From: Erythrobacter sp.
Lineage (GTDB): Bacteria > Pseudomonadota > Alphaproteobacteria > Sphingomonadales > Sphingomonadaceae
Length of the DNA: 64,000 nucleotides
Assembly: GCA_013822125.1 (NCBI GenBank)
Contig: PNJY01000004.1
Location: 1 to 64,000, forward strand
Direction: 5' to 3'
The notes below the pieces were generated by a model. The model saw nothing but the letters and a program-made list of their open reading frames with translations. It made no database searches and was not told the origin of the DNA. Of this stretch, positions 1 through 64,000 are shown in pieces. Position numbers and translations under genes: made by a program. Position 1 is the stretch's first letter. Every line of letters starts with the position of its first letter.

Positions 1-1502
1 GGTTCGACCGAAACGCCCTTGGCCGAAATCGCGGCAAAGGCGCGGGTCAGATCGATCAGCCGAACCTCCGAACTGCCCAACACCATCGAGGGAAAGGTCG
101 AAATGGGTGAGGTGATCCCGAACCTGCGCGCCATCGAGGCGACCGTGCCAAAGCCCACCTCCTGGCCCAATTGCGCCGCCACGGTGTTGATCGAATAGGC
201 AAAGGCAGTGCGCAGATTGGTTTCGCCCACGTTCTTGCCATTGGAGTTGCGCGGGCTCCAACCGTCGATTGTCACCGGCGTATCGACCACCCTGTCATCG
301 GGCGTGTAGCCCGCCTCGAGCGCGGCCAGATAGACAAACAGCTTCCACGCCGAGCCCGGCTGCCGCTGGGCCGCAGTGGCGCGGTTGTAGTTGGTTTCGA
401 CATAATCGGTGCCGCCGACCATGGCCAGCACAGCGCCGTCGCGGTCGAGGCTGACGAGCGCGCCCTGGGTGCCGGACGGGGCATTGGCCTTGATCGCATC
501 GCTTGCCGCCTGCTGGAGATTTACATCGATCGTCGTCCACACTTCGATCGGTTCGAATGTTTCGGGCAGCAGTATGTCCAGCTGCGGAAGCACCCAATCG
601 GTGAAGTAGCGCAGCGAGTTCTGCCCGTTCTGCTTCTTGAGCCTGACCGCCCCGATATCGACTCTCGCCTGGGCGGGGGTGATGTACCCCTGCTCCTCCA
701 TCAGCTGCAACACTACCCGCGCGCGCGCCACCGCCGCATCGACATCGGCGGTTGGCGAATATCGCGAAGGAGCCTTGACCAGACCCGCGATAATCGCGGC
801 TTCGGCGGTCGAAAGCTGCGTTGCAGGATGGCTGAAGAAATTGCGGCTGGCACTGTCGATACCATAGGCACCACCGCCGAAATAGACCTTGTTGAGATAG
901 AGCTCGAGGATCTGTTCCTTCGAGAACTTCCATTCCAGCGCCATTGCCAGCACCGCTTCGCGCAGCTTGCGGTCGATGCTGCGATTGTTGTTGAGAAACA
1001 GGTTGCGGGCAAGCTGCTGGGTGATGGTGGACGTGGCCGAAATGCGCCCGTTCCCCATCGCGCTTTCAAGCACGGCACCGGTAAGGCGTATGGGATCGAT
1101 TCCGAAATGCGCATAAAAGCGCCGGTCCTCGACCGCCACCATAGCGTTCTTCATCGAATCGGGGATCTCGTCGAAATCGAGCCATTCGCCATAGCTGGGG
1201 CCCATCTCGACGATCTCGGTCCCGTCGCGCGCGCGCAGCACGATAGTCTGCGCGGTCTGCGTCGCCTGAAGCTGGCCAAAGCTCGGAAGACTGCTCAGCG
1301 ACACGCCTACCGCAATCGCCAGCACCAAAATGCCCAGTAGCGCGGCCAGCCCGCCCCACAGCATAAATTTGCGAAACCAGCGCCCGATCCGCGAGTTGCG
1401 CTGCCCCCCCTTGCCGGAGCGCGGCCGCTCCTGCCGCTGGGCTGCGGCCCGTCGGCTACCGCGCTTGTCCGCCTTCCTCAATTGATCGCCGCGCCTCGAC
1501 AT
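1..1502 (-). CDS. Penicillin-binding protein 1A-type transglycosylase/transpeptidase, 3' end truncated by window edge
   Basis: Reverse-strand translation from ATG at 1502: MSRRGDQLRKADKRGSRR...VEDRRFYAHFGIDPIRLTGAV...STITQQLARNLFLNN (GT51) ... QPGSAWKLFVYLAALEAGYTPDD (transpeptidase). Runs off the window start, so not in the ORF track. Confidence 0.9.
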   Translation of the reverse strand, partial: MSRRGDQLRKADKRGSRRAAAQRQERPRSGKGGQRNSRIGRWFRKFMLWGGLAALLGILVLAIAVGVSLSSLPSFGQLQATQTAQTIVLRARDGTEIVEMGPSYGEWLDFDEIPDSMKNAMVAVEDRRFYAHFGIDPIRLTGAVLESAMGNGRISATSTITQQLARNLFLNNNRSIDRKLREAVLAMALEWKFSKEQILELYLNKVYFGGGAYGIDSASRNFFSHPATQLSTAEAAIIAGLVKAPSRYSPTADVDAAVARARVVLQLMEEQGYITPAQARVDIGAVRLKKQNGQNSLRYFTDWVLPQLDILLPETFEPIEVWTTIDVNLQQAASDAIKANAPSGTQGALVSLDRDGAVLAMVGGTDYVETNYNRATAAQRQPGSAWKLFVYLAALEAGYTPDDRVVDTPVTIDGWSPRNSNGKNVGETNLRTAFAYSINTVAAQLGQEVGFGTVASMARRFGITSPISTFPSMVLGSSEVRLIDLTRAFAAISAKGVSVE

Positions 1503-1596
1503 CAGGCTCCTGCCCACCCTGCAAATGACCGGTGCGGCCCTGCATGCGGGAAGTGTAACGCCCGGTGAACGATCGACACGGACTCGACCATTCGGA

Positions 1597-1998
1597 TCAA
1601 TCCTTGGGGTCGAAGTCGAGCGAAAGCGAATTGATGCAATAGCGCATGCCGCCCTGTTCTGGCGGGCCATCGGGGAATACGTGGCCAAGATGGCCGCCGC
1701 ACTTGCTGCAGAGCACTTCGGTGCGGATCATCCCGTGCGAGACATCGCGCCGTTCCTCAACCGCGTCGCCCTCCACAGGGCCGGTGAAGGCGGGCCAGCC
1801 GCAGCCGCTGTTGTACTTGGAATCGCTCTCGAACAGCATCTCTCCACACCCGGCGCAGCGATAGGCTCCCTGTTCGAAATGCTTGTCATACTGGCCGGTG
1901 AACGCGCGTTCGGTCCCAGCCTCGCGCAGCACATGATACTGATCGGGGCTGAGCCTTTCGCGCCATTCGGCATCGCTCAGTTCCTTGGGTTCGGGCAT
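1597..1998 (-). CDS. msrB: Peptide-methionine (R)-S-oxide reductase MsrB
   Basis: MPEPKELSDAEWRERLSPDQYHVLREAGTERAFTGQY...CAGCGEMLF...GWPAFTGPV...VLCSKCGGHLGHVFPDGP...RYCINSLSLDF; GGAGGCGA ribosome-binding site upstream of ATG at 1998. Confidence 0.95.
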   Translation of the reverse strand: MPEPKELSDAEWRERLSPDQYHVLREAGTERAFTGQYDKHFEQGAYRCAGCGEMLFESDSKYNSGCGWPAFTGPVEGDAVEERRDVSHGMIRTEVLCSKCGGHLGHVFPDGPPEQGGMRYCINSLSLDFDPKD

Positions 1999-2008
1999 CG
2001 TCGCCTCC

Positions 2009-2695
2009 TCACAAATCGACCTGCGCATAATGCGCGGGTGGTTGAATCACGTCCATCCGCTCGCTCAGCAACGGGCGGAAACTGGGCCTGCTCTTGAGCA
2101 CGGAATACCAGCCGCGGCTCTGTTCGTGCCCCTTCCAGTCAATCCCGCCCAGATAATCGGCGACCGAGATCTGCGCCGCCGCGGCAAGATCGGCAAGGCT
2201 CATGGTCGGTCCCGCCAGCCATGGGCGGTTGTCGATCAACCAGTCCATGTAGTCGAGGTGGCCGTGCGCCATCTTCATTGCCCGGCGCAAGGCCCCCGAA
2301 TCGGGCGACTGGCGCAGCACGATCCGCTTCTTCATCCGCTCGTTCATCAGCGGCGCGGTGACGTCGGCGTGGAACTTCTCATCGAACAGCGCGACCAGGC
2401 GGCGGATCTCGGCGCGATTGACCGCAGTGCCGTTGATCATCGGCGCCCGGTCAACCGTCTCCTCGAAATACTCTGCAATCGCGCGGCTGTCGCACAAGGT
2501 GATGCCGCGCTCCTCATCGACCAGCACCGGTGTGCAGCCGGCCGGGTTGAGATCGTAGAAGTGCTCGCTGGCCGCCCACGGGTCCTCGCGGGCCATTTCG
2601 TAGGGGATCTGCTTCTCGCCCATCAGCAGGCGGATCTTGCGGCTGAATGGACACAAGGGGAATTGGTGGAGGCGCCACATATTGCCGTTGTCCAT
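2009..2695 (-). CDS. Glutathione S-transferase family protein
   Basis: MWRLHQFPLCPFSRKIRLLMGEKQIPYEM...NPAGCTPVLVDEERGITLCDSRAIAEYFEE: thioredoxin-fold GST N-terminal domain. Confidence 0.88.
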   Translation of the reverse strand: MDNGNMWRLHQFPLCPFSRKIRLLMGEKQIPYEMAREDPWAASEHFYDLNPAGCTPVLVDEERGITLCDSRAIAEYFEETVDRAPMINGTAVNRAEIRRLVALFDEKFHADVTAPLMNERMKKRIVLRQSPDSGALRRAMKMAHGHLDYMDWLIDNRPWLAGPTMSLADLAAAAQISVADYLGGIDWKGHEQSRGWYSVLKSRPSFRPLLSERMDVIQPPAHYAQVDL

Positions 2696-2747
2696 GCAGT
2701 AAAGCGGGCATGAAATCCACCGCCATGCGCCAATCAGGCGCGGATAA

Positions 2748-3110
2748 TCAGACGCCCGATTGTTCCAGTATCACAAGGCATCCGGGCATCATCCGGTCGA
2801 CCTCGCCGCGCTCCTGCAAAACCATGGCCTCGTCCCTCGCCAATTGCGCCACGGCATCGCGGTCAAGGCCGGTCTGGTCGATCAGCTGCGCCAGCGCGCG
2901 GACGAAGAATTCGCGGCCTCTTGCGCCAAGCTGGGGCCAAGCGAGCGCCTTTTCATCGCCGACCGACTGGCCATGCGCGACGATTGCAAAGGCGGCAGAG
3001 CATCGCAAAAGCGTGCGACCTTCGAGCGACAGCTCGACAGGTGGCGCTGTGGAGGGTGCGTGCGATGTGGTGGCCAGCAGAACGGCAAGAGTTTCAATCA
3101 GCATGAGCAT
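2748..3110 (-). CDS. Hypothetical protein (120 aa, hydrophobic N-terminus)
   Basis: ORF MLMLIETLAVLLATTSHAPSTAPPVELSLEGRTLL...; fits the gap between flanking genes. Confidence 0.6.
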   Translation of the reverse strand: MLMLIETLAVLLATTSHAPSTAPPVELSLEGRTLLRCSAAFAIVAHGQSVGDEKALAWPQLGARGREFFVRALAQLIDQTGLDRDAVAQLARDEAMVLQERGEVDRMMPGCLVILEQSGV

Positions 3111-3154
3111 GGCCTAACCTGAGTTATCTGAACCTCGCACGACCGAGCTGGCAA

Positions 3155-3745
3155 TCACCGGCTGAGCTTGAACAGAGCGAATTCGGCACGCCAGTTCGCG
3201 CCCGTTGCACCGATCTCGTGCCCGCCGGAGAAATACCACACCCCTTCGGTGCCGACCCCTTTGGCCGCAATCAGATCGCAGAAATCGCGCACGGTCACAT
3301 GGTGGATGTTCTGCGTTTCATACCAGCTCAGCGGCAAGGCGCGCGTGACCGGCATCCTGCCACCAAGCAGCAGCGCGGCACGGGTGCGCCAGTGCGCAAA
3401 GTTGGGAAAGCTGACAAAGGCCTTGCGCCCCACCCGCAGAAGCTCGTCGAGCATCAGGTCGGGCCGCTGCGCAGTTTGCAGCGTTTGCGACAGGATGGCA
3501 TAGTCGAACGCCTTGTCGGGGTAATCGCCGAGATCGCAATTGGCATCGCCCTGCACCACTGAAAGCCCGCGCGAAACACCGCGTTCGACCAGTTCCGGAT
3601 CGAGTTCGAGCCCGCGCGCATCGACATCGCGCTGCGCCTCCAGCTCGGCCAGCAATTGCCCCTCGCCGCAGCCGACATCGAGCACGCGGCTGCCTGGTTC
3701 GATCAGCCGAGCGATCACCGCCAGATCGGCGCGCAGGCCGCTCAT
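3155..3745 (-). CDS. metW: Methionine biosynthesis protein MetW
   Basis: [35 protein letters not shown]...ILSQTLQTAQRPDLMLDELLRVGRKAFVSFPNFAHWRTR...YETQNIHHVTVRDF: MetW signature, near metX. Confidence 0.95.
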   Translation of the reverse strand: MSGLRADLAVIARLIEPGSRVLDVGCGEGQLLAELEAQRDVDARGLELDPELVERGVSRGLSVVQGDANCDLGDYPDKAFDYAILSQTLQTAQRPDLMLDELLRVGRKAFVSFPNFAHWRTRAALLLGGRMPVTRALPLSWYETQNIHHVTVRDFCDLIAAKGVGTEGVWYFSGGHEIGATGANWRAEFALFKLSR

Positions 3746-4173
3746 CGGTAGACGTCCGGATCGTCGATCGTCATCATGCGATCGGGGTGGGGATATTGTT
3801 TCCAGCCATGTGCGGCATAAAGTCCCTGCGCATCGCGCGTGAACAGCGCCCAGCGGCGCAGGCCCTGAAATTCGGGATGGCCTTGCAAGAAATCCAGAAT
3901 GGCGTGCGACAGGCCCTTGCCCCGATGTTCCTCGAGCACATAGACGTCGGCCAGATAGGCAAACGTGGCGCGGTCGCTCACCAGCCGGGCGAAGGCAACT
4001 TGCGCTCCCTGATAGGTGATGGCGACGCAAAACGAATTGGCCAGCGCGCGCCTGACGGTTTCGAACGGGATGCCCGCGGCCCAATAGCTGCGCGTCAGGT
4101 AGGCATGGGTCGCATCAAGGTCGATCGCCTCGGGATCGGTGACGAAGGCATAGCCTTCCGGCAGCACGGTCAT
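3742..4173 (-). CDS. GNAT family N-acetyltransferase
   Basis: [46 protein letters not shown]: acetyl-CoA binding loop. Overlaps metW start and metX stop by 4 nt each. Confidence 0.9.
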
Positions 4174-5294
4174 CGCAGGAATCCTCTGACCACCCTGTCG
4201 AGCGCGGGCACATCGAGCAGGAAGCTGTCATGGCCATGCGGGGCCGAAAGCTCGACGAAGCTGACCGGCGCGCCCACCGCATTGAGCGCATGCACGACAT
4301 GCCGGCTTTCGGCGGTAGGATAGAGCCAGTCCGAATCGAAGCTGATCAGGAAGAACCGCGCGCCCTTGCCCATGGCGTGGCCGGCAAAGGCATCGGCGAG
4401 CTTGCCGCTTCCCTCTCCTCCGCTGGAAACTTCCTCCGCCAGGTCGAAATAATCCATCGCGCGGGTGATATAGAGGTAGGAGTTGGCATCGAAGCGCTGG
4501 GTGAAGCCCGATCCCTGATAACGCAGATAGCTTTCGACCTGGAAATCGGCGTCGAAGCCGAAGGACTTTTCTGCACGGTCCTGCAGGCGGCGGCCGAACT
4601 TCTCGGTGAGGCCGGCTTCGGACAGATATGTGATGTGCGCCGCCATACGCGCCACTGCCAACCCGGCATCGGGCGCGGCGTGGCCATAATAGCTGCCGCC
4701 CCGCCAGTTTGGATCGGCCATGATCGCCTGCCGCCCGACCTCGTGAAAGGCGATGTTCTGCGCCGAATGGCGGGCAGTGGTGGCAATCGCCAGAACTCGG
4801 GCGGCGCGCTCGGGGAAATTGGCAGCGAGGCTCAGCACCTGCATCCCGCCCATCGAGCCTCCGACCACGGTGTGCAGCCGCTCGATCCCCAGCGCGTCGA
4901 TCAGCGCGATCTGGGCGCGCGCCATGTCGCGCACGGTGATCACGGGAAAACGCAAGGCGTATCGCTCCCCATCTGGAGCGATGCTCGATGGACCGGTCGA
5001 TCCCATGCAGCTGCCGATCACATTGGCGCAGATGACGTGAAAGCGGCCCGTATCGATCGGCCTGCCCGGCCCGACCATCCGTTCCCACCAGCCCGGTTTG
5101 CCCGTGATCGGGTGGTTCGAAGCGACATACTGATCGCCGGTCAGCGCATGGCAGACCAGCACAGCATTACTCTTGTCTGCGTTGAGTTCGCCATAGGTCT
5201 CAAAGGCAATGCGCGCCGCCGCAAGCGACTGCCCGCAATCGAGCGGCAGGTCATGCGTGAGCGTGAGGCTCTGCGAGGCGATCGCGGTGGTCAT
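4170..5294 (-). CDS. metX: Homoserine O-acetyltransferase
   Basis: [58 protein letters not shown]...[10 protein letters not shown]...: MetX alpha/beta hydrolase. Confidence 0.95.
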
Positions 5295-5389
5295 TGGCGG
5301 CCCCCGATTGGGCGAGCCGGGCGCAGGTGTCAATTGCGCTGTTTTCAGCCTGTCCATTGCGGGCCAAAGCGGTTATGCGCCGCCGCGAC

Positions 5390-6502
5390 ATGAGTAACGC
5401 GCCAACCGACCGCCCTGAAGCAAAACCATGGATCATGGGCATTCACGCCTATGTGCCGGGCCAGGCTCGTGCGGCGGACGGACGCGAGCTGATCAAGCTT
5501 TCAGCCAACGAGAACCCGCTTGGATCGAGCCCGGCGGCACTGGCGGCGCGAGCGGCAGCTGCGGCCCCGTCGAGCTACCCCGACCCGGATTCGCGGGCGT
5601 TGCGCGCTGCAATCGGCGCGCTGCACGGGATCGATCCCGCGCGCATCGTCTGCGGCACCGGATCGGACGAACTTCTCAATCTGATCCCGCAGGCTTTCGC
5701 CGGTCAAGGCGATGAGGTACTGTTCAGCCGGTTCAGCTTCGTGGTCTATGACATTGCCGCGCGGCGCTGCGGCGCGACCCCGGTCGAAGCGCCTGACAAC
5801 GACTATGCCACCAATGTCGATGCGCTGCTGGCGGCGGTGACCCCGCGCACCCGCGTGGTCTATGTCGCCAATCCCAACAATCCCACCGGGACCTATCTGC
5901 CGGCGGGCGAACTTGCGCGTCTGCACGCAGGATTGCCCGCCGACGTTCTGCTGGTAATCGATCAGGCCTATTCCGAATATCTGGCCGATGGCGAGGACGA
6001 TGGCGGGCTGGCGCTGGCTGCCGCGCAGTCGAATGTGCTGGTCACGCGCACCTTCTCCAAGATCTATGGCCTTGCCGGGGAACGGATCGGCTGGGCGACC
6101 GGTTCGCCATATCTGGTCGATGTGCTGAACCGTATTCGCGGGCCGTTCAACGTCACACAAAGCGGGCAGGCGGCAGCCTTGGCTGCGCTGGGCGACCAAG
6201 GTTTCGTCGCCAGCAGCCGCGATCACAATGCACGCGAACTGGCGCGATTTGTCGGCGCGATTGAGGCGCTGGGCAACCACGGGCTGCGCGCGGTCCCGAG
6301 CAAGGCAAATTTCCTTCTGGTGCTGTTCGAGGGAGCGCTGAGCGCCAGAACCGCACTCGATGCGCTGGCCGAGGCCGGTTATGCGGTACGGCATCTGCCC
6401 GGTCAGGGGTTGGGCCATGCGCTGCGGATCACCATCGGCAGGCGCGAGGACATGGATACGATCGCGGCCACCTTGCGGCAGTTGGCGGAACAGGGCGCAT
6501 GA
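5390..6502 (+). CDS. hisC: Histidinol-phosphate aminotransferase
   Basis: [19 protein letters not shown]...[15 protein letters not shown]...[15 protein letters not shown]...[21 protein letters not shown]: class II/HisC aminotransferase. Confidence 0.93.
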
Positions 6503-7416
6503 CTGGCGAGACGAGGCGCATCGACCGGGTCGCCGTAATCGGCCTCGGCCTGCTCGGCGGTTCGCTAGGCCTGGCGGTGGCGCAATTTGCGCCGGACATC
6601 GCCACCACCGGCTTCGATTCCGACCCCGCAGTCCGCGAACGGGCACGCCAGCGTGGGCTGGTGGACCAGGTCTGCGACAGCGCCGCCGAAGCGGTTGAGA
6701 ATGCCGATCTCGTGATCCTTTGCGTTCCGGTAGGGGCGATGGGAGCCGCCGCGCGCGAAATTGCCGGTGCCTTGCCGCCCAGTGCGATCGTTTCCGATGT
6801 CGGGTCGTCGAAACAGAGCGTGATGCACGATCTTGCCGCAGCGCTGCCCGGCCATGTGGTCATCCCCGCGCACCCGGTTGCCGGAACCGAGGAGAGCGGC
6901 CCCGACGCTGGCTTTGCCAGGCTGTTCGCGGGCCGCTGGTGCATTCTCACCCCACCCGAAGGCACTGATGAGGCCGCCTTGGCAGCGCTCTCACGCTTCT
7001 GGGAGCGTCTTGGATCGCGCGTCGATATCATGGATGCGGGCCACCACGATCTGGTGCTGGCGGTGACCAGCCATATCCCGCACCTCATTGCCTATACGAT
7101 CGTCGGTACCGCAAGCGATCTTGAGGGTGTCACACGCGGCGAGGTAATCAAGTATTCCGCCGGCGGCTTCCGTGACTTCACCCGCATCGCCGCCTCGGAT
7201 CCGACCATGTGGCGCGACGTATTCATCAACAACCGGGCCGCGGTGCTCGAGATGCTGGGGCGCTTCACCGAGGACCTGACCGCGCTACAGCGGGCGATCC
7301 GGTCGGGCGATGGGGATACGCTGTTCGACCTCTTTACCCGGACGAGGGCGATCCGCCGCTCTATCATCGAAGAGGGCCAGGACGATGCCGCGCCCGACTT
7401 CGGCCGCGGTCATTAA
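6499..7416 (+). CDS. Prephenate/arogenate (cyclohexadienyl) dehydrogenase
   Basis: [22 protein letters not shown]...VPVGAM...[14 protein letters not shown]...[35 protein letters not shown] overlap with hisC. Confidence 0.93.
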
Positions 7417-8102
7417 TTCAGCGCATTGATTGCGGCGCTGACCCGCGCCTCGACTTCCTCACGCGGCAGGCCGGGCGGGATCAATTCGCCGAAGCGATAG
7501 GTGATCGTCCCGCTGCGCTTCCACAGGCGGTGATAGAGCGGGCCGCTGTTCACGGCCACCGGCACCACCGGAATGCCGAGCAGCTTGTAGAGCCCTGCGA
7601 ACCCGGCCTGGAGCGGCGGCCTTGTGCCGTGCGGCACCCGTGTTCCTTCAGGGAAGATCACCAGCGGACGCCCGTCGGCAATCCGTTCGCGCGCGCCCGC
7701 AACCATCTGCCGCAGCATTCGCGCGCCCTGGTCACGGGCCACGGGAATGAGGCCATAGACGAGCGCCGAATGCCCCCACAGCGGGATGGAAAAGAGTTCC
7801 TGCTTGGCGAAAACCGCCGGAAATTCGAGCAGGGTAGGAGCATCGATCGCCTCGAAGAAGCTTTCGTGCTTGATCGCGAACAGCACTGGATGTTTCGGAA
7901 TTTCGCCTTCGATCCTGACCTTCGCGCCGAGCAGGTGAACCACGCACCAGCGGTGCCAGCCGCTCCAGTTGGCAACCGCCCGGCGCAGCGCGTCGCGTCC
8001 GAACGGGATCGACAGCACCGAAATCAGTACCAGGAGCGCGCTGATGCCGTAAAACACCGGATAGTAGAAAATGCTGCGGATCGCCGCGATCATCGCAGCC
8101 AC
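7413..8102 (-). CDS. plsC: 1-acyl-sn-glycerol-3-phosphate acyltransferase (PlsC family)
   Basis: LFAIKHESFFEAIDAPTLL (HxxxxD-like block), VIFPEGTRVPHGTRPPLQAG: PlsC motifs. Confidence 0.9.
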   Translation of the reverse strand: MAAMIAAIRSIFYYPVFYGISALLVLISVLSIPFGRDALRRAVANWSGWHRWCVVHLLGAKVRIEGEIPKHPVLFAIKHESFFEAIDAPTLLEFPAVFAKQELFSIPLWGHSALVYGLIPVARDQGARMLRQMVAGARERIADGRPLVIFPEGTRVPHGTRPPLQAGFAGLYKLLGIPVVPVAVNSGPLYHRLWKRSGTITYRFGELIPPGLPREEVEARVSAAINALN

Positions 8103-8629
8103 CTGTCAAACAGGCCCCGGGCCCAGATTGCCACCAGCTTGTGATATTCGAGAAAGAGCGTGGGCATACCCGGCTGCGAGGGCACTGCATCGCGCAGGAT
8201 ATAGATGTCGTCGGGAACGGCGCGGTCGAGTTCCAGCGCGGTGCGCCGCATGTGCCAGTCGTGCGTGACCAGCCGCACCGATCGCACGTCGCCCTCGGCA
8301 ATCCAGCGCGCAATTTCCGCCGCATTGCCGTGCGTATCCTTGGCCTCGTACCCCAGAGTGACACAACACTGCATCTGACGCCGCGGAACCTCGAACTGCT
8401 CGGCGAACTGCTCGTTCGTGACATCGGGATCGACGCCGCTGACGAACAGTGCTTGCGCCCGCCCGCTCGCCAGCACGGCAAGGCCATGCTTGATCCGTCC
8501 CGCCCCACCTGTGGCGACCACCACCGCATCGGTCTTGACCGGTCCGGCCTCGCCCGGCAGCGACACGACAAACCACAGGAAGCCGAGCATCCACAGCAGA
8601 ACCACACTGGCAACAGACCGCACGATCAT
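8090..8629 (-). CDS. YdcF family (DUF218) protein
   Basis: MIVRSVASVVLLWMLGFLWFVVSLPGEAGPVKTDAVVVATGGAGRIKHGLAVLASGRAQALFVSGVD...TLGYEAKDTHGNAAEIARW...RLVTHDWHMRRTALE. Confidence 0.85.
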   Translation of the reverse strand: MIVRSVASVVLLWMLGFLWFVVSLPGEAGPVKTDAVVVATGGAGRIKHGLAVLASGRAQALFVSGVDPDVTNEQFAEQFEVPRRQMQCCVTLGYEAKDTHGNAAEIARWIAEGDVRSVRLVTHDWHMRRTALELDRAVPDDIYILRDAVPSQPGMPTLFLEYHKLVAIWARGLFDRWLR

Positions 8630-9558
8630 GGCATGCGCCTCAACGCTGACATCACCGTAATCCGCGCCGTCATCAACGCGATCAGCACGCCGGAAAGGGG
8701 AATCGCTGCGATCACCAGCCAGTCGCCCCAGTCGAACCCGCCGCCCGCGACCATCCCTGAATCGAGCGCGGCAAACCGGTTTGCGACCAGCAGCATCACC
8801 GCCGTGCCCAGCCCCAGGCCCAGCGTCGCCCCCAAAACCGCGTCCATGGCCACCGAACGCTGGAAGATGCGTGCGATCTGACGGTCGGCACCGCCCAGCA
8901 GGTGAACGATTTCCACCGACTCGCGATGGTTGACGAAGGCGCTGCGCGAAGCCAGCCAGACCGCTGCCGAACTGGCGATGGCAAGGAGCGCAATCAGTCC
9001 CAACGACAGGTATTGCAGCGCCGAAAGCGCCGCATAGACCGGTTGCAACAGTGCAGACTGTGCATCGACCCGTGCCGTGGGGATTTCCGCCTTGAGCAGC
9101 GTTTCGAGTCTCAGCACTTCGGCGTTGTCCGCCGCGCGGGAAAGCTGGACGTCGATCAGCGCCGGCAGCGGGATCGCGGCACCCGCATCGCCTGTACCCA
9201 GCCACGGCTCGACCAGCGATACGAGCTCCTCGCGCGGGACCGGCCGCACTGCCGCCACCGCCGGATCGCCCAGCAGCAATTCAGCCGCACGCACGGCTTG
9301 CGCATCGCGCGACTGCCGATCGGCCTCGATCACCTGCACCGTCACTGCACCCGACAGCTCGCTTCGCGCCGAACCGGCGAGATTGCCCAGCGACAATGCC
9401 GCTCCCGCCGCCAGGGTGCTGAGCATGATCATGATCGCGATCACCCAGGGAACCGGGCCGGCAACGCGCCTGCGCGGCACCAGATCGGCGGCGGCACGTC
9501 CGCCGAACGCGACAACGCCGCGTTCCAGTTCACCCGAAATCGGCGGCGGCTTGGTCAT
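8626..9558 (-). CDS. ftsX: Cell division protein FtsX-like permease
   Basis: [19 protein letters not shown]...NHRESVEIVHLLGGADRQIARIFQRSVAMDAVLGA; downstream of ftsE with 4-nt overlap. Confidence 0.9.
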   Translation of the reverse strand: MTKPPPISGELERGVVAFGGRAAADLVPRRRVAGPVPWVIAIMIMLSTLAAGAALSLGNLAGSARSELSGAVTVQVIEADRQSRDAQAVRAAELLLGDPAVAAVRPVPREELVSLVEPWLGTGDAGAAIPLPALIDVQLSRAADNAEVLRLETLLKAEIPTARVDAQSALLQPVYAALSALQYLSLGLIALLAIASSAAVWLASRSAFVNHRESVEIVHLLGGADRQIARIFQRSVAMDAVLGATLGLGLGTAVMLLVANRFAALDSGMVAGGGFDWGDWLVIAAIPLSGVLIALMTARITVMSALRRMP

Positions 9559-10301
9559 GCACCCGTCCCCGTCCACGGTGCCGCTGCATAGCTCGCGCGC
9601 GGAGGGTATCTCAGCGCACCGGTGGGATCGAGCAACCGGCCCTTGGTAAGCCGCATGATCAGCGAATCGGGAAGCGCCTTGAGCAGTTGCACATCGTGCG
9701 TTGCCACGACCACCGTCGTCCCCAGCCGGCCGAGTGCTTCGAACAGGCGCAGGAGCCGCAGCGCCATATCCGGATCGACGTTGCCGGTCGGCTCGTCGGC
9801 CACCAACAGGTCGGGCCTGCCGATCACCGCGCGCGCAATCGCCACGCGCTGTTGCTCGCCGCCCGAAAGCGTCGCGGGAAGCGCCCGCGCGCGATGCGCC
9901 AGTCCGACCCAATCGAGCATCTCGCTGACCGGACGGATCACGTCGGCCTCCTTCACCCCGGCAATCCGCAGCGGCAGGGCGACATTGTCGAACGCCGAAA
10001 GATGCCCGACCAGCCGGAAGTCCTGAAACACCACACCCAGCCGCCTGCGGAACCGCGGCAGGTCGTCGCGCGAGGTGGTGATCAGATCGGTGCCGAACAT
10101 GTGAATTGCCCCGCGCGAAGGACGCTGCGCCAGGTAAAGCAGTTTCAGCAGGCTGGTCTTGCCCGCGCCGCTCGCCCCCGTCAGGAAGTAGAAACAGCCG
10201 GGAAAAAGGGTGAAGGAGAGATCGCTCAGGACTTCAGGCTCGGTGCCGTATCGCAGCCCGACATTGTCAAAACTCACGATGCTGCCCTGCACTGCGGTCA
10301 T
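9555..10301 (-). CDS. ftsE: Cell division ATP-binding protein FtsE
   Basis: [23 protein letters not shown] ... [35 protein letters not shown] ATPase with FtsE-like sequence. Confidence 0.93.
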
Positions 10302-10454
10302 GCCGGGGCTCTATCCCAAGGGGCCGAGACTGCAAGGTCAATCATTGCCAGGCGGCTATAGCGGGGCTTCGATGTGGAAAAAAGGACGGTTTTGGGGCGG
10401 TTGGAGCCGCCAGCCCTTGCAACCGAACATGGCCCGCGTCATGCCTAACAAGCC

Positions 10455-11333
10455 ATGATCATTGCCTGCCCTCAATGCAGCACACGCTATGTCGTGCCGG
10501 ATGAGGCAGTCGGCATTGACGGGCGCACGGTCCGCTGCGCCAAATGCAAGCACAGCTGGTTCCAGCATGGGCCGCAGCTTGCGCCAACTCCCTCGCCACC
10601 TTCGCTGCCGGTCGACGAACCTGTGCCCGGGGCGGCTGCGAGCGCGACCGGGGCCGGGCTGGAGACTGGCGGCCGGGGCGCGGGCCTGCCGCCGCATCCA
10701 TCGGTCAACCATTGGCGCACTTCGGACCGGGAAAATGCGGAAATTGACGTAGATGCACCGCCCAGGCCCGAGCCGGATCGTCCGCCGGCCATTGAACGTC
10801 AGGTGGCGACCGCTGTGCCTGATCTTGGGCCCGGCCGTGCGACTGCGGCCCCGGTCGATGAGGATGAGCCGACGCAGTTCGATTACGAGCCGCCGTTCCG
10901 TGCGCGCCGCAATCCGCTGAAGCTGTGGACCGCGGCCGCGGTCCTGTTTGCGACGCTGGCTATCGGCACGATTCTGGCTGTCAACTACTGGGGCCTGCCC
11001 GAATGGGTACCTGTGGCAAGGCCTACCTTCGCGATCAACCAGCCGGATCTGCAGCTCGAATTTCCGCCCGATCAGCAAGACCGGCGCACATTGCCCAACG
11101 GCACCGAATATTTCGGGGCAAGCGGGACTGTGACCAATATCGGGCGCGAAACCGCCAGCGTCCCTTCGATCCTGATCGTGCTGCGCGATGAGCTCGACCG
11201 GATCGTTTACAGCTGGGAAATTGTTCCGCCGAAATCGCGCCTTGCCCCGGGTGAGACGATGACGATCAAGGAGGCGGTGACCGATATCCCGCGCTCGGCC
11301 AAGTTTGCCGAAATCGGCTGGAAACCCGGCTGA
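10455..11333 (+). CDS. MJ0042-type zinc-ribbon, membrane-anchored protein
   Basis: N-terminus MIIACPQCSTRYVVPDEAVGIDGRTVRCAKCKHSWFQ; Pro-rich linker, TM segment LKLWTAAAVLFATLAIGTILAVNYW, C-terminal DUF3426-like domain. Confidence 0.85.
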   Translation: MIIACPQCSTRYVVPDEAVGIDGRTVRCAKCKHSWFQHGPQLAPTPSPPSLPVDEPVPGAAASATGAGLETGGRGAGLPPHPSVNHWRTSDRENAEIDVDAPPRPEPDRPPAIERQVATAVPDLGPGRATAAPVDEDEPTQFDYEPPFRARRNPLKLWTAAAVLFATLAIGTILAVNYWGLPEWVPVARPTFAINQPDLQLEFPPDQQDRRTLPNGTEYFGASGTVTNIGRETASVPSILIVLRDELDRIVYSWEIVPPKSRLAPGETMTIKEAVTDIPRSAKFAEIGWKPG

Positions 11334-11450
11334 ACAAACCTCCCGGTTGCAGCATGGCAAAGTGCTTGCGGAGGCGGCTGCCTGTTGCTAGGGGGCCGCA
11401 CTTCCAGGCAGCGGGAAGCCCGAAGGCTTCACTCGCTATCGGGGCTGTGT

Positions 11451-11537
11451 GCGGTCGTGGCGGAATTGGTAGACGCGCAACGTTGAGGTCGTTGTGGGCG
11501 AAAGCCCGTGGAAGTTCGAGTCTTCTCGACCGCACCA
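11451..11537 (+). tRNA. tRNA-Leu (anticodon GAG)
   Basis: GCGGTCG...CGACCGC acceptor stem plus A and encoded CCA; anticodon stem CAACG-TTGAGGT-CGTTG; long variable arm; TTCGAGT T-loop. Confidence 0.95.
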
Positions 11538-11565
11538 GAACTTGATCCAAATGCCTGAGGCATTC

Positions 11566-11913
11566 TCATGAAAGCCGAGCGAAATTGGCTGCCCCGGGCG
11601 ATGGGGCGCGCCCTTCCGGCGGTGCCGCGCGTCCTTGCCCGTGGCCGCCAGCCAGGCCGTCGAGCAGCTGCACCACCAGCGCGATCTGTTCGGGCACGAT
11701 CCGGTAATAGACCAGCTTGGCGGCCCTGCGCGTCTTCACCAGGCCCGATTTCCTGAGCACCGCCAGCTGCTGGGACAACATCGGCTGACCAATCCCGGTC
11801 GCCTGCTCGATCTCGCTGACGTTGCGTTCCTGCCTGTCCAGCTCCTTGAGGATCGACAGGCGCAGCGGGTGTGCCAGCGCCTTGAGCTGATCGATCGGGG
11901 CCTCGTCGCTCAT
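11566..11913 (-). CDS. ArsR family transcriptional regulator, BigR/SqrR-like by context
   Basis: MSDEAPIDQLKALAHPLRLSILKELDRQERNVSEIEQATGIGQPMLSQQLAVLRKSGLVKTRRAAKLVYYRI: ArsR winged helix; beside Blh/SQR genes. Confidence 0.9.
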   Translation of the reverse strand: MSDEAPIDQLKALAHPLRLSILKELDRQERNVSEIEQATGIGQPMLSQQLAVLRKSGLVKTRRAAKLVYYRIVPEQIALVVQLLDGLAGGHGQGRAAPPEGRAPSPGAANFARLS

Positions 11914-12590
11914 CGCGGCTGTCCATTCTCCGGGCCGCCCTTCCGGCCGCCCGCCTGTTCGCTCAGAAACCACGATGTTTCATCGGCTGACGCGTAAACT
12001 TCGTCCAGACTGTTGCTCGGCGGTTTGAGCATTGCATCCCCCGGCGCCCAGTTGGCCGGTGCCAGGCCCCCGTGCCGATCGACCGCCTGCAAGGCATCAA
12101 GCGTGCGCAGCATCTCGGGCGTGGAGCGGCCGACATTGGCGGGATAGCAGCTCATCGCGCGGATGACCCCGGCAGGATCGATGAAGAAGCTGGTGCGCAC
12201 GGTGGCGCTGTCGTTGTCCTGCGCCGATACCATGCCGAAAGCGCGGCCGACGACCAGCGTCGGATCCTCGACGATCGGAAAGCGTACCTCCACGCCGAAA
12301 CGGTCCCTGATCATCCGCAGCCACGCAAAATGCGAAAACAGGCTGTCCACCGAAAGCGCCATCAGCGCGCAATCGCGCGCCTCGAATGCCGCCGCCTCGC
12401 GCGCCAGGGCAACGAACTCGGTGGTGCAGACCGGGGTGAAATCGGCAGGGTGCGAGAACAGGATCAGCCAGCGCCCGCGAAACTCGGCCAGTCGGATATC
12501 GCCGACCGTGCTGCGCGCGGCAAAATCGGGTGCGGCATCACCAATCCGCAGACCTGCGCAGGGCGGTATTCGGGTTTCAGTCTGGTCCAT
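11910..12590 (-). CDS. 1-Cys peroxiredoxin (Prx6/AhpC-TSA family)
   Basis: LRIGDAAPDFAARSTVGDIRLAEFRGRWLILFSHPADFTPVCTTEFVALAREAAAF: peroxidatic PVCTTE motif. Confidence 0.93.
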   Translation of the reverse strand: MDQTETRIPPCAGLRIGDAAPDFAARSTVGDIRLAEFRGRWLILFSHPADFTPVCTTEFVALAREAAAFEARDCALMALSVDSLFSHFAWLRMIRDRFGVEVRFPIVEDPTLVVGRAFGMVSAQDNDSATVRTSFFIDPAGVIRAMSCYPANVGRSTPEMLRTLDALQAVDRHGGLAPANWAPGDAMLKPPSNSLDEVYASADETSWFLSEQAGGRKGGPENGQPR

Positions 12591-12627
12591 TGATTCCCTT
12601 ACGCTTGACATTGATCGGCCCTCTATA

Positions 12628-12642
12628 TACATATTTATTGTA
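12628..12642. promoter_or_regulatory. Candidate operator in divergent prx-arsR / blh intergenic region
   Basis: AT-rich imperfect inverted repeat TACA-TATTTAT-TGTA inside ctctatatacatatttattgtaattgac; upstream TTGACA at 12605-12610. Confidence 0.45.
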
Positions 12643-12661
12643 ATTGACAAGGTGATTTCTG

Positions 12662-13594
12662 ATGACTGATTCGGATTCAGCTCTCGAAACGGCCCGATCG
12701 CAGGTTGAGCGATCACTTGCCGATGCTTCGCTTTGCCCTGAAATCAAGGGCTTCTTCGATGAGGGCACATTTACGGTCACTTATGTGGTCCACGATCGCG
12801 CCACGAACGAGGCGGCAGTGATCGATCCTGTGCTGGATTTCGATCCTGCATCGGGGCGGACGTCGCATACCTCCGCCGATGAGGTCGTCGAATATGTCAC
12901 ATCGAATAATCTGAAAGTGTCGTGGCTGCTCGAAACGCATGCCCATGCCGATCACCTCTCCGCCGCGCCCTATCTGCAACAGAAGCTGGGCGGCAGGATC
13001 GCCATCGGCGAGCATATCACGACTGTGCAGAGGGTATTCGGCCAGCTGTTCAACGCAGGCGACGAGTTCCGGCGCGACGGATCGGATTTCGACAGACTGC
13101 TGGCCGATAGCGACACCTTCAACATCGGCAATCTGCCGGTCAAGGTGCTGCATGTGCCGGGGCATACCCCTGCCTGCATTGCCTATGTCGTGGGTGATGC
13201 GGTTTTCGTGGGCGATACCATGTTCATGCCCGATTACGGCACCGCCCGCGTCGATTTTCCCGGCGGCGACGCGCGCCAGTTGTACCGTTCGCTCAGACGT
13301 ATTCTGGCGCTGCCGCCCGACACGCGCCTGTTTATGTGCCATGATTATCTGCCGTCGGGCCGCGATACCTACGCCTGGGAAACCACGGTCAAAGCCGAGC
13401 GCGAAGGCAACATCCACGCGCATGACGGGGTGAGCGAGGATGATTTCGTGCAAATGCGCGAGGCGCGCGATGCCACGCTCGAGATGCCGCGATTGATCCT
13501 GCCCTCGGTACAGGTCAACATGCGCGCCGGCCACCTTCCGCCTGCGGATGATAATGGCATAGTCTATCTCAAGCTGCCGGTGAACGCGGTATGA
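12662..13594 (+). CDS. MBL-fold Blh/ETHE1-like persulfide dioxygenase
   Basis: VSWLLETHAHADHLSAAPYLQQKLGGRIAIG...VLHVPGHTPACIAYVVGDAVFVGDTMFMPDYGTARVDFPGG...RLFMCHDY. Confidence 0.9.
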   Translation: MTDSDSALETARSQVERSLADASLCPEIKGFFDEGTFTVTYVVHDRATNEAAVIDPVLDFDPASGRTSHTSADEVVEYVTSNNLKVSWLLETHAHADHLSAAPYLQQKLGGRIAIGEHITTVQRVFGQLFNAGDEFRRDGSDFDRLLADSDTFNIGNLPVKVLHVPGHTPACIAYVVGDAVFVGDTMFMPDYGTARVDFPGGDARQLYRSLRRILALPPDTRLFMCHDYLPSGRDTYAWETTVKAEREGNIHAHDGVSEDDFVQMREARDATLEMPRLILPSVQVNMRAGHLPPADDNGIVYLKLPVNAV

Positions 13595-14040
13595 TCCTGC
13601 CTGGCTTTCCCGATGCCGCACCGCTGGCCGGCCTTGCCGGGGGCATATTGATCGGCCTTGCCGCAGCGCTGATGCTGCTGGGCGCGGGACGTATCGCCGG
13701 GGTTTCAGGGATCAGCGCGCGCGCATTCGGGATCAGCGACGGCGGCATTTCGCGCGATGGCGCCTGGGCTTTCCTGATCGGGTTGCCGCTGGGAGCAGCG
13801 ATCATCGGCCTGCTTGGGGGCGGCGGCGAGCCGCAATATGCGGGCACGGTGCCGCTCGTCATTGCCGGGCTTCTGGTCGGCATGGGCACACGGATGGGCA
13901 GCGGCTGCACCAGCGGCCACGGCGTGTGCGGGGTCAGCCGCCTGTCGCAGCGCTCGATCGTCGCCACATTAACCTTCATCGCCACGGGGATCGCCACGGT
14001 GACGCTGATGAACGCCCTGGGACTGGAGGTGCTGCAATGA
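13591..14040 (+). CDS. YeeE/YedE family membrane protein (PmpA-like)
   Basis: MILPGFPDAAPLAGLAGGILIGLAAALMLLGAGRIAGVSG...GTRMGSGCTSGHGVCGVSRLSQRSIVATLTFIATG. Confidence 0.9.
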   Translation: MILPGFPDAAPLAGLAGGILIGLAAALMLLGAGRIAGVSGISARAFGISDGGISRDGAWAFLIGLPLGAAIIGLLGGGGEPQYAGTVPLVIAGLLVGMGTRMGSGCTSGHGVCGVSRLSQRSIVATLTFIATGIATVTLMNALGLEVLQ

Positions 14041-14456
14041 TCGCCCGGACCCTTCCTCCGCTCGCTGCGGGCACGCTGTTCGGAGCCGGTCTGGCGCTGG
14101 GCGGGATGACCGATCCGGCGCGCGTGCGCGGCTTCCTCGACCTGTTCGGCGCATGGGACCCGACGCTGGTGTTCGTCATGGGTGGCGCGGTGCTGGTGAT
14201 GGCGGTGGCCTGGCGATTTGTACCGCGCATGGCCCATCCCCTGTTCGCCCCCAAATTTGCTCTGCCTGATCGCAGCGACCTGACCGCGCGCCTTATCGGC
14301 GGCGCAGCGCTGTTCGGCGTCGGTTGGGGCGTGGCAGGCCTGTGCCCGGGGCCCGGCTTCGCAGCGCTGGCAATCGAACCGGGCGCTGCAACGATATTCG
14401 TCGCTGCGATGCTGGTGGGAATGGCTATCGTCCGCCTGATGGAACCCGCCGCGTAG
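14037..14456 (+). CDS. YeeE/YedE family membrane protein (PmpB/DUF6691-like)
   Basis: MIARTLPPLAAGTLFGAGLALGGMTDPARVRGFLDLFGAWDPTLVFVMGGAVLV...GVGWGVAGLCPGPGFAAL; ATGA overlap. Confidence 0.88.
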   Translation: MIARTLPPLAAGTLFGAGLALGGMTDPARVRGFLDLFGAWDPTLVFVMGGAVLVMAVAWRFVPRMAHPLFAPKFALPDRSDLTARLIGGAALFGVGWGVAGLCPGPGFAALAIEPGAATIFVAAMLVGMAIVRLMEPAA

Positions 14457-14485
14457 GGCAGCACAAACCGGAGAGGAAAATTGCC

Positions 14486-15715
14486 ATGGCACAGCGCCAA
14501 GCGCACGATATCGTCATCGTCGGGGGAGGATCGGCAGGAATCGCCACCGCATCTTCCTTGCTCAAACGTCGTCCCGGGCTCGACATCGCGATCATCGAGC
14601 CGAGCGACAAGCATTTTTACCAGCCCGGCTGGACCATGGTGGGCGGCGGCGTGTTCGATGCGCCCGTCACCTGCCGCCCGACTGCCAAGGTCATGCCAAA
14701 AGGCGTGCGCTGGATCAGGCAGCGCGTCGACACCTTCCAGCCGGAGAACCGCACAGTCACGCTGGAAGACGGCTCGACGGTTGCCTACCGCCTGCTGATC
14801 GTCGCGCCTGGAATCCGCCTCGCCTGGGAAAAGATCGCCGGACTGGAGGAAACTCTGGGCCGCAACGGCGTCACATCGAACTACCGCTATGATCTGGCAC
14901 CCTATACGTGGGAACTGGTGCGGCGGACGAAATCGGGCCGCGCGATCTTCACCCAGCCACCAATGCCGATCAAGTGCGCGGGTGCCCCGCAGAAGGCGAT
15001 GTACCTGTCGTGCGACGCCTGGCGCGAGGCAGGCTGCCTGCGCGACGTAAAGGTCGAGTTCCACAATGCCGGCGGGGTGCTGTTCGGGGTCGAGGCCTAT
15101 GTCCCCGCACTGATGGAATATGTCGAAAAATACGCCATCGACCTCAATCTCGGTTCGAACCTGGTGGCGGTGGACGGGCCGGGCCGGACGGCAACGTTCC
15201 AGACCGCATCGGGCGAGATCACGCGCGATTTCGAGATGCTCCACGTCGTCCCGCCGCAAGTCGCCCCGCAATTCATCGCCGACAGCCCGCTCGCTGCGGA
15301 AAGCGGGTTCGTCGATGTCGATCAGGCGACCTTGCAGCACAATCGCTATCCCGACATTTTCGGCCTTGGCGATGCCGGATCGATGCCCAATGCCAAGACC
15401 GCTGCCGCCGTGCGCAAACAGGCCCCGATCGTCGCGGTCAATGCGCTGGCGGTGCTCGACGGCAAGGATCCTGTGTCTGATTACGACGGCTATGGTTCAT
15501 GCCCGCTGACCGTCGAGCGCGGCAAGATCGTGCTCGCCGAATTCGGTTACGGCGGCAAATTGCTGCCGACTTTCCCCATCTGGTTGATCAACGGCACCCG
15601 TCCGCGCACGCTCTCGTGGTTGCTCAAGTCCGAAATCTTGCCATGGGTCTATTGGAACGGCATGCTCAAGGGGCATGAGTGGCTGGTGAAGCCGAGGGAA
15701 ACGCGCACCCTGTGA
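14486..15715 (+). CDS. sqr: Sulfide:quinone oxidoreductase-like FAD-dependent oxidoreductase
   Basis: HDIVIVGGGSAGIATASSLLKRRPGLDIAIIEPSDKHFYQPGWTMVGGGVF...PIKCAGAPQKAMYLSCDAWR...FGLGDAGSMPNAKTAAAVRKQAPIVA. Confidence 0.9.
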   Translation: MAQRQAHDIVIVGGGSAGIATASSLLKRRPGLDIAIIEPSDKHFYQPGWTMVGGGVFDAPVTCRPTAKVMPKGVRWIRQRVDTFQPENRTVTLEDGSTVAYRLLIVAPGIRLAWEKIAGLEETLGRNGVTSNYRYDLAPYTWELVRRTKSGRAIFTQPPMPIKCAGAPQKAMYLSCDAWREAGCLRDVKVEFHNAGGVLFGVEAYVPALMEYVEKYAIDLNLGSNLVAVDGPGRTATFQTASGEITRDFEMLHVVPPQVAPQFIADSPLAAESGFVDVDQATLQHNRYPDIFGLGDAGSMPNAKTAAAVRKQAPIVAVNALAVLDGKDPVSDYDGYGSCPLTVERGKIVLAEFGYGGKLLPTFPIWLINGTRPRTLSWLLKSEILPWVYWNGMLKGHEWLVKPRETRTL

Positions 15716-17538
15716 CTGATACGCAGGCTCCCCGACCTGCGCCGTCTGGGAACGGCACCAAGCCCCCGCCGCGCGGCGGCGCAATCGCGCGCTATTTCCC
15801 GATCCTCGAATGGGGCCGCAGTTACAATGGCGACACGCTGACCAGCGATATGGTCGCGGCGCTGATCGTCACCATCATGCTGATCCCGCAGAGCCTCGCC
15901 TATGCGCTGCTGGCGGGCCTGCCGCCGGTGGTGGGCCTCTATGCCTCGATCCTGCCGCTGGTGGCCTATGCGATCTTTGGCACCAGCCGCACGCTGGCAG
16001 TGGGGCCGGTGGCGGTCATATCGCTAATGACCGCGAGTGCGGCGGGCGCGGTCGCGGCGCAGGGAACAGCGCAATATCTCGAGGCGGCGATCACGCTCGC
16101 GGCTCTGTCGGGCGTGATGCTGGCGGTTCTGGGTCTGCTGCGGCTGGGCTTCCTTGCCAACCTTCTGTCGCACCCGGTGATCAGCGGCTTCATCACCGCG
16201 TCTGGCGTGCTGATCGCCACCAGCCAATTGGGTCACCTGACAGGAATCAGGGCAGGCGGCGACAACTGGCCCGAAATGTTGGGCGCGCTCGCAGACGGGC
16301 TGGGTCGCACGAATTTCTGGACGCTCGCGGTCGGCCTGTTCGCGACGCTGTTCCTGTTCTGGGTACGCAAGGGGGCCAAGCCCGCGCTGATCGCTGCCGG
16401 TCTGAAGCCGCGCGCTGCCGATATCGCGGCCAAGGCCGGGCCGATCGTGGCGGTCGCGCTGACGATCCTGGCGGTGCTGGCGTTCGGCCTAGAGAGCAAG
16501 GGCGTGAAGTTGGTCGGGGCGATCCCGCAAGGCTTGCCGCCCTTCGCCCTGCCTTCGCCCGATCTCGCGTTGATCGAGAAGCTGTGGGTGCCCGCGCTCC
16601 TCATTTCGACCATCGGCTTTGTCGAAAGCGTATCGGTCGCCCAGACGCTCGCGGCCAAGCGCCGCCAGCGGATCGCGCCCGACCAGGAACTGATCGGGCT
16701 GGGCGCGGCCAATCTGGCCAGCGCCTTTTCGGGCGGTTACCCTGTCACCGGCGGCTTTGCCCGCAGCGTGGTCAATTTCGATGCCGGGGCGCAAACACCC
16801 GCGGCAGGCGCCTATACCGCAGCAGGCATCGCGCTGGCCTCGCTGTTTCTCACGCCTCTGCTGTTTCACCTCCCGGTCGCCACGTTGGCGGCCACGATCA
16901 TCGTTGCGGTGCTGAGCCTGGTCGATCTCAAGACCCCGGGCCGGTTGTGGCGCTATGCCAAGGCCGACTTCGCCGCGCATGCGGCAACGATCGGAACCAC
17001 GCTGATCGCGGGGGTGGAGATGGGGGTGATCGCAGGCGTCGCGGTCGGCCTGCTGCTCTATCTGTGGCGCGCCAGCCGCCCGCATGCGGCAATCGTCGGG
17101 CGCGTTCCGGAAACCGAGCACTTCCGTAATGTCGAGCGGCACAAGGTCTTCACCGTGCCGCATGTGCTTTCGATCCGCATCGATGAAAGCCTGACCAATC
17201 TCAATGCCCGTTGGCTCGAGGAATATGTGCTGGAGCGGGTGGCCGAGCGGCCCGAACTGCGCCACGTCATTCTGATGTGCAGCGCGGTAAACGAGATAGA
17301 CGCATCGGGGCTGGAAAGCCTCGAGGCGATCAACCACCGGCTGGGCGACGGCGGGATCGGTCTGCACCTGTCGGAGGTGAAAGGGCCGGTCATGGACAGG
17401 CTGGGGCGCACGCATTTCGTCGAGCAGCTCAATGGCAAGGTCTATCTGTCGCAGAACCGCGCCTTTACCGAACTGGCGCTGGATACGGGCGCGCCAACCG
17501 ATCCGGTCGATCACTACCTGGCGCGTGGGCTGATCTGA
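15712..17538 (+). CDS. SulP family inorganic anion permease with STAS domain
   Basis: MIPQSLAYALLAGLPPVVGLYASILPLVAYAIFGTSRTLAVGPVAVISLMTAS...; C-terminal STAS HVILMCSAVNEIDASGLESLEAINHRL. GTG at 15712 overlaps the sqr stop. Confidence 0.92.
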   Translation: MTDTQAPRPAPSGNGTKPPPRGGAIARYFPILEWGRSYNGDTLTSDMVAALIVTIMLIPQSLAYALLAGLPPVVGLYASILPLVAYAIFGTSRTLAVGPVAVISLMTASAAGAVAAQGTAQYLEAAITLAALSGVMLAVLGLLRLGFLANLLSHPVISGFITASGVLIATSQLGHLTGIRAGGDNWPEMLGALADGLGRTNFWTLAVGLFATLFLFWVRKGAKPALIAAGLKPRAADIAAKAGPIVAVALTILAVLAFGLESKGVKLVGAIPQGLPPFALPSPDLALIEKLWVPALLISTIGFVESVSVAQTLAAKRRQRIAPDQELIGLGAANLASAFSGGYPVTGGFARSVVNFDAGAQTPAAGAYTAAGIALASLFLTPLLFHLPVATLAATIIVAVLSLVDLKTPGRLWRYAKADFAAHAATIGTTLIAGVEMGVIAGVAVGLLLYLWRASRPHAAIVGRVPETEHFRNVERHKVFTVPHVLSIRIDESLTNLNARWLEEYVLERVAERPELRHVILMCSAVNEIDASGLESLEAINHRLGDGGIGLHLSEVKGPVMDRLGRTHFVEQLNGKVYLSQNRAFTELALDTGAPTDPVDHYLARGLI

Positions 17539-17589
17539 TTTTTGCCCGGGGGATTTGACTGCACCCGCGGCCATGATAGGCAGCCCGTC

Positions 17590-19392
17590 ATGGAAGCCGC
17601 AACTCCGCCCGCGCAGAACCTCAAGGGAAATGGCCAACCCGTGCCCATCGCCCGGCTGATCGAGAGCGATCCCGCCGCCGCTGTAGAACGCCTGCGACGC
17701 GTCGTTGCACGCGATCCGCGCAATGCACCCGCCTGGCGCCTGATGGGGCGGACCTTGCGCCAACTGGAACGCGAGGATGAAGCGGGCGAGGCCGAAATGG
17801 CGGCAATCCGCGCCACCGCATATGACCCGCAGATGATCGCCATCGCCGCGGCCATGCTCGAGGGCGATCTGGAGCAGGCGGAGGCATTGCTGCGCGAACG
17901 GCTTCATGCACAGCCCACCGATGCGGCGGCGATCCGGTTGATGGCCGAACTGGCCGCGCGGATCGGCCGCCTCCCCGATGCCGAGGCACTGCTGCGCAGG
18001 GCGATCGAACTGGCCCCGGCTTTCGCCGCCGCGCGCGCCAATCTGGCAACCGTGCTCTACAAGCAAAGCCGCTACGAAGAGGCGGCGCACGTGCTCGACG
18101 AGGTTTTGGCGATCGATCCCGCCGATCCGGGCAATCGCAATCTTCTCGCCGCCACGCTGGGCCGGATCGGCGATTATGACGAGGCGCTGGCGCTCTACGC
18201 CGAACTGGTCGAGACTTTCCCCGATCATGCCAAGCTGTGGATGAGCTATGGCCATATGCTCAAGACCGTTGGGCGCCTGGAGGAGGGCGTTGCGGCCTAT
18301 CGCCGTGCGCTGCGCGCGCAGAGCGATCTGGGCGAGGTATGGTGGAGTCTCGCCAATCTCAAGACCGTGCATTTCAGCGACGACGACGTGGCGGCGATGG
18401 AGGCGGCGCTGGAGGGCACGCCTTCGCATCATGACCGCCTGCACCTCCATTTTGCACTGGGCAAAGCCTACGGCGACCGTCGGCAGGCAGAAGCGAGCTT
18501 CAGGCACTTTGCCGCGGGCAACGCGCTGCGCAGCGAGGAGCTCGAATACGATCCCGACGCGATAACCCGGCAGGTGGATGGAATGATCGCGCGGTTCACG
18601 CCGCAATTCGTTGAGGCGCACCGGGGCATGGGTGACCCTTCGCCCGATCCGGTCTTCATCCTCGGCCTGCCGCGCGCCGGATCGACACTGCTCGAACAGA
18701 TCCTCTCCAGCCACTCGAAGGTGGAAGGGACGATGGAACTGCCCGATATTCCGGCGATGGCCATGCGCGAGGCGAGGAAGGCCGGCGGCAATATGCGCGA
18801 CTGGCCCGATGCCGTGGCCGAAATGCCGCCCGGACGCTTTGCCGAACTGGGGGCGGAATTTCTCGAACGCACGCGCGTGCAGCGCAAGACCGGAAAGCCT
18901 TTTTATATCGACAAGCTGCCCAATAACTGGAGCTATGCCGGGTTCATTCACCTGATCCTGCCGAATGCGAAGATCATCGATGCGCGGCGCCACCCGCTCG
19001 ATTGCTGTTTCTCCAATTTCCGGCAGCATTTCGCCAAGGGGCAGGGCTTTTCCTACTCGCTCGACCATATCGGGCGTTATTATGCCGATTATGTGCGGGC
19101 GATGGATCATTGTGACGCGGTGCTGCCGGGGCGCGTGCACCGCGTGATCCACGAACGCCTGCTCGACAACCCCGAAGCCGAAGTGCGCGCGCTGCTCGCT
19201 TATCTCGGCCTTGAGTTCGAAGAAGCCTGCATGGATTTCCATACCAATGCGCGGGCGGTGCGCACCGCCTCTTCCGAGCAGGTCCGCCGTCCGATCAATC
19301 GCGACGGCGTAGGGCAATGGCAGCCCTATGATCAATGGCTTGGCCCGTTGCGCGCGGCATTGGGGGACCTTGTGGAAACCTACGCGCGCTAG
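17590..19392 (+). CDS. TPR-repeat sulfotransferase family protein
   Basis: N-terminal TPRs (DPRNAPAWRLMGRTLRQLEREDEA...), C-terminal PAPS-binding FILGLPRAGSTLLEQILSSHSKVEGTMELPDI. Confidence 0.9.
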   Translation: MEAATPPAQNLKGNGQPVPIARLIESDPAAAVERLRRVVARDPRNAPAWRLMGRTLRQLEREDEAGEAEMAAIRATAYDPQMIAIAAAMLEGDLEQAEALLRERLHAQPTDAAAIRLMAELAARIGRLPDAEALLRRAIELAPAFAAARANLATVLYKQSRYEEAAHVLDEVLAIDPADPGNRNLLAATLGRIGDYDEALALYAELVETFPDHAKLWMSYGHMLKTVGRLEEGVAAYRRALRAQSDLGEVWWSLANLKTVHFSDDDVAAMEAALEGTPSHHDRLHLHFALGKAYGDRRQAEASFRHFAAGNALRSEELEYDPDAITRQVDGMIARFTPQFVEAHRGMGDPSPDPVFILGLPRAGSTLLEQILSSHSKVEGTMELPDIPAMAMREARKAGGNMRDWPDAVAEMPPGRFAELGAEFLERTRVQRKTGKPFYIDKLPNNWSYAGFIHLILPNAKIIDARRHPLDCCFSNFRQHFAKGQGFSYSLDHIGRYYADYVRAMDHCDAVLPGRVHRVIHERLLDNPEAEVRALLAYLGLEFEEACMDFHTNARAVRTASSEQVRRPINRDGVGQWQPYDQWLGPLRAALGDLVETYAR

Positions 19393-19538
19393 GATGCACG
19401 TGGCGCAGGCCATTGTGGCAAATTTGCAATAATCTGTCCCAATTTCGCGATTTGTGTGGTCAACGCGAAGCAACTCCTTGGCAAATGCCGCCGGTTGTGG
19501 CGGATAGGCCATTCGGGACAATTCAAAGGGGATGTTCA

Positions 19539-21929
19539 GTGAGAATTCCTGAAAATGGCCGGGCGCGCGCCCTGACCGCAACGCTGCTGGCGGGCTGTTC
19601 GCTCGCAGTGGTAACCCCTGCCATGGCGCAGGGAGAAGACGCGGATGACAGCAATGTCATCATCGTCACCGCGCAGAAACGCTCGCAGAATCTGCAGGAC
19701 GTGCCGGTGGCGATCACCGCGCTGGGCACCGAAACGCTCGACGAGCTCCAGGTCAGCGAACTGCGCGACGTGGTGAAATTCCTGCCCTCGGTCACGATCC
19801 AGACTCTGGCACCGGGCTTCAGCCAGGTCTATTTCCGCGGCGTGGCGTCGGGCGAAAACGCCAACCACTCGTCCTCGCTGCCTACGGTCGGGACCTATCT
19901 CGACGAAATGCCGGTCACGACAATTCAGGGTGCGCTCGACATTCATGCCTATGACCTCGCGCGGGTCGAGGCGCTGGCGGGGCCGCAAGGCACGCTCTAC
20001 GGTGCAAGTTCGATGGCCGGGACGATCAAGCTGGTGACTAACCAGCCCGATTATTCGGGTAGCTACGGCTCGATGGACCTTGAGCTCAACAGCGTCGCCC
20101 ACGGCGAATTCGGCGGTATCGCCGAAGGGTTCTACAACGCCAAGCTGTCGGACAGTGCGGCGCTGCGCCTGGTTGCCTGGTATCGCAAGGATGCGGGCTT
20201 CATCGATAATATCCCGGGCAGCCGTACTTATCCCACTTCGGGCATCACGCAGGACAATGCGGAGTTTGTCGAAGAGGACTACAACGACGTCGAAACTTAT
20301 GGCGCACGGTTGGCGTTGGGGATCGAACTCAATGAAAGCTGGACTGTTCGCCCCACCCTTATAGGCCAAGTGACGCAGGCTGACGGCAGCTTTGCGCAGG
20401 AACGTTCGACCGCAGTCAACGACAAGCTGCAAACCGTCCAGTACAACCCCGAATTCAGCAAAGACAAGTGGCTCCAGGCTGCGCTGACGATCGAAGGCAA
20501 GATCGGCAACTGGGATCTGGTGGCCACCGGCGGGCGGCTGTGGCGGCGTGACCGGGTGGATTCGGACTATTCCGATTACGCCTATTTCTACGATGCGCTC
20601 TATGGCTATGGCGCCTATTTCTATGACAACAATTACGAACTGGTCAGCCCCAACCAGTTCATCAATGGCGGCGACCGGTATCGTCGCAATTTCGGCGAAA
20701 TCCGCATCAGCAGCCCGCAGGACGCACCGGTTCGTTTCATCGGCGGCGTGTTTGCGCAGCGCCAGCGGCACGAGATCGAACAGAACTACATCATCGCAAA
20801 TCTGACCGATCTGTTCACCGTCACCGGGACGGACAGCAACATCTGGTTGACCAAGCAGGACCGGACCGACCGTGACTATGCGGCCTTCGGTGAAGTGAGC
20901 TTCGATGTGACCGACAAGCTGACGCTGACGGGCGGCGGGCGGCTCTATCGCTACAAGAACTCGCTGGTTGGTTTCTTCGGTTACAACGCCAATTTCTCCA
21001 GCCGTACGGGCGAGGCGGCGTGCTTCGGTCCGCCGATCGTGGAAGGCTCGCCCTGCACCAATCTCGACAAGACCACGGCGGACACGGATTCGATCTTCAA
21101 GGTCAATGCGACCTACAAGATCAATCCCGATGTCCTGGTCTATGCCACCTGGTCGCAGGGCTTCCGTCCGGGCGGGATCAACCGGCGCGGTACGCTGCCA
21201 CCATACAATCCCGATGCGCTCGACAACTACGAAATTGGTTGGAAGACGCGCTTCGGCGATGTCACCTTCAATGGCGCGATCTACCAGGAAAAATGGACCG
21301 ACATCCAGCTTTCGTTCCTGGGCGAAAATGGCCTCACCGAAATCCGCAACGCCGGGATCGCCCGGATTCAGGGCATCGAATCCGATCTGACCTACCGTTC
21401 GGGGGGGCTGACGTTGACGCTTGCAGGCAGTTACAACGACGCCAAGATACGGCGCGATTTCTGCCGTATCGCCAACCCCGACTTCGACTGCACCTTCGAT
21501 CCGGGTGACGGCCGCACCAATGCCCTGCTCGCTCCGTCCGGAACGCAGCTGCCAATCACCGCCAAGTTCAAGGGTAATGCCATTGCCCGTTACGAATTCC
21601 CAGTGGGCGATTGGGAGGGGCATTTCCAGGGATCGCTGTCACACATCGGCAAGCGGCGTAGCGACCTTCGCGATTTCGAAAACGAACTCAAGGGGACGTT
21701 CAGCGCCTATACCACCGCCGACCTCAGCATTGGCGTCAAGAAGGACAATCTGCGCTTCGAACTGTTTGCAACCAATCTGTTCGACAGCAACGGGGTGATC
21801 AACAGCGGGGTGCAATGCCTCGAAACCACCTGCGGCGACCCGGACGGGGTCAGTAGCACCGGCGGCGTATTCTACGATACGGTGATCAGGCCCAGGCTCG
21901 TTGGGATCAAGGCCGGCATCGACTTCTGA
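19539..21929 (+). CDS. TonB-dependent receptor
   Basis: Signal peptide LTATLLAGCSLAVVTPAMAQ, TonB box/plug NVIIVTAQKRSQNLQDVPVAITALG..., C-terminal beta-barrel ending VGIKAGIDF. GTG start inferred. Confidence 0.93.
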   Translation: MRIPENGRARALTATLLAGCSLAVVTPAMAQGEDADDSNVIIVTAQKRSQNLQDVPVAITALGTETLDELQVSELRDVVKFLPSVTIQTLAPGFSQVYFRGVASGENANHSSSLPTVGTYLDEMPVTTIQGALDIHAYDLARVEALAGPQGTLYGASSMAGTIKLVTNQPDYSGSYGSMDLELNSVAHGEFGGIAEGFYNAKLSDSAALRLVAWYRKDAGFIDNIPGSRTYPTSGITQDNAEFVEEDYNDVETYGARLALGIELNESWTVRPTLIGQVTQADGSFAQERSTAVNDKLQTVQYNPEFSKDKWLQAALTIEGKIGNWDLVATGGRLWRRDRVDSDYSDYAYFYDALYGYGAYFYDNNYELVSPNQFINGGDRYRRNFGEIRISSPQDAPVRFIGGVFAQRQRHEIEQNYIIANLTDLFTVTGTDSNIWLTKQDRTDRDYAAFGEVSFDVTDKLTLTGGGRLYRYKNSLVGFFGYNANFSSRTGEAACFGPPIVEGSPCTNLDKTTADTDSIFKVNATYKINPDVLVYATWSQGFRPGGINRRGTLPPYNPDALDNYEIGWKTRFGDVTFNGAIYQEKWTDIQLSFLGENGLTEIRNAGIARIQGIESDLTYRSGGLTLTLAGSYNDAKIRRDFCRIANPDFDCTFDPGDGRTNALLAPSGTQLPITAKFKGNAIARYEFPVGDWEGHFQGSLSHIGKRRSDLRDFENELKGTFSAYTTADLSIGVKKDNLRFELFATNLFDSNGVINSGVQCLETTCGDPDGVSSTGGVFYDTVIRPRLVGIKAGIDF

Positions 21930-21936
21930 TTTCGTG

Positions 21937-23232
21937 ATGCACACAACCAACCAAGCAGGAAGGCCGGGCCGCAAGCTCGGCCTTTTTGCTGCCATCGCCC
22001 TCATCATGGGCAATATGATCGGCAGCGGTGTGTTCCTGCTCCCGGCCAGCCTCGCTCCCTATGGCTGGAACGCGGTGTTCGGCTGGATCGTCACCATTGT
22101 CGGCACGCTGGTCCTGGCCTGGGTCTTCGCAGCGCTCACCCGCGCACTGCCCGCCGCACGCGACCCCACCGGATTCGTGACCGAAGCATTCGGCGAATTG
22201 CCCGCGTTCCTGGTCGCATGGCTCTATTGGGTATCGATCTGGAGTGCCGTCGCCTCGATCTCGATGGCGGGGGTCAGCTATCTTTCGTCTCTGCTGCCGA
22301 CGATTGGCACCACCCCCTTCCTGCCCGCACTTTGCGCAATGGGCCTGGTGTGGACCATGACGCTGGTCAATCTGCGCGGGGTGCGCGCGGCGGGTAATTT
22401 CCAGATACTCACCCTGGCGCTCAAACTTCTGCCGCTCATCGGTGTGATCGTGCTGGCGGCGCTGGTGCTGGGCGATGGAAGCGGCGAGATAAGGCCATTC
22501 CAGTCCAGCGAGGTCAACGCCGGTCAGTTGGGCGGTGCGGCGGCTTTGACCCTGTTCGCGCTGCTCGGCTTCGAATGCGCCAGCGTGGCGGCGGGGCAGG
22601 TCGAGAACCCCGGGGTCAACGTCCCCCGCGCAACCATGTGGGGCACGGCGTTGACGGGCCTCGTCTATCTGCTGGTCTGTTCGGCGGTGGCGCTGATGCT
22701 GCCCGAAGCGGTGGCGGCGACATCGTCCGCGCCGCTTGCGACATTTGTCGAAACCTATTGGAACGCCGGCACCGGTCAGCTGCTCAGCGTGTTTGCGATC
22801 ATCAGCTGTGTCGGCGCGGTCAACGGCTGGGTCCTGATGCAAGGCGAGTTGCCGCGCAGCATGGCTGAACGCGGCATCCTGCCGGCATGGTTTGCGGCGA
22901 CAGACGCGGGCGGCACGCCAGTGCGGGCGTTGCTGCTGTCGAGCGCGATTGCGAGCTTCTTCCTGGTCTTCACTGCCAGCCGCTCGATGCAGGGAATCTA
23001 TGAATTCCTGCTGTTGCTTTCGACCAGCGCAACGCTGTGGCTGTACCTGCTCTGTGCGCTGGCGGCCTGGCGGAAGAAAGTGGTGCGGGGTTTCGCGCTA
23101 GTCGGGGCCGCCTATGCGCTGTGGACTCTGTGGGGGGCAGGATTGGAGGCCACCGGGTGGAGCCTGATTCTTGCTGCTGCCGGCGTGCCGCTGTACCTGT
23201 GGACCCGCCGCAGGCAGGCGGCATCCGCCTGA
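21937..23232 (+). CDS. APC superfamily amino acid permease
   Basis: KLGLFAAIALIMGNMIGSGVFLLPASLAPYGWNAVFGW...: APC TM1 signature. Confidence 0.92.
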   Translation: MHTTNQAGRPGRKLGLFAAIALIMGNMIGSGVFLLPASLAPYGWNAVFGWIVTIVGTLVLAWVFAALTRALPAARDPTGFVTEAFGELPAFLVAWLYWVSIWSAVASISMAGVSYLSSLLPTIGTTPFLPALCAMGLVWTMTLVNLRGVRAAGNFQILTLALKLLPLIGVIVLAALVLGDGSGEIRPFQSSEVNAGQLGGAAALTLFALLGFECASVAAGQVENPGVNVPRATMWGTALTGLVYLLVCSAVALMLPEAVAATSSAPLATFVETYWNAGTGQLLSVFAIISCVGAVNGWVLMQGELPRSMAERGILPAWFAATDAGGTPVRALLLSSAIASFFLVFTASRSMQGIYEFLLLLSTSATLWLYLLCALAAWRKKVVRGFALVGAAYALWTLWGAGLEATGWSLILAAAGVPLYLWTRRRQAASA

Positions 23233-23251
23233 CCCGCGCGCGGGCGCAAAT

Positions 23252-23854
23252 TCAAGCGATCACGCAGTCGAGCCACTTTTCCGCCAGCATCTCCGCCTCC
23301 TCGGGCGTGAACGGCGCATCGCCCAGCGACAGTTCAAGCCACAACCCGTCGATCAGCGCGGTCAACGCGATCGCGGGCAGGCGCAAATCGGGCAGCTCGG
23401 GGCGCCAGGCGCGGATCAGCAATTCCAGTCCGCTGCGAAAGTCGCGGTAAACCTCGGCGCGCACGCGCGCGACCTCGGGATCGCTGCGCGACAGGCTCCA
23501 CAAGGCGACATAGCTGGAGAGCAATTGCGGATCGGCGATAGGCGCGCGAAAGCTGGCGGTGATATAGGCAATGAGGCGCGCGCGCGGATCGGGCCCGGCC
23601 ATCTCCACCGCGATTTCAAGCGCTTCGGCGATCTGCCGCCCGATTATCCGATAGGTATCGGCGATCGCGTCCGAAACGCCGGCGAAATAATGTCGCAGCA
23701 GGCCGGGCGAAACCCCCGCCTCGGCACAAATCGCCCGCACCGACACGCCCGCCGCGCCCTTCGATGCCAGGACACGCGCGGTCGCCTCGATCAAGCTTTG
23801 CCGCCGTTCATCGGGATCGGCGCGTGAAAACGCGGGTTGATGGTTCGTTTGCAT
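23252..23854 (-). CDS. TetR family transcriptional regulator (BetI-like)
   Basis: DERRQSLIEATARVLASKGAAGVSVRAICAEAGVSPGLLRHYFAGVSDAIADTY: TetR HTH. Confidence 0.92.
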   Translation of the reverse strand: MQTNHQPAFSRADPDERRQSLIEATARVLASKGAAGVSVRAICAEAGVSPGLLRHYFAGVSDAIADTYRIIGRQIAEALEIAVEMAGPDPRARLIAYITASFRAPIADPQLLSSYVALWSLSRSDPEVARVRAEVYRDFRSGLELLIRAWRPELPDLRLPAIALTALIDGLWLELSLGDAPFTPEEAEMLAEKWLDCVIA

Positions 23855-23878
23855 CTTGTTATACGATCGTACAGCAAG
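23855..23878. promoter_or_regulatory. Candidate TetR operator (24-bp palindrome)
   Basis: CTTGTTATACGA|TCGTACAGCAAG: 10 of 12 base pairs symmetric, core TACGATCGTA perfect; between the divergent TetR and Rieske genes. Confidence 0.75.
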
Positions 23879-23887
23879 GAAGAGCCA

Positions 23888-25069
23888 ATGGCAACACAGG
23901 TCAGGGAAACATCGCAGCAGGACGCGCTTGCAGGCTGGAGTCTGCCAGCATGGACCTATCGCGATCCAGAGTTTTTCGCATTGGAACTCGATCGGGTTTT
24001 CCGGCCGAGTTGGCAGGTTGTCTGCCACGAGAGCGATGTACCCGCAGCCGGCGATTGGCACGCGCTCGATTACTGCGGTGAAAGCGTGATTGTGGTGCGC
24101 GGCAAGGACGACATGCTGCGCTCCTTCACCAATGTCTGCCGCCACCGCGGATCGCGGATAGTCGACGGATCGCAGGGCTGTGCGAAGAAGCTGGTTTGCC
24201 CTTATCATGCCTGGACCTACGATCTCGACGGGCGACTGACCGGGGTTCCCGACAGCGCCAGCTACCCCACGCTTGATCGCGCCAAGGCAGGCCTCGCCCC
24301 GGTCGAAATGGAGGTGTGGCGCGGCTTTGTCTTCGTGCGGCTCGAAGACGATGGCGGGCCTTCGGTCGCGGCGATGATGGCGCCCTACGAAGCCATGGTC
24401 GAACCCTACCGATTTGGCGAACTCAAGGCGCTGGGCCGCGTCACGCTGCGCCCCAGACAGGTCAACTGGAAGAACGTGGGCGACAATTATTCGGATGGGC
24501 TGCACATACCGGTCGCGCATCCCGGCCTCACCCGGCTCTTCGGCAAGAGCTACGGCATCGAGGCCCAGCGCCATGTTGACCGGATGTGGGGCGATATGAT
24601 CGACCGCGATAGCGCAAACTGGTCCGAACGCATGTATCAACGCCTGCTGCCCCCGGTGCCGCATCTCCCGCCCCAAAGCCAGCGCCATTGGCTCTATTTC
24701 AAGCTGTGGCCCAATGTTGCCTTCGACATTTACCCGGATCAGGTCGATTTCATGCAATGGCTGCCCGTCAGCCCGACGACAAGCTTGATCCGCGAGATCA
24801 GCTATGTGCTTGACGATGACCCTAATTACGAATGGCGGCGCGAAATGCACGCCGCGCGCTATCTCAACTGGCGGATCAACCGGCAGGTCAATGCTGAGGA
24901 CACCGCGCTCATCACCCGAGTACAGCAAGGCATGGCCTCGCACAGTTTTTCGATGGGCCCGCTTTCGGAAAAGGAAGTCTGCCTGCGCCATTTCTGCAGC
25001 CGCATCCGCGAAATCATCCCCGAGGCGCGGCTCGAACTGCAACCAGCCGCCGGGTGGAGCCGCGCATGA
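23888..25069 (+). CDS. Rieske [2Fe-2S] aromatic-ring-hydroxylating/N-demethylating oxygenase alpha subunit
   Basis: CRHRGSRIVDGSQGCAKKLVCPYHAWTYDLDGRLTG (Rieske CxH...CxxH) and mononuclear iron region NWKNVGDNYSDGLHIPVAHPGL. Confidence 0.92.
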   Translation: MATQVRETSQQDALAGWSLPAWTYRDPEFFALELDRVFRPSWQVVCHESDVPAAGDWHALDYCGESVIVVRGKDDMLRSFTNVCRHRGSRIVDGSQGCAKKLVCPYHAWTYDLDGRLTGVPDSASYPTLDRAKAGLAPVEMEVWRGFVFVRLEDDGGPSVAAMMAPYEAMVEPYRFGELKALGRVTLRPRQVNWKNVGDNYSDGLHIPVAHPGLTRLFGKSYGIEAQRHVDRMWGDMIDRDSANWSERMYQRLLPPVPHLPPQSQRHWLYFKLWPNVAFDIYPDQVDFMQWLPVSPTTSLIREISYVLDDDPNYEWRREMHAARYLNWRINRQVNAEDTALITRVQQGMASHSFSMGPLSEKEVCLRHFCSRIREIIPEARLELQPAAGWSRA

Positions 25070-26676
25070 CCAAGCAATATGATGCCGTAATCATCGGCGC
25101 GGGCCACAACGGGCTCGTCTGCGCCTTCTATCTGGCGCGCGCTGGTCTCAAGGTCCGCATTCTCGAACGCCGCGATGTGGTGGGCGGCGCGGCTGTGACC
25201 GAAGAGTTTCACCCGGGCTTTCGCAATTCGGTGGCGAGCTACACCGTCAGCCTGCTCCAGCCCAAGGTCATCGCCGACATGAAGCTGGCCGATCACGGCT
25301 ACCGCGTAATTGAGCGGCCAATCTCGAATTTCCTGCCGCAACCGGATGGCGGATACCTCAAGCTCGGTGGCGGGCTGGAGCGAACGCAGGCGGAATTCCG
25401 CAAGTTCTCCGCGCATGATGCCCGGGTCCTGCCGCAATACTACGAAGCGCTGGAAGGCGTTGCCGAAGTGCTGCGCAGCCTCGCGCTCAAATCGCCCCCC
25501 AACGTCGGTGAAGGGCTGCGAACGCTCATGGCAGGGGCATCGCAGGGCTGGGGCATGTCGCGGCTGGGGATCGAGGCCAAGCGCGACGTGCTCGACCTGT
25601 TCACAAAATCGGCGCGCAGCTTCCTCGACAGCTGGTTCGAAAGCGAGGCAGTCAAGGCGGCTTTCGGATTTGACGCAGTGGTGGGCAACTATGCCTCGCC
25701 CGATACACCGGGAAGCGCTTATGTGCTGCTGCACCATGTGTTTGGCGAGGTGAACGGCAAGAAGGGCGCCTGGGGGCACTGCGTAGGCGGGATGGGCACT
25801 ATCACGCAGATCATGGCGCGCGTGTGCCACGACCTTGGCGTCGAGATCAGCCTTGAGGCGCCGGTGGCAGAGGTTCTGGTCGATGGCGACAAGGTGGCGG
25901 GCGTAAGGCTTGAAAGCGGCGAGGAGATCGCGGCCAGGCGCGTGATCGCCAATGTCGGACCCAGGCTGCTCTATGGCAAGATGGTGCCCGAAAGCGCGCA
26001 GCCGGAGGATTTCCGGAGGCGCATGCGCGGCTTCAAGGCGGGCGGCGGGACCTTCCGCATGAATGTCGCGCTGAGCGAACTGCCACGCTTCACCTGCCTG
26101 CCCGAACCGGGCGAACACTTGCAGTCGGGCATCATCCTGGCTCCCACGCTCGATTACATGGACAGGGCTTTCCTCGACGCCAAGCAGTTCGGCTGGTCCA
26201 AGGCGCCGATCGTCGAGATGCTGATCCCCTCGACCGTCGATGACAGCCTTGCCCCCCCGGGGCAGCATGTCGCCAGCCTGTTCTGCCAGCAGTTTGCACC
26301 CGAGCTGCCCGATGGCCGCGACTGGGACGCGGAAGAAGATGCGGCAGCCGATACGATCATCGACACGGTTGAACGCCATGCACCGGGATTTCGCGCCTCG
26401 ATCCTGGGGCGGCAAGTGCTCAGCCCCAAGGGGCTCTACGACAAGTTCGGTCTTGTCGGTGGCGACATCATGCACGGGCACATGAGCCTCGACCAGCTGT
26501 GGTCGGCGCGCCCGGTGCTGGGTCATGGCGCCTATCGCGGGCCGGTGAAGGGGCTCTACATGTGCGGCGCGGGAACGCATCCGGGCGGCGGTGTGACCGG
26601 TGCGCCGGGGCATAATTGCGCCGCCGAGGTGCTGGCCGATCGCGGGCGTTGGGGGCGCTTCCACACAGGGCACTGA
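25066..26676 (+). CDS. FAD-dependent oxidoreductase, phytoene desaturase/PYROXD2-like
   Basis: YDAVIIGAGHNGLVCAFYLARAGLKVRILERRDVVGGAAVTEEFHPGFRNSVASYTVSLL...YMCGAGTHPGGGVTGAPGHNCA; ATGA overlap with Rieske gene. Confidence 0.92.
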   Translation: MTKQYDAVIIGAGHNGLVCAFYLARAGLKVRILERRDVVGGAAVTEEFHPGFRNSVASYTVSLLQPKVIADMKLADHGYRVIERPISNFLPQPDGGYLKLGGGLERTQAEFRKFSAHDARVLPQYYEALEGVAEVLRSLALKSPPNVGEGLRTLMAGASQGWGMSRLGIEAKRDVLDLFTKSARSFLDSWFESEAVKAAFGFDAVVGNYASPDTPGSAYVLLHHVFGEVNGKKGAWGHCVGGMGTITQIMARVCHDLGVEISLEAPVAEVLVDGDKVAGVRLESGEEIAARRVIANVGPRLLYGKMVPESAQPEDFRRRMRGFKAGGGTFRMNVALSELPRFTCLPEPGEHLQSGIILAPTLDYMDRAFLDAKQFGWSKAPIVEMLIPSTVDDSLAPPGQHVASLFCQQFAPELPDGRDWDAEEDAAADTIIDTVERHAPGFRASILGRQVLSPKGLYDKFGLVGGDIMHGHMSLDQLWSARPVLGHGAYRGPVKGLYMCGAGTHPGGGVTGAPGHNCAAEVLADRGRWGRFHTGH

Positions 26677-26748
26677 AAGGCACAGAAAACCGGCTTACGG
26701 CGTCATGGCGTGCATGCTATCGCGTCCACCAAACGGGAGAGGAAGACT

Positions 26749-28158
26749 ATGAATCTGGCAGGCAAATTAGCGGTAGCGGCGGTTCTCGGCGCGGCTTGCA
26801 CCGGCGCGCAGCCGCTGGCGGCGAAGGACAATCCCGCCGCTGTTGCGCAAGTGCTCGAACTTTCGAAGCAGGCGATTGCGCTGCGCTCGGTTCGCGGCGA
26901 GGGCAATGAGACCCCGCAGGTCGCCGCGCTGTTCCGCAATGCGCTGCTGGCAGGCGGCTGGGCCGATAGCGACATCGAGATCGTCCCGGTTGGCGATACT
27001 GCCTATCTCATCGCCACCTGGGCCGGCAGCGATCCCTCGCTCGGCCCGATCGTCATTTCCGCGCACATGGATGTGGTCGAGGCCAAGCCCGAGGACTGGG
27101 AGCGTGATCCCTTCACCCCGGTGGTCGAGAACGGCTACCTCTATGGCCGCGGTGCGAGCGATACCAAGTTCGAAGCGGTGCAGGCGATGGTTTCGGTGAT
27201 CGAGCTGCGCAATCAGGGCTACAAGCCGAAACGCAGCATCGTCATCGCCTATTCGGGCGACGAGGAAACCACGATGATCACAGCGAAGATCATCGCCGAG
27301 CGGCTGCGTAATGCGAAGATCGTGCTCAATGTCGATGGCGCTTCGGGCACGCTCGACGAGCAAACCGGCAAGCCCGCCTATTGGAGCTGGCAGGGGGCGG
27401 AAAAGACCTATGGCGATTTCAAGCTGGAGGTGACCAACCCCGGCGGCCACAGTTCGACCCCACGCGACGAGAATGCCATCGCCCAACTGGGTGCAGCGCT
27501 GGCGCGGATCGGCGCCTATCGCTTTACGCCTGAACTCAACGACATCACCCGCGACTATTTCTCCAAGGCGGCCGATTTCGAGAGCGACCCGCTGCTCGCC
27601 GCGGCGATGCGCGCCTTTGCGAAAGATCCGGCGGACAAGGCAGCGATCGCGGTGCTGCGCGGCAATCCGGCGACGATCGGCAAGATCGGCACCACCTGCG
27701 TGCCGACCATGGTCGAAGGTGGCCATGCGCTCAACGCCTTGCCCCAGCGCGCAACCGGATATGTCAATTGCCGTATCTTCCCCGGCCACTCCAAGGCGGA
27801 GATCATCGCCGAACTTTCCGGCGTGGCGGACGAACCGGCGCTGACAATCGCGGAAATCAACCCCGAATATGTGGTGGAGGCAGATGCCTCTCCATACGAC
27901 CAGGCGTTCGTCGACGCGGCGACAAGGGCGGTGCGCGCTGCTTTCGGGGATGTCCCGGTGATCGCTTCGCAGGCTTCGGGCGCGTCGGATTCGATGTGGT
28001 ACCGCGCCCTCGGCGTGCCCAGCTACGGCGCGAGCGGCACCTTCACCAAGGATAGCGACGAATATTCGCACGGGCTGAACGAGCGCGTTCCGATCGGCAA
28101 TATCGCACGCAGCCTCAGCTATTATCGAACCCTCCTGACCGAGCTGGCCGCGAAGTGA
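26749..28158 (+). CDS. M20 family metallopeptidase, secreted
   Basis: Signal MNLAGKLAVAAVLGAACTGAQPLAA; IVISAHMDVVEAKPEDWERDPFTPVVENGYLYGRGASDTKFEAVQAM...IAYSGDEETTM. Confidence 0.92.
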   Translation: MNLAGKLAVAAVLGAACTGAQPLAAKDNPAAVAQVLELSKQAIALRSVRGEGNETPQVAALFRNALLAGGWADSDIEIVPVGDTAYLIATWAGSDPSLGPIVISAHMDVVEAKPEDWERDPFTPVVENGYLYGRGASDTKFEAVQAMVSVIELRNQGYKPKRSIVIAYSGDEETTMITAKIIAERLRNAKIVLNVDGASGTLDEQTGKPAYWSWQGAEKTYGDFKLEVTNPGGHSSTPRDENAIAQLGAALARIGAYRFTPELNDITRDYFSKAADFESDPLLAAAMRAFAKDPADKAAIAVLRGNPATIGKIGTTCVPTMVEGGHALNALPQRATGYVNCRIFPGHSKAEIIAELSGVADEPALTIAEINPEYVVEADASPYDQAFVDAATRAVRAAFGDVPVIASQASGASDSMWYRALGVPSYGASGTFTKDSDEYSHGLNERVPIGNIARSLSYYRTLLTELAAK

Positions 28159-29423
28159 GGGCGCTGGCGGTCGCCTGCGCGCTGCTGGCGGCAACGCCCG
28201 CCGCCGCCGGGCCGCTCTATATCGAGGCGGGGCAGCTGCTCGACGTCGAAACCGGCGCGCTGGCGAGTGGACTGTGCATACTGACCGAAGGCGAGCGGAT
28301 TGCCCGGATCGAGCCCTGCGGCACGGCGCCCGAGGGCGCCGAGCGCGTCGACTGGTCGGCCTTCACCGTCCTGCCCGGGCTGATCGACCTGCACACCCAT
28401 CTGGCCGATGCCGGGCAGGATGCGGATGTTGCACTGCCGCTCAAGACTTCGCCCGCCGCCACCGCGCTGATCGGTGCGCGCAATGCCCACGTCACGCTCG
28501 AGGCCGGCTTTACCACCGTGCGCGATGTCGGCACCTATCGCGGGCTCACCGATGTGGCGCTGCGCGATGCGATCAATGCCGGGCATGTGCCGGGGCCGCG
28601 CATGTTCGTCGCCGGGGCCTATCTGACGCATCCGGGCGGCGGGGGTGAACTCAACGGCGTGGTACCCAACGACCAATTGCCCGCCGACATGCGCCTTGGC
28701 GTGCTGGCCAGCGCCGACGGAGCGCGCGATCGGGCGGAATTCCTGTTCGCGGGCGGGGTCGATTTCCTCAAGCTGATGGCAACCGGCGCGGTGCTGGCTA
28801 TCGGCACCGAGCCGGGCGAGCCCGAACTGACCGAGGAAGAAATGCGCGCGGCGGTCGCGGTCGCCAGGACGCATGGTTCCTATGCCACCGCGCATGCACA
28901 TGGCGCCGAAGGGATCAAGAGCGCAATCCGCGCTGGCGTGCGCAGCATCGAGCACGCCAGCCTGATCGACGAGCAAGGCCTGCTGATGGCGCGCGCGGCG
29001 GGCGTGTGGCTGGTGATGGACGTGTTCAACGGCGATTACATCGATGAGGTCGGCACGGCGGAAGGCTGGCCCGAGGAGTATCTGCGCAAGAATCGCGAGA
29101 CGACGCAGGTGCAGCGCGACAATTTCCGCCGCGCGGTCGAATTGGGAGTTCCGCTGGCCTTTGGCAGCGACAGCGGGGTCTATCCGCACGGGATCAATGC
29201 CCGCCAGTTCGCCTATATGGTCGCAAACGGGATGACCCCGCTCCAGGCGATCCGCGCGGCAACGCTGGATGCGGCGACGGTGCTGGGGCGCGAGGATGAA
29301 TTGGGCAGCCTCAAGCCGGGCACGTTTGCAGATCTGATCGCCGTCGCGGGCAATCCGCTGAGCGACGTCAGCCACCTCGAAACCGTGGCGCATGTGATCA
29401 AGGGCGGTCAGAAGGTCAAATAG
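28155..29423 (+). CDS. Metal-dependent amidohydrolase family protein, secreted
   Basis: FTVLPGLIDLHTHLADAGQDAD...AGFTTVRDVGTYRGLTD...SYATAHAHGAEGIKSAIRAGVRSIEHASLID; GTG start overlaps upstream stop. Confidence 0.9.
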   Translation: MRALAVACALLAATPAAAGPLYIEAGQLLDVETGALASGLCILTEGERIARIEPCGTAPEGAERVDWSAFTVLPGLIDLHTHLADAGQDADVALPLKTSPAATALIGARNAHVTLEAGFTTVRDVGTYRGLTDVALRDAINAGHVPGPRMFVAGAYLTHPGGGGELNGVVPNDQLPADMRLGVLASADGARDRAEFLFAGGVDFLKLMATGAVLAIGTEPGEPELTEEEMRAAVAVARTHGSYATAHAHGAEGIKSAIRAGVRSIEHASLIDEQGLLMARAAGVWLVMDVFNGDYIDEVGTAEGWPEEYLRKNRETTQVQRDNFRRAVELGVPLAFGSDSGVYPHGINARQFAYMVANGMTPLQAIRAATLDAATVLGREDELGSLKPGTFADLIAVAGNPLSDVSHLETVAHVIKGGQKVK

Positions 29424-29484
29424 GGCGAACAGGGACGATCTTTGCGCGTTCCATTTCATTTGAAATCATCTTAGGGCGATTTGC

Positions 29485-32400
29485 ATGTCGCCCGCGCAAG
29501 AGCCCGCCCGCTTTTCCCGTTTCGCCCCGCCGATCAGCCCGCCGACGCCGCTGAGAGAGGCGATAACGCAGGCCTGCCGCAGGCCGGAGCCCGCCTGCCT
29601 GCCGCCGCTGCTGGCCGAGGCACGCCTGCCCGATGGATTGCGCGCCAGCATCGCCGCCACCGCCGGCGCGCTCGTCGCAAGGCTGCGTGCCAAGGGGCAG
29701 AGTGGCGGGGTCGAGGGCCTGGTGGCGGAATACTCGCTCTCGAGCGAGGAGGGGGTGGCGCTGATGTGTCTCGCCGAAGCTCTGCTGCGCATCCCCGACA
29801 ATGCCACACGCGATGCGCTGATCCGTGACAAGATCGCGCGCGGCGACTGGCAATCGCACGTGGGCGATGGCCGCTCGATCTTCGTCAACGCCGCCACCTG
29901 GGGGCTGGTGGTATCGGGCAAGCTCGTGTCGCCGGTGAACGAGGGCGGGTTAACCGAAACGCTTGCTGGGCTGGTCAGGCGCTTTGGCGAACCGGTGATC
30001 CGCAGCGGCGTGAACATGGCAATGCGGATGATGGGTGAACAGTTCGTCACCGGCGAGACGATTGCCGAAGCGCTCAAGCGCGCGCGCGCGCAGGAGGCCA
30101 GAGGCTTCACCTACAGCTATGACATGTTGGGCGAAGCGGCGATGACCATGGCCGATGCCGAGCGATACTACCGCGATTACGACGCCGCGATCCACGCCAT
30201 CGGCAAGGTTGCGAGCGGCCGCGATGTCTATGCCGCGCCGGGCATATCGATCAAGCTTTCAGCGCTGCATCCGCGCTATGCCCGCGCGCAGTCCGCGCGC
30301 GTCACGGGCGAACTGCTGCCGCGCCTGCGCCAACTCGCGCTGCTCGCGCGCCATTACGGCATCGGCTTCAACATCGATGCCGAGGAGTCCGAAAGGCTCG
30401 AGATTTCGCTCGACCTGCTCGAGGCATTGGCGCTCGATCCGGTGCTGGAGGGCTGGCAGGGGCTGGGCTTCGTGGTGCAGGCCTATGGCAAGCGTTGCCC
30501 GTTCGTGATCGACTGGATTGCCGATCTGGCGCGGCGTTCGGGCCACCGCATCATGGTGCGGCTGGTCAAGGGCGCCTATTGGGACAGCGAGATCAAGCGT
30601 GCGCAAGTGGAAGGGCAGGAGGATTTCCCGGTCTTCACCCGCAAGGTCCACACCGATGTGTCCTATATCGCCTGCGCGAAGCGGCTGCTGGCCGCGCGCG
30701 AGCATCTTTTCCCGCAATTCGCCACGCACAATGCGCAGACGCTGGCGACGATCTACCACCTTGCGGGCGAGAGTTTCGCACCCGGCGATTACGAGTTCCA
30801 ATGCCTACACGGCATGGGTGAGGCGCTCTATGACGAGGTAGTCGGTCCGAGCAAGCTCGCCCGCCCTTGCCGCATCTATGCGCCCGTGGGCACGCATGAA
30901 ACGCTGCTCGCCTATCTGGTGCGCCGCCTGCTCGAAAACGGGGCCAATTCCTCCTTCGTCAACCGCATCTGGGACGAGGCGGTGACGGTGGAGGAGCTGG
31001 TCGCCGATCCGGTCACGCTGGCCGAGGCGACTTCGCCCGTGGGCGCGCCGCACCCGGTGATCGCCCTGCCGCGCGATCTCTATCCCGGGCGGCGCAATTC
31101 GCGCGGGCTCGATCTGGCGAGCGAGGCCGTGCTGGCCGATCTCTCGAAAGCGCTGACCCATAGCACTGGAACCGAGTGGCGCGCCGCGCCGCTGATCGCC
31201 GGCCTTGCCAAGCCGCGCCCCGCCGCGCCGGTTCTCAACCCCGCCGATCACCGCGATGTGGTGGGCGAGGTCGCATTCGCGCTGCCCGAAGATGCGCTGC
31301 TGGCGGCACGGGCTGCGCAGGCGGCGTTTGCATGCTGGGCGGCGACCCCGGTGGATGCGCGCGCCGCCTGCCTCGATCGCGCGGCCGACCTGCTCGAGGC
31401 GCGGATGGAAGCGCTGCTCGGCCTGATCGTGCGCGAGGCGGGCAAATCGCTCTCCAATGCCATTGGCGAGGTGCGCGAGGCAGTCGATTTCCTGCGCTAT
31501 TATGCGCGGGCCGCGCGCCAGACGCTGGGCGAGGACGCCCGCCCGATCGGGCCCGTCGCCTGCATCAGCCCGTGGAACTTCCCGCTCGCGATCTTCACCG
31601 GGCAGGTCGCCGCCGCGCTGGCCGCTGGCAATACGGTGCTGGCCAAGCCCGCCGAAGAGACCCCGCTGATCGCGGCGCATGCGGTCACCATCCTGCACGA
31701 GGCGGGTATCCCGCGCGACGTTCTGCAATTCGTGCCCGGCGATGGGGCGATCGGCGCGGCGCTGGTCGCCGCAGCCGAGGTTTGCGGAGTGATCTTCACC
31801 GGCTCGACCGAAGTGGCGCGGCTCATCAACGCGCAGCTTGCGGGGCGCGTGCTCGATGATGGTTCTCCGCTGCCGCTGATCGCCGAAACCGGCGGGCAGA
31901 ACGCGATGGTGGTCGATTCCTCGGCGCTGCCCGAACAGGTGGTGCGCGACGTCATCGCCTCTGCCTTCGACAGCGCAGGGCAGCGCTGTTCGGCGCTGCG
32001 CGTGCTGTGCGTGCAGGAGGATATCGCCGACAACCTGCTGGCTATGCTGCACGGAGCGCTGAGCGAGCTGCAGGTTGGCCAGCCCGATCGGCTCAGCACA
32101 GATGTCGGGCCGGTAATCAGTGCCGAGGCGCGCGCGGGCATTTGCGCGCATGTCGAGGCGATGCACACAGCGGGCTGCAAGGTCGAGCAGCTTGAGCTCG
32201 GCAGCGAGTGCGACAACGGCACCTTTGTTGCGCCGACGCTGATCGAAATCGACAACATTGGCCAGCTGCGGCGCGAGGTGTTCGGCCCAGTGCTGCATGT
32301 GCTGCGTTATCGGCGCGACGAACTGGGCGAAGTGATCGCCGCAATCAACGCGACGGGGTACGGGCTGACATTCGGGCTGCACAGCCGCATCGATGAGACC

Positions 32401-33015
32401 ATCACCGCGGTCACCAATGCCGCAGAGGCGGGCAATGTCTATGTCAACCGCAACCTGATCGGCGCTGTGGTGGGGGTTCAGCCGTTTGGAGGGCGCGGGC
32501 TATCGGGTACCGGGCCCAAGGCGGGCGGGCCGCTCTATTTGCGCAGGTTAGTGCGCTGCGCTGGAGAGCCTGAGCTGTGCATCGGTGCCTCCGAGGAGCT
32601 GCCCGGTCCGGTGGGGGAGCGCAACCTCTACGCACTACATCCGCGCGGGCGCGTCTTGCTAATCCCGGCAACTCCCGGCGGACTGACCGCGCAGCTGGCG
32701 GCGGTGGCGGATACGGGCAATACGCCGCTGCTGCTCGATACGCCGCAGGCGCGCGCGCTTGCCGGCGCTGTCCCGCAGGTCGAATGGTGCGCCAGCATCG
32801 AAGCGGGCCAGTTCACCCACGTACTGATCGAGCGCGACGGGCGCGATATCGTGCCGCTGCTCAAGGCTATTGCCGCGCGCGACGGACCGATTGCGACCGT
32901 GCAGCTGAGCGATGGGGAAGGCCGCTACCGGCTCGACTGGATGGTCGAGGAAGTCTCTATCTCGACCGACACCACCGCGGCGGGCGGCAATGCCACCCTG
33001 ATGGCACTGGTTTGA
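29485..33015 (+). CDS. putA: Bifunctional proline dehydrogenase / L-glutamate-gamma-semialdehyde dehydrogenase PutA
   Basis: YSYDMLGEAAMTMADAERYYRDYDAAIHAIG...GISIKLSALHPRY (PRODH); IACISPWNFPLAIFTGQVAAALAAGN...FDSAGQRCSALRVL (P5CDH). No N-terminal RHH domain seen. Confidence 0.95.
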   Translation: MSPAQEPARFSRFAPPISPPTPLREAITQACRRPEPACLPPLLAEARLPDGLRASIAATAGALVARLRAKGQSGGVEGLVAEYSLSSEEGVALMCLAEALLRIPDNATRDALIRDKIARGDWQSHVGDGRSIFVNAATWGLVVSGKLVSPVNEGGLTETLAGLVRRFGEPVIRSGVNMAMRMMGEQFVTGETIAEALKRARAQEARGFTYSYDMLGEAAMTMADAERYYRDYDAAIHAIGKVASGRDVYAAPGISIKLSALHPRYARAQSARVTGELLPRLRQLALLARHYGIGFNIDAEESERLEISLDLLEALALDPVLEGWQGLGFVVQAYGKRCPFVIDWIADLARRSGHRIMVRLVKGAYWDSEIKRAQVEGQEDFPVFTRKVHTDVSYIACAKRLLAAREHLFPQFATHNAQTLATIYHLAGESFAPGDYEFQCLHGMGEALYDEVVGPSKLARPCRIYAPVGTHETLLAYLVRRLLENGANSSFVNRIWDEAVTVEELVADPVTLAEATSPVGAPHPVIALPRDLYPGRRNSRGLDLASEAVLADLSKALTHSTGTEWRAAPLIAGLAKPRPAAPVLNPADHRDVVGEVAFALPEDALLAARAAQAAFACWAATPVDARAACLDRAADLLEARMEALLGLIVREAGKSLSNAIGEVREAVDFLRYYARAARQTLGEDARPIGPVACISPWNFPLAIFTGQVAAALAAGNTVLAKPAEETPLIAAHAVTILHEAGIPRDVLQFVPGDGAIGAALVAAAEVCGVIFTGSTEVARLINAQLAGRVLDDGSPLPLIAETGGQNAMVVDSSALPEQVVRDVIASAFDSAGQRCSALRVLCVQEDIADNLLAMLHGALSELQVGQPDRLSTDVGPVISAEARAGICAHVEAMHTAGCKVEQLELGSECDNGTFVAPTLIEIDNIGQLRREVFGPVLHVLRYRRDELGEVIAAINATGYGLTFGLHSRIDETITAVTNAAEAGNVYVNRNLIGAVVGVQPFGGRGLSGTGPKAGGPLYLRRLVRCAGEPELCIGASEELPGPVGERNLYALHPRGRVLLIPATPGGLTAQLAAVADTGNTPLLLDTPQARALAGAVPQVEWCASIEAGQFTHVLIERDGRDIVPLLKAIAARDGPIATVQLSDGEGRYRLDWMVEEVSISTDTTAAGGNATLMALV

Positions 33016-33017
33016 TC

Positions 33018-33063
33018 GAGTGATTTCGAGTGAAACGGAACATTTCACGACTCGGGAATCACG
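33018..33063. repeat. Structured hairpin repeat, copy A
   Basis: GAGTGATTTCGAG-TGAAACG-GAA-CATTTCA-CGACTCGGGAATCACG; shares outer stem with copy B at 48950-48996. Confidence 0.7.
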
Positions 33064-33074
33064 ATAAAACAAGA

Positions 33075-33130
33075 ACCTGGACCTGGACCTGGACCTGGAC
33101 CTGGATTTTGATTCAATCAAAATCCAGGTC
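33075..33130. terminator. Five ACCTGG tandem hexamers leading into a perfect 16-bp inverted repeat; likely bidirectional terminator
   Basis: (ACCTGG)x5 at 33075-33104; GACCTGGATTTTGATT-C-AATCAAAATCCAGGTC at 33098-33130; between convergent putA and DUF1499 gene. Confidence 0.7.
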
Positions 33131-33133
33131 TAG

Positions 33134-33871
33134 TCAGTCGGCCTCAAGCCTGCCCAGAAACGCCCTGATCCGCGCGGCGTTGACGCCGAAATCGCTGATA
33201 CCGATGCGGCTGACCGATCGCATGTTGACCACGCTCCCCTCCCCATCGGGCGCGGGCGTGACTTCGATCACGACATCATCGTAAAAGCGGATGAACGAAA
33301 CGCTCGCTGTGGCTTCCAGCCTGCCTTCGTCGGACGAAAAAGCGGCAATTTCCCACCCTTCTTCCAGCGCGATTCCGCGGGCGCGCTCCATAACCTCGGG
33401 CACGCTCAGCGCCACATGCAATGGCCTGAGCTCGGCATAGGCCTGACGGTGCAGCGCGCGCCAATTGTCCAGCGTTTCCACCCCGGCAAGATTGTCCGCG
33501 CGCAGGGCAAGCGCGCGAAACTGCGGCGGATTGGCCGGATCGGTGGTCACGTCGTGGATCGCAGGCACATCGCCTGCCGACATCGGCCTGCTGCCCAGGA
33601 ACCCGACCAGCGGCAATGCCAGCACGACAGCAGCGAGCGCCTTGCGCCGACCGGGTGCGGTCCGCCGCAGGGCCAGAAGCAGGCTCGCCAGCCCCGCCAG
33701 CAGGGCGACCAACGACAGCGCGCCGCCGATCAGCATCGCCATGAAGCCGCTCAGCTTCGCGACTACGTCATAGCGCGCCAGCGCCACGCCAATTGCAGCC
33801 AGGGCAAGCCCCGCCAGCGCCAGCCACAGCGCCCATTTGCCCAGCCTTGCGGCCCATCTGTTATCCGCCAT
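33134..33871 (-). CDS. DUF1499 family membrane protein
   Basis: Three hydrophobic segments then DVPAIHDVTTDPANPPQFRAL...VSFIRFYDDVVIEV...VNMRSVSRIGISDFGVNAARIRAFL. Confidence 0.9.
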   Translation of the reverse strand: MADNRWAARLGKWALWLALAGLALAAIGVALARYDVVAKLSGFMAMLIGGALSLVALLAGLASLLLALRRTAPGRRKALAAVVLALPLVGFLGSRPMSAGDVPAIHDVTTDPANPPQFRALALRADNLAGVETLDNWRALHRQAYAELRPLHVALSVPEVMERARGIALEEGWEIAAFSSDEGRLEATASVSFIRFYDDVVIEVTPAPDGEGSVVNMRSVSRIGISDFGVNAARIRAFLGRLEAD

Positions 33872-34020
33872 CTTGCGCGCCTCCCGCCCTGGCGTCCCTC
33901 ATGACCCCGCACGGTGCCCCCGGTCAACCGCCAAGGCCGATTCCGCATCCGAATGTAAGGATTGTGCCGGTGCAGCGACTATTTGAGTGACTGTGGCATG
34001 ATATCGACCGGAACCGCTTC

Positions 34021-34794
34021 ATGATTATTGCCGACGGCGGCCATTTGGCATGGCGGATCAACGACATCATGGGTAGTAGTCGTGAGGGGCACCCCGGCTG
34101 CTCTACCGGCAAGAGGAACTATCGCGCCAATGGACCCATCCAAGCAACCCCCGCCCCGCTCGCACCGCGGCGCGAAGGCCGCACGGTGACCGGCGCCGGG
34201 CCCCAAAGCCATGCCGGCACACTGGCCGACCCTCGCTTCCTCGCGGGGATTCGCGAGGAGATGCGCCGCTTCGCCATGCACCAGTTGCGCACCCGCGAAG
34301 AGGCAGAGGACGCCGTGCAGGAGGCGCTGGTCGGTGCGCTGAAGAATGCAGATAGCTTCGGTGGGCGTGCAGCCTTGCGCACCTGGATCTTTGCGATCCT
34401 GCGCAACAAACTGGCCGATATCCAGCGCCAGCGCCAACGCCAGCATGTGCCGACCGCGCCCGAAGCAATCGACGACACGCTCGACCAGGGCGACAACCCC
34501 GGCCTGTTCGACGGGAGGGGCCTGTGGCTCGAAACGCAGCGCCCCTCGCGCTGGGATCACCCCGAGAAGGACCTGCACGACCGCCAGTTCCTCGCGGTGT
34601 TCGATCACTGCCTCAATCGCCTGCCGCCGCAGCAAGGGCGGGTCTTCATGATGCGCGAAGTGCTTGAACTCGATACCGACGAAATCTGCGCCGAGCTGGG
34701 GCTCACGGCGGGCAACGTTCATGTCATCCTGCATCGCGCGCGGCTGGGCCTGCGGTCCTGCCTTGAACACAACTGGATCAACCAGGGAGCCTGA
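34021..34794 (+). CDS. ECF-type sigma-70 family RNA polymerase sigma factor (start uncertain)
   Basis: LRTREEAEDAVQEALVGALKNADSFGGRAALRTWIFAILRNKLADIQRQR...LPPQQGRVFMMREVLELDTDEICAELGLTAGNVHVILHRARLGLRSCL. Confidence 0.9.
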   Translation: MIIADGGHLAWRINDIMGSSREGHPGCSTGKRNYRANGPIQATPAPLAPRREGRTVTGAGPQSHAGTLADPRFLAGIREEMRRFAMHQLRTREEAEDAVQEALVGALKNADSFGGRAALRTWIFAILRNKLADIQRQRQRQHVPTAPEAIDDTLDQGDNPGLFDGRGLWLETQRPSRWDHPEKDLHDRQFLAVFDHCLNRLPPQQGRVFMMREVLELDTDEICAELGLTAGNVHVILHRARLGLRSCLEHNWINQGA

Positions 34795-34796
34795 CC

Positions 34797-35033
34797 ATGC
34801 TGACCGATTGCCATCAGGCGAGCGTTCTCATCTCGCAAGCGAGCGAACGCCGCCTGAGCCTGACCGAGCGTGCGCGGCTGCACCTCCATCTGGGCGTTTG
34901 CCGTGCCTGCCGCAATTTCGCGGCCGACTTGCCTGTCCTGGGAAAGGCGGCGCGCGCGCTGGCTGCGGGCCTGCCACAGTCTGGCGCCGAAGAAGGAGCC
35001 GGGGTAGAACCCCGGCCCGGAACGAAAGGGTAA
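34797..35033 (+). CDS. Small zinc-finger (zf-HC2) anti-sigma-like protein
   Basis: LTERARLHLHLGVCRACRNFAADLPVL: HxxxCxxC motif; directly downstream of ECF sigma. Confidence 0.8.
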   Translation: MLTDCHQASVLISQASERRLSLTERARLHLHLGVCRACRNFAADLPVLGKAARALAAGLPQSGAEEGAGVEPRPGTKG

Positions 35034-35039
35034 GCTGAA

Positions 35040-37190
35040 TTGAAACGACTGCTGATCATCCTCGCGCTGGCGCTCGCCGTGCTGGGCTTCTTCCTGTTCG
35101 ATCTGGGCGAGCTGCTGACGCTCGAGACGTTGAAGGCGAGGCTGGGCGATATCGATGCGTTCTACCGAGCCAATTCCCTGCTGCTGATCGCGATCTTCTT
35201 CGCCGCCTATGTCGCGATCACCGCCGCATCGGTGCCCGGCGCTGCGATCATGACGCTTGCGGCCGGGGCGATCTTCGGCGTGTTCACCGGCACGCTGGTG
35301 GTGTCCTTTGCTTCGAGCCTGGGGGCGACGCTGGCCTTCCTCGCCTCGCGCCATGTGCTGCGCGACTGGGTGCAGCAGCGCTTCGGCAACCGGCTGAAGG
35401 CGATCAACGAAGGGATCGAGCGCGACGGCGCGTTCTACCTCTTTTCGCTGCGCCTGGTGCCGGTGTTCCCCTTCTTCGTGATCAACCTGGTAATGGGCCT
35501 GACCCCGATCCGCACCTGGACCTTCTATTGGGTCAGCCAGGTCGGCATGTTCCTGGGCACGATCGTCTATGTCAATGCCGGCACACAGCTGGCGCGGATC
35601 GGGAGCCTGCGCGATATCGCCTCCCCAACTCTCCTTGCCAGCTTTGCAGCGCTGGGCCTGCTGCCCTGGATCGGCAAGTGGATCATGGCCGCGATCAAGC
35701 GCCGCCGGGTCTATGCCCGCTGGACGCGGCCCAAAAAGTTCGACCGCAACATGGTGGTGATCGGCGCGGGCGCGGCAGGCCTCGTCTCGTCCTATATCGC
35801 AGCCACGGTGAAGGCCAGTGTGACGTTGGTCGAAGCGGGCAAGATGGGCGGCGACTGCCTCAACTATGGCTGCGTGCCATCAAAGGCGCTGATCAAGTCG
35901 GCCCGCATCGCCGAGCAGATGCGCCATGCGAACCGCTATGGCCTTGCCGCCGCCGAACCGCAGTTCAGTTTCAAGGCGGTGATGCAGCGCGTGCACGATG
36001 TGATTGCCGCGATCGAGCCGCATGACAGTGTGGAGCGCTATACTGCGCTGGGTGTCGATGTGGTGAAAGGCTATGCCACGATCGTCGATCCCTGGACGGT
36101 CGAGATCGCGCGTGACGACGGCACGACGCAGCGCCTTGCCACACGCTCGATCGTGATCGCCGCCGGGGCCGAGCCTATTGTCCCGCCGCTGCCCGGGATT
36201 GAGGACAGCGGCTATCTCACCAGCGACACGCTGTGGGAGCACTTTGTCCGGCTCGACGAACTGCCGCGCCGCATCGTGGTGCTGGGCGGCGGACCGATCG
36301 GATGCGAGCTGTCGCAGGCATTCGCCCGGCTCGGGGCCGAAGTCAGCCAGGTCGAGATGGAATCGCGCCTGTTGCTGCGCGAGGACGACGATGTGAGCGA
36401 ACTGCTGCGCGCCGCGCAGGAACGGGCGGGCGTCACCGTGCTGACCGGGCACAAGGCGGTGGGGTTCGATGCGGTTGACGGTCAACGCCGCCTCATCCTC
36501 GAGCAGGACGGATCGCGCCGTACCATGGCATACGACGCGCTGATCGTGGCCATCGGGCGCAAGGCGCGGCTCAAGGGTTACGGGCTCGAGGAGCTGGGAA
36601 TCGAGACATCGGCCACCGTAATCACTGACGATTATCTGGCAACGATCTATCCCAACATCTATGCCGCCGGCGACGTTGCCGGACCGTTCCAGTTCACCCA
36701 CACCGCCGCGCACCAGGCCTGGTATGCCAGCGTCAACGCGCTGTTCGGCCAGTTCAGGCGGTTCAAGGCCGATTACCGGGTGATCCCCGCAGTCACCTTC
36801 ACCGACCCCGAAGTCGCGCGCGTCGGGCTCAACGAGCGGGAAGCTGAGGCGCAAGGCGTCGCGCATGAGGTCACGACCTTCCCGATGCACGAACTCGACC
36901 GTGCAATCGCCGAAAGCGCGATCACGGGTTTCGTCAAGGTTCTGACGGTGCCGGGCAAAGACCGGATATTGGGCGTCACGATTGTTGGCGAGCATGCGGG
37001 CGAGCTGCTCGCCGAATATGTGCTGGCGATGAAGTACAACCTGGGCCTGGGCAAGATACTGGGGACGATCCACTCCTATCCGACCATGGCGGAAGCCAAC
37101 AAGTACGCCGCCGGCGAATGGAAGCGCGCGCATGCGCCCCAGCGGCTGCTCAAACTGGTCGGGTGGTATCATACCCAGCGCAGGGGATGA
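35040..37190 (+). CDS. TVP38/TMEM64 (VTT) domain fused to pyridine nucleotide-disulfide (MerA/Lpd-like) oxidoreductase
   Basis: N-terminal membrane domain (AAITAASVPGAAIMTLAAGAIFGVFTGTLVVSFASSLGATLAFLASRHVL), C-terminal MVVIGAGAAGLVSSYIAA...KMGGDCLNYGCVPSKALIKSA. TTG start. Confidence 0.9.
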   Translation: MKRLLIILALALAVLGFFLFDLGELLTLETLKARLGDIDAFYRANSLLLIAIFFAAYVAITAASVPGAAIMTLAAGAIFGVFTGTLVVSFASSLGATLAFLASRHVLRDWVQQRFGNRLKAINEGIERDGAFYLFSLRLVPVFPFFVINLVMGLTPIRTWTFYWVSQVGMFLGTIVYVNAGTQLARIGSLRDIASPTLLASFAALGLLPWIGKWIMAAIKRRRVYARWTRPKKFDRNMVVIGAGAAGLVSSYIAATVKASVTLVEAGKMGGDCLNYGCVPSKALIKSARIAEQMRHANRYGLAAAEPQFSFKAVMQRVHDVIAAIEPHDSVERYTALGVDVVKGYATIVDPWTVEIARDDGTTQRLATRSIVIAAGAEPIVPPLPGIEDSGYLTSDTLWEHFVRLDELPRRIVVLGGGPIGCELSQAFARLGAEVSQVEMESRLLLREDDDVSELLRAAQERAGVTVLTGHKAVGFDAVDGQRRLILEQDGSRRTMAYDALIVAIGRKARLKGYGLEELGIETSATVITDDYLATIYPNIYAAGDVAGPFQFTHTAAHQAWYASVNALFGQFRRFKADYRVIPAVTFTDPEVARVGLNEREAEAQGVAHEVTTFPMHELDRAIAESAITGFVKVLTVPGKDRILGVTIVGEHAGELLAEYVLAMKYNLGLGKILGTIHSYPTMAEANKYAAGEWKRAHAPQRLLKLVGWYHTQRRG

Positions 37191-37238
37191 ACGGATGACC
37201 TAATACGTTCACGATCAAGGCAGTGTAACCAAGCTCGC

Positions 37239-37601
37239 ATGCGCAGCGAATCATTGTCCGTGATGTGGCTGAAGACCCTGCTCATAGTACTTTTGGCCGG
37301 ATTGATGGCGTCTGCTCAGGCTGCCGCATCTCCGGCAACGCCGACTGACAGCCACACATACTGCGCCGGCTGCTGCGATGACGAACCGGTCGATTGCAAG
37401 GCCACCGCCGCAGCCTGCAAGCGCATCTGTGGGGCTGCAGCGCTGTTCGACGGCCCGCGATTGACGGTTCCCGCCACACATATGACGCCGGAAGGTCCAG
37501 ATAGGACGGAATTTTACCCCTTCTCCGCAAGACCGGACGTGCCACCCCCGCGAATGGCAGCAACTCCGTTTATGCAAGTTTCTATTTTTTTGGAGAATTA
37601 A
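37239..37601 (+). CDS. Cys-rich secreted hypothetical protein (start may be internal, e.g. MWLKTLL)
   Basis: MWLKTLLIVLLAGLMASAQAAA signal peptide followed by YCAGCCDDEPVDCKATAAACKRIC (6 Cys). Confidence 0.65.
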   Translation: MRSESLSVMWLKTLLIVLLAGLMASAQAAASPATPTDSHTYCAGCCDDEPVDCKATAAACKRICGAAALFDGPRLTVPATHMTPEGPDRTEFYPFSARPDVPPPRMAATPFMQVSIFLEN

Positions 37602-37602
37602 G

Positions 37603-37734
37603 ATGAATGTTTTCGCAAAGATCATCGCGCTTGGAGCGCTTCTGACGTCGGGTGCTGCCTTCGCGGCGACCCCGTCGGGCTTTACCGAGGCTTGCTGCGC
37701 ACTTGCCGCATGTTGCGGCCTGCCTTGCTGCTAG
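37603..37734 (+). CDS. 43-aa Cys-rich secreted peptide (not in ORF track)
   Basis: MNVFAKIIALGALLTSGAAFAATPSGFTEACCALAACCGLPCC; GGAG Shine-Dalgarno upstream; signal-peptide-like N-terminus; 6 Cys in the last 15 residues. Confidence 0.7.
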   Translation: MNVFAKIIALGALLTSGAAFAATPSGFTEACCALAACCGLPCC

Positions 37735-37744
37735 GTGATTGAGG

Positions 37745-37774
37745 GACCGGGGCTGGCACAAACCGGCCCCGGTC
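37745..37774 (+). terminator. Hairpin (attenuator/terminator-like) between Cys-rich peptide and DoxX-like gene
   Basis: GACCGGGGC-N12-GCCCCGGTC perfect 9-bp stem followed by TTGCCTT. Confidence 0.6.
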
Positions 37775-37824
37775 TTGCCTTCCGACGAGAGGTTGCGCGC
37801 GCTGCGCCGCATGGGAGATATCGC

Positions 37825-38247
37825 ATGAAAGCTCAAAGTTTACTGCTGCTCCGGATCGGGACCGGATTGTTGCTGGTTATCTGGGGCGCGATCCGGCTTG
37901 CCAGTCCGGAAACGGGCACCGGTGTCAGCATGAAATATTATTCCGGTTTCGCCGCGGCTGAAGTCGTGCAATTGGCATGGGGTGGTATCTTGCTGGTCGT
38001 AGGCGTGCTCACGGTCCTCGGCCTGTTCCGCCGTTTCGTTTATCCTGCACAGGCGGTGATACTGGTGAGCGGCGCCTTCTCGATATGGAAATATCTGCTC
38101 GACCCGCTTGGGCTCTGGCTGCTCGACAGGGAGACCAGCCAGGTACTGTTTTTCCCATCACTGGCCGTGGCCGCGGCGACATTGGTCCTGATCGCATTCC
38201 GCGAAGATGATCGCCTCGCTATCGACAGATTGCTGGGGCGAACTTGA
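37825..38247 (+). CDS. DoxX-like small membrane protein
   Basis: MKAQSLLLLRIGTGLLLVIWGAIRLASPETGTGVSMKYYSGFAAAEVVQLAWGGILLVVGVLTVLGLFRRFVYPAQAVILVSG: four-TM DoxX-like pattern. Confidence 0.7.
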   Translation: MKAQSLLLLRIGTGLLLVIWGAIRLASPETGTGVSMKYYSGFAAAEVVQLAWGGILLVVGVLTVLGLFRRFVYPAQAVILVSGAFSIWKYLLDPLGLWLLDRETSQVLFFPSLAVAAATLVLIAFREDDRLAIDRLLGRT

Positions 38248-38664
38248 GCCACGTCTCACTGGTTGCATCGAGGTCCGGGCAGCCTGCCGAATAGGCAATA
38301 GCGCTGACTGGCGCAGCCCCCGAATCTGCCGGACCACTCTGATCGCTCCACCGCAGCGCACAATGGTCGAATCCCCGCGCGAGTGAGGGCATTACGATCA
38401 CGCGCCTGCGCCAGCCAGCCGGGACCGGCGTGCAGGCAGCAGATAGCGGCCAAGATCAATTACATAAACCAGGTCGTAGCCGCCCCCGGCCCATGTCAGC
38501 GCGGCATGTGGCCGGTTTGACTGGGTGAGGCATTCTTACGCGGTGCAGATCCTCCCGAGAATTTGCCCGCAAAGATTTCCCTCGTCGTGTAAGTTGTGTC
38601 CCTTTCCGGCGACAAACCATTATACGCTATTCCCGAAACGACCGATTATCCCAGGAGAACCCGC

Positions 38665-41600
38665 TTGCTGCCGTACCGCTCAATTTCTATGCTTCCCCTT
38701 TATGCGCTTGCCATCGCCGCGTTTGCTTCACCCGCGCTGGCGCAGCAGGCCGGTATCCAGATCGCTGTGGTTGATGCCGCGACGGGCGAGCCGGTCGCCA
38801 ACGCCGAGGTCCGGATCGAGAACGCCGAGATCGGCTTTTCGCGCACCATCCAGTCCGATGAACGCGGCCTCGCGCGGGTCGAGGGGCTGACCACCGCCGG
38901 GACTTACCACGTGACTACCAGCGCCGGGGATGAATACGCGGCCGACCAGCAGGCCAGCGTCACGCTGCGCGCCAACTTCACCAGCAGCGTCACGTTGCGG
39001 CTCGACCGGGCGGATGCCAACGGCATCACCGTTACCGGGATGCGCGGGATTACCGGGATCAACACCGTCAATGCCGAGGTTTCCGCCTCGTTCGGTGCCG
39101 AGGAACTGGCCGGATTGCCGATCGAAGGGCGCGACGTGATCGGCGCGCTGATCCGCCTGCCCAATGTGGTGCCTTCGACCGGCTTCTTCCCCGAAGCACC
39201 CTCGATCTCGATCAACGGATCGAACGGACTCGACACCAATTACCTGCTCGACGGGCTCGACAATAACGAGAACTTCCTGGGCGGGATCAAGTTTCCGGTG
39301 CCGCTGGGATTCACCCGCGAAGTGACGGTGCTCGCCAATTCCTATTCGGTCGAATATGGCCGCACGGCCAACGGCATCGTCAACTTCACCTCACCATCGG
39401 GCAGCAATGACTACCACGGCGAGGTCTATGCGCTGGTGCGCCCGGGCCAGCCGCTCGACGCCAATTCGCCATTCCCGCGCCGCGACCTGTCAGGCAATGC
39501 GGTGGGCGAGAGCTTCGAGCGGTATCAGGCGGGTGCCAGCCTTGGCGGGCCGATCGTGCGCGACAAGACCTTCTTCTACGCCAATTTCGAATATACCCGC
39601 GATCGCAATCTGCAGGTGGTCGATGCGCCTGCGCTGGGCGTGGTCGATACGGTCACCGGCAACAACGAATTCTATCTCGGTTCGGCCCGGCTCGATCACC
39701 GGTTGACCGAAGACTGGACGCTGGGGCTGCGCGCCAACATCGGCCGGGTGACGATCGACCGCCCCGGCGGCGGGCTGGGCGGCGGCAATGTGACCTTCCC
39801 TTCAGCCGGCTCCGAGCAGGACCGTTTTTCGAGTGTGATCGCGGCGACTGCCAGCTATTCGGGCGATGTGTGGAGCTATGACGGCGCGGTGCAGTATAGC
39901 CGTTTCCGCTGGGATTACGGCGAGCCTAAAGGCGGCCCCGGCCCGCAGGTCGTGGTGCGCGATCCGTCTGGACTCACCGTGGGCGTGGTCGGCCATCCCG
40001 GCTTCGTGTTCGACGATCTGGAGGAAACCTGGCAGACCACGCACCGCTTCCAGCGCACCAGCGGCGACCACCGGTTGAGCTTCGGCGCCGATGTGATCGG
40101 TTCCGATTTCGATCTGCTGGGCGGCGGCAATCCCGATGGCAATTTCACGCTTGATCTGACCGCACAGCAGCTGGCGACGCTCGCGGCAAGCGGCGCGGGG
40201 CTTGGCCTCACCGCGCAGGACGTGCTCGCGCTCGATCCGGTGGTGGCGAACTATTCGGTCGAACTGCGCCCGCAAAGCTTCGGCACCGCCCAGACGCAGC
40301 TGGCCTTCTACGTCGAGGACGAATGGCAGCTTTCATCGCAGCTGACTGCGACGCTGGGTGTCCGCTGGGATTATGACAGCCTGACGGGCAAGGGCGCGAC
40401 TGGCGGCGACTATGACAATATCGCCCCGCGCTTCTCGCTCAACTATCGCCCCGATGCCCGCTCCAGCCTGCGCTTTGGCGCGGGGCTGTTCTATGGCAAA
40501 ATGTCCTACGCGGTGATTTCCGACGCGCTGCAACGCAACACCACTTCGCCCGGGTTCCTCGCGCAGCTTGGCCAGTTGCAGGCGCTGGGTGTGATCCCGG
40601 CGGGAACCGACCTTGCCGATGTGACCTTCGACGGCAATCTCACCGTTTCGCCCGCTTGCGCCACGGTGGCTCAATGCCCTTCGCCCGGCGAGGTCCAGAA
40701 CCTGCGCGATACGGCGACGATAAACGAGGCGCGGATCCTCAGCCCGACCGGCTATGACAGCCCATACAGCGTGCAACTGAGCGGCAGCTACCAGTATCAG
40801 GCGACCGACACACTGACGCTTTCGGCAGACGTGATCTACAGCCGTTCGCACAATCTGGTGCGGCTTCGCGATCTCAATGCGCCCGCGCCTTTCACCCCCA
40901 ATCTCGCCAATCTGACCGCCGCCAATATCGCACTGCTTCAGGGCCAGAGCGACAATGCCGCGCGGCTGGCGCTGGCGCAGACGCTGGGGCTGGTGCGTTC
41001 GCAGGCCGATGCCGATGCCTCGCGTCCGGTTGCTCCGGTTGCGGGCGGGGCGCGGCAGATCACCGTTTCGGAAACCGAGGGCGAGGCCGAATACAAGGCG
41101 CTGATCCTGCAGGCGAACAAGGCGCGCGGCGATGATTTCTATGCGCTGCGGCTGTCCTATACGCTCTCCAGCCTCAAGAACGACACCGATGATATCAACT
41201 TCCGCGCCGCCAATTCGAACGATTTCAGCACCGAATGGGGCCCGTCGGCCAACGACCGGCGGCATGTCATTTCGGCGGTCGGCTTCCTCTATCCGCTTGA
41301 GGGACTGACGATGAGCGTGGCCGGGCTGTTCCAGTCGGGCCAGCCGGTCAACTTGGTGCCCGATGCGCGGATCTTCGGCACGCAGGACCTCAATGGCGAT
41401 GGCGCCAGCTTCGGCGAAAATTTCGTCGGCAATTCCGATCGTTACCCCGGGGCTAGCCGCAATTCGGAGCGGCTGCCGTGGTCGGCCACGGTCGATCTTG
41501 GGTTGCGCTATGCTCTGCCCGGGCTCGCCGGGCTGGAGTTGAGCGCGGACGTATTCAACGTTTTCAACACCAACAATGAATCGGGCTTTGCCAATGCGGC

Positions 41601-41703
41601 GACAACGTCCAATCAGGTCCAGTTCGGCGGCGGGGCGCCGTTCGTCCAGCGCAACGCCGGGCCGCCGCGCCAGTTCCAGTTCGGGGCCGCCCTGAAATTC
41701 TGA
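38665..41703 (+). CDS. TonB-dependent receptor with N-terminal carboxypeptidase regulatory-like domain (Oar-like)
   Basis: Signal LPLYALAIAAFASPALAQ; VVDAATGEPVANAEVRIENAEIGFSRTIQSDERGLARVEGL; plug and long barrel ending RQFQFGAALKF. TTG (38665, good RBS) or ATG (38689) start. Confidence 0.9.
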   Translation: MLPYRSISMLPLYALAIAAFASPALAQQAGIQIAVVDAATGEPVANAEVRIENAEIGFSRTIQSDERGLARVEGLTTAGTYHVTTSAGDEYAADQQASVTLRANFTSSVTLRLDRADANGITVTGMRGITGINTVNAEVSASFGAEELAGLPIEGRDVIGALIRLPNVVPSTGFFPEAPSISINGSNGLDTNYLLDGLDNNENFLGGIKFPVPLGFTREVTVLANSYSVEYGRTANGIVNFTSPSGSNDYHGEVYALVRPGQPLDANSPFPRRDLSGNAVGESFERYQAGASLGGPIVRDKTFFYANFEYTRDRNLQVVDAPALGVVDTVTGNNEFYLGSARLDHRLTEDWTLGLRANIGRVTIDRPGGGLGGGNVTFPSAGSEQDRFSSVIAATASYSGDVWSYDGAVQYSRFRWDYGEPKGGPGPQVVVRDPSGLTVGVVGHPGFVFDDLEETWQTTHRFQRTSGDHRLSFGADVIGSDFDLLGGGNPDGNFTLDLTAQQLATLAASGAGLGLTAQDVLALDPVVANYSVELRPQSFGTAQTQLAFYVEDEWQLSSQLTATLGVRWDYDSLTGKGATGGDYDNIAPRFSLNYRPDARSSLRFGAGLFYGKMSYAVISDALQRNTTSPGFLAQLGQLQALGVIPAGTDLADVTFDGNLTVSPACATVAQCPSPGEVQNLRDTATINEARILSPTGYDSPYSVQLSGSYQYQATDTLTLSADVIYSRSHNLVRLRDLNAPAPFTPNLANLTAANIALLQGQSDNAARLALAQTLGLVRSQADADASRPVAPVAGGARQITVSETEGEAEYKALILQANKARGDDFYALRLSYTLSSLKNDTDDINFRAANSNDFSTEWGPSANDRRHVISAVGFLYPLEGLTMSVAGLFQSGQPVNLVPDARIFGTQDLNGDGASFGENFVGNSDRYPGASRNSERLPWSATVDLGLRYALPGLAGLELSADVFNVFNTNNESGFANAATTSNQVQFGGGAPFVQRNAGPPRQFQFGAALKF

Positions 41704-41717
41704 AGGAAAGCAGCACG

Positions 41718-42989
41718 ATGTCAGCGATGCAGAACTTGCAGGGTTTGATCGGCATCGCCTGCATCCTGCTGCTGGCATGGGGGCTGTCGGAAAACCGCGC
41801 CGTCCGCCCCGGCTGGCGCTGGATCGGCGGAGCCGTGCTGCTGCAATTGGCCATCGCGCTGATCGTGACGCGCGTCCCGTTCGTGTGGCTGCTGGTCGGA
41901 TATGCCAACAAGGCCGTTTCGGCGATCGAGGCTGCGACGCTGGTCGGATCGAGCTATATGTTCGGCTTTACCGGCGGCGCACCCTCGCCTTTCGTCCTCA
42001 AGGAAGGCGCGCAGGAACCGCTGATCATCGCCTTCGAAATCCTGCCGCTGATCGTGGTCTTTTCGGCGCTCTCGGCGGTGCTGTGGCACTGGGGCGTGCT
42101 GCGCGCGGCGGTGCGCGGGCTATCGTGGGCGCTGCGCAAGACCATGGGGGTGAGCGGTGTTGTCGGCCTCGCCGGAGGGGCCACGATTTTCCTCGGCGTG
42201 GTCGAATCCCCGCTGGTGCTGCGCGCCTGGCTGGCGCGGATGAACCGGGCGGACCTGTTCATGATCATGGTGCTGATCATGGCCACGATATCGGGCGCGA
42301 TCCTGGTGCTCTATGCCACCACGCTATCGCAAACGGTGCCCAATGCGGTCGGCCACATGATCGTCGCCTCGCTGATCTCGCTGCCCGCCGCAGTGCTGAT
42401 CGCGCGGCTTATGGTGCCCCCCGATCCGGTGCAAGCCGCAGCGGACGACACCGCCGAGCCTGAACTCCATTATGCCAGCAGCATGGATGCGGTGATCCGC
42501 GGCACGATGGAGGGGGTGCAGCTGATGCTGGCGGTGATCGGCATCATCATCGTCGTGTTCGCGCTGGTCAATCTGGCCGATCAGGCGCTGGCACTGCTGC
42601 CGCTGGTGGGTGGCGAGGCGCTGACGCTGGGGCGGATGTTCGGCTGGCTGTTCGCGCCGCTGATGTGGGCCACGGGTGTGCCCTGGGATCAGGCGGGGAC
42701 AGCGGGCAGCCTGATGGGCACCAAGGCGATCCTCAACGAATATGTCGCCTATCTCCAGCTCGCCGCGCTGGCGCCGGGTACGCTCGACGCACGCAGCCTG
42801 CTGATCGTCGTCTATTCGCTTAACGGAGTGGCCAATCTGGCCAGCGTCGGGCTGCTGGTGTCGGCCATCGCCACGCTTGCGCCCGAACGGCGAGCCGAAG
42901 TGGCGGGCCTTGGCATGAAGAGCTGGATCGCGGGCAATCTCGCCTCGCTAATGACGGGGGCCATGATCGGCCTCGTCACCTGGGCCTGA
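41718..42989 (+). CDS. CNT-family (NupC) nucleoside transporter
   Basis: GSSYMFGFTGGAPSPFVLKEGAQEPLIIAFEILPLIVVFSALSAVLWHWGVL...GVVESPLVLRAWLARMNRADLFMIMVLIMATISG...MGTKAILNEYVAYLQL. Confidence 0.93.
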   Translation: MSAMQNLQGLIGIACILLLAWGLSENRAVRPGWRWIGGAVLLQLAIALIVTRVPFVWLLVGYANKAVSAIEAATLVGSSYMFGFTGGAPSPFVLKEGAQEPLIIAFEILPLIVVFSALSAVLWHWGVLRAAVRGLSWALRKTMGVSGVVGLAGGATIFLGVVESPLVLRAWLARMNRADLFMIMVLIMATISGAILVLYATTLSQTVPNAVGHMIVASLISLPAAVLIARLMVPPDPVQAAADDTAEPELHYASSMDAVIRGTMEGVQLMLAVIGIIIVVFALVNLADQALALLPLVGGEALTLGRMFGWLFAPLMWATGVPWDQAGTAGSLMGTKAILNEYVAYLQLAALAPGTLDARSLLIVVYSLNGVANLASVGLLVSAIATLAPERRAEVAGLGMKSWIAGNLASLMTGAMIGLVTWA

Positions 42990-42999
42990 GGCGCGCGCG

Positions 43000-43605
43000 A
43001 TGTTCGATGCCCGCCTGCGTCCGCTGATAGATCCTCCGCTCAATGCTGCGGGGCGCTGGCTGGCGGCGCGCGGCGCGGGCGCAAATGCCATCACGCTGTC
43101 AGGGATGGTGCTGGCAATTGCCGCCGCCTGGACGATTTCGGAAAGCCATTATCTTGCCGGACTGGCGCTGGTCCTCACCAATCGCCTGTTCGACGGGCTT
43201 GACGGTGCGGTCGCCCGCCAGCGCGGGTTGACCGATTTCGGCGGCTATATCGATATCGTCGGCGACTTCGTGTTCTATGTGGCCGTCCCCGTCGGGTTTG
43301 GCCTTGCAGCCCACGAGAACCTGTTACCTGCGCTGGTGCTGGTGGCCAGCTTTGCGCTCACCGGAACCAGCTTTCTCGCCTTCGCCACCTTGGCAGCCAA
43401 GCGCGGGATTGAAACCACCGCGCATGGCCGCAAGAGCTTTTTTTACAATACCGGTCTGGCTGAAGGGACGGAAACGATCCTGGCGTTTGCGGCCATGTGC
43501 CTGTTTCCGCAGAGCTTCGCGCCGATCGCGTGGTTCTATGCCGCGCTGTGCCTCATCACCGTGGTCCAGCGCAGCCTGGCCGCGCGCGCGGCGTTCAACG
43601 ATTAG
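43000..43605 (+). CDS. CDP-alcohol phosphatidyltransferase family protein
   Basis: NRLFDGLDGAVARQRGLTDFGGYIDIVGDFVFYVAVPVGF: DGxxAR(x8)G(x3)D(x3)D motif. Confidence 0.9.
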   Translation: MFDARLRPLIDPPLNAAGRWLAARGAGANAITLSGMVLAIAAAWTISESHYLAGLALVLTNRLFDGLDGAVARQRGLTDFGGYIDIVGDFVFYVAVPVGFGLAAHENLLPALVLVASFALTGTSFLAFATLAAKRGIETTAHGRKSFFYNTGLAEGTETILAFAAMCLFPQSFAPIAWFYAALCLITVVQRSLAARAAFND

Positions 43606-43644
43606 GGCGCGATGCGGCGGGCCATGTGCGAGGTTGATCGCCGC

Positions 43645-43661
43645 AAACATTTGTAATGTTT
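43645..43661. terminator. Hairpin between convergent genes
   Basis: AAACATT-TGT-AATGTTT followed by TGTTATAAT. Confidence 0.5.
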
Positions 43662-43673
43662 TGTTATAATAGT

Positions 43674-43973
43674 CTAAATGAATTGATAAATTACTGCGAA
43701 TATAATAATTAATATTATGCCGTAGAATACAATTTTTACTATTTCGTTTCGAAAGTATTCGTTGTCGTATGTCTTCTTATTTTCGAAGTATTTATTTATT
43801 GTAGGTTGCCGTTCAATAGCAATTCTGATTATCTCACGCGCAATTTCATCGCCGGTATGTTCAGTAATTAGCCAAAGATATACTTCATCCTCACTATTAC
43901 CTGCATAAATAAACCCGTTCGCCTTACGTTGAAGCCAGTTACGACGGGCGTCACTCATAGGGTTTTTGGTCAT
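43674..43973 (-). CDS. Hypothetical protein with C-terminal TM helix, low-GC
   Basis: MTKNPMSDARRNWLQRKANGFIYAGNSEDEVYLWLITEHTGDEIAREIIRIAIERQPTINKYFENKKTYDNEYFRNEIVKIVFYGIILIIIFAVIYQFI; markedly AT-richer than surroundings. Confidence 0.7.
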   Translation of the reverse strand: MTKNPMSDARRNWLQRKANGFIYAGNSEDEVYLWLITEHTGDEIAREIIRIAIERQPTINKYFENKKTYDNEYFRNEIVKIVFYGIILIIIFAVIYQFI

Positions 43974-43989
43974 TGGTCACCCTCACGCC

Positions 43990-44034
43990 TAAGTTCCGGT
44001 AAGTTCCAGGGTAAGTTCCGGGGACAGTATACTT
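43990..44034. repeat. REP/RAYT-like short repeat cluster
   Basis: taagttccggtaagttccagggtaagttccggggacagtatacttaatt: three TAAGTTCC units plus palindromic AGTATACT. Confidence 0.5.
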
Positions 44035-44075
44035 AATTCCCATTACACAACCCCTCCTTCGGATTCGGCCCGCGC

Positions 44076-45509
44076 TCAGCCGGACAGTCCGCCCATCAGC
44101 GCGTACTTGAGTTCCAGATATTCATCCATGCCGTGGCGCGAGCCCTCGCGGCCAAGGCCCGATTCCTTGACCCCGCCAAAGGGCGCGACTTCGGTGCCCA
44201 GAAGCCCTTCGTTGATGGAGACCATGCCATATTCGAGCGCGCTCATGACCCGCCAGGCGCGGCCCAGATCGCGCGTGTAGCAATAGCTTGCAAGGCCCGA
44301 ACGGGTATCGTTGGCGATGCGGATCGCGTCAGCCTCGTCGGCAAACGGAATGATGCTGGCCACCGGCCCGAAAATTTCCTGCTGAGCGATAGCCATGTCC
44401 TGCCGCACCCCGGTGAGGATCGTGGGCGTATAGAATTGTGCCCCGGCATTGTGCCTGCCGCCGCCGCACACGCGCGCGGCACCGCCGGACAGCGCGGCAT
44501 CGGTCAGCATCTCGACTTTCTGCAAGGCCTTGTCATTGATCAGCGGGCCGATCTGGCTGTCCGCTTCCATGCCATTGCCGACCTTGAGTGCGCCGACACG
44601 TTCGGCCAGCCGTTCGACAAACCGGTCATGCACCGATTGCTGCACCAGAAGCCGGTTCGCCCCGATGCAGGCCTGCCCCGCGTTCCTGTATTTGGCGATC
44701 ATCGCGCCATCGACCGCGGCGTCGATGTCGGCATCCTCGAACACGATGAAGGGCGCGTTGCCGCCCAATTCCATGCAGGCCTTCTTCACCGTGCTGCCCG
44801 CCTGCGACAGCAGCAGCTTGCCCACCGCGGTCGATCCGGTGAAGCTGATCTTGCGGATCACCGGATGGGTGCAGAACAGCTTGCCCACTTCGGCAGGATC
44901 GGCGCTCGGCACGATGCGCAGGATCGCAGCGGGAATGCCTGCCTTGACCGCCAGCGCCTCCAGCGCCAGCGCCGACAGCGGGGTCGCTTCGGACGGCTTG
45001 ATCACCATCGCGCAGCCAGCGGCCAGCGCCGGGGCGGACTTGCGGGTGATCATGGCGAGCGGGAAGTTCCACGGGGTGATCGCAGCGCAAGTTCCCACCG
45101 GCTCCTTGGTCACGATGATCGCCTTGCCCGCGGCGAAGCTGGGCACCACTTCGCCATAGGCGCGCCTGGCCTCTTCGGAAAACCATTCGACAAAACTTGC
45201 CGCGTAATCGACCTCGGCGCGGGCCTCGGCCAGTGGCTTACCGCATTCGCGCGTGCAGATTTCGGCCAGTTGCTCGCGGTGCGCGACGATGAGGTCGAAC
45301 CAGGCGCGCAGTCTGTTTGCGCGGAACTTGGCCGTCTCGCCCACCCAATCCTTGCGCGCAGTCTCTGCCGCACGGATGATCGCGTCGATCTCGGCGCTCG
45401 AATAGGTGCGCACGTTGGCGATGCGTTCGCCGGTGGCGGGATCGAGCACCGCCATGCCCCCGCTATCGGCAAGGCCATGTGCGATCAGCGCGGCATAATC
45501 CTGTGGCAT
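44076..45509 (-). CDS. gabD: NAD(P)-dependent succinate-semialdehyde dehydrogenase
   Basis: PVGTCAAITPWNFPLAMITRKSAPALAAGCAMVIKPSEATPLSALALEALAVKAGIP...MELGGNAPFIVFEDADID...NAGQACIGANRLLVQ. Confidence 0.9.
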   Translation of the reverse strand: MPQDYAALIAHGLADSGGMAVLDPATGERIANVRTYSSAEIDAIIRAAETARKDWVGETAKFRANRLRAWFDLIVAHREQLAEICTRECGKPLAEARAEVDYAASFVEWFSEEARRAYGEVVPSFAAGKAIIVTKEPVGTCAAITPWNFPLAMITRKSAPALAAGCAMVIKPSEATPLSALALEALAVKAGIPAAILRIVPSADPAEVGKLFCTHPVIRKISFTGSTAVGKLLLSQAGSTVKKACMELGGNAPFIVFEDADIDAAVDGAMIAKYRNAGQACIGANRLLVQQSVHDRFVERLAERVGALKVGNGMEADSQIGPLINDKALQKVEMLTDAALSGGAARVCGGGRHNAGAQFYTPTILTGVRQDMAIAQQEIFGPVASIIPFADEADAIRIANDTRSGLASYCYTRDLGRAWRVMSALEYGMVSINEGLLGTEVAPFGGVKESGLGREGSRHGMDEYLELKYALMGGLSG

Positions 45510-45676
45510 TTACTTCTTTCCATTTCCGTCCAACCGGTCTCGTCTGGCGCGTGGCTGTGCCCATTTTTGCCCGGCTTGCCAAGTGCCCCACCTCCCCTCA
45601 CCGCCTGTTGACATGGCCGCGGCCGCCGCGCAAGGAACCGCGCATTTCCGCAAAAACCCCAAGCCACGGAGTCGAT

Positions 45677-46816
45677 TTGACCGCGCTCTATGCCCTCCCC
45701 GACCACGAGGTGGTTTCAGGCCTGATCCCCGGCATAGGGCAACGCCTGCTCGACATCGGAGAGGCAGTGGCACGGATTCGCGCGACCCCCGGCATGATCC
45801 CGGTGGCGATCGATCCCGAAAGCGAGAGCGGCGGCGCGGGCAAGGTCTATTGGGCCGACATCGGCAGCCACCCCTATCGCGAATGGCAGCACATCTTCAC
45901 CGTCGCCACGCTGGCGCAGCGCGGCGAAATCGGCGACAGCTTCGCCACCGACTTCGCGATTTTGCAGGATGACCGCATCCTGGCCGACCCGATCGAACCG
46001 AGCGGGTTCCTGTTCCACATCTCGCGCTGCGGATCGACGCTGACAGGCAAGGCGCTGGCGCGTAGCGAGCGCCATGTGGTGATCAACCAGGGCGCGCCGC
46101 TGCAACGCGGTTTCTGGGCCGTCATTACCCGAGACTGGAGTGAGGAGGCGCAACCAAGCCCCCAAAACCTCAAGGCATTCCGCAACCTGGTGCTGGCGCT
46201 GACCCGGCGCCGCTTCGCCCAAGAAGAACACGCCTTCATCAAGTTCATCTCGTGGAACACGCTCTATATGGATTTCGCGCTTGCCGCATTTCCTCAGGTG
46301 CCCGCGCTGTTCCTGTACCGCGATCCGGTGGAAGTGATCGCATCCGTGCTGCGCGAGACTTCGGCGGTGGTCTGGGCCAAGGGGCGGCCGCAAGCCGGGT
46401 TCCTTTCGGGGCAGGACTGGCGCGCGACCGGCGCGATGGCCGAAGTCGAATATCTCGCGCATTGCTTTGCCCGCTATCTCGGCTTTGCCTTGCAAATGGA
46501 AAATCGGGTGCATCTCCTCAATTACGTCGATATCAAGCCCGACAATTTTGCCGATATTCTCGCGCGCGGGCTCGACTTCCGGCCAGCCGCAGGCGAGCTT
46601 GCGCTGATGCTCGAACAGTTCAACTTCCATTCGAAGGATGACAGCGACAGGCAGCAGTTCAAGTCCGACAGCGCGCAGAAGCGCGCCTCGATCCCCGAGG
46701 CAGACAGGCTGCGCGTGGCGGAAATCTGCGGGGATCTGATGCAAAGGCTGGACCGGTCGCCCGCCAATCTCTTTCCCCGTTCGCAATCCTTGGCATCCGC
46801 CGTTCGATCAGGCTAA
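45677..46816 (+). CDS. Sulfotransferase-like protein (start uncertain, TTG)
   Basis: GFLFHISRCGSTLTGKALARSERHVVINQGAP (5'-PSB-like loop), PALFLYRDPVEVIASVLRE (3'-PB-like). Confidence 0.8.
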   Translation: MTALYALPDHEVVSGLIPGIGQRLLDIGEAVARIRATPGMIPVAIDPESESGGAGKVYWADIGSHPYREWQHIFTVATLAQRGEIGDSFATDFAILQDDRILADPIEPSGFLFHISRCGSTLTGKALARSERHVVINQGAPLQRGFWAVITRDWSEEAQPSPQNLKAFRNLVLALTRRRFAQEEHAFIKFISWNTLYMDFALAAFPQVPALFLYRDPVEVIASVLRETSAVVWAKGRPQAGFLSGQDWRATGAMAEVEYLAHCFARYLGFALQMENRVHLLNYVDIKPDNFADILARGLDFRPAAGELALMLEQFNFHSKDDSDRQQFKSDSAQKRASIPEADRLRVAEICGDLMQRLDRSPANLFPRSQSLASAVRSG

Positions 46817-46880
46817 AGGCGGCAACGCATCCGAACGATTGCCGACTGGCACCTTCTTGTCCGGTCGGAACAGCTGACAA

Positions 46881-47651
46881 GTGGAACGACAATTGACCGA
46901 GACTATCCCCGACGACCTGCTGAGCGTGGTCATCCCCAATTACAACTACGCACGCTTCGTCAGCGAGGCGATTGCCAGCATCGCGGCGCAGACCTACGCC
47001 CCGATCGAACTGATCGTGGTTGATGATGCCAGCACCGACAATTCGGTGGAGGTGATCCGTGCGGCGCTCGATGTGCACGAGGGCCGGTTCGTTTCGGCAC
47101 GTCTGATCGCGATGGAGGAGAACGTCGGCAAGCTCGGCGCATTGAACCGCGCGCTGCCGCATGTGCGGGGCAAGTATTTCGTCATCCACGATTCGGACGA
47201 TCTGCTGACCCCGGGATACGCCGAACGCACGATCGCCGAGCTGGAAAAGGCGCGCGCTGAAGACCCCAGCATCGCCATCATCTATACCGATTGCATGTTG
47301 ATCTCGGCCACCGGCGAGCAGCTCGATCGCGGCAAGTCCGCCGCCTTCGACCCGGCGCTGCTCGAGCGTTATTCGTTCATCCCCGAACCTGCCATGTGCC
47401 TTGCCGCGCCGGTGCTCGATGCCGGGCCATACGACGAGACGATCCGCAAGGGGACCAAGCACCACAAGTGGAAGCGCATTGTCGCCAATGGCTGGAACGG
47501 GCGCCACATTCCCGAACCGCTGTTCAGCTACCGGATGCACGACGGCAACCTTTCGGGCATCGGCAAGCGCGTGATCGCCGAGGTCGAGCGCGGCGAGGGC
47601 GGCGAGCGCATCCTCTCCGGCTACTGGCCGTTGCAGACCACGGAGCGCTAA
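46881..47651 (+). CDS. Glycosyltransferase family 2
   Basis: LSVVIPNYNYARFVSEAIASIAAQTYAPIELIVVDDASTDNSVEVIR...KYFVIHDSDDLLTPGYAE: GT2 DDAS/DSDD motifs. Confidence 0.92.
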   Translation: MERQLTETIPDDLLSVVIPNYNYARFVSEAIASIAAQTYAPIELIVVDDASTDNSVEVIRAALDVHEGRFVSARLIAMEENVGKLGALNRALPHVRGKYFVIHDSDDLLTPGYAERTIAELEKARAEDPSIAIIYTDCMLISATGEQLDRGKSAAFDPALLERYSFIPEPAMCLAAPVLDAGPYDETIRKGTKHHKWKRIVANGWNGRHIPEPLFSYRMHDGNLSGIGKRVIAEVERGEGGERILSGYWPLQTTER

Positions 47652-47657
47652 GTCCAG

Positions 47658-48950
47658 ATGTCGCAAGCATTCCCACCGCGGCTTGACGACGCGCACATTT
47701 GCGTTGTCGGCCTGGGTTATGTCGGCCTGCCCGTGGCGGTGGCCTTCGGGCAGATCTTCCCCACCACGGGAATCGACATCAGGGCCGCACGCATCGAAGG
47801 TCTCAAGGCGGGCCATGACGAGACGCTGGAGGCGACGGCCGAAGAACTGGCGGCGGCAACACGGCTCAGCTTCACTTGCGAATGGAACGAAGCTGCGGCG
47901 TGCAACGTCTATATCGTCACCGTGCCGACCCCGCTCGACAGCCACAATCACCCCGATCTCGGTCCGCTCGAAAGCGCAACCCGGTCGATCGGCAAAGTGC
48001 TCAAACGCGGCGATGTGGTGATCTACGAAAGCACCGTCTATCCCGGTTGCACCGACGAATTCTGCGTGCCGATCCTCGAAGAACTCTCGGGCCTGAAGTA
48101 CAATCAGGATTTCTTCTGCGGCTATAGCCCCGAACGGATCAATCCGGGCGACAAACACCGCAAGATCGGTGACATCAGCAAGATCACCTCGGGATCGACG
48201 CTCGAAGCCGCCGACTTCGTCGACGCGCTATATGGCCAGATCATAACCGCCGGCACGCACCGGGCCAGTTCGATCCGCGTTGCCGAAGCGGCCAAGGTGA
48301 TGGAGAACACCCAGCGCGATCTCAACATCGCTCTCGCCAACGAGCTGGCGATGATCTGCAACCGGCTGGAGATCGATACGCTCGAGGTGCTCGAAGCGGC
48401 GGGGACCAAGTGGAACTTCATGCCGGTTCGCCCCGGCCTGGTCGGCGGGCACTGCATCGGGGTCGACCCCTATTACCTCACCCACAAGGCCGAGGAAATC
48501 GGCCACCATCCCGAAGTCATCCTGGCGGGCCGCCGGATCAATGACCGGATGGGCAAATATGTGGTCAACCAGTTCGTCCGCCTGATGGGCCGCAAGGGCC
48601 TGCTGACCGGCGATCTGCGCGTGCTGGTGCTGGGCTTTGCCTTCAAGGAAAACTGCCCCGATCATCGAAACACCAGGGTCGCCAGTATCGTCGAGCACCT
48701 TGGCGAGTTCGACATTGCGGTCGATGTCTGGGATCCCTGGGTCAACGCCGATGAATGCGCGCGCGAATACGGCATTCGCCCGGTGCCGGTGCTGGAGCCG
48801 GGCAGGTACGACGGCATCATCCTCGCGGTCGCGCACGACGAGATCGTCGCTCTGGGGGCAGAGGGTATCCGTGCGCTGGGGAGGCCGGGTGCGGCAATCT
48901 ACGACGTCAAGTCGGCATTGCCGCCCGAAGCTTCGGACCAGCGGCTCTAG
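47658..48950 (+). CDS. Nucleotide sugar (UDP-HexNAc, TviB/WbpO-like) dehydrogenase
   Basis: ICVVGLGYVGLPVAVAFGQIFPTTGIDI...VPTPLDSHNHPDLGPLESATRSIGKVLKRGDVVIYESTVYPGCTDEFC...GGHCIGVDPYYLTHKAEEIG. Confidence 0.93.
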   Translation: MSQAFPPRLDDAHICVVGLGYVGLPVAVAFGQIFPTTGIDIRAARIEGLKAGHDETLEATAEELAAATRLSFTCEWNEAAACNVYIVTVPTPLDSHNHPDLGPLESATRSIGKVLKRGDVVIYESTVYPGCTDEFCVPILEELSGLKYNQDFFCGYSPERINPGDKHRKIGDISKITSGSTLEAADFVDALYGQIITAGTHRASSIRVAEAAKVMENTQRDLNIALANELAMICNRLEIDTLEVLEAAGTKWNFMPVRPGLVGGHCIGVDPYYLTHKAEEIGHHPEVILAGRRINDRMGKYVVNQFVRLMGRKGLLTGDLRVLVLGFAFKENCPDHRNTRVASIVEHLGEFDIAVDVWDPWVNADECAREYGIRPVPVLEPGRYDGIILAVAHDEIVALGAEGIRALGRPGAAIYDVKSALPPEASDQRL

Positions 48951-48996
48951 AGTGATTTCGAGCCAGATGGAAACATCTGGCGGCTCGGAAATCACG
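48950..48996. repeat. Structured hairpin repeat, copy B
   Basis: GAGTGATTTCGAG-CCAGATG-GAAA-CATCTGG-CGGCTCGGAAATCACG, starting at the stop codon of the UDP-sugar dehydrogenase. Confidence 0.75.
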
Positions 48997-49015
48997 GCAA
49001 ACAAAAGATAATCCA

Positions 49016-49050
49016 GAGCCGTTTCGGTTCGATCAGTACCAGAACGGCTC
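49016..49050. terminator. Hairpin between convergent genes
   Basis: GAGCCGTT...AACGGCTC 8-bp stem. Confidence 0.5.
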
Positions 49051-49061
49051 CAGGCCGGCGA

Positions 49062-49904
49062 TCAGCCGTTCGCCTGTGCCTTCTCGCGCCGCCGGATCAG
49101 CGCCGCTTCGGTGATCTCGAACGAATGCTTGTGGTCGACATCGATCGGGCCGAACGGATAATCGAGCAATACTGGCGCCATGCTGACGCCCAGCCTGCGC
49201 CCGATCGCATCGATCAGCCCGCGCATGGTGGTAAGCTTGAGCTTGTAGAGCACGAACGGCCACACCCCGAAAGCCTTGAGGATGCGCATGTGGCGCTTGC
49301 CGAACTGCCCGCCGCCTTCGAACACCTTGACCGCCGTGAGCGCCCGCTCATTGCGCAGCCCGTATAGATTGCACGAGGATGACCCGCCATCCTTGAGCTG
49401 ATGGAAGGCGAGGCCCGAGTTGGCAAACTCGCGTAGCACAACTTCCTCGGTCGAAAGTCCCAGCGCCACGTCCTCACTGCCCGCCATGAAGCCCTGCACG
49501 AAATCGCGCACCAGCTCGGGCGTGTGCAGCGCATTGTCGCCGGTGGTGATGACCAGCGGCAGCGGGTTCTCGATCTCCTTCACCGCAGCGAGCACACTGT
49601 CGGCAAGGTTACCACGCGCCTGCACGAACACCGTGCGGCCTTCCTCCACCCATGCGCGCATCCTTGGCGTGGCGAGGAGGACATCGGGGCTGTCGAGCGA
49701 AACGTGGATCTTGTCGAAGCAGCCGCTATCGATCAGTGCCTCGAGTACGCGCTCAAGCATGACCTGCCCGTCGAGTTCGACGAGGCATTTGTGCGCCTTG
49801 CCCTGGAGCAACGCCACCGGATCGTCGACGCCGCGGCGGCTTGCCGCCATCACCAGCACCGCGGGCTTGCCCCGGTTCACGCCTGCCTGCTCATTCATGA
49901 TCAA
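49062..49904 (-). CDS. MobA-like NTP transferase domain protein
   Basis: PAVLVMAASRRGVDDPVALLQGKAHKCLVELDGQVMLERVLEALIDSG...PLVITTGDNALHTPELVRDF: nucleotidyltransferase fold. Confidence 0.85.
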   Translation of the reverse strand: MIMNEQAGVNRGKPAVLVMAASRRGVDDPVALLQGKAHKCLVELDGQVMLERVLEALIDSGCFDKIHVSLDSPDVLLATPRMRAWVEEGRTVFVQARGNLADSVLAAVKEIENPLPLVITTGDNALHTPELVRDFVQGFMAGSEDVALGLSTEEVVLREFANSGLAFHQLKDGGSSSCNLYGLRNERALTAVKVFEGGGQFGKRHMRILKAFGVWPFVLYKLKLTTMRGLIDAIGRRLGVSMAPVLLDYPFGPIDVDHKHSFEITEAALIRRREKAQANG

Positions 49905-49925
49905 TCCTGTCCTGTCTCGAATGGT

Positions 49926-51332
49926 TCACTTGACCGGGGTGAAGGCGATGCCGGCACGGCGCATCAATTCGCCCGCATCGTCAAGCTGCGGAAAGGTTTC
50001 GAGCGCGCCGCGCAGGCCGATGCGCGCCTCGCCCTCTATCACGCCATTGCAGCACGCCTCGAACTTGGCCCAGTATTGCGCCCAGGTGAAGGGCGCGGCC
50101 TTGCTCCCCAGCGGCCATTCGTTGACCGACTTGAACACCCGCCCGTCCTTCAGCGTGATGTGCACCTCGGTCGGAAATTCGCCCTCGAGCTTGTCGACCG
50201 GATGACGGTGAATGAGCGGGAACACGCTGCGCACATCCTCGCCCAGCACCTTTTCAGGCGTGAAATCGGCGAGGGTGCAATCGCCGCGCACGAGCACGCA
50301 ACCGACCGCATATTCGGCGGAAAACTTGGCTTCCAGCGGCGTGCGCGGGTCGGTGTAGAAGACATTGTTGAAATGCACGCGCGGCATGTGGAGATCGACC
50401 AAGGCCACATCATGCGCGCCGAAGCCGTGCCGTGCCTTGAGGTCGAGCACGCCGTCCATCGCGCGGTGGATCGCCCCACAGGTGGGGAAGCGTTTCACGC
50501 GGAACTTGTGTTCGGTGATCAGCAGCGGTTCGCCGACATGATCGAGTTCGAAGCGCAGATTCTGCCCGTGTTCGATATGCGTGATCGTATCGCGCAGATA
50601 CTCGTAATCGGGGCCGACCATCAGCCGGTTCATCCCTGTCGGTCCGTCGAGCGTGCCCTGCCCGGCAGTAATCCCTGCCTGCGCCATACGCGCGGCCATG
50701 ATCCCGCCCTTGGCCGCAAGGCCGGCGTGAACCGGCTTCATCTCGGTCCCGAACTGGCTCATGAACCCGGCCGACATGCTGGTGGCGATCGAGAGTGCGC
50801 ACGCGCAGGCCTCGGCATCGAGCCCGAGCAGCCGCGCCACCGCCGCCGTTGCCCCCATGACCCCTACCGTGGCCGTCGCGTGCCAGCCACGGTTGCGATG
50901 CGCGGGGTTGAGCCCCTGCCCGATCCGCCCCAGGATCTGCAGGCCGACGATATAGGCATCGATTGCCGCCGCGCCCGAAAGCCGCTCTTCCTCCGCAATC
51001 GCCATGATCGCGGGAAACAGCACGGTGGTGGGATGCGCCTTGGGCGGATCGAAATTATCGTCGAAATCGAGCACATGCGCGATGGTGCCATTGACCAGCG
51101 CGGCCCAGGGGGCGGCCAGTTGCTGCCGCTGGCCGAAGACCGTGCATGGCCCCGCGCCCCATGGCGCGACCACGCGCAGCAGTTTTTCGGCCACCGGCTC
51201 GATTGCGCCGGGCACCATCACCGCCACGGTGTCCACGAATTCGCGATGCGCCCATTCGCGCGCATCCTGCGGCCAGGCGTCAGGCACCTCGGCAATCCAT
51301 GCACCATAGATGTCGAGCGGGTTGCGGTTCAC
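49926..51332 (-). CDS. MmgE/PrpD family protein
   Basis: AHREFVDTVAVMVPGA...ALVNGTIAHVLDFDDNFDPPKAHPTTVLFPAIMAIAEEERLSGAAAIDAYIVGLQILGRIGQGLNPAHRNRGWHATATVGVMGA. Confidence 0.93.
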   Translation of the reverse strand: MNRNPLDIYGAWIAEVPDAWPQDAREWAHREFVDTVAVMVPGAIEPVAEKLLRVVAPWGAGPCTVFGQRQQLAAPWAALVNGTIAHVLDFDDNFDPPKAHPTTVLFPAIMAIAEEERLSGAAAIDAYIVGLQILGRIGQGLNPAHRNRGWHATATVGVMGATAAVARLLGLDAEACACALSIATSMSAGFMSQFGTEMKPVHAGLAAKGGIMAARMAQAGITAGQGTLDGPTGMNRLMVGPDYEYLRDTITHIEHGQNLRFELDHVGEPLLITEHKFRVKRFPTCGAIHRAMDGVLDLKARHGFGAHDVALVDLHMPRVHFNNVFYTDPRTPLEAKFSAEYAVGCVLVRGDCTLADFTPEKVLGEDVRSVFPLIHRHPVDKLEGEFPTEVHITLKDGRVFKSVNEWPLGSKAAPFTWAQYWAKFEACCNGVIEGEARIGLRGALETFPQLDDAGELMRRAGIAFTPVK

Positions 51333-51485
51333 GTTGCGCCTTGCTTCTTGCCTACAGCGAGCGCCGTTATACCCGGATCGTCTGTTTCACAAGGATGGTG
51401 CTCACGGCCACAAGCCCGCCACCGGCGAAATCGTCACCGGAATTGGAGCAAGCCGCGCTCTATCGTATTTCAGCGGGTAAAGCGC

Positions 51486-51572
51486 TGGTGCCCGGAAGAG
51501 GACTCGAACCTCCACGCCCTTGCGAGCGCCAGCACCTGAAGCTGGTGCGTCTACCAATTCCGCCATCCGGGC
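51486..51572 (-). tRNA. tRNA-Leu (anticodon CAG)
   Basis: Reverse complement GCCCGGATGGCGGAATTGGTAGACGCACCAGCTTCAGGTGCTGG...GGTTCGAGTCCTCTTCCGGGCACCA; anticodon loop TTCAGGT; encoded CCA. Confidence 0.95.
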
Positions 51573-51754
51573 ACTTCGGATCGTTGCAGCCAGGTTGCTG
51601 GCAACGAACAGCGAGGCGCGCGGTTAGCCTTGGCGGGCAGCGGTTGTCAATGACTGTTTCGCGTTGCCCAAGGTCAGGACCATACTTGCAGCGCGGTGAT
51701 GCTTGCGGCAATGCGGCTGCAAGGCATTCACGAACCAAATTGACGGGACTGCAC

Positions 51755-52687
51755 ATGGCCACTTCCGACCCGCTCAAGGACAAGCTCGTCACCGTACTGG
51801 GGGGCAGCGGCTTTCTCGGCCGGTATGTCGCGCAGGCGCTGCTCAAGCGCGGTGCGCGGTTGCGCGTGGCCAGCCGCAACCCCGAGCAGGCCTTTTCTCT
51901 CAAGCCGCTCGCTGATCTGGGCCAAATACAGACCGGTCGCTGCGACATCACCGATCCGCGCCAGGTCGCTTCGGCGCTGGCTGGGGCCGACGGCGTGGTC
52001 AATCTAGTGGGCAGCTTCAGCGGCGACCAGAAGGCGCTGATGGGCGATGCCGCGGGGCAAGTTGCCGAAGCCGCGCGAGCCGCCGGGGCGCGGGCCCTGG
52101 TGCACTTGAGCGCGATCGGGGCCGATGAGCAATCGCCCGCCGTCTATGGCCAGGCCAAGGCGCTGGGCGAAAAGCTGGTCATGCAGGGCTTTGCGCAGGC
52201 GACCATTCTGCGCCCGTCGGTGCTCTTTGCCGAGGACGACGGCTTCATCAACATGTTCGCCGGACTGATCGAGGCCCTGCCCGTACTACCCGTGTTCGCG
52301 CCCCATGCTTGCCTGCAACCGGTATTCGCCGACGATGTCGCCGAAGCCGTGGCAATCGCGCTGGCCGACCCGGCAAGCCATGGCGGCAGGACCTATGAAC
52401 TCGCCGGCCCTGCGACCATGAGCATGATCGAGCTCAACCGCCGGATCGCTGCGGCACAGCATCGCCGCCGCCACTTCATCGCCATGCCCGACATGGCCTC
52501 GGCGCTGTTTGCAGCCATGCCGCTGACGCCGATGAGCCGCGACCAGTGGGCCTTGCTCAAACAGGGCAATTGCGCCTCAGGCCGGTTTCCGGGGTTCGAG
52601 GCGCTGGGCATTACCCCCAGGCCGCTCGAACTGTTCCTCGATAAATGGATGGAGCGCTACCGCCAGCACGGGCGGTTTTCTTCCTAA
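51755..52687 (+). CDS. Complex I NDUFA9-like NAD(P)-binding/epimerase family protein
   Basis: KLVTVLGGSGFLGRYVAQALLKRGARLRVASRNPEQAFSLKPLADLGQIQTGRCDITDPRQVASALAGADGVVNLVG. Confidence 0.92.
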   Translation: MATSDPLKDKLVTVLGGSGFLGRYVAQALLKRGARLRVASRNPEQAFSLKPLADLGQIQTGRCDITDPRQVASALAGADGVVNLVGSFSGDQKALMGDAAGQVAEAARAAGARALVHLSAIGADEQSPAVYGQAKALGEKLVMQGFAQATILRPSVLFAEDDGFINMFAGLIEALPVLPVFAPHACLQPVFADDVAEAVAIALADPASHGGRTYELAGPATMSMIELNRRIAAAQHRRRHFIAMPDMASALFAAMPLTPMSRDQWALLKQGNCASGRFPGFEALGITPRPLELFLDKWMERYRQHGRFSS

Positions 52688-53190
52688 CTCGCCTCAGGCT
52701 CGCTGTGATCGGCCAAAGCGGTCCCGCCGCCCACAGCCGCGTCCACCGGCACCACTTGCAGGATCGCGCCGTCGCTGCCGGTGATGCGCACGCGCGCACC
52801 CACATCCAGATCGGGCCCGCGCGCGAGCCATTCGCTGTCGCCAAACTTGATCCGCCCGGTGCCGCCATCGAAGGCCTGGGTGACGAGTGCGGTTTCCCCG
52901 ACCAGACGATTGCCGCGCTGGTTCATCAGCGGATCGGAGCTTTCGATCGGTGAGTCGCGCAGAAACCGCCGCGCGCTATAGACCGCAATCAGCGCAATCG
53001 AGGCGAAGATGATCACCTGCGAGCCGAGCGAGAGATCGAGCCCGAAGGTGAGCACACCGGTGATGAGTGCGGCGACGGCCAGCCAGATCAGATAGACCCC
53101 CGGCACGATCATTTCGAGCGCGGCCAGAATCAGCCCGATGGTGGCCCAGACCCAGTGCGGTTCGATCCCGCCCAGCCCATCCATCATCAT
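52684..53190 (-). CDS. NfeD family protein
   Basis: WVWATIGLILAALEMIVPGVYLIWLAVAALITGVLTF..., C-terminal OB-like GETALVTQAFDGGTGRIKFGDSEWLARGPDLDVGARVRITGSDGAILQVVPV. Confidence 0.9.
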   Translation of the reverse strand: MMMDGLGGIEPHWVWATIGLILAALEMIVPGVYLIWLAVAALITGVLTFGLDLSLGSQVIIFASIALIAVYSARRFLRDSPIESSDPLMNQRGNRLVGETALVTQAFDGGTGRIKFGDSEWLARGPDLDVGARVRITGSDGAILQVVPVDAAVGGGTALADHSEPEAS

Positions 53191-54176
53191 TCTCCCGAAC
53201 GCGGCACACTGGCGCGCGCGCGATTGCTGGCCACAGGCGTGCCTGCGGGTATCGTCATAGTGCCTTCGTGCGGGGCGAGCGCATCCTTTACCAGCTCGCC
53301 GATCCCGCCCAGCGATCCGATCAGCTGCGTCGCTTCGACCGGGAACAGGATCGTCTTGGCATTGGGGCTGGTGGCGAACTTGCCCACCGCCTTGGTATAT
53401 TCCTGCGCCACGAAGTAATTGATCGCCGCGCTGCCGCTCTGCGCGATTGCATCGGACACCAGCCTTGTCGCGTTCGCTTCCGCCTCCGCTGCACGTTCGC
53501 GCGCCTCCGCCTCGCGGAAGGCAGCCTCGCGCTTGCCCTCGGCGGACAGGATCGCCGACTGCTTCTCGCCCTCGGCGCGCAGGATGCGGCTCGCCCGCTC
53601 GCCCTCGGCCTCGAGGATTTCGGCGCGCTTGAGCCGTTCGGCCTTCATCTGCCGCGCCATCGCCTCTGAAATGTCGTGCGGCGGGCGGATATCCTTGATC
53701 TCGACGCGGGTGATCTTGAGCCCCCAGGGCGAAGTCGCATGATCGACCACGCCCAGCAGCCGCGCATTGATCTCGTCGCGCCGCGACAGCGTTTCGTCGA
53801 GGTCCATGCTGCCCATCACCGTGCGCAGATTGGTCGTCGTAATCGCCATGATCGCCGCGTAGAGGTTGTGCACCTCGTAAGCGGCCTTGCCCGCATCGAG
53901 CACCTGGAAGAACACCACCGCGTCCACGCCCACCATCGCGTTGTCACGCGTGATGATCTCCTGCCCCGGAATGTCGAGCACCTGCTCCTTCATGTTGACC
54001 TTCTGGCCGACGCGATCGAGGAACGGGATGAGGATGTGCAGCCCCGGATCGGCCGCGGTGGTGAACCGCCCCAGCCGCTCGATGGTATAGACATAGCCCT
54101 GCTTGACCACGCGCACCGTGGTGAACAGAATGATAATGATCACGAAAACGACTATTGCGAAGAAGATCAGGTCCAT
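53187..54176 (-). CDS. SPFH domain/band 7 family (paraslipin/QmcA-like) protein
   Basis: VKQGYVYTIERLGRFTTAADPGLHILIPFLDRVGQKVNMKEQVLDIPGQEIITRDNAMVGVDAVVFFQV; Ala/Glu-rich coiled coil. Confidence 0.95.
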   Translation of the reverse strand: MDLIFFAIVVFVIIIILFTTVRVVKQGYVYTIERLGRFTTAADPGLHILIPFLDRVGQKVNMKEQVLDIPGQEIITRDNAMVGVDAVVFFQVLDAGKAAYEVHNLYAAIMAITTTNLRTVMGSMDLDETLSRRDEINARLLGVVDHATSPWGLKITRVEIKDIRPPHDISEAMARQMKAERLKRAEILEAEGERASRILRAEGEKQSAILSAEGKREAAFREAEARERAAEAEANATRLVSDAIAQSGSAAINYFVAQEYTKAVGKFATSPNAKTILFPVEATQLIGSLGGIGELVKDALAPHEGTMTIPAGTPVASNRARASVPRSGE

Positions 54177-54301
54177 CGAACTACACTCCCCAGGGTGACT
54201 GCGACGAGTCTAGCGGCCAGACCCACTCTCTCCAAGCGAAACCGGATCGACGCATCGGTGAAGCCCGGTGGGACAGTTGGATGGAACACAATGGGGCCTT
54301 G

Positions 54302-54748
54302 TTAGAAAAAGTCATATTCGCCCTCGCCGCCCTGCCGCGCAAGCCGCCGTTCGATCCGGTCGAGCCGCGCCAGCAGCCGCAAGAGCGCTGTATTGTCAGG
54401 CTTTCTTGCCACCGTGACATAGCGCCCGCCGCAGATCACCGGGCGCCACCAGCCGGTTTCCAGGTGCCAGGCCAGCGAGCCATGTGTGACTTTCGGTTTG
54501 CACGGATCGTGCGGGGCGGGCGGACGGCCCAGCGCATGGTCCCAGGCGCGCGCAAAGCTTTCCGCCATGTCGCGCGCGCGCAGGCGATAGGCGCTCTCGC
54601 GCGATCGCCCCACGCTCCGCGCCGCCGCCGAGACCGAGCGGGTCAGGTGGAGATGCGCGAGGAACTCGGCCTGCCTTGCGGGGTCCCAGCCGTCATGGCG
54701 CGGCTGGACGGGGACGGGGTGGAACCACGGGACGCGGAAGCTGGGCAT
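54302..54748 (-). CDS. Hypothetical protein with HTH-like segment
   Basis: AEFLAHLHLTRSVSAAARSVGRSRESAYRLRARDMAESFARAWDHAL. Confidence 0.7.
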   Translation of the reverse strand: MPSFRVPWFHPVPVQPRHDGWDPARQAEFLAHLHLTRSVSAAARSVGRSRESAYRLRARDMAESFARAWDHALGRPPAPHDPCKPKVTHGSLAWHLETGWWRPVICGGRYVTVARKPDNTALLRLLARLDRIERRLARQGGEGEYDFF

Positions 54749-54961
54749 CCGGCGAGGTTACAACGCGACGGGGCGTGTAGGAAAATTGCGCGTGGGGGTG
54801 GGGGGCGGTGGGATTGCCCGCTCGTTCAGACAGTGACCTTTGGGCCGGAGGCTGACAGCCCCGTTTAGGCTCGAGCACAGCGAACTGCCGACAGTCTGTT
54901 AACGACACAGAAGCGGCTTGAGCTGCTATACCTATCGACTGTTACAAGTTAATGTGCGGAC

Positions 54962-56005
54962 ATGAGCAAACCCAAAGCAAGACCTGATTTGAAAGAAGCG
55001 ATTGGTCGCGCGCGCAATGCAGCAGGTAGCGCGAAGATACCAACTGAGTGCGGGAAAATCATTACAGCCAAGGCGATCGATAATCGGATTTTTATGCTTG
55101 CCGAGCGCTGTTTAACCTCAGGGGTATTTGCGGATCACATCGATCCAGACAGGACCAATCCAAACCTTCCGCAAATCATCCAACAGAAGGAATTAAATTT
55201 TGGCGTCGAACACCTCTTTGTCCGCAAGACAGTTGGCGCTGCGTTCGAATTGGCAGATGCAACATATTTGCCAGATGCCGTCGATTCTGACAAATTGCTC
55301 GGCATAGCGTTAGACGCAGCGAGTTCGTTGGCATCCGTTGTTGAAGTCGCAGATGATTTACGCAGGCATCAAGATGAGATGCGAGAAGCTAGTCGGGCTG
55401 GGCAGCTTACAGCCGCTCACGTCCCGCGCACCCCAAATCTGATTGGTAAGGTTCGGCAGAGTCTTGCCGCACTGCGCGATGTTGAAATCGGAATTAAGAA
55501 TATGTCTGCGCTCTTTTTTCCGAAGGACGTGCATAATGAACCTTGGGACTTGAAGTTTAGACCCGCATTGCTCGCAAAGTATGGCGATGTCGATGGTCTC
55601 GAAGCTTGGATTAATGCAGCTTGGGGGGTTTTGGCTGGGGTTGCTAACCATCGACATGCCATGATCCATCCGAACCAGGACAAGTCCGTGTCAATTGTCG
55701 ACTACGAGCTTCAGGCTGATGGCTCACTGCTAGCACCAACCATTGAAATCGCACACTACGACAGCGCCGTCACACGCCGGGATGTGATCCAATTCCTTGA
55801 TGCTCAGGTTGCTGACATTTCAGAGGTGTTTGAAGCGTTGCTTGGCTATTTGTGCGATTTGAACGTCCGCGCCATTATCCCCCAGTTCGAATCCTTTGTC
55901 GTCCCTCTCCCAAATGGTGAAACACAAAGAGGCTCACACATGGTTTGGAGGACGGCCGCGAAGGAGGGGGCGCCTTTCGGTGCGCCAGAGGCGAACCCTG
56001 AATGA
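54962..56005 (+). CDS. Hypothetical protein with HEPN-like Rx4H motif, lower-GC
   Basis: 347-aa ORF; ...AWGVLAGVANHRHAMIHPNQDK...: R-x4-H on a predicted helix. Confidence 0.75.
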   Translation: MSKPKARPDLKEAIGRARNAAGSAKIPTECGKIITAKAIDNRIFMLAERCLTSGVFADHIDPDRTNPNLPQIIQQKELNFGVEHLFVRKTVGAAFELADATYLPDAVDSDKLLGIALDAASSLASVVEVADDLRRHQDEMREASRAGQLTAAHVPRTPNLIGKVRQSLAALRDVEIGIKNMSALFFPKDVHNEPWDLKFRPALLAKYGDVDGLEAWINAAWGVLAGVANHRHAMIHPNQDKSVSIVDYELQADGSLLAPTIEIAHYDSAVTRRDVIQFLDAQVADISEVFEALLGYLCDLNVRAIIPQFESFVVPLPNGETQRGSHMVWRTAAKEGAPFGAPEANPE

Positions 56006-56092
56006 AGACGTATATCCAGCCTTCTCGGTCCAATCCACGATCGACGTAAGGACTGCCATTGGTTTTTGAGGGACTATGAGGTCTCTTTATCC

Positions 56093-56641
56093 TTAACCGG
56101 GGGCCAATCGCGCCTCCCTTTCGATCAGGCGCGCGTGTTTCTCAATCCACTCTGGTGTTATGCCGAAGCGGGTCAACTGAGGGCCCACCAGAGCCTCTAA
56201 ATCCCTGTCGAGCCACCTGAATAGCTCAACTAGGTCTTCGCACTCTGCTATCATTTTCGTCCGCCCAGCCCTCGTCATGAAGTCTAAGTCGTGCTCGCGG
56301 AAGAACCTGTGCGCGAGATGGTCGCGATGGACCTTCGCCGCCCTAAGACGGTCGAGCATGTCTTTCGGCACCGCCGCATCCTCGAGGGCCCGCACCATAT
56401 TGCCGAACGTTTTGGCCAGTTCGGCATCGTAGAAGCGCTCGAAGGCGTCGTCCCAGCTCGTCCGATCGGCGTGCTCCTTCATCGTCGGCAGAACACGAAG
56501 CACTAGCAAAGCGTTCACCATCCCGTGCTCCAAGACCTGCGCCATATACATGGCCAGCCCGAAGCGAGAGTAGACCTCCCTAATCTGCTCGCTGTCCGGG
56601 TCGTCGGCGGGCCAGATTGCCCCAGGTTCGAAGTCTTCCAT
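56093..56641 (-). CDS. Hypothetical protein with HEPN-like Rx4H motif
   Basis: 182 aa; YSRFGLAMYMAQVLEHGMVNALLVL...LRAAKVHRDHLAHRFFREHD: helical, R-x4-H motif. Confidence 0.75.
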   Translation of the reverse strand: MEDFEPGAIWPADDPDSEQIREVYSRFGLAMYMAQVLEHGMVNALLVLRVLPTMKEHADRTSWDDAFERFYDAELAKTFGNMVRALEDAAVPKDMLDRLRAAKVHRDHLAHRFFREHDLDFMTRAGRTKMIAECEDLVELFRWLDRDLEALVGPQLTRFGITPEWIEKHARLIEREARLAPG

Positions 56642-56870
56642 ATCGTGATAATGCCCAAATTGAGGAGGTCGCGAAAGGCACCAAGATCGACGACAAGCGC
56701 TTTATCAGGCGGTGACGCAGATCGTCACCTAAGCAACTTCATTTAGCGCATAGGTCAAGACAGCTCTCGGCTTCGCTTCTCAACCAATTAAATGACCGAA
56801 ATCAGTGCCCAAACCGGACACAGCTATCTCCCCTTGTGGGGAGAGAGCGGGAGCTCGCAAACGCCCGCCC

Positions 56871-57746
56871 CTAAAGCGCGCCCTCATAGAGCGCCAGCAG
56901 ATCGGCCCAGGCCTTTTCCGCCGCTGGCTGGGCATAGACAGGGCTGTCGGGCACGGTCCAGCCATGGTCGCCGTCGAACACCTCGACCTGCGCCGGGCGG
57001 CCGGCGGCCTTGAACGCATCGGCCAGCACGGTCTTTTCCCCGGGCGCCTTGGCATCGTCGTTCTGCCCGATGGCGACGAGGAAGCTCGCCTGCGTCTGGC
57101 CGATCAGCGCGTGCGGGCTCAGCGGATCGCCCTCCTGCACCAGCCCGCCGCCGTGGAAACTCGCCGCCGCGCGCACCCGCGATGGCACCGCCGCCGCAGT
57201 CCAGAAGGTGAAGGGCCCGCCCATGCAATAACCCTGCGTGCCCACGCCGCGCGCGGGATCGACCGGGCCTTGCGTGTCGAGCCAGCCGACTGCCGCGGCG
57301 GCATCGCGCATCACCGCCTCTGCATCCAGATGCCCGCGCATCGCGCGCGCCCTGGGCCAGCCGTCATTACCCGCGAAATCGGCAAAATCCTTCCAGATCT
57401 CGCCCTTGGCGTCGCGGTAATAGGGGTTGGCGACCAGCACGGCATAGCCTGCGCCCGCCAGCCGCCGCGCCATCGTGCGCTTGGCCTCGCGGATACCGGC
57501 GATGTCGGGCCACATCAGCACGGCGGGATGCGCGCCCGATGCCGGGTGGACGAAGAAGCCGTCCATCGTCCCGTCGGGCGTGGCGAAAGAAACCGTGGTT
57601 TCGGTGAGCGGCGCCGAATTGCCGTTGTCGGCCATCCCCTCGCCGGGGTTGCACGCGGCCAGCACCGCGATCCCGCCCAGCGTGCCGAACTGGCGGCGGC
57701 TGAGCCCTTCCTTCGCCCAGCGGGTTATCATCGCTTCATCGCACAT
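56871..57746 (-). CDS. Dienelactone hydrolase family protein, Tat-type signal
   Basis: LSRRQFGTLGGIAVLAACNPG (twin-Arg), PAVLMWPDIAGIREAKRTMARRLAGAGYAVLVANPYYRD...GTQGYCMGGPFTFW (GxCxGG nucleophile). Confidence 0.9.
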   Translation of the reverse strand: MCDEAMITRWAKEGLSRRQFGTLGGIAVLAACNPGEGMADNGNSAPLTETTVSFATPDGTMDGFFVHPASGAHPAVLMWPDIAGIREAKRTMARRLAGAGYAVLVANPYYRDAKGEIWKDFADFAGNDGWPRARAMRGHLDAEAVMRDAAAAVGWLDTQGPVDPARGVGTQGYCMGGPFTFWTAAAVPSRVRAAASFHGGGLVQEGDPLSPHALIGQTQASFLVAIGQNDDAKAPGEKTVLADAFKAAGRPAQVEVFDGDHGWTVPDSPVYAQPAAEKAWADLLALYEGAL

Positions 57747-57833
57747 TGGGCTTCTCCCGATTCGAGTTCATCCCCATGCCCCGGCCAGGGCATCCCATAT
57801 CGGGCGGCGTTGGACAAGCGTGTTCGGGCGCGC

Positions 57834-58844
57834 CTATCGCCGTGCCAGCGCCGCTTCGCATTCGGCCATCAGCTGCGCGATGATATCGGCGACCGGTTCC
57901 TCGGCCTTGACCATGCCCACCGATTGCCCCGCCATCAGGCTGCCGCCTTCGACGTCGCCGCCGATCACCGCGCGGCGCAGCGCGCCTGCCCAATAGTGTT
58001 CGATCTGGAGCTGCGCCTCGTCCATCGCCAGCTCGCCGGAATCGAGCATGCCCGCCACCTCGATCTGCTTGGCGGTGAAGGCTTCGGTGCCCTTGTTCTT
58101 GAGCGCGCGCACCGGGATGACCGGCAGGCGCGGATCGACCTGCACGCTCGCCACCGCATCGCGGGCAGAGGCGCGAAAGAACGCCTTCTTGAAATCGGGA
58201 TGCGCGATGCTCTCGGCAGCGCAGGCAAAGCGCGTGCCCAGTTGCACGCCCGCGGCCCCCATCTCAAGATAACCGGCAATCGCCTCGCCCCGGCCGATGC
58301 CCCCGGCGACGAAAACCAGATGCTCGTCGGCAAGCTCGGGCAGGATTTCCTGCGCCAGCACGCTGGTCGAAACCGGGCCGATATGCCCGCCTGCCTCCAT
58401 CCCTTCGATCACCAGCGCGTCCGCGCCGCTGCGCAGCAGCTTCTTCGCCAGCGCCAGCGTGGGTGCAAAGCAGATTACCCGGGCGCCGAAGCCCTTGATC
58501 GCCTCGATACTGCCCTTGGGCGGAATTCCTCCCGCGAGCACCACATGGCTGACCGCGTGCCTGCGGCAGACCTCGATCAGCTCGAACAGCTGCGGGTGCA
58601 TGGTGATGAGGTTGACGCCAAAAGGCCGTGACGTCAGCGCCTTTGTTCCGGCGATTTCAGCATCGAGCAGTTCGGGGGTCATCGCCCCGCAGGCGATCAC
58701 GCCGAACCCGCCGGCATTGGAAATGGCCGAGACGAGATTGCGCTCCGATACCCAGCTCATCGCGCCGCACAGGATCGCGGTTTCACAGCCGAGGAATTGG
58801 GTGCCGCGCTGCATCAGCGCCGATGTTCTGGAATATTGGCTCAT
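57834..58844 (-). CDS. Nitronate monooxygenase family protein
   Basis: CGAMSWVSERNLVSAISNAGGFGVIACGAM...GADALVIEGMEAGGHIGPVSTSVLAQEI...FVAGGIGRGEAIAGYLEMGAAGVQLGTRF. Confidence 0.92.
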   Translation of the reverse strand: MSQYSRTSALMQRGTQFLGCETAILCGAMSWVSERNLVSAISNAGGFGVIACGAMTPELLDAEIAGTKALTSRPFGVNLITMHPQLFELIEVCRRHAVSHVVLAGGIPPKGSIEAIKGFGARVICFAPTLALAKKLLRSGADALVIEGMEAGGHIGPVSTSVLAQEILPELADEHLVFVAGGIGRGEAIAGYLEMGAAGVQLGTRFACAAESIAHPDFKKAFFRASARDAVASVQVDPRLPVIPVRALKNKGTEAFTAKQIEVAGMLDSGELAMDEAQLQIEHYWAGALRRAVIGGDVEGGSLMAGQSVGMVKAEEPVADIIAQLMAECEAALARR

Positions 58845-58912
58845 GCGCGGCGCTTAATCGCGGCGCACCCTTGGGGCAAGCCATTCGATTGATGGCGCGT
58901 ACCAGGCGTGGA

Positions 58913-59905
58913 TCAGGCGCGCAGGCGGCCCTGTGTCAGATAGTACGGCAGACCCTGCGCCAGTTCGGCCCGGGTCCCCCCGGCAGCCTTGGCCAGGATC
59001 AGCGCGCGTTCGGCATTGGCCAGTGCCTGGTCGAGCGAACCGTCAAGCATCGCCAGCCCGGCGCTGGCAGTGACCACCGGGCCATCCCTGGCGCTTTCAT
59101 GCGATAGTGCGGCAAAGGTGCGCACGATCTCTTCCGCCTTGTCGAGCGCCGCGACGCCATCATCATCGGGCAGGAAGAAGGCGAAACGTGCCCCACCCAG
59201 CCGGGCAAGGCAGCGCCCTTCGGGCAGCATCACGCGCAGGAAATCGGCGAAGGCGCAGATCATCTCGTCGCCCGAAGCCGGGCCAAATCGCAGGTTGAGC
59301 GCGCGGAAGGAATCGACATCGATCATTGCCACGACCCCGCCCGCCCCTTCGGCCAGGTGCCGCGACAACATGGCCAGATAGGCCCGGCGATTGCCCAGCC
59401 CAGTCAGATGATCGGTCAGCGCGCTGGCGAGCAAACGGTCCTCGAGCGAGCGGCGCCCCTCGATCGAGCGGAGCATGGCCAGCGCACCGCGGGCATTGCC
59501 GCCCTCGCCCGGCGCGCGGCGGAGCCGCAGGGCAAACCATTGCGGCGCCCTGCGCGCCTCTGGCCCACCGGAGCCGACGCCGACGTCGACGGACGCAGCA
59601 CGCGCCAGCGGAAATTCGATGCAATCCACCTTCGCCGTGCCGCCGAGCGCATCCCTGCAATAGTCCCTCACTTCTCCAGCAAACCTGAGATCGGCGAGAT
59701 CGGCGATATGCGGCGCGATGAGGAGCCCTTCCAGATCGAAACCCAACCGGTCCAGCCCCGGCGAGGCACCTTCGATAAACCCAAGGTTATCGGTCTTGAG
59801 GATGATATCGCCGGCTATGTCAGCCAGCATGCCGAACAGCGCATTCCCGAAATCAACGGTCGAACCCATGCTCATAGCCGATTGCCCCCGGCGGTGACGA
59901 ACCAA
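58913..59905 (-). CDS. GGDEF-domain protein with degenerate active site (GGARF)
   Basis: DHLTGLGNRRAYLAMLSRHLAEGAGGVVAMIDVDSFRALNLRFGPASGDEMICAFADFLRVMLPEGRCLARLGGARFAFFLPD; start may be at MSMGSTVDF (59875). Confidence 0.9.
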   Translation of the reverse strand: MVRHRRGQSAMSMGSTVDFGNALFGMLADIAGDIILKTDNLGFIEGASPGLDRLGFDLEGLLIAPHIADLADLRFAGEVRDYCRDALGGTAKVDCIEFPLARAASVDVGVGSGGPEARRAPQWFALRLRRAPGEGGNARGALAMLRSIEGRRSLEDRLLASALTDHLTGLGNRRAYLAMLSRHLAEGAGGVVAMIDVDSFRALNLRFGPASGDEMICAFADFLRVMLPEGRCLARLGGARFAFFLPDDDGVAALDKAEEIVRTFAALSHESARDGPVVTASAGLAMLDGSLDQALANAERALILAKAAGGTRAELAQGLPYYLTQGRLRA

Positions 59906-60125
59906 TCCGTCAATCCGATCCCCAGCCGAGCCATGAACACGTTAGCTAACTTATGAACATTTAGAAAATTATATTCGATTAATTTTATGTTTGTTGAATA
60001 TTAAATTCCGAACGCTCGTTAGTCTTGTGATATAACCTAACTAAAAATCGAATCAACTTCTGTTCTCGTTTACCATAAACCCGAATTGCCGGAACAAATC
60101 TTTTGCAGGTATTGCCTAACCTGCG

Positions 60126-60797
60126 TCACAGATCGAGCATTATGCGTACCTTATTTGGCGCGACACCGCAGGCCGCCGCGATGGTTCTGCGCGCATCAGC
60201 CAGAATATCGGTCAACCCCGTCAGTGCCTCGGCGCCAGTGAGTTCGGATGGATCGACTTGCAGCACTTCGGCTAGCCCTGGGATCCGCTCGCCGATCGGA
60301 CGCGCCTTGCCCTTTTCCCAGGCCCAGACCGTGGGCTTGCTCACTTCGAGCGCCGCGGCGACATCGGCCAGCGTCATGCCGCGAGCCTTGCGCAGTCGCT
60401 CAATCTTCCTGCCCAGCCCGGCTCCCGACCCGGCCCAGTTGGCGGGGCGATCCGCATCGCCTCGGGGAAGCAGCGTGTCGCTGCGCAGCTGCGCCGCGCT
60501 CAGGGCGGCCTGGCTGATCTCGCGCTCGAACCGGCATCCGAACAGCCTGCCGCTGTTCCATGTCACCATGGCCGTGACCTCGCCCGCCTCGGGCATCTCC
60601 ACCTGAAGCTCGTCCCCCACCTCGAGCGGCAACGCGGTTTCGATCAACAATCCGCTGGTCGAGCCGTTGTGGATCGTCACATTGGCTATCCCGCCCCCGG
60701 GCAGGGCCGCCTGCGCGCGCAATTGCAGAACCCGGCGCGCACTGCGGCGGTTTTCCTGCTCCACCTTCGAATATTCGAGTTGCGCCCATGTCGGCAT
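60126..60797 (-). CDS. PilZ-XRE (HTH_3) fusion protein, putative c-di-GMP-responsive regulator
   Basis: N-terminal RRSARRVLQLRAQAALPGGGIANVTIHNGSTSGLLIET (PilZ RxxxR and NxSxxG); C-terminal IERLRKARGMTLADVAAALEVSKPTVWAWEKGKARP (XRE HTH). Confidence 0.88.
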   Translation of the reverse strand: MPTWAQLEYSKVEQENRRSARRVLQLRAQAALPGGGIANVTIHNGSTSGLLIETALPLEVGDELQVEMPEAGEVTAMVTWNSGRLFGCRFEREISQAALSAAQLRSDTLLPRGDADRPANWAGSGAGLGRKIERLRKARGMTLADVAAALEVSKPTVWAWEKGKARPIGERIPGLAEVLQVDPSELTGAEALTGLTDILADARRTIAAACGVAPNKVRIMLDL

Positions 60798-61069
60798 AAT
60801 GCTGCTCCTTCAGAGCATCAATCGGTCGGACCGCCGGGTTAAGTGTCGCTTAGCAAACATGGTAAATCGCCGCGCGTGGCGCAATTTAGCGTTCGCGCCC
60901 TGATCGGTCAGGTAAGCTGAAAGCAAGTTGGACGGCAGGCTTGCGGCACAGCCTCCATTCTGCCGACCGGATTCGAAAAATTTCATGTGCCCGGAATTAA
61001 AACCGGCAGCCTGCTCGTTCCCACAATGACAGGCCGGAAGTCCCCGGCCCGCACAAGAAGGGGAATGAC

Positions 61070-61426
61070 ATGAAAAACATTGCACTCATCGCCGGCCTCG
61101 TCGGCCTCGCTGCAACCGGCGCAGCCGCATCGGCCACTTCGACGGCGCTGCACGAGGAGGTCTATGCCCGCGAGCAGGAAAGGCTCATCATCACTGCACC
61201 GATCGCCGGGATAGAGAACCGCCTCTGGTTCGACTATCGCATCGACGTGATGGAAGCCCAGAAGGAGCTTTCCAGCGATCTGCGCAGTGCTACCGACCTC
61301 GAAGACAGGCGCGACGCCTGGGAGGAATACGGCGACGAACTGAGCAAGGAGCGCAAGCACTATATCGAAGGGATGGCCAAGCGCGGGTATCGCATGGGTA
61401 CGGTTATAGTCGACACCCAATCGTGA
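61070..61426 (+). CDS. Secreted hypothetical protein
   Basis: MKNIALIAGLVGLAATGAAASATSTALHEEVYAREQERLIIT...; signal peptide and GGGGAATGAC RBS region. Confidence 0.7.
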   Translation: MKNIALIAGLVGLAATGAAASATSTALHEEVYAREQERLIITAPIAGIENRLWFDYRIDVMEAQKELSSDLRSATDLEDRRDAWEEYGDELSKERKHYIEGMAKRGYRMGTVIVDTQS

Positions 61427-61484
61427 CCGGAAGGGCGGGACGGGGCCCCCTCCTCCCCTCACTATCCAGTCCTGCCCAACCAGG

Positions 61485-61515
61485 AAGGGTCGGCGTTGCG
61501 CCGGCCCTTCTTTTT
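61485..61515 (+). terminator. Rho-independent terminator
   Basis: AAGGGTCGGCG-TTG-CGCCGGCCCTT-CTTTTT. Confidence 0.85.
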
Positions 61516-61556
61516 GCGTCCGCTTCGGAAACGTCAGTGCGGCCCAGGGTCAGGCC

Positions 61557-62264
61557 TCAGCGCCACCCTGTGCTTCGGGCCGCCACCTCTTGCGTGGCCG
61601 ACAATGCCGGGCCTGCCGCCATTTCCTGTGCTGCCTCAAGGATCTCTCCCTCGCTGCCGGCCATGCGGAATTCGGCCTCGCCCGGCTGGCCGCCGGCACC
61701 AAGCGAGTGTTGACGCCAGCCCTCGCTATCGCGGCAGGCGATTCCACCAGATCCTTCTTGCGAGTAGGCCCGGCAGAATTCGCCCGCTTCATTGCGGAAG
61801 CTCAGCAGGATGCGCGTTTCCGCCCCGATCGGCTGGCTCGCCACCAGTTGACGATCGAGCGCGCTCGCCAGCCGTGCATCGGCATAATCGCCGGGCGCAT
61901 TTCCCCCGTCCACCGAGAAGACGAGAGCCGCGACCAGAGCCGCGGCAATCGCCGCCCCGCCCCAACCGGGCAAGCGGCGCATCAGATCGCGCCGGCTGCG
62001 CGCGGCGGCAAGATCGATCACTTCGGCCCGATCCTCCTGCCCGCCTTCGCCTGCCTTTTGCAGCAGACCAGCAAGCGCTTCGGGCACGGGCTGGTCCAGG
62101 ATCGGAGCGAAGTGCCCGGCCAGCCTTGCGGCCAGCGCGCGATGCGCCTCGACCTGGCGCGCGAGCTGCGGATCGGCAGCGACGGCTGCGGCAACACGCG
62201 CCTTTGCATCGCCCTCCATCTGGCCGTCGGCAAAGGCGGCAATTTCTTCAGGAGTGATCGTCAT
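61557..62264 (-). CDS. Anti-sigma factor-like membrane protein
   Basis: ITPEEIAAFADGQMEGDAKARVAAAVAADPQLARQVEAHRALAARLAGHFAPIL...LPGWGGAAIAAALVAALVFSVDGG; co-transcribed with ECF sigma (ATGA overlap). Confidence 0.85.
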   Translation of the reverse strand: MTITPEEIAAFADGQMEGDAKARVAAAVAADPQLARQVEAHRALAARLAGHFAPILDQPVPEALAGLLQKAGEGGQEDRAEVIDLAAARSRRDLMRRLPGWGGAAIAAALVAALVFSVDGGNAPGDYADARLASALDRQLVASQPIGAETRILLSFRNEAGEFCRAYSQEGSGGIACRDSEGWRQHSLGAGGQPGEAEFRMAGSEGEILEAAQEMAAGPALSATQEVAARSTGWR

Positions 62265-62752
62265 GATTCTGCCTCCAGCAGCGCGATCAAGGCATCGCGT
62301 CCGCGCACGAGGCGCGAATTGAGCGTGCCCACTGGGCAGCCGACAATCCGCGCCGCTTCCTTGTAGGAATAGCCTTCGACCATCACCAGCAGCACCGCTT
62401 CGCGCTGCTCGTCGGGCAGGCGGGCCATAGCGCGATCGATGTCGGCGAGCGCAACGCTCGCCTCCTGGCTGCCGTCGGCACCCACCGCAAGGCCCGCTTC
62501 CTCCTCTGCGAAGGTCTGCGATCTGCGCGTACGCGCCCGGCTTTCGTCGATCCAGATATTGCGCATTATCCGGTACATCCAGCTATCGAGCCGCGTGCCG
62601 TCCTGGAACTGGTCCTTTCGGGTCAGCGCGCGCTCTATGGTCATCTGGCAAAGATCGTCACCATCGGCAGGGTGGCCCGCCAACCCGATTGCAAATCGCC
62701 GCAATCGGGGCAACAGTTCCAGGATATCCTGCTCGAAAGAAGTGCTCTGCAC
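62261..62752 (-). CDS. ECF-type sigma-70 family RNA polymerase sigma factor
   Basis: FEQDILELLPRLRRFAIGLAGHPADGDDLCQMTIERALTRKDQFQDGTRLDSWMYRIMRNIWIDE...LPDEQREAVLLVMVEGYSYKEAARIVGCPVGTLNSRLVRGRDAL. Confidence 0.93.
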   Translation of the reverse strand: MQSTSFEQDILELLPRLRRFAIGLAGHPADGDDLCQMTIERALTRKDQFQDGTRLDSWMYRIMRNIWIDESRARTRRSQTFAEEEAGLAVGADGSQEASVALADIDRAMARLPDEQREAVLLVMVEGYSYKEAARIVGCPVGTLNSRLVRGRDALIALLEAES

Positions 62753-62763
62753 CTTTGCCTTCC

Positions 62764-62799
62764 ATGGATTAAACGGTCGTGGCGGCCCGTTTCATCCAT
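62764..62799. promoter_or_regulatory. Symmetric divergent ECF promoter candidate
   Basis: ATGGATTAAACGG-N10-CCGTTTCATCCAT, 12/13 bp inverted repeat; reads GGAT(T/G)-N17-CGTT on both strands. Confidence 0.6.
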
Positions 62800-62829
62800 G
62801 CTTAATGCAAAATCGGGCAGAGGCACCAT

Positions 62830-64000
62830 ATGTTCGGACGGACTATTCTCACATTCCTTGGCCTGGCCATGCTCGCGGCGCCGCTCTCGGCGCAGTTGAG
62901 TTTGCCCCAAGTGACCTTGCCGCCGGTAGGTGCCGTCACCGATCCCGTTACCGGGCAGGTGCTCGACCGGGTGGAGGACCTGGCGGACGCCGCGATGCGC
63001 CGCGCGGAAAGCCTGGCCGACTTGCGCATGAAACGGCTCGACCGGCTGGTGCGGAACAATCGCGACATCATCGAATTCGACGCGCAAGGCGCCCCGGCGC
63101 GCCGCGGCGAGCTGTTGCTGATCGACGCAGGCGAGGAGGCGCTCGCCGTGGCCCGGTCGATGGGATTTACGGTCAGGGACAGCCAGGCCATCGAAGGGCT
63201 GGGGATCGCCGTGACCAGGCTTGCGGTGCCGGCAGGTACGGAGCTTGCCGCGGCGCAGCGTCAGCTGGCGCAGGCGCTGCCGGACACCGCGATCAGTGCC
63301 GACAACCTCCATTTCCAGAGCGGCGCAGGCAACCCTCTGCCGCTTCTCGCGCGGTCCGCTGCGGCAGGCAATATCGGCACGCCGGTCGGAATAATCGACG
63401 GCGGGGCAGGTGAGGGACTGGCGGCAACCGCGCAGCGCGGCTTCGCCGAGGGTGCGCCGCGCCCCAGCGATCACGCAAGCTCGGTCGTCTCGCTGCTCAG
63501 GTATGCAGGTGCGAACAACCTTCGGCTGGCCGACGTCTATGGTTCGGACCCGGCGGGCGGTAATGCCCTGGCGATCGCCAGGGCGCTCAGCTGGCTCGCG
63601 CAGAGCGGCAGCAGGGTCATCAATATCAGTCTGGTCGGGCCGGAAAACCCGTTGGTGGAAAAAGCCATCGCTCGCGTCCGGGCGGCGGGCATCGTGGTGG
63701 TAGCCGCGGTCGGTAACGATGGACCGGCTGCCCCGCCCGCCTACCCTGCCTCGTATGATGGGGTGGTGGCAGTCACCGCCGTGGACCGGCGCAACCGCAC
63801 CTTGATCGAAGCGGGACGACCAAGGCATCTCGATTATGCCGCACCCGGGGCTGACATCTATGGCCGCAGCGCCAGCGGCAACATGGTCAGGTTGCGCGGC
63901 ACGTCGTTTGCCGCGCCACTGGTCGCAGCCAGGCTCGCGGCCGCGCTCGAGAAGGGGCCGGACTGGCGCGCACGGCTCGATGCCGAGGCGCAGGACCTTG
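62830..64000 (+). CDS. S8 (subtilisin) family serine peptidase, 3' truncated by window edge
   Basis: Signal MFGRTILTFLGLAMLAAPLSAQ; catalytic-region blocks GIIDGGAGE, RPSDHASSVVSLL, LRGTSFAAPLVAARLA. Confidence 0.9.
   Translation, partial: MFGRTILTFLGLAMLAAPLSAQLSLPQVTLPPVGAVTDPVTGQVLDRVEDLADAAMRRAESLADLRMKRLDRLVRNNRDIIEFDAQGAPARRGELLLIDAGEEALAVARSMGFTVRDSQAIEGLGIAVTRLAVPAGTELAAAQRQLAQALPDTAISADNLHFQSGAGNPLPLLARSAAAGNIGTPVGIIDGGAGEGLAATAQRGFAEGAPRPSDHASSVVSLLRYAGANNLRLADVYGSDPAGGNALAIARALSWLAQSGSRVINISLVGPENPLVEKAIARVRAAGIVVVAAVGNDGPAAPPAYPASYDGVVAVTAVDRRNRTLIEAGRPRHLDYAAPGADIYGRSASGNMVRLRGTSFAAPLVAARLAAALEKGPDWRARLDAEAQDL

Follow-up and report, generated by a model that had tools for sequence, protein, structure and literature searches.

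A putative metal-sensing upstream ORF paired with a tiny, predicted secreted cysteine-pair peptide in Sphingomonadaceae

Can an ORF of only 43 codons, which seems to encode a secreted peptide with three pairs of adjacent cysteines, be a real gene, and if so, what is it good for and how is it switched on? The question is raised by a locus in a stretch of 64,000 nucleotides from an Erythrobacter sp. contig, which we call the window. A first-pass annotation had proposed an unlisted ORF at 37603-37734 of the plus strand, 43 aa long, and we obtained the same position and the same translation, MNVFAKIIALGALLTSGAAFAATPSGFTEACCALAACCGLPCC. The good ribosome binding site that had been claimed is indeed there, and we also confirmed that the stop of a preceding Cys-rich ORF ends 1 base 5' of the ATG. 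The elements of the peptide gene are:

37603..37734, plus strand: 43-aa peptide gene; six Cys are invariant in its family (n = 18), and the core changes among close relatives are synonymous only.
37603-37665, plus strand: signal peptide, approximately residues 1-21, judged by motif.
37666-37731, plus strand: predicted mature peptide of 22 residues, ATPSGFTEACCALAACCGLPCC.
37592-37595, plus strand: GGAG, the Shine-Dalgarno (SD) sequence of the peptide gene, within the final codons of the upstream ORF and 7 nt 5' of the ATG.
37743..37776, plus strand: 14-bp GC-rich hairpin directly 3' of the peptide stop (z = -3.65), without a clear T-run.

No Pfam or NCBIfam family covers the 43-aa peptide, the mature form has no relatives among the solved structures of the PDB, and in the open-access literature we found neither this family nor a Cys peptide linked to CopL described. 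Among 201 genomes of the same family we detected two strong homologues in other genera, which are 71% and 66% identical and share the mature C-terminus. From searches at the level of family, order, class and genus, together with a scan of named genomes (Novosphingobium, Sphingobium CECT 9361, Erythrobacter and Sphingomonadaceae MAGs), we built a family of 18 distinct members; several of them come from closely related species, so that the counts do not represent independent events. All six Cys of the motif CC-x4-CC-G-x2-CC are present in 18/18 members. G39 and A30 are also invariant, and A21 and A9 are kept too. Codon comparison of the window with G116, G374 and G124 gave a pS of 0.69-0.79 versus a pN of 0.00-0.03 for the 14-residue core ACCALAACCGLPCC, whose 14 codons carry 7-8 synonymous changes in each comparison, while the signal peptide drifts with a pN of 0.25-0.28. 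The position of the AxA cleavage motif is kept across the homologues and the SD sequence is retained. Nearly all homologues have a strong hairpin about 10 nt 3' of the stop, each time with an unrelated sequence; those of G397 and G361 are textbook terminators with T-runs. From these data we conclude that the 43-aa ORF is a real gene and that selection acts on the Cys core of its peptide. The first-pass annotation had taken missing conservation or a missing synonymous pattern as the mark of a spurious ORF, and both are present. Of its interpretation, an unlisted Cys-pair peptide that looks secreted and lies in a metal/redox context is supported, and this peptide is conserved.

The family is patchy and, in the searches run, limited to the Sphingomonadaceae in the broad (GTDB) sense, with no convincing match beyond them among 387 class-wide genomes. 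Two weak class-wide matches (L065 and L066) turned out upon inspection not to be secreted Cys peptides. We also looked for plasmid-borne copies of the peptide and found none. Shorter secreted ORFs that end in CG(L/M)PCC and do not have the first two Cys pairs were seen at ~7549 in G440 (L074), where the ORF adjoins a multicopper oxidase-like gene, and at ~7442 in G011 (L076). They are possibly distant relatives or the result of convergence.

How such a gene may be controlled is suggested by the ORF in front of it. This is the most informative part of the locus, and the first-pass annotation had overlooked that it has the anatomy of a metal-sensing, putatively ribosome-stalling uORF:

37239..37601, plus strand: Cys-rich, apparently exported ORF of 120 aa, candidate CutF/CruR-like sensor uORF, with a Cys core and PPPR at a fixed spacing.
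37542..37553, plus strand: PPPR of the uORF, proposed as its stalling motif; 52 nt separate the end of the last Pro codon from the peptide ATG.

An alternative ATG at 37263 would shorten the uORF to 112 aa. With either start it stays below 150 aa and has a hydrophobic N-terminus, whose signal peptide was judged by eye. The window uORF has no Pfam match of its own, and its comparison with DUF2946 (PF11162) gave no match. In most family members a Cys-rich, apparently exported ORF of ~100-120 aa is located directly 5' of the peptide. These ORFs are just 21-30% identical to the window copy, yet they retain the Cys core, with the pattern CC...C...C-x3-C, and the PPP(R/N). The last Cys and the PPP are 36-40 residues apart in 19/19 PPP-bearing uORFs, and the last PPP codon is found 47-65 nt before the next ATG in 16/17 cassettes (standard deviation 5 nt), the exception being L059 with 121 nt. 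The distance between the uORF stop and the next ATG varies more (standard deviation 19 nt): some stops come as early as 40 nt before this ATG, others fall shortly after it, within the next gene. In the window uORF 16 residues follow the last Pro of PPPR, in many homologues 3-9. Because the place of the PPP is fixed relative to the next start codon and not to the end of its own protein, it points to a role in cis. A PPP within the last 20 residues is otherwise rare (2/422 called genes). Judged by its sequence, the upstream ORF has the anatomy of a metal-sensing uORF of the CutF/CruR/CopL type, which may act by stalling.

Some observations speak against the sensor reading. The window shows neither a DUF2946 match nor a significant CutF-type stem-loop over its SD, and several carriers have an incomplete uORF or none: the uORF of G331 (L071) has no PPP and ends in PTP, that of L062 (7672-7956) looks frameshifted, the peptide being intact in both, and in L061/G1122 and in G1110 the peptide is present without such a uORF. 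In its favor, a clear hairpin directly 5' of the SD of the next gene was found at the related uORFs of L117, L118, L120, L124 and L132.

With a profile of the window-type uORFs we found a second set of uORFs. Since the search model contains PPPR, what counts as independent in this set is limited to the genes that follow, the distance to the next ATG and the matches to DUF2946. The second-set uORFs align to the window-type profile (hhalign 97%), and 4/12 match DUF2946, the CruR/CutF family, weakly (best E 3e-4). Other tiny secreted Cys-rich peptides, unrelated in sequence, follow such related uORFs at 48-57 nt: a 39-mer ending in ACGCCGCC (L116), a 63-mer with DCCEKMKAEGKKCCCEG (L117), 78- and 80-mers with ECCEKMK..CACCDKM (L118 and L120), and peptides with DCCAGKDCCKDGADCC (L125) and ECCCCKKDEHGKMACC (L129). 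L124 likewise encodes one ~50 nt after the PPP codons, and in L136 a tiny Cys peptide is placed between the uORF and a copA-copB operon (multicopper oxidase and CopB). Some of the second-set peptides are near a DUF411-like or an outer-membrane efflux-like protein, both identified by eye. The genome of the window itself contains a second cassette (L133, C221:1743-2249, minus strand). Its uORF ends in PEPPPPRTPR, and a 49-mer ending in SCCDLVLACCDAAMSCCP starts 48 nt after the last PPP codon; the peptide, MKKYIIVAAVLLGSSSAAFAAAPEQVANLAMSCCDLVLACCDAAMSCCP, is followed by a terminator. These other loci, together with the second cassette in the same genome, show that the pairing of uORF and peptide is a recurrent design. 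Near DUF411-like genes in L006/L077 (G139) and L129 (G333) we noted a further triple Cys-pair type, in the form of small secreted ORFs that contain ACCAALDACCEQAMDCC.

The cassette of the window is surrounded by the following genes:

34021..34794, plus strand: ECF-type sigma factor of the TIGR02943 family; the true start is probably further in.
34797..35033, plus strand: zinc-finger anti-sigma factor (NF052368).
35040..37190, plus strand: fusion of a VTT (TVP38-like) domain and a MerA/lipoamide dehydrogenase-related pyridine nucleotide-disulfide oxidoreductase.
37825..38247, plus strand: DoxX-like membrane protein; weak PF07681 match below the cut-off.

The fusion gene is the conserved upstream neighbour of the cassette in the type-A loci, and its oxidoreductase is devoid of the C-terminal Cys pair of MerA. 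A DoxX-like gene occupies the same place in L069, L070 and L087-L089. Further 3' of the cassette (38596-43605) we find genes for a TonB-dependent receptor that contains a carboxypeptidase-regulatory-like domain, for a nucleoside-transporter-like protein and for a CDP-alcohol phosphatidyltransferase-like protein; L069 and L070 keep the order of the receptor and the nucleoside-transporter-like gene. The gap after a putA-like gene (~33040-33110) holds a short tandem repeat that reads WTWTWT/SRSRSR in overlapping frames.

Is the peptide then a bufferin? The first-pass annotation had likened the locus to MNIO-modified, bufferin-type systems. It had noted that the window is free of a DUF692/MNIO enzyme, with which we agree, and had suggested a search of the full genome; this search gave two MNIO genes on other contigs (C126 and C1), each with its own precursor alongside. 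The link to such loci is real as far as the neighbourhood is concerned. An MNIO gene is located within 20 kb of the peptide gene in 7/18 carriers (G116, G1037, G374, G391, G1092, G331 and G1022), and in L063 the cassette comes directly after a complete bufferin cluster with ECF sigma and NrsF, the gene order being DUF2282, MNIO, DUF2063, DoxX, ECF sigma, NrsF, uORF, peptide, thioredoxin, DsbD. MNIO genes are present in 14/18 carriers versus 37/101 family genomes (Fisher p = 0.001, which is optimistic given that the carriers are related). In the relatives, the bufferin genes sit upstream of the cassette and have their own precursor. The part of the idea that did not hold concerns the peptide itself: with E values up to 1 allowed, neither DUF2282 nor any other Pfam family matches it, inspection by eye shows no EGKCG motif, and a peptide gene directly before an MNIO gene was never seen among the loci examined. 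No MNIO or DUF2063 partner gene is found directly downstream of the peptide in the window, and the genomes of two near-complete carriers (G1028 and G1110) contain no MNIO gene at all. With no match to a Pfam or NCBIfam profile, no MNIO in cis and carriers that have no MNIO, we rejected the peptide as a bufferin. It is a companion of bufferin loci.

We favor, with a probability of roughly 55%, a two-gene cassette in which a nascent-chain metal sensor uORF would control a secreted Cys-pair peptide as its effector, the soft metal most likely being Cu(I). The Cys motif of the uORF, just outside the ribosome tunnel while the protein is synthesized and exported, would sense a thiophilic metal just as the ribosome is reading the PPP(R) codons. 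Altered pausing at the PPP would raise or lower the expression of the peptide gene, whose ribosome binding site overlaps or closely follows the end of the uORF. The peptide would be exported by Sec and cleaved after AFA, and the 22-residue mature form may bind the soft metal, likeliest Cu(I), via its three vicinal Cys pairs and serve in the periplasm as a buffer similar to metallothioneins. At loci with downstream thioredoxin and DsbD-like genes, the products of these genes could keep the peptide thiols reduced. Copper is the likeliest metal because copper operons are headed by relatives of the uORF and because bufferins buffer copper. The 43-aa peptide is probably a tiny metal-binding protein that is made on demand.

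Other explanations have to be weighed against this. The peptide could be a RiPP precursor on which an MNIO encoded elsewhere in the genome acts in trans, modifying the Cys core into a bufferin-like product or a metallophore. The enrichment of MNIO genes among the carriers, their proximity in 7/18 and the two MNIO genes in the genome of the window would fit, bufferin precursors without a linked MNIO gene are known (PMC12452194), and the non-Cys residues of the core are more invariant than a plain chelator requires. We nevertheless think this unlikely, given the two near-complete carriers that have no MNIO, the adjacent precursors with which both MNIO genes of the window's genome are already paired, and the rule that bufA comes before bufB, a place in which the peptide was never seen; the missing profile match speaks against it as well. 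Another function one may consider is that of a secreted thiol-redox peptide, a disulfide relay or a trap for sulfur, arsenic or mercury that works with the MerA-like reductase, DoxX and thioredoxin/DsbD and is no copper buffer. Vicinal thiols are good binders of As(III) and Hg(II), and the neighbours are redox proteins (VTT-FAD oxidoreductase, DoxX-like, thioredoxin and DsbD_TM). However, the peptide-uORF pairs of G397, G361 and G331 come without these neighbours, related uORFs are tied to copper genes and the FAD oxidoreductase does not have the Cys pair expected of MerA, which makes this function unlikely in our eyes.

The invariant C-terminal block, the variable signal peptide and the strong hairpin directly 3' of the stop could also be those of an arrest or leader peptide, meaning that the 43-aa ORF would itself regulate DoxX or another downstream gene, by way of its Cys codons or in the manner of SecM, with the hairpin as attenuator. 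We consider this quite improbable: the hairpins of G397 and G361 are ordinary terminators, the downstream gene varies by locus (DoxX, thioredoxin or none), and at two loci, G361 and L059, the following gene has the opposite orientation, leaving nothing to regulate. An attenuator for DoxX was rejected because of such loci that have no co-directional downstream gene. That the ORF is a chance product without function, as its shortness and its patchy distribution could suggest, can hardly be believed in view of 18 homologues with six Cys, purifying selection at the codon level and the kept SD and cleavage site.

Returning to the sensor-effector cassette, one may speculate that sphingomonads possess a whole class of such cassettes, in which a stalling metal-sensor uORF drives an exchangeable tiny Cys peptide, and that the invariant ACCALAACCGLPCC core forms either a defined Cu(I)-thiolate cluster or a modified metallophore, in both cases different from the known metallothioneins and bufferins. 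This broader proposal is tentative, and we would currently not bet on it. If it is true, the recurrent pairing of a uORF with a tiny secreted Cys peptide adds a class of periplasmic metal-buffer peptides and shows how such buffer peptides get switched on. Tiny secreted Cys peptides tend to escape annotation pipelines, and the cassette offers a search rule: a Cys motif, 36-40 residues, PPP, ~50 nt and the ATG of a short secreted Cys ORF. The position of cassettes beside bufferin clusters suggests that metal buffering in the periplasm is built in layers, which are subject to related stress control.

In comparison with known systems, the peptide resembles bacterial metallothioneins in being very short and Cys-dense with no other function evident. 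It differs from them by its signal peptide, which predicts a periplasmic location, and by having its Cys solely as three vicinal pairs, with no match to solved structures. With the bufferins Buf1/Buf2 (PMC12452194) it shares a small, here predicted, Sec-exported Cys-rich product and a copper/ECF-sigma context, and in several relatives bufferin cluster and cassette are close together. The vicinal Cys pairs, the other gene order and the occurrence in near-complete genomes that have no MNIO set it apart.

On the side of the uORF, CopL of Xanthomonas/Stenotrophomonas (copLAB) is similar by gene order to the L136 uORF, which also heads a copA-copB operon, but in L136 the gene of a tiny Cys-rich peptide separates the uORF from copA. 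In Bordetella pertussis, CruR uses a CXXC motif to sense copper during ribosome stalling at RAPP, and the spacing of 45 residues between the two motifs is conserved in over 2000 homologues (PMC9426467). In our cassettes the Cys motif-Pro motif distance is similarly fixed, at 36-40 residues, and the uORF likewise heads a metal-related gene set; however, the motifs are a CC...C...C core and PPP(R/N), the window uORF has no direct match to DUF2946, the family of CruR, and CruR has a long intergenic region and controls a TonB-dependent transporter. CutF of Rhodobacter capsulatus (cutFOG operon) is Sec-exported and combines CxxxC with a Pro-rich motif at the C-terminus; its control of the gene that follows works through a stem-loop over the SD of that gene (PMC9973294). 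CutF and CruR regulate in opposite directions, and sensor uORFs of this type are reported to target oxidases, efflux pumps, outer-membrane transporters and chaperones (PMC9973294, PMC9426467). The gene after CutF encodes a multicopper oxidase, here it is the 43-aa Cys-pair peptide; the window is without a significant stem-loop, and its PPP is 16 residues from the C-terminus, compared to a published filter of 15 (PMC9973294). What the window shares with CutF is a small exported Cys-motif ORF with a C-terminal Pro-rich motif directly 5' of a putative metal-homeostasis gene, and several relatives of its uORF also have the hairpin before the next SD.
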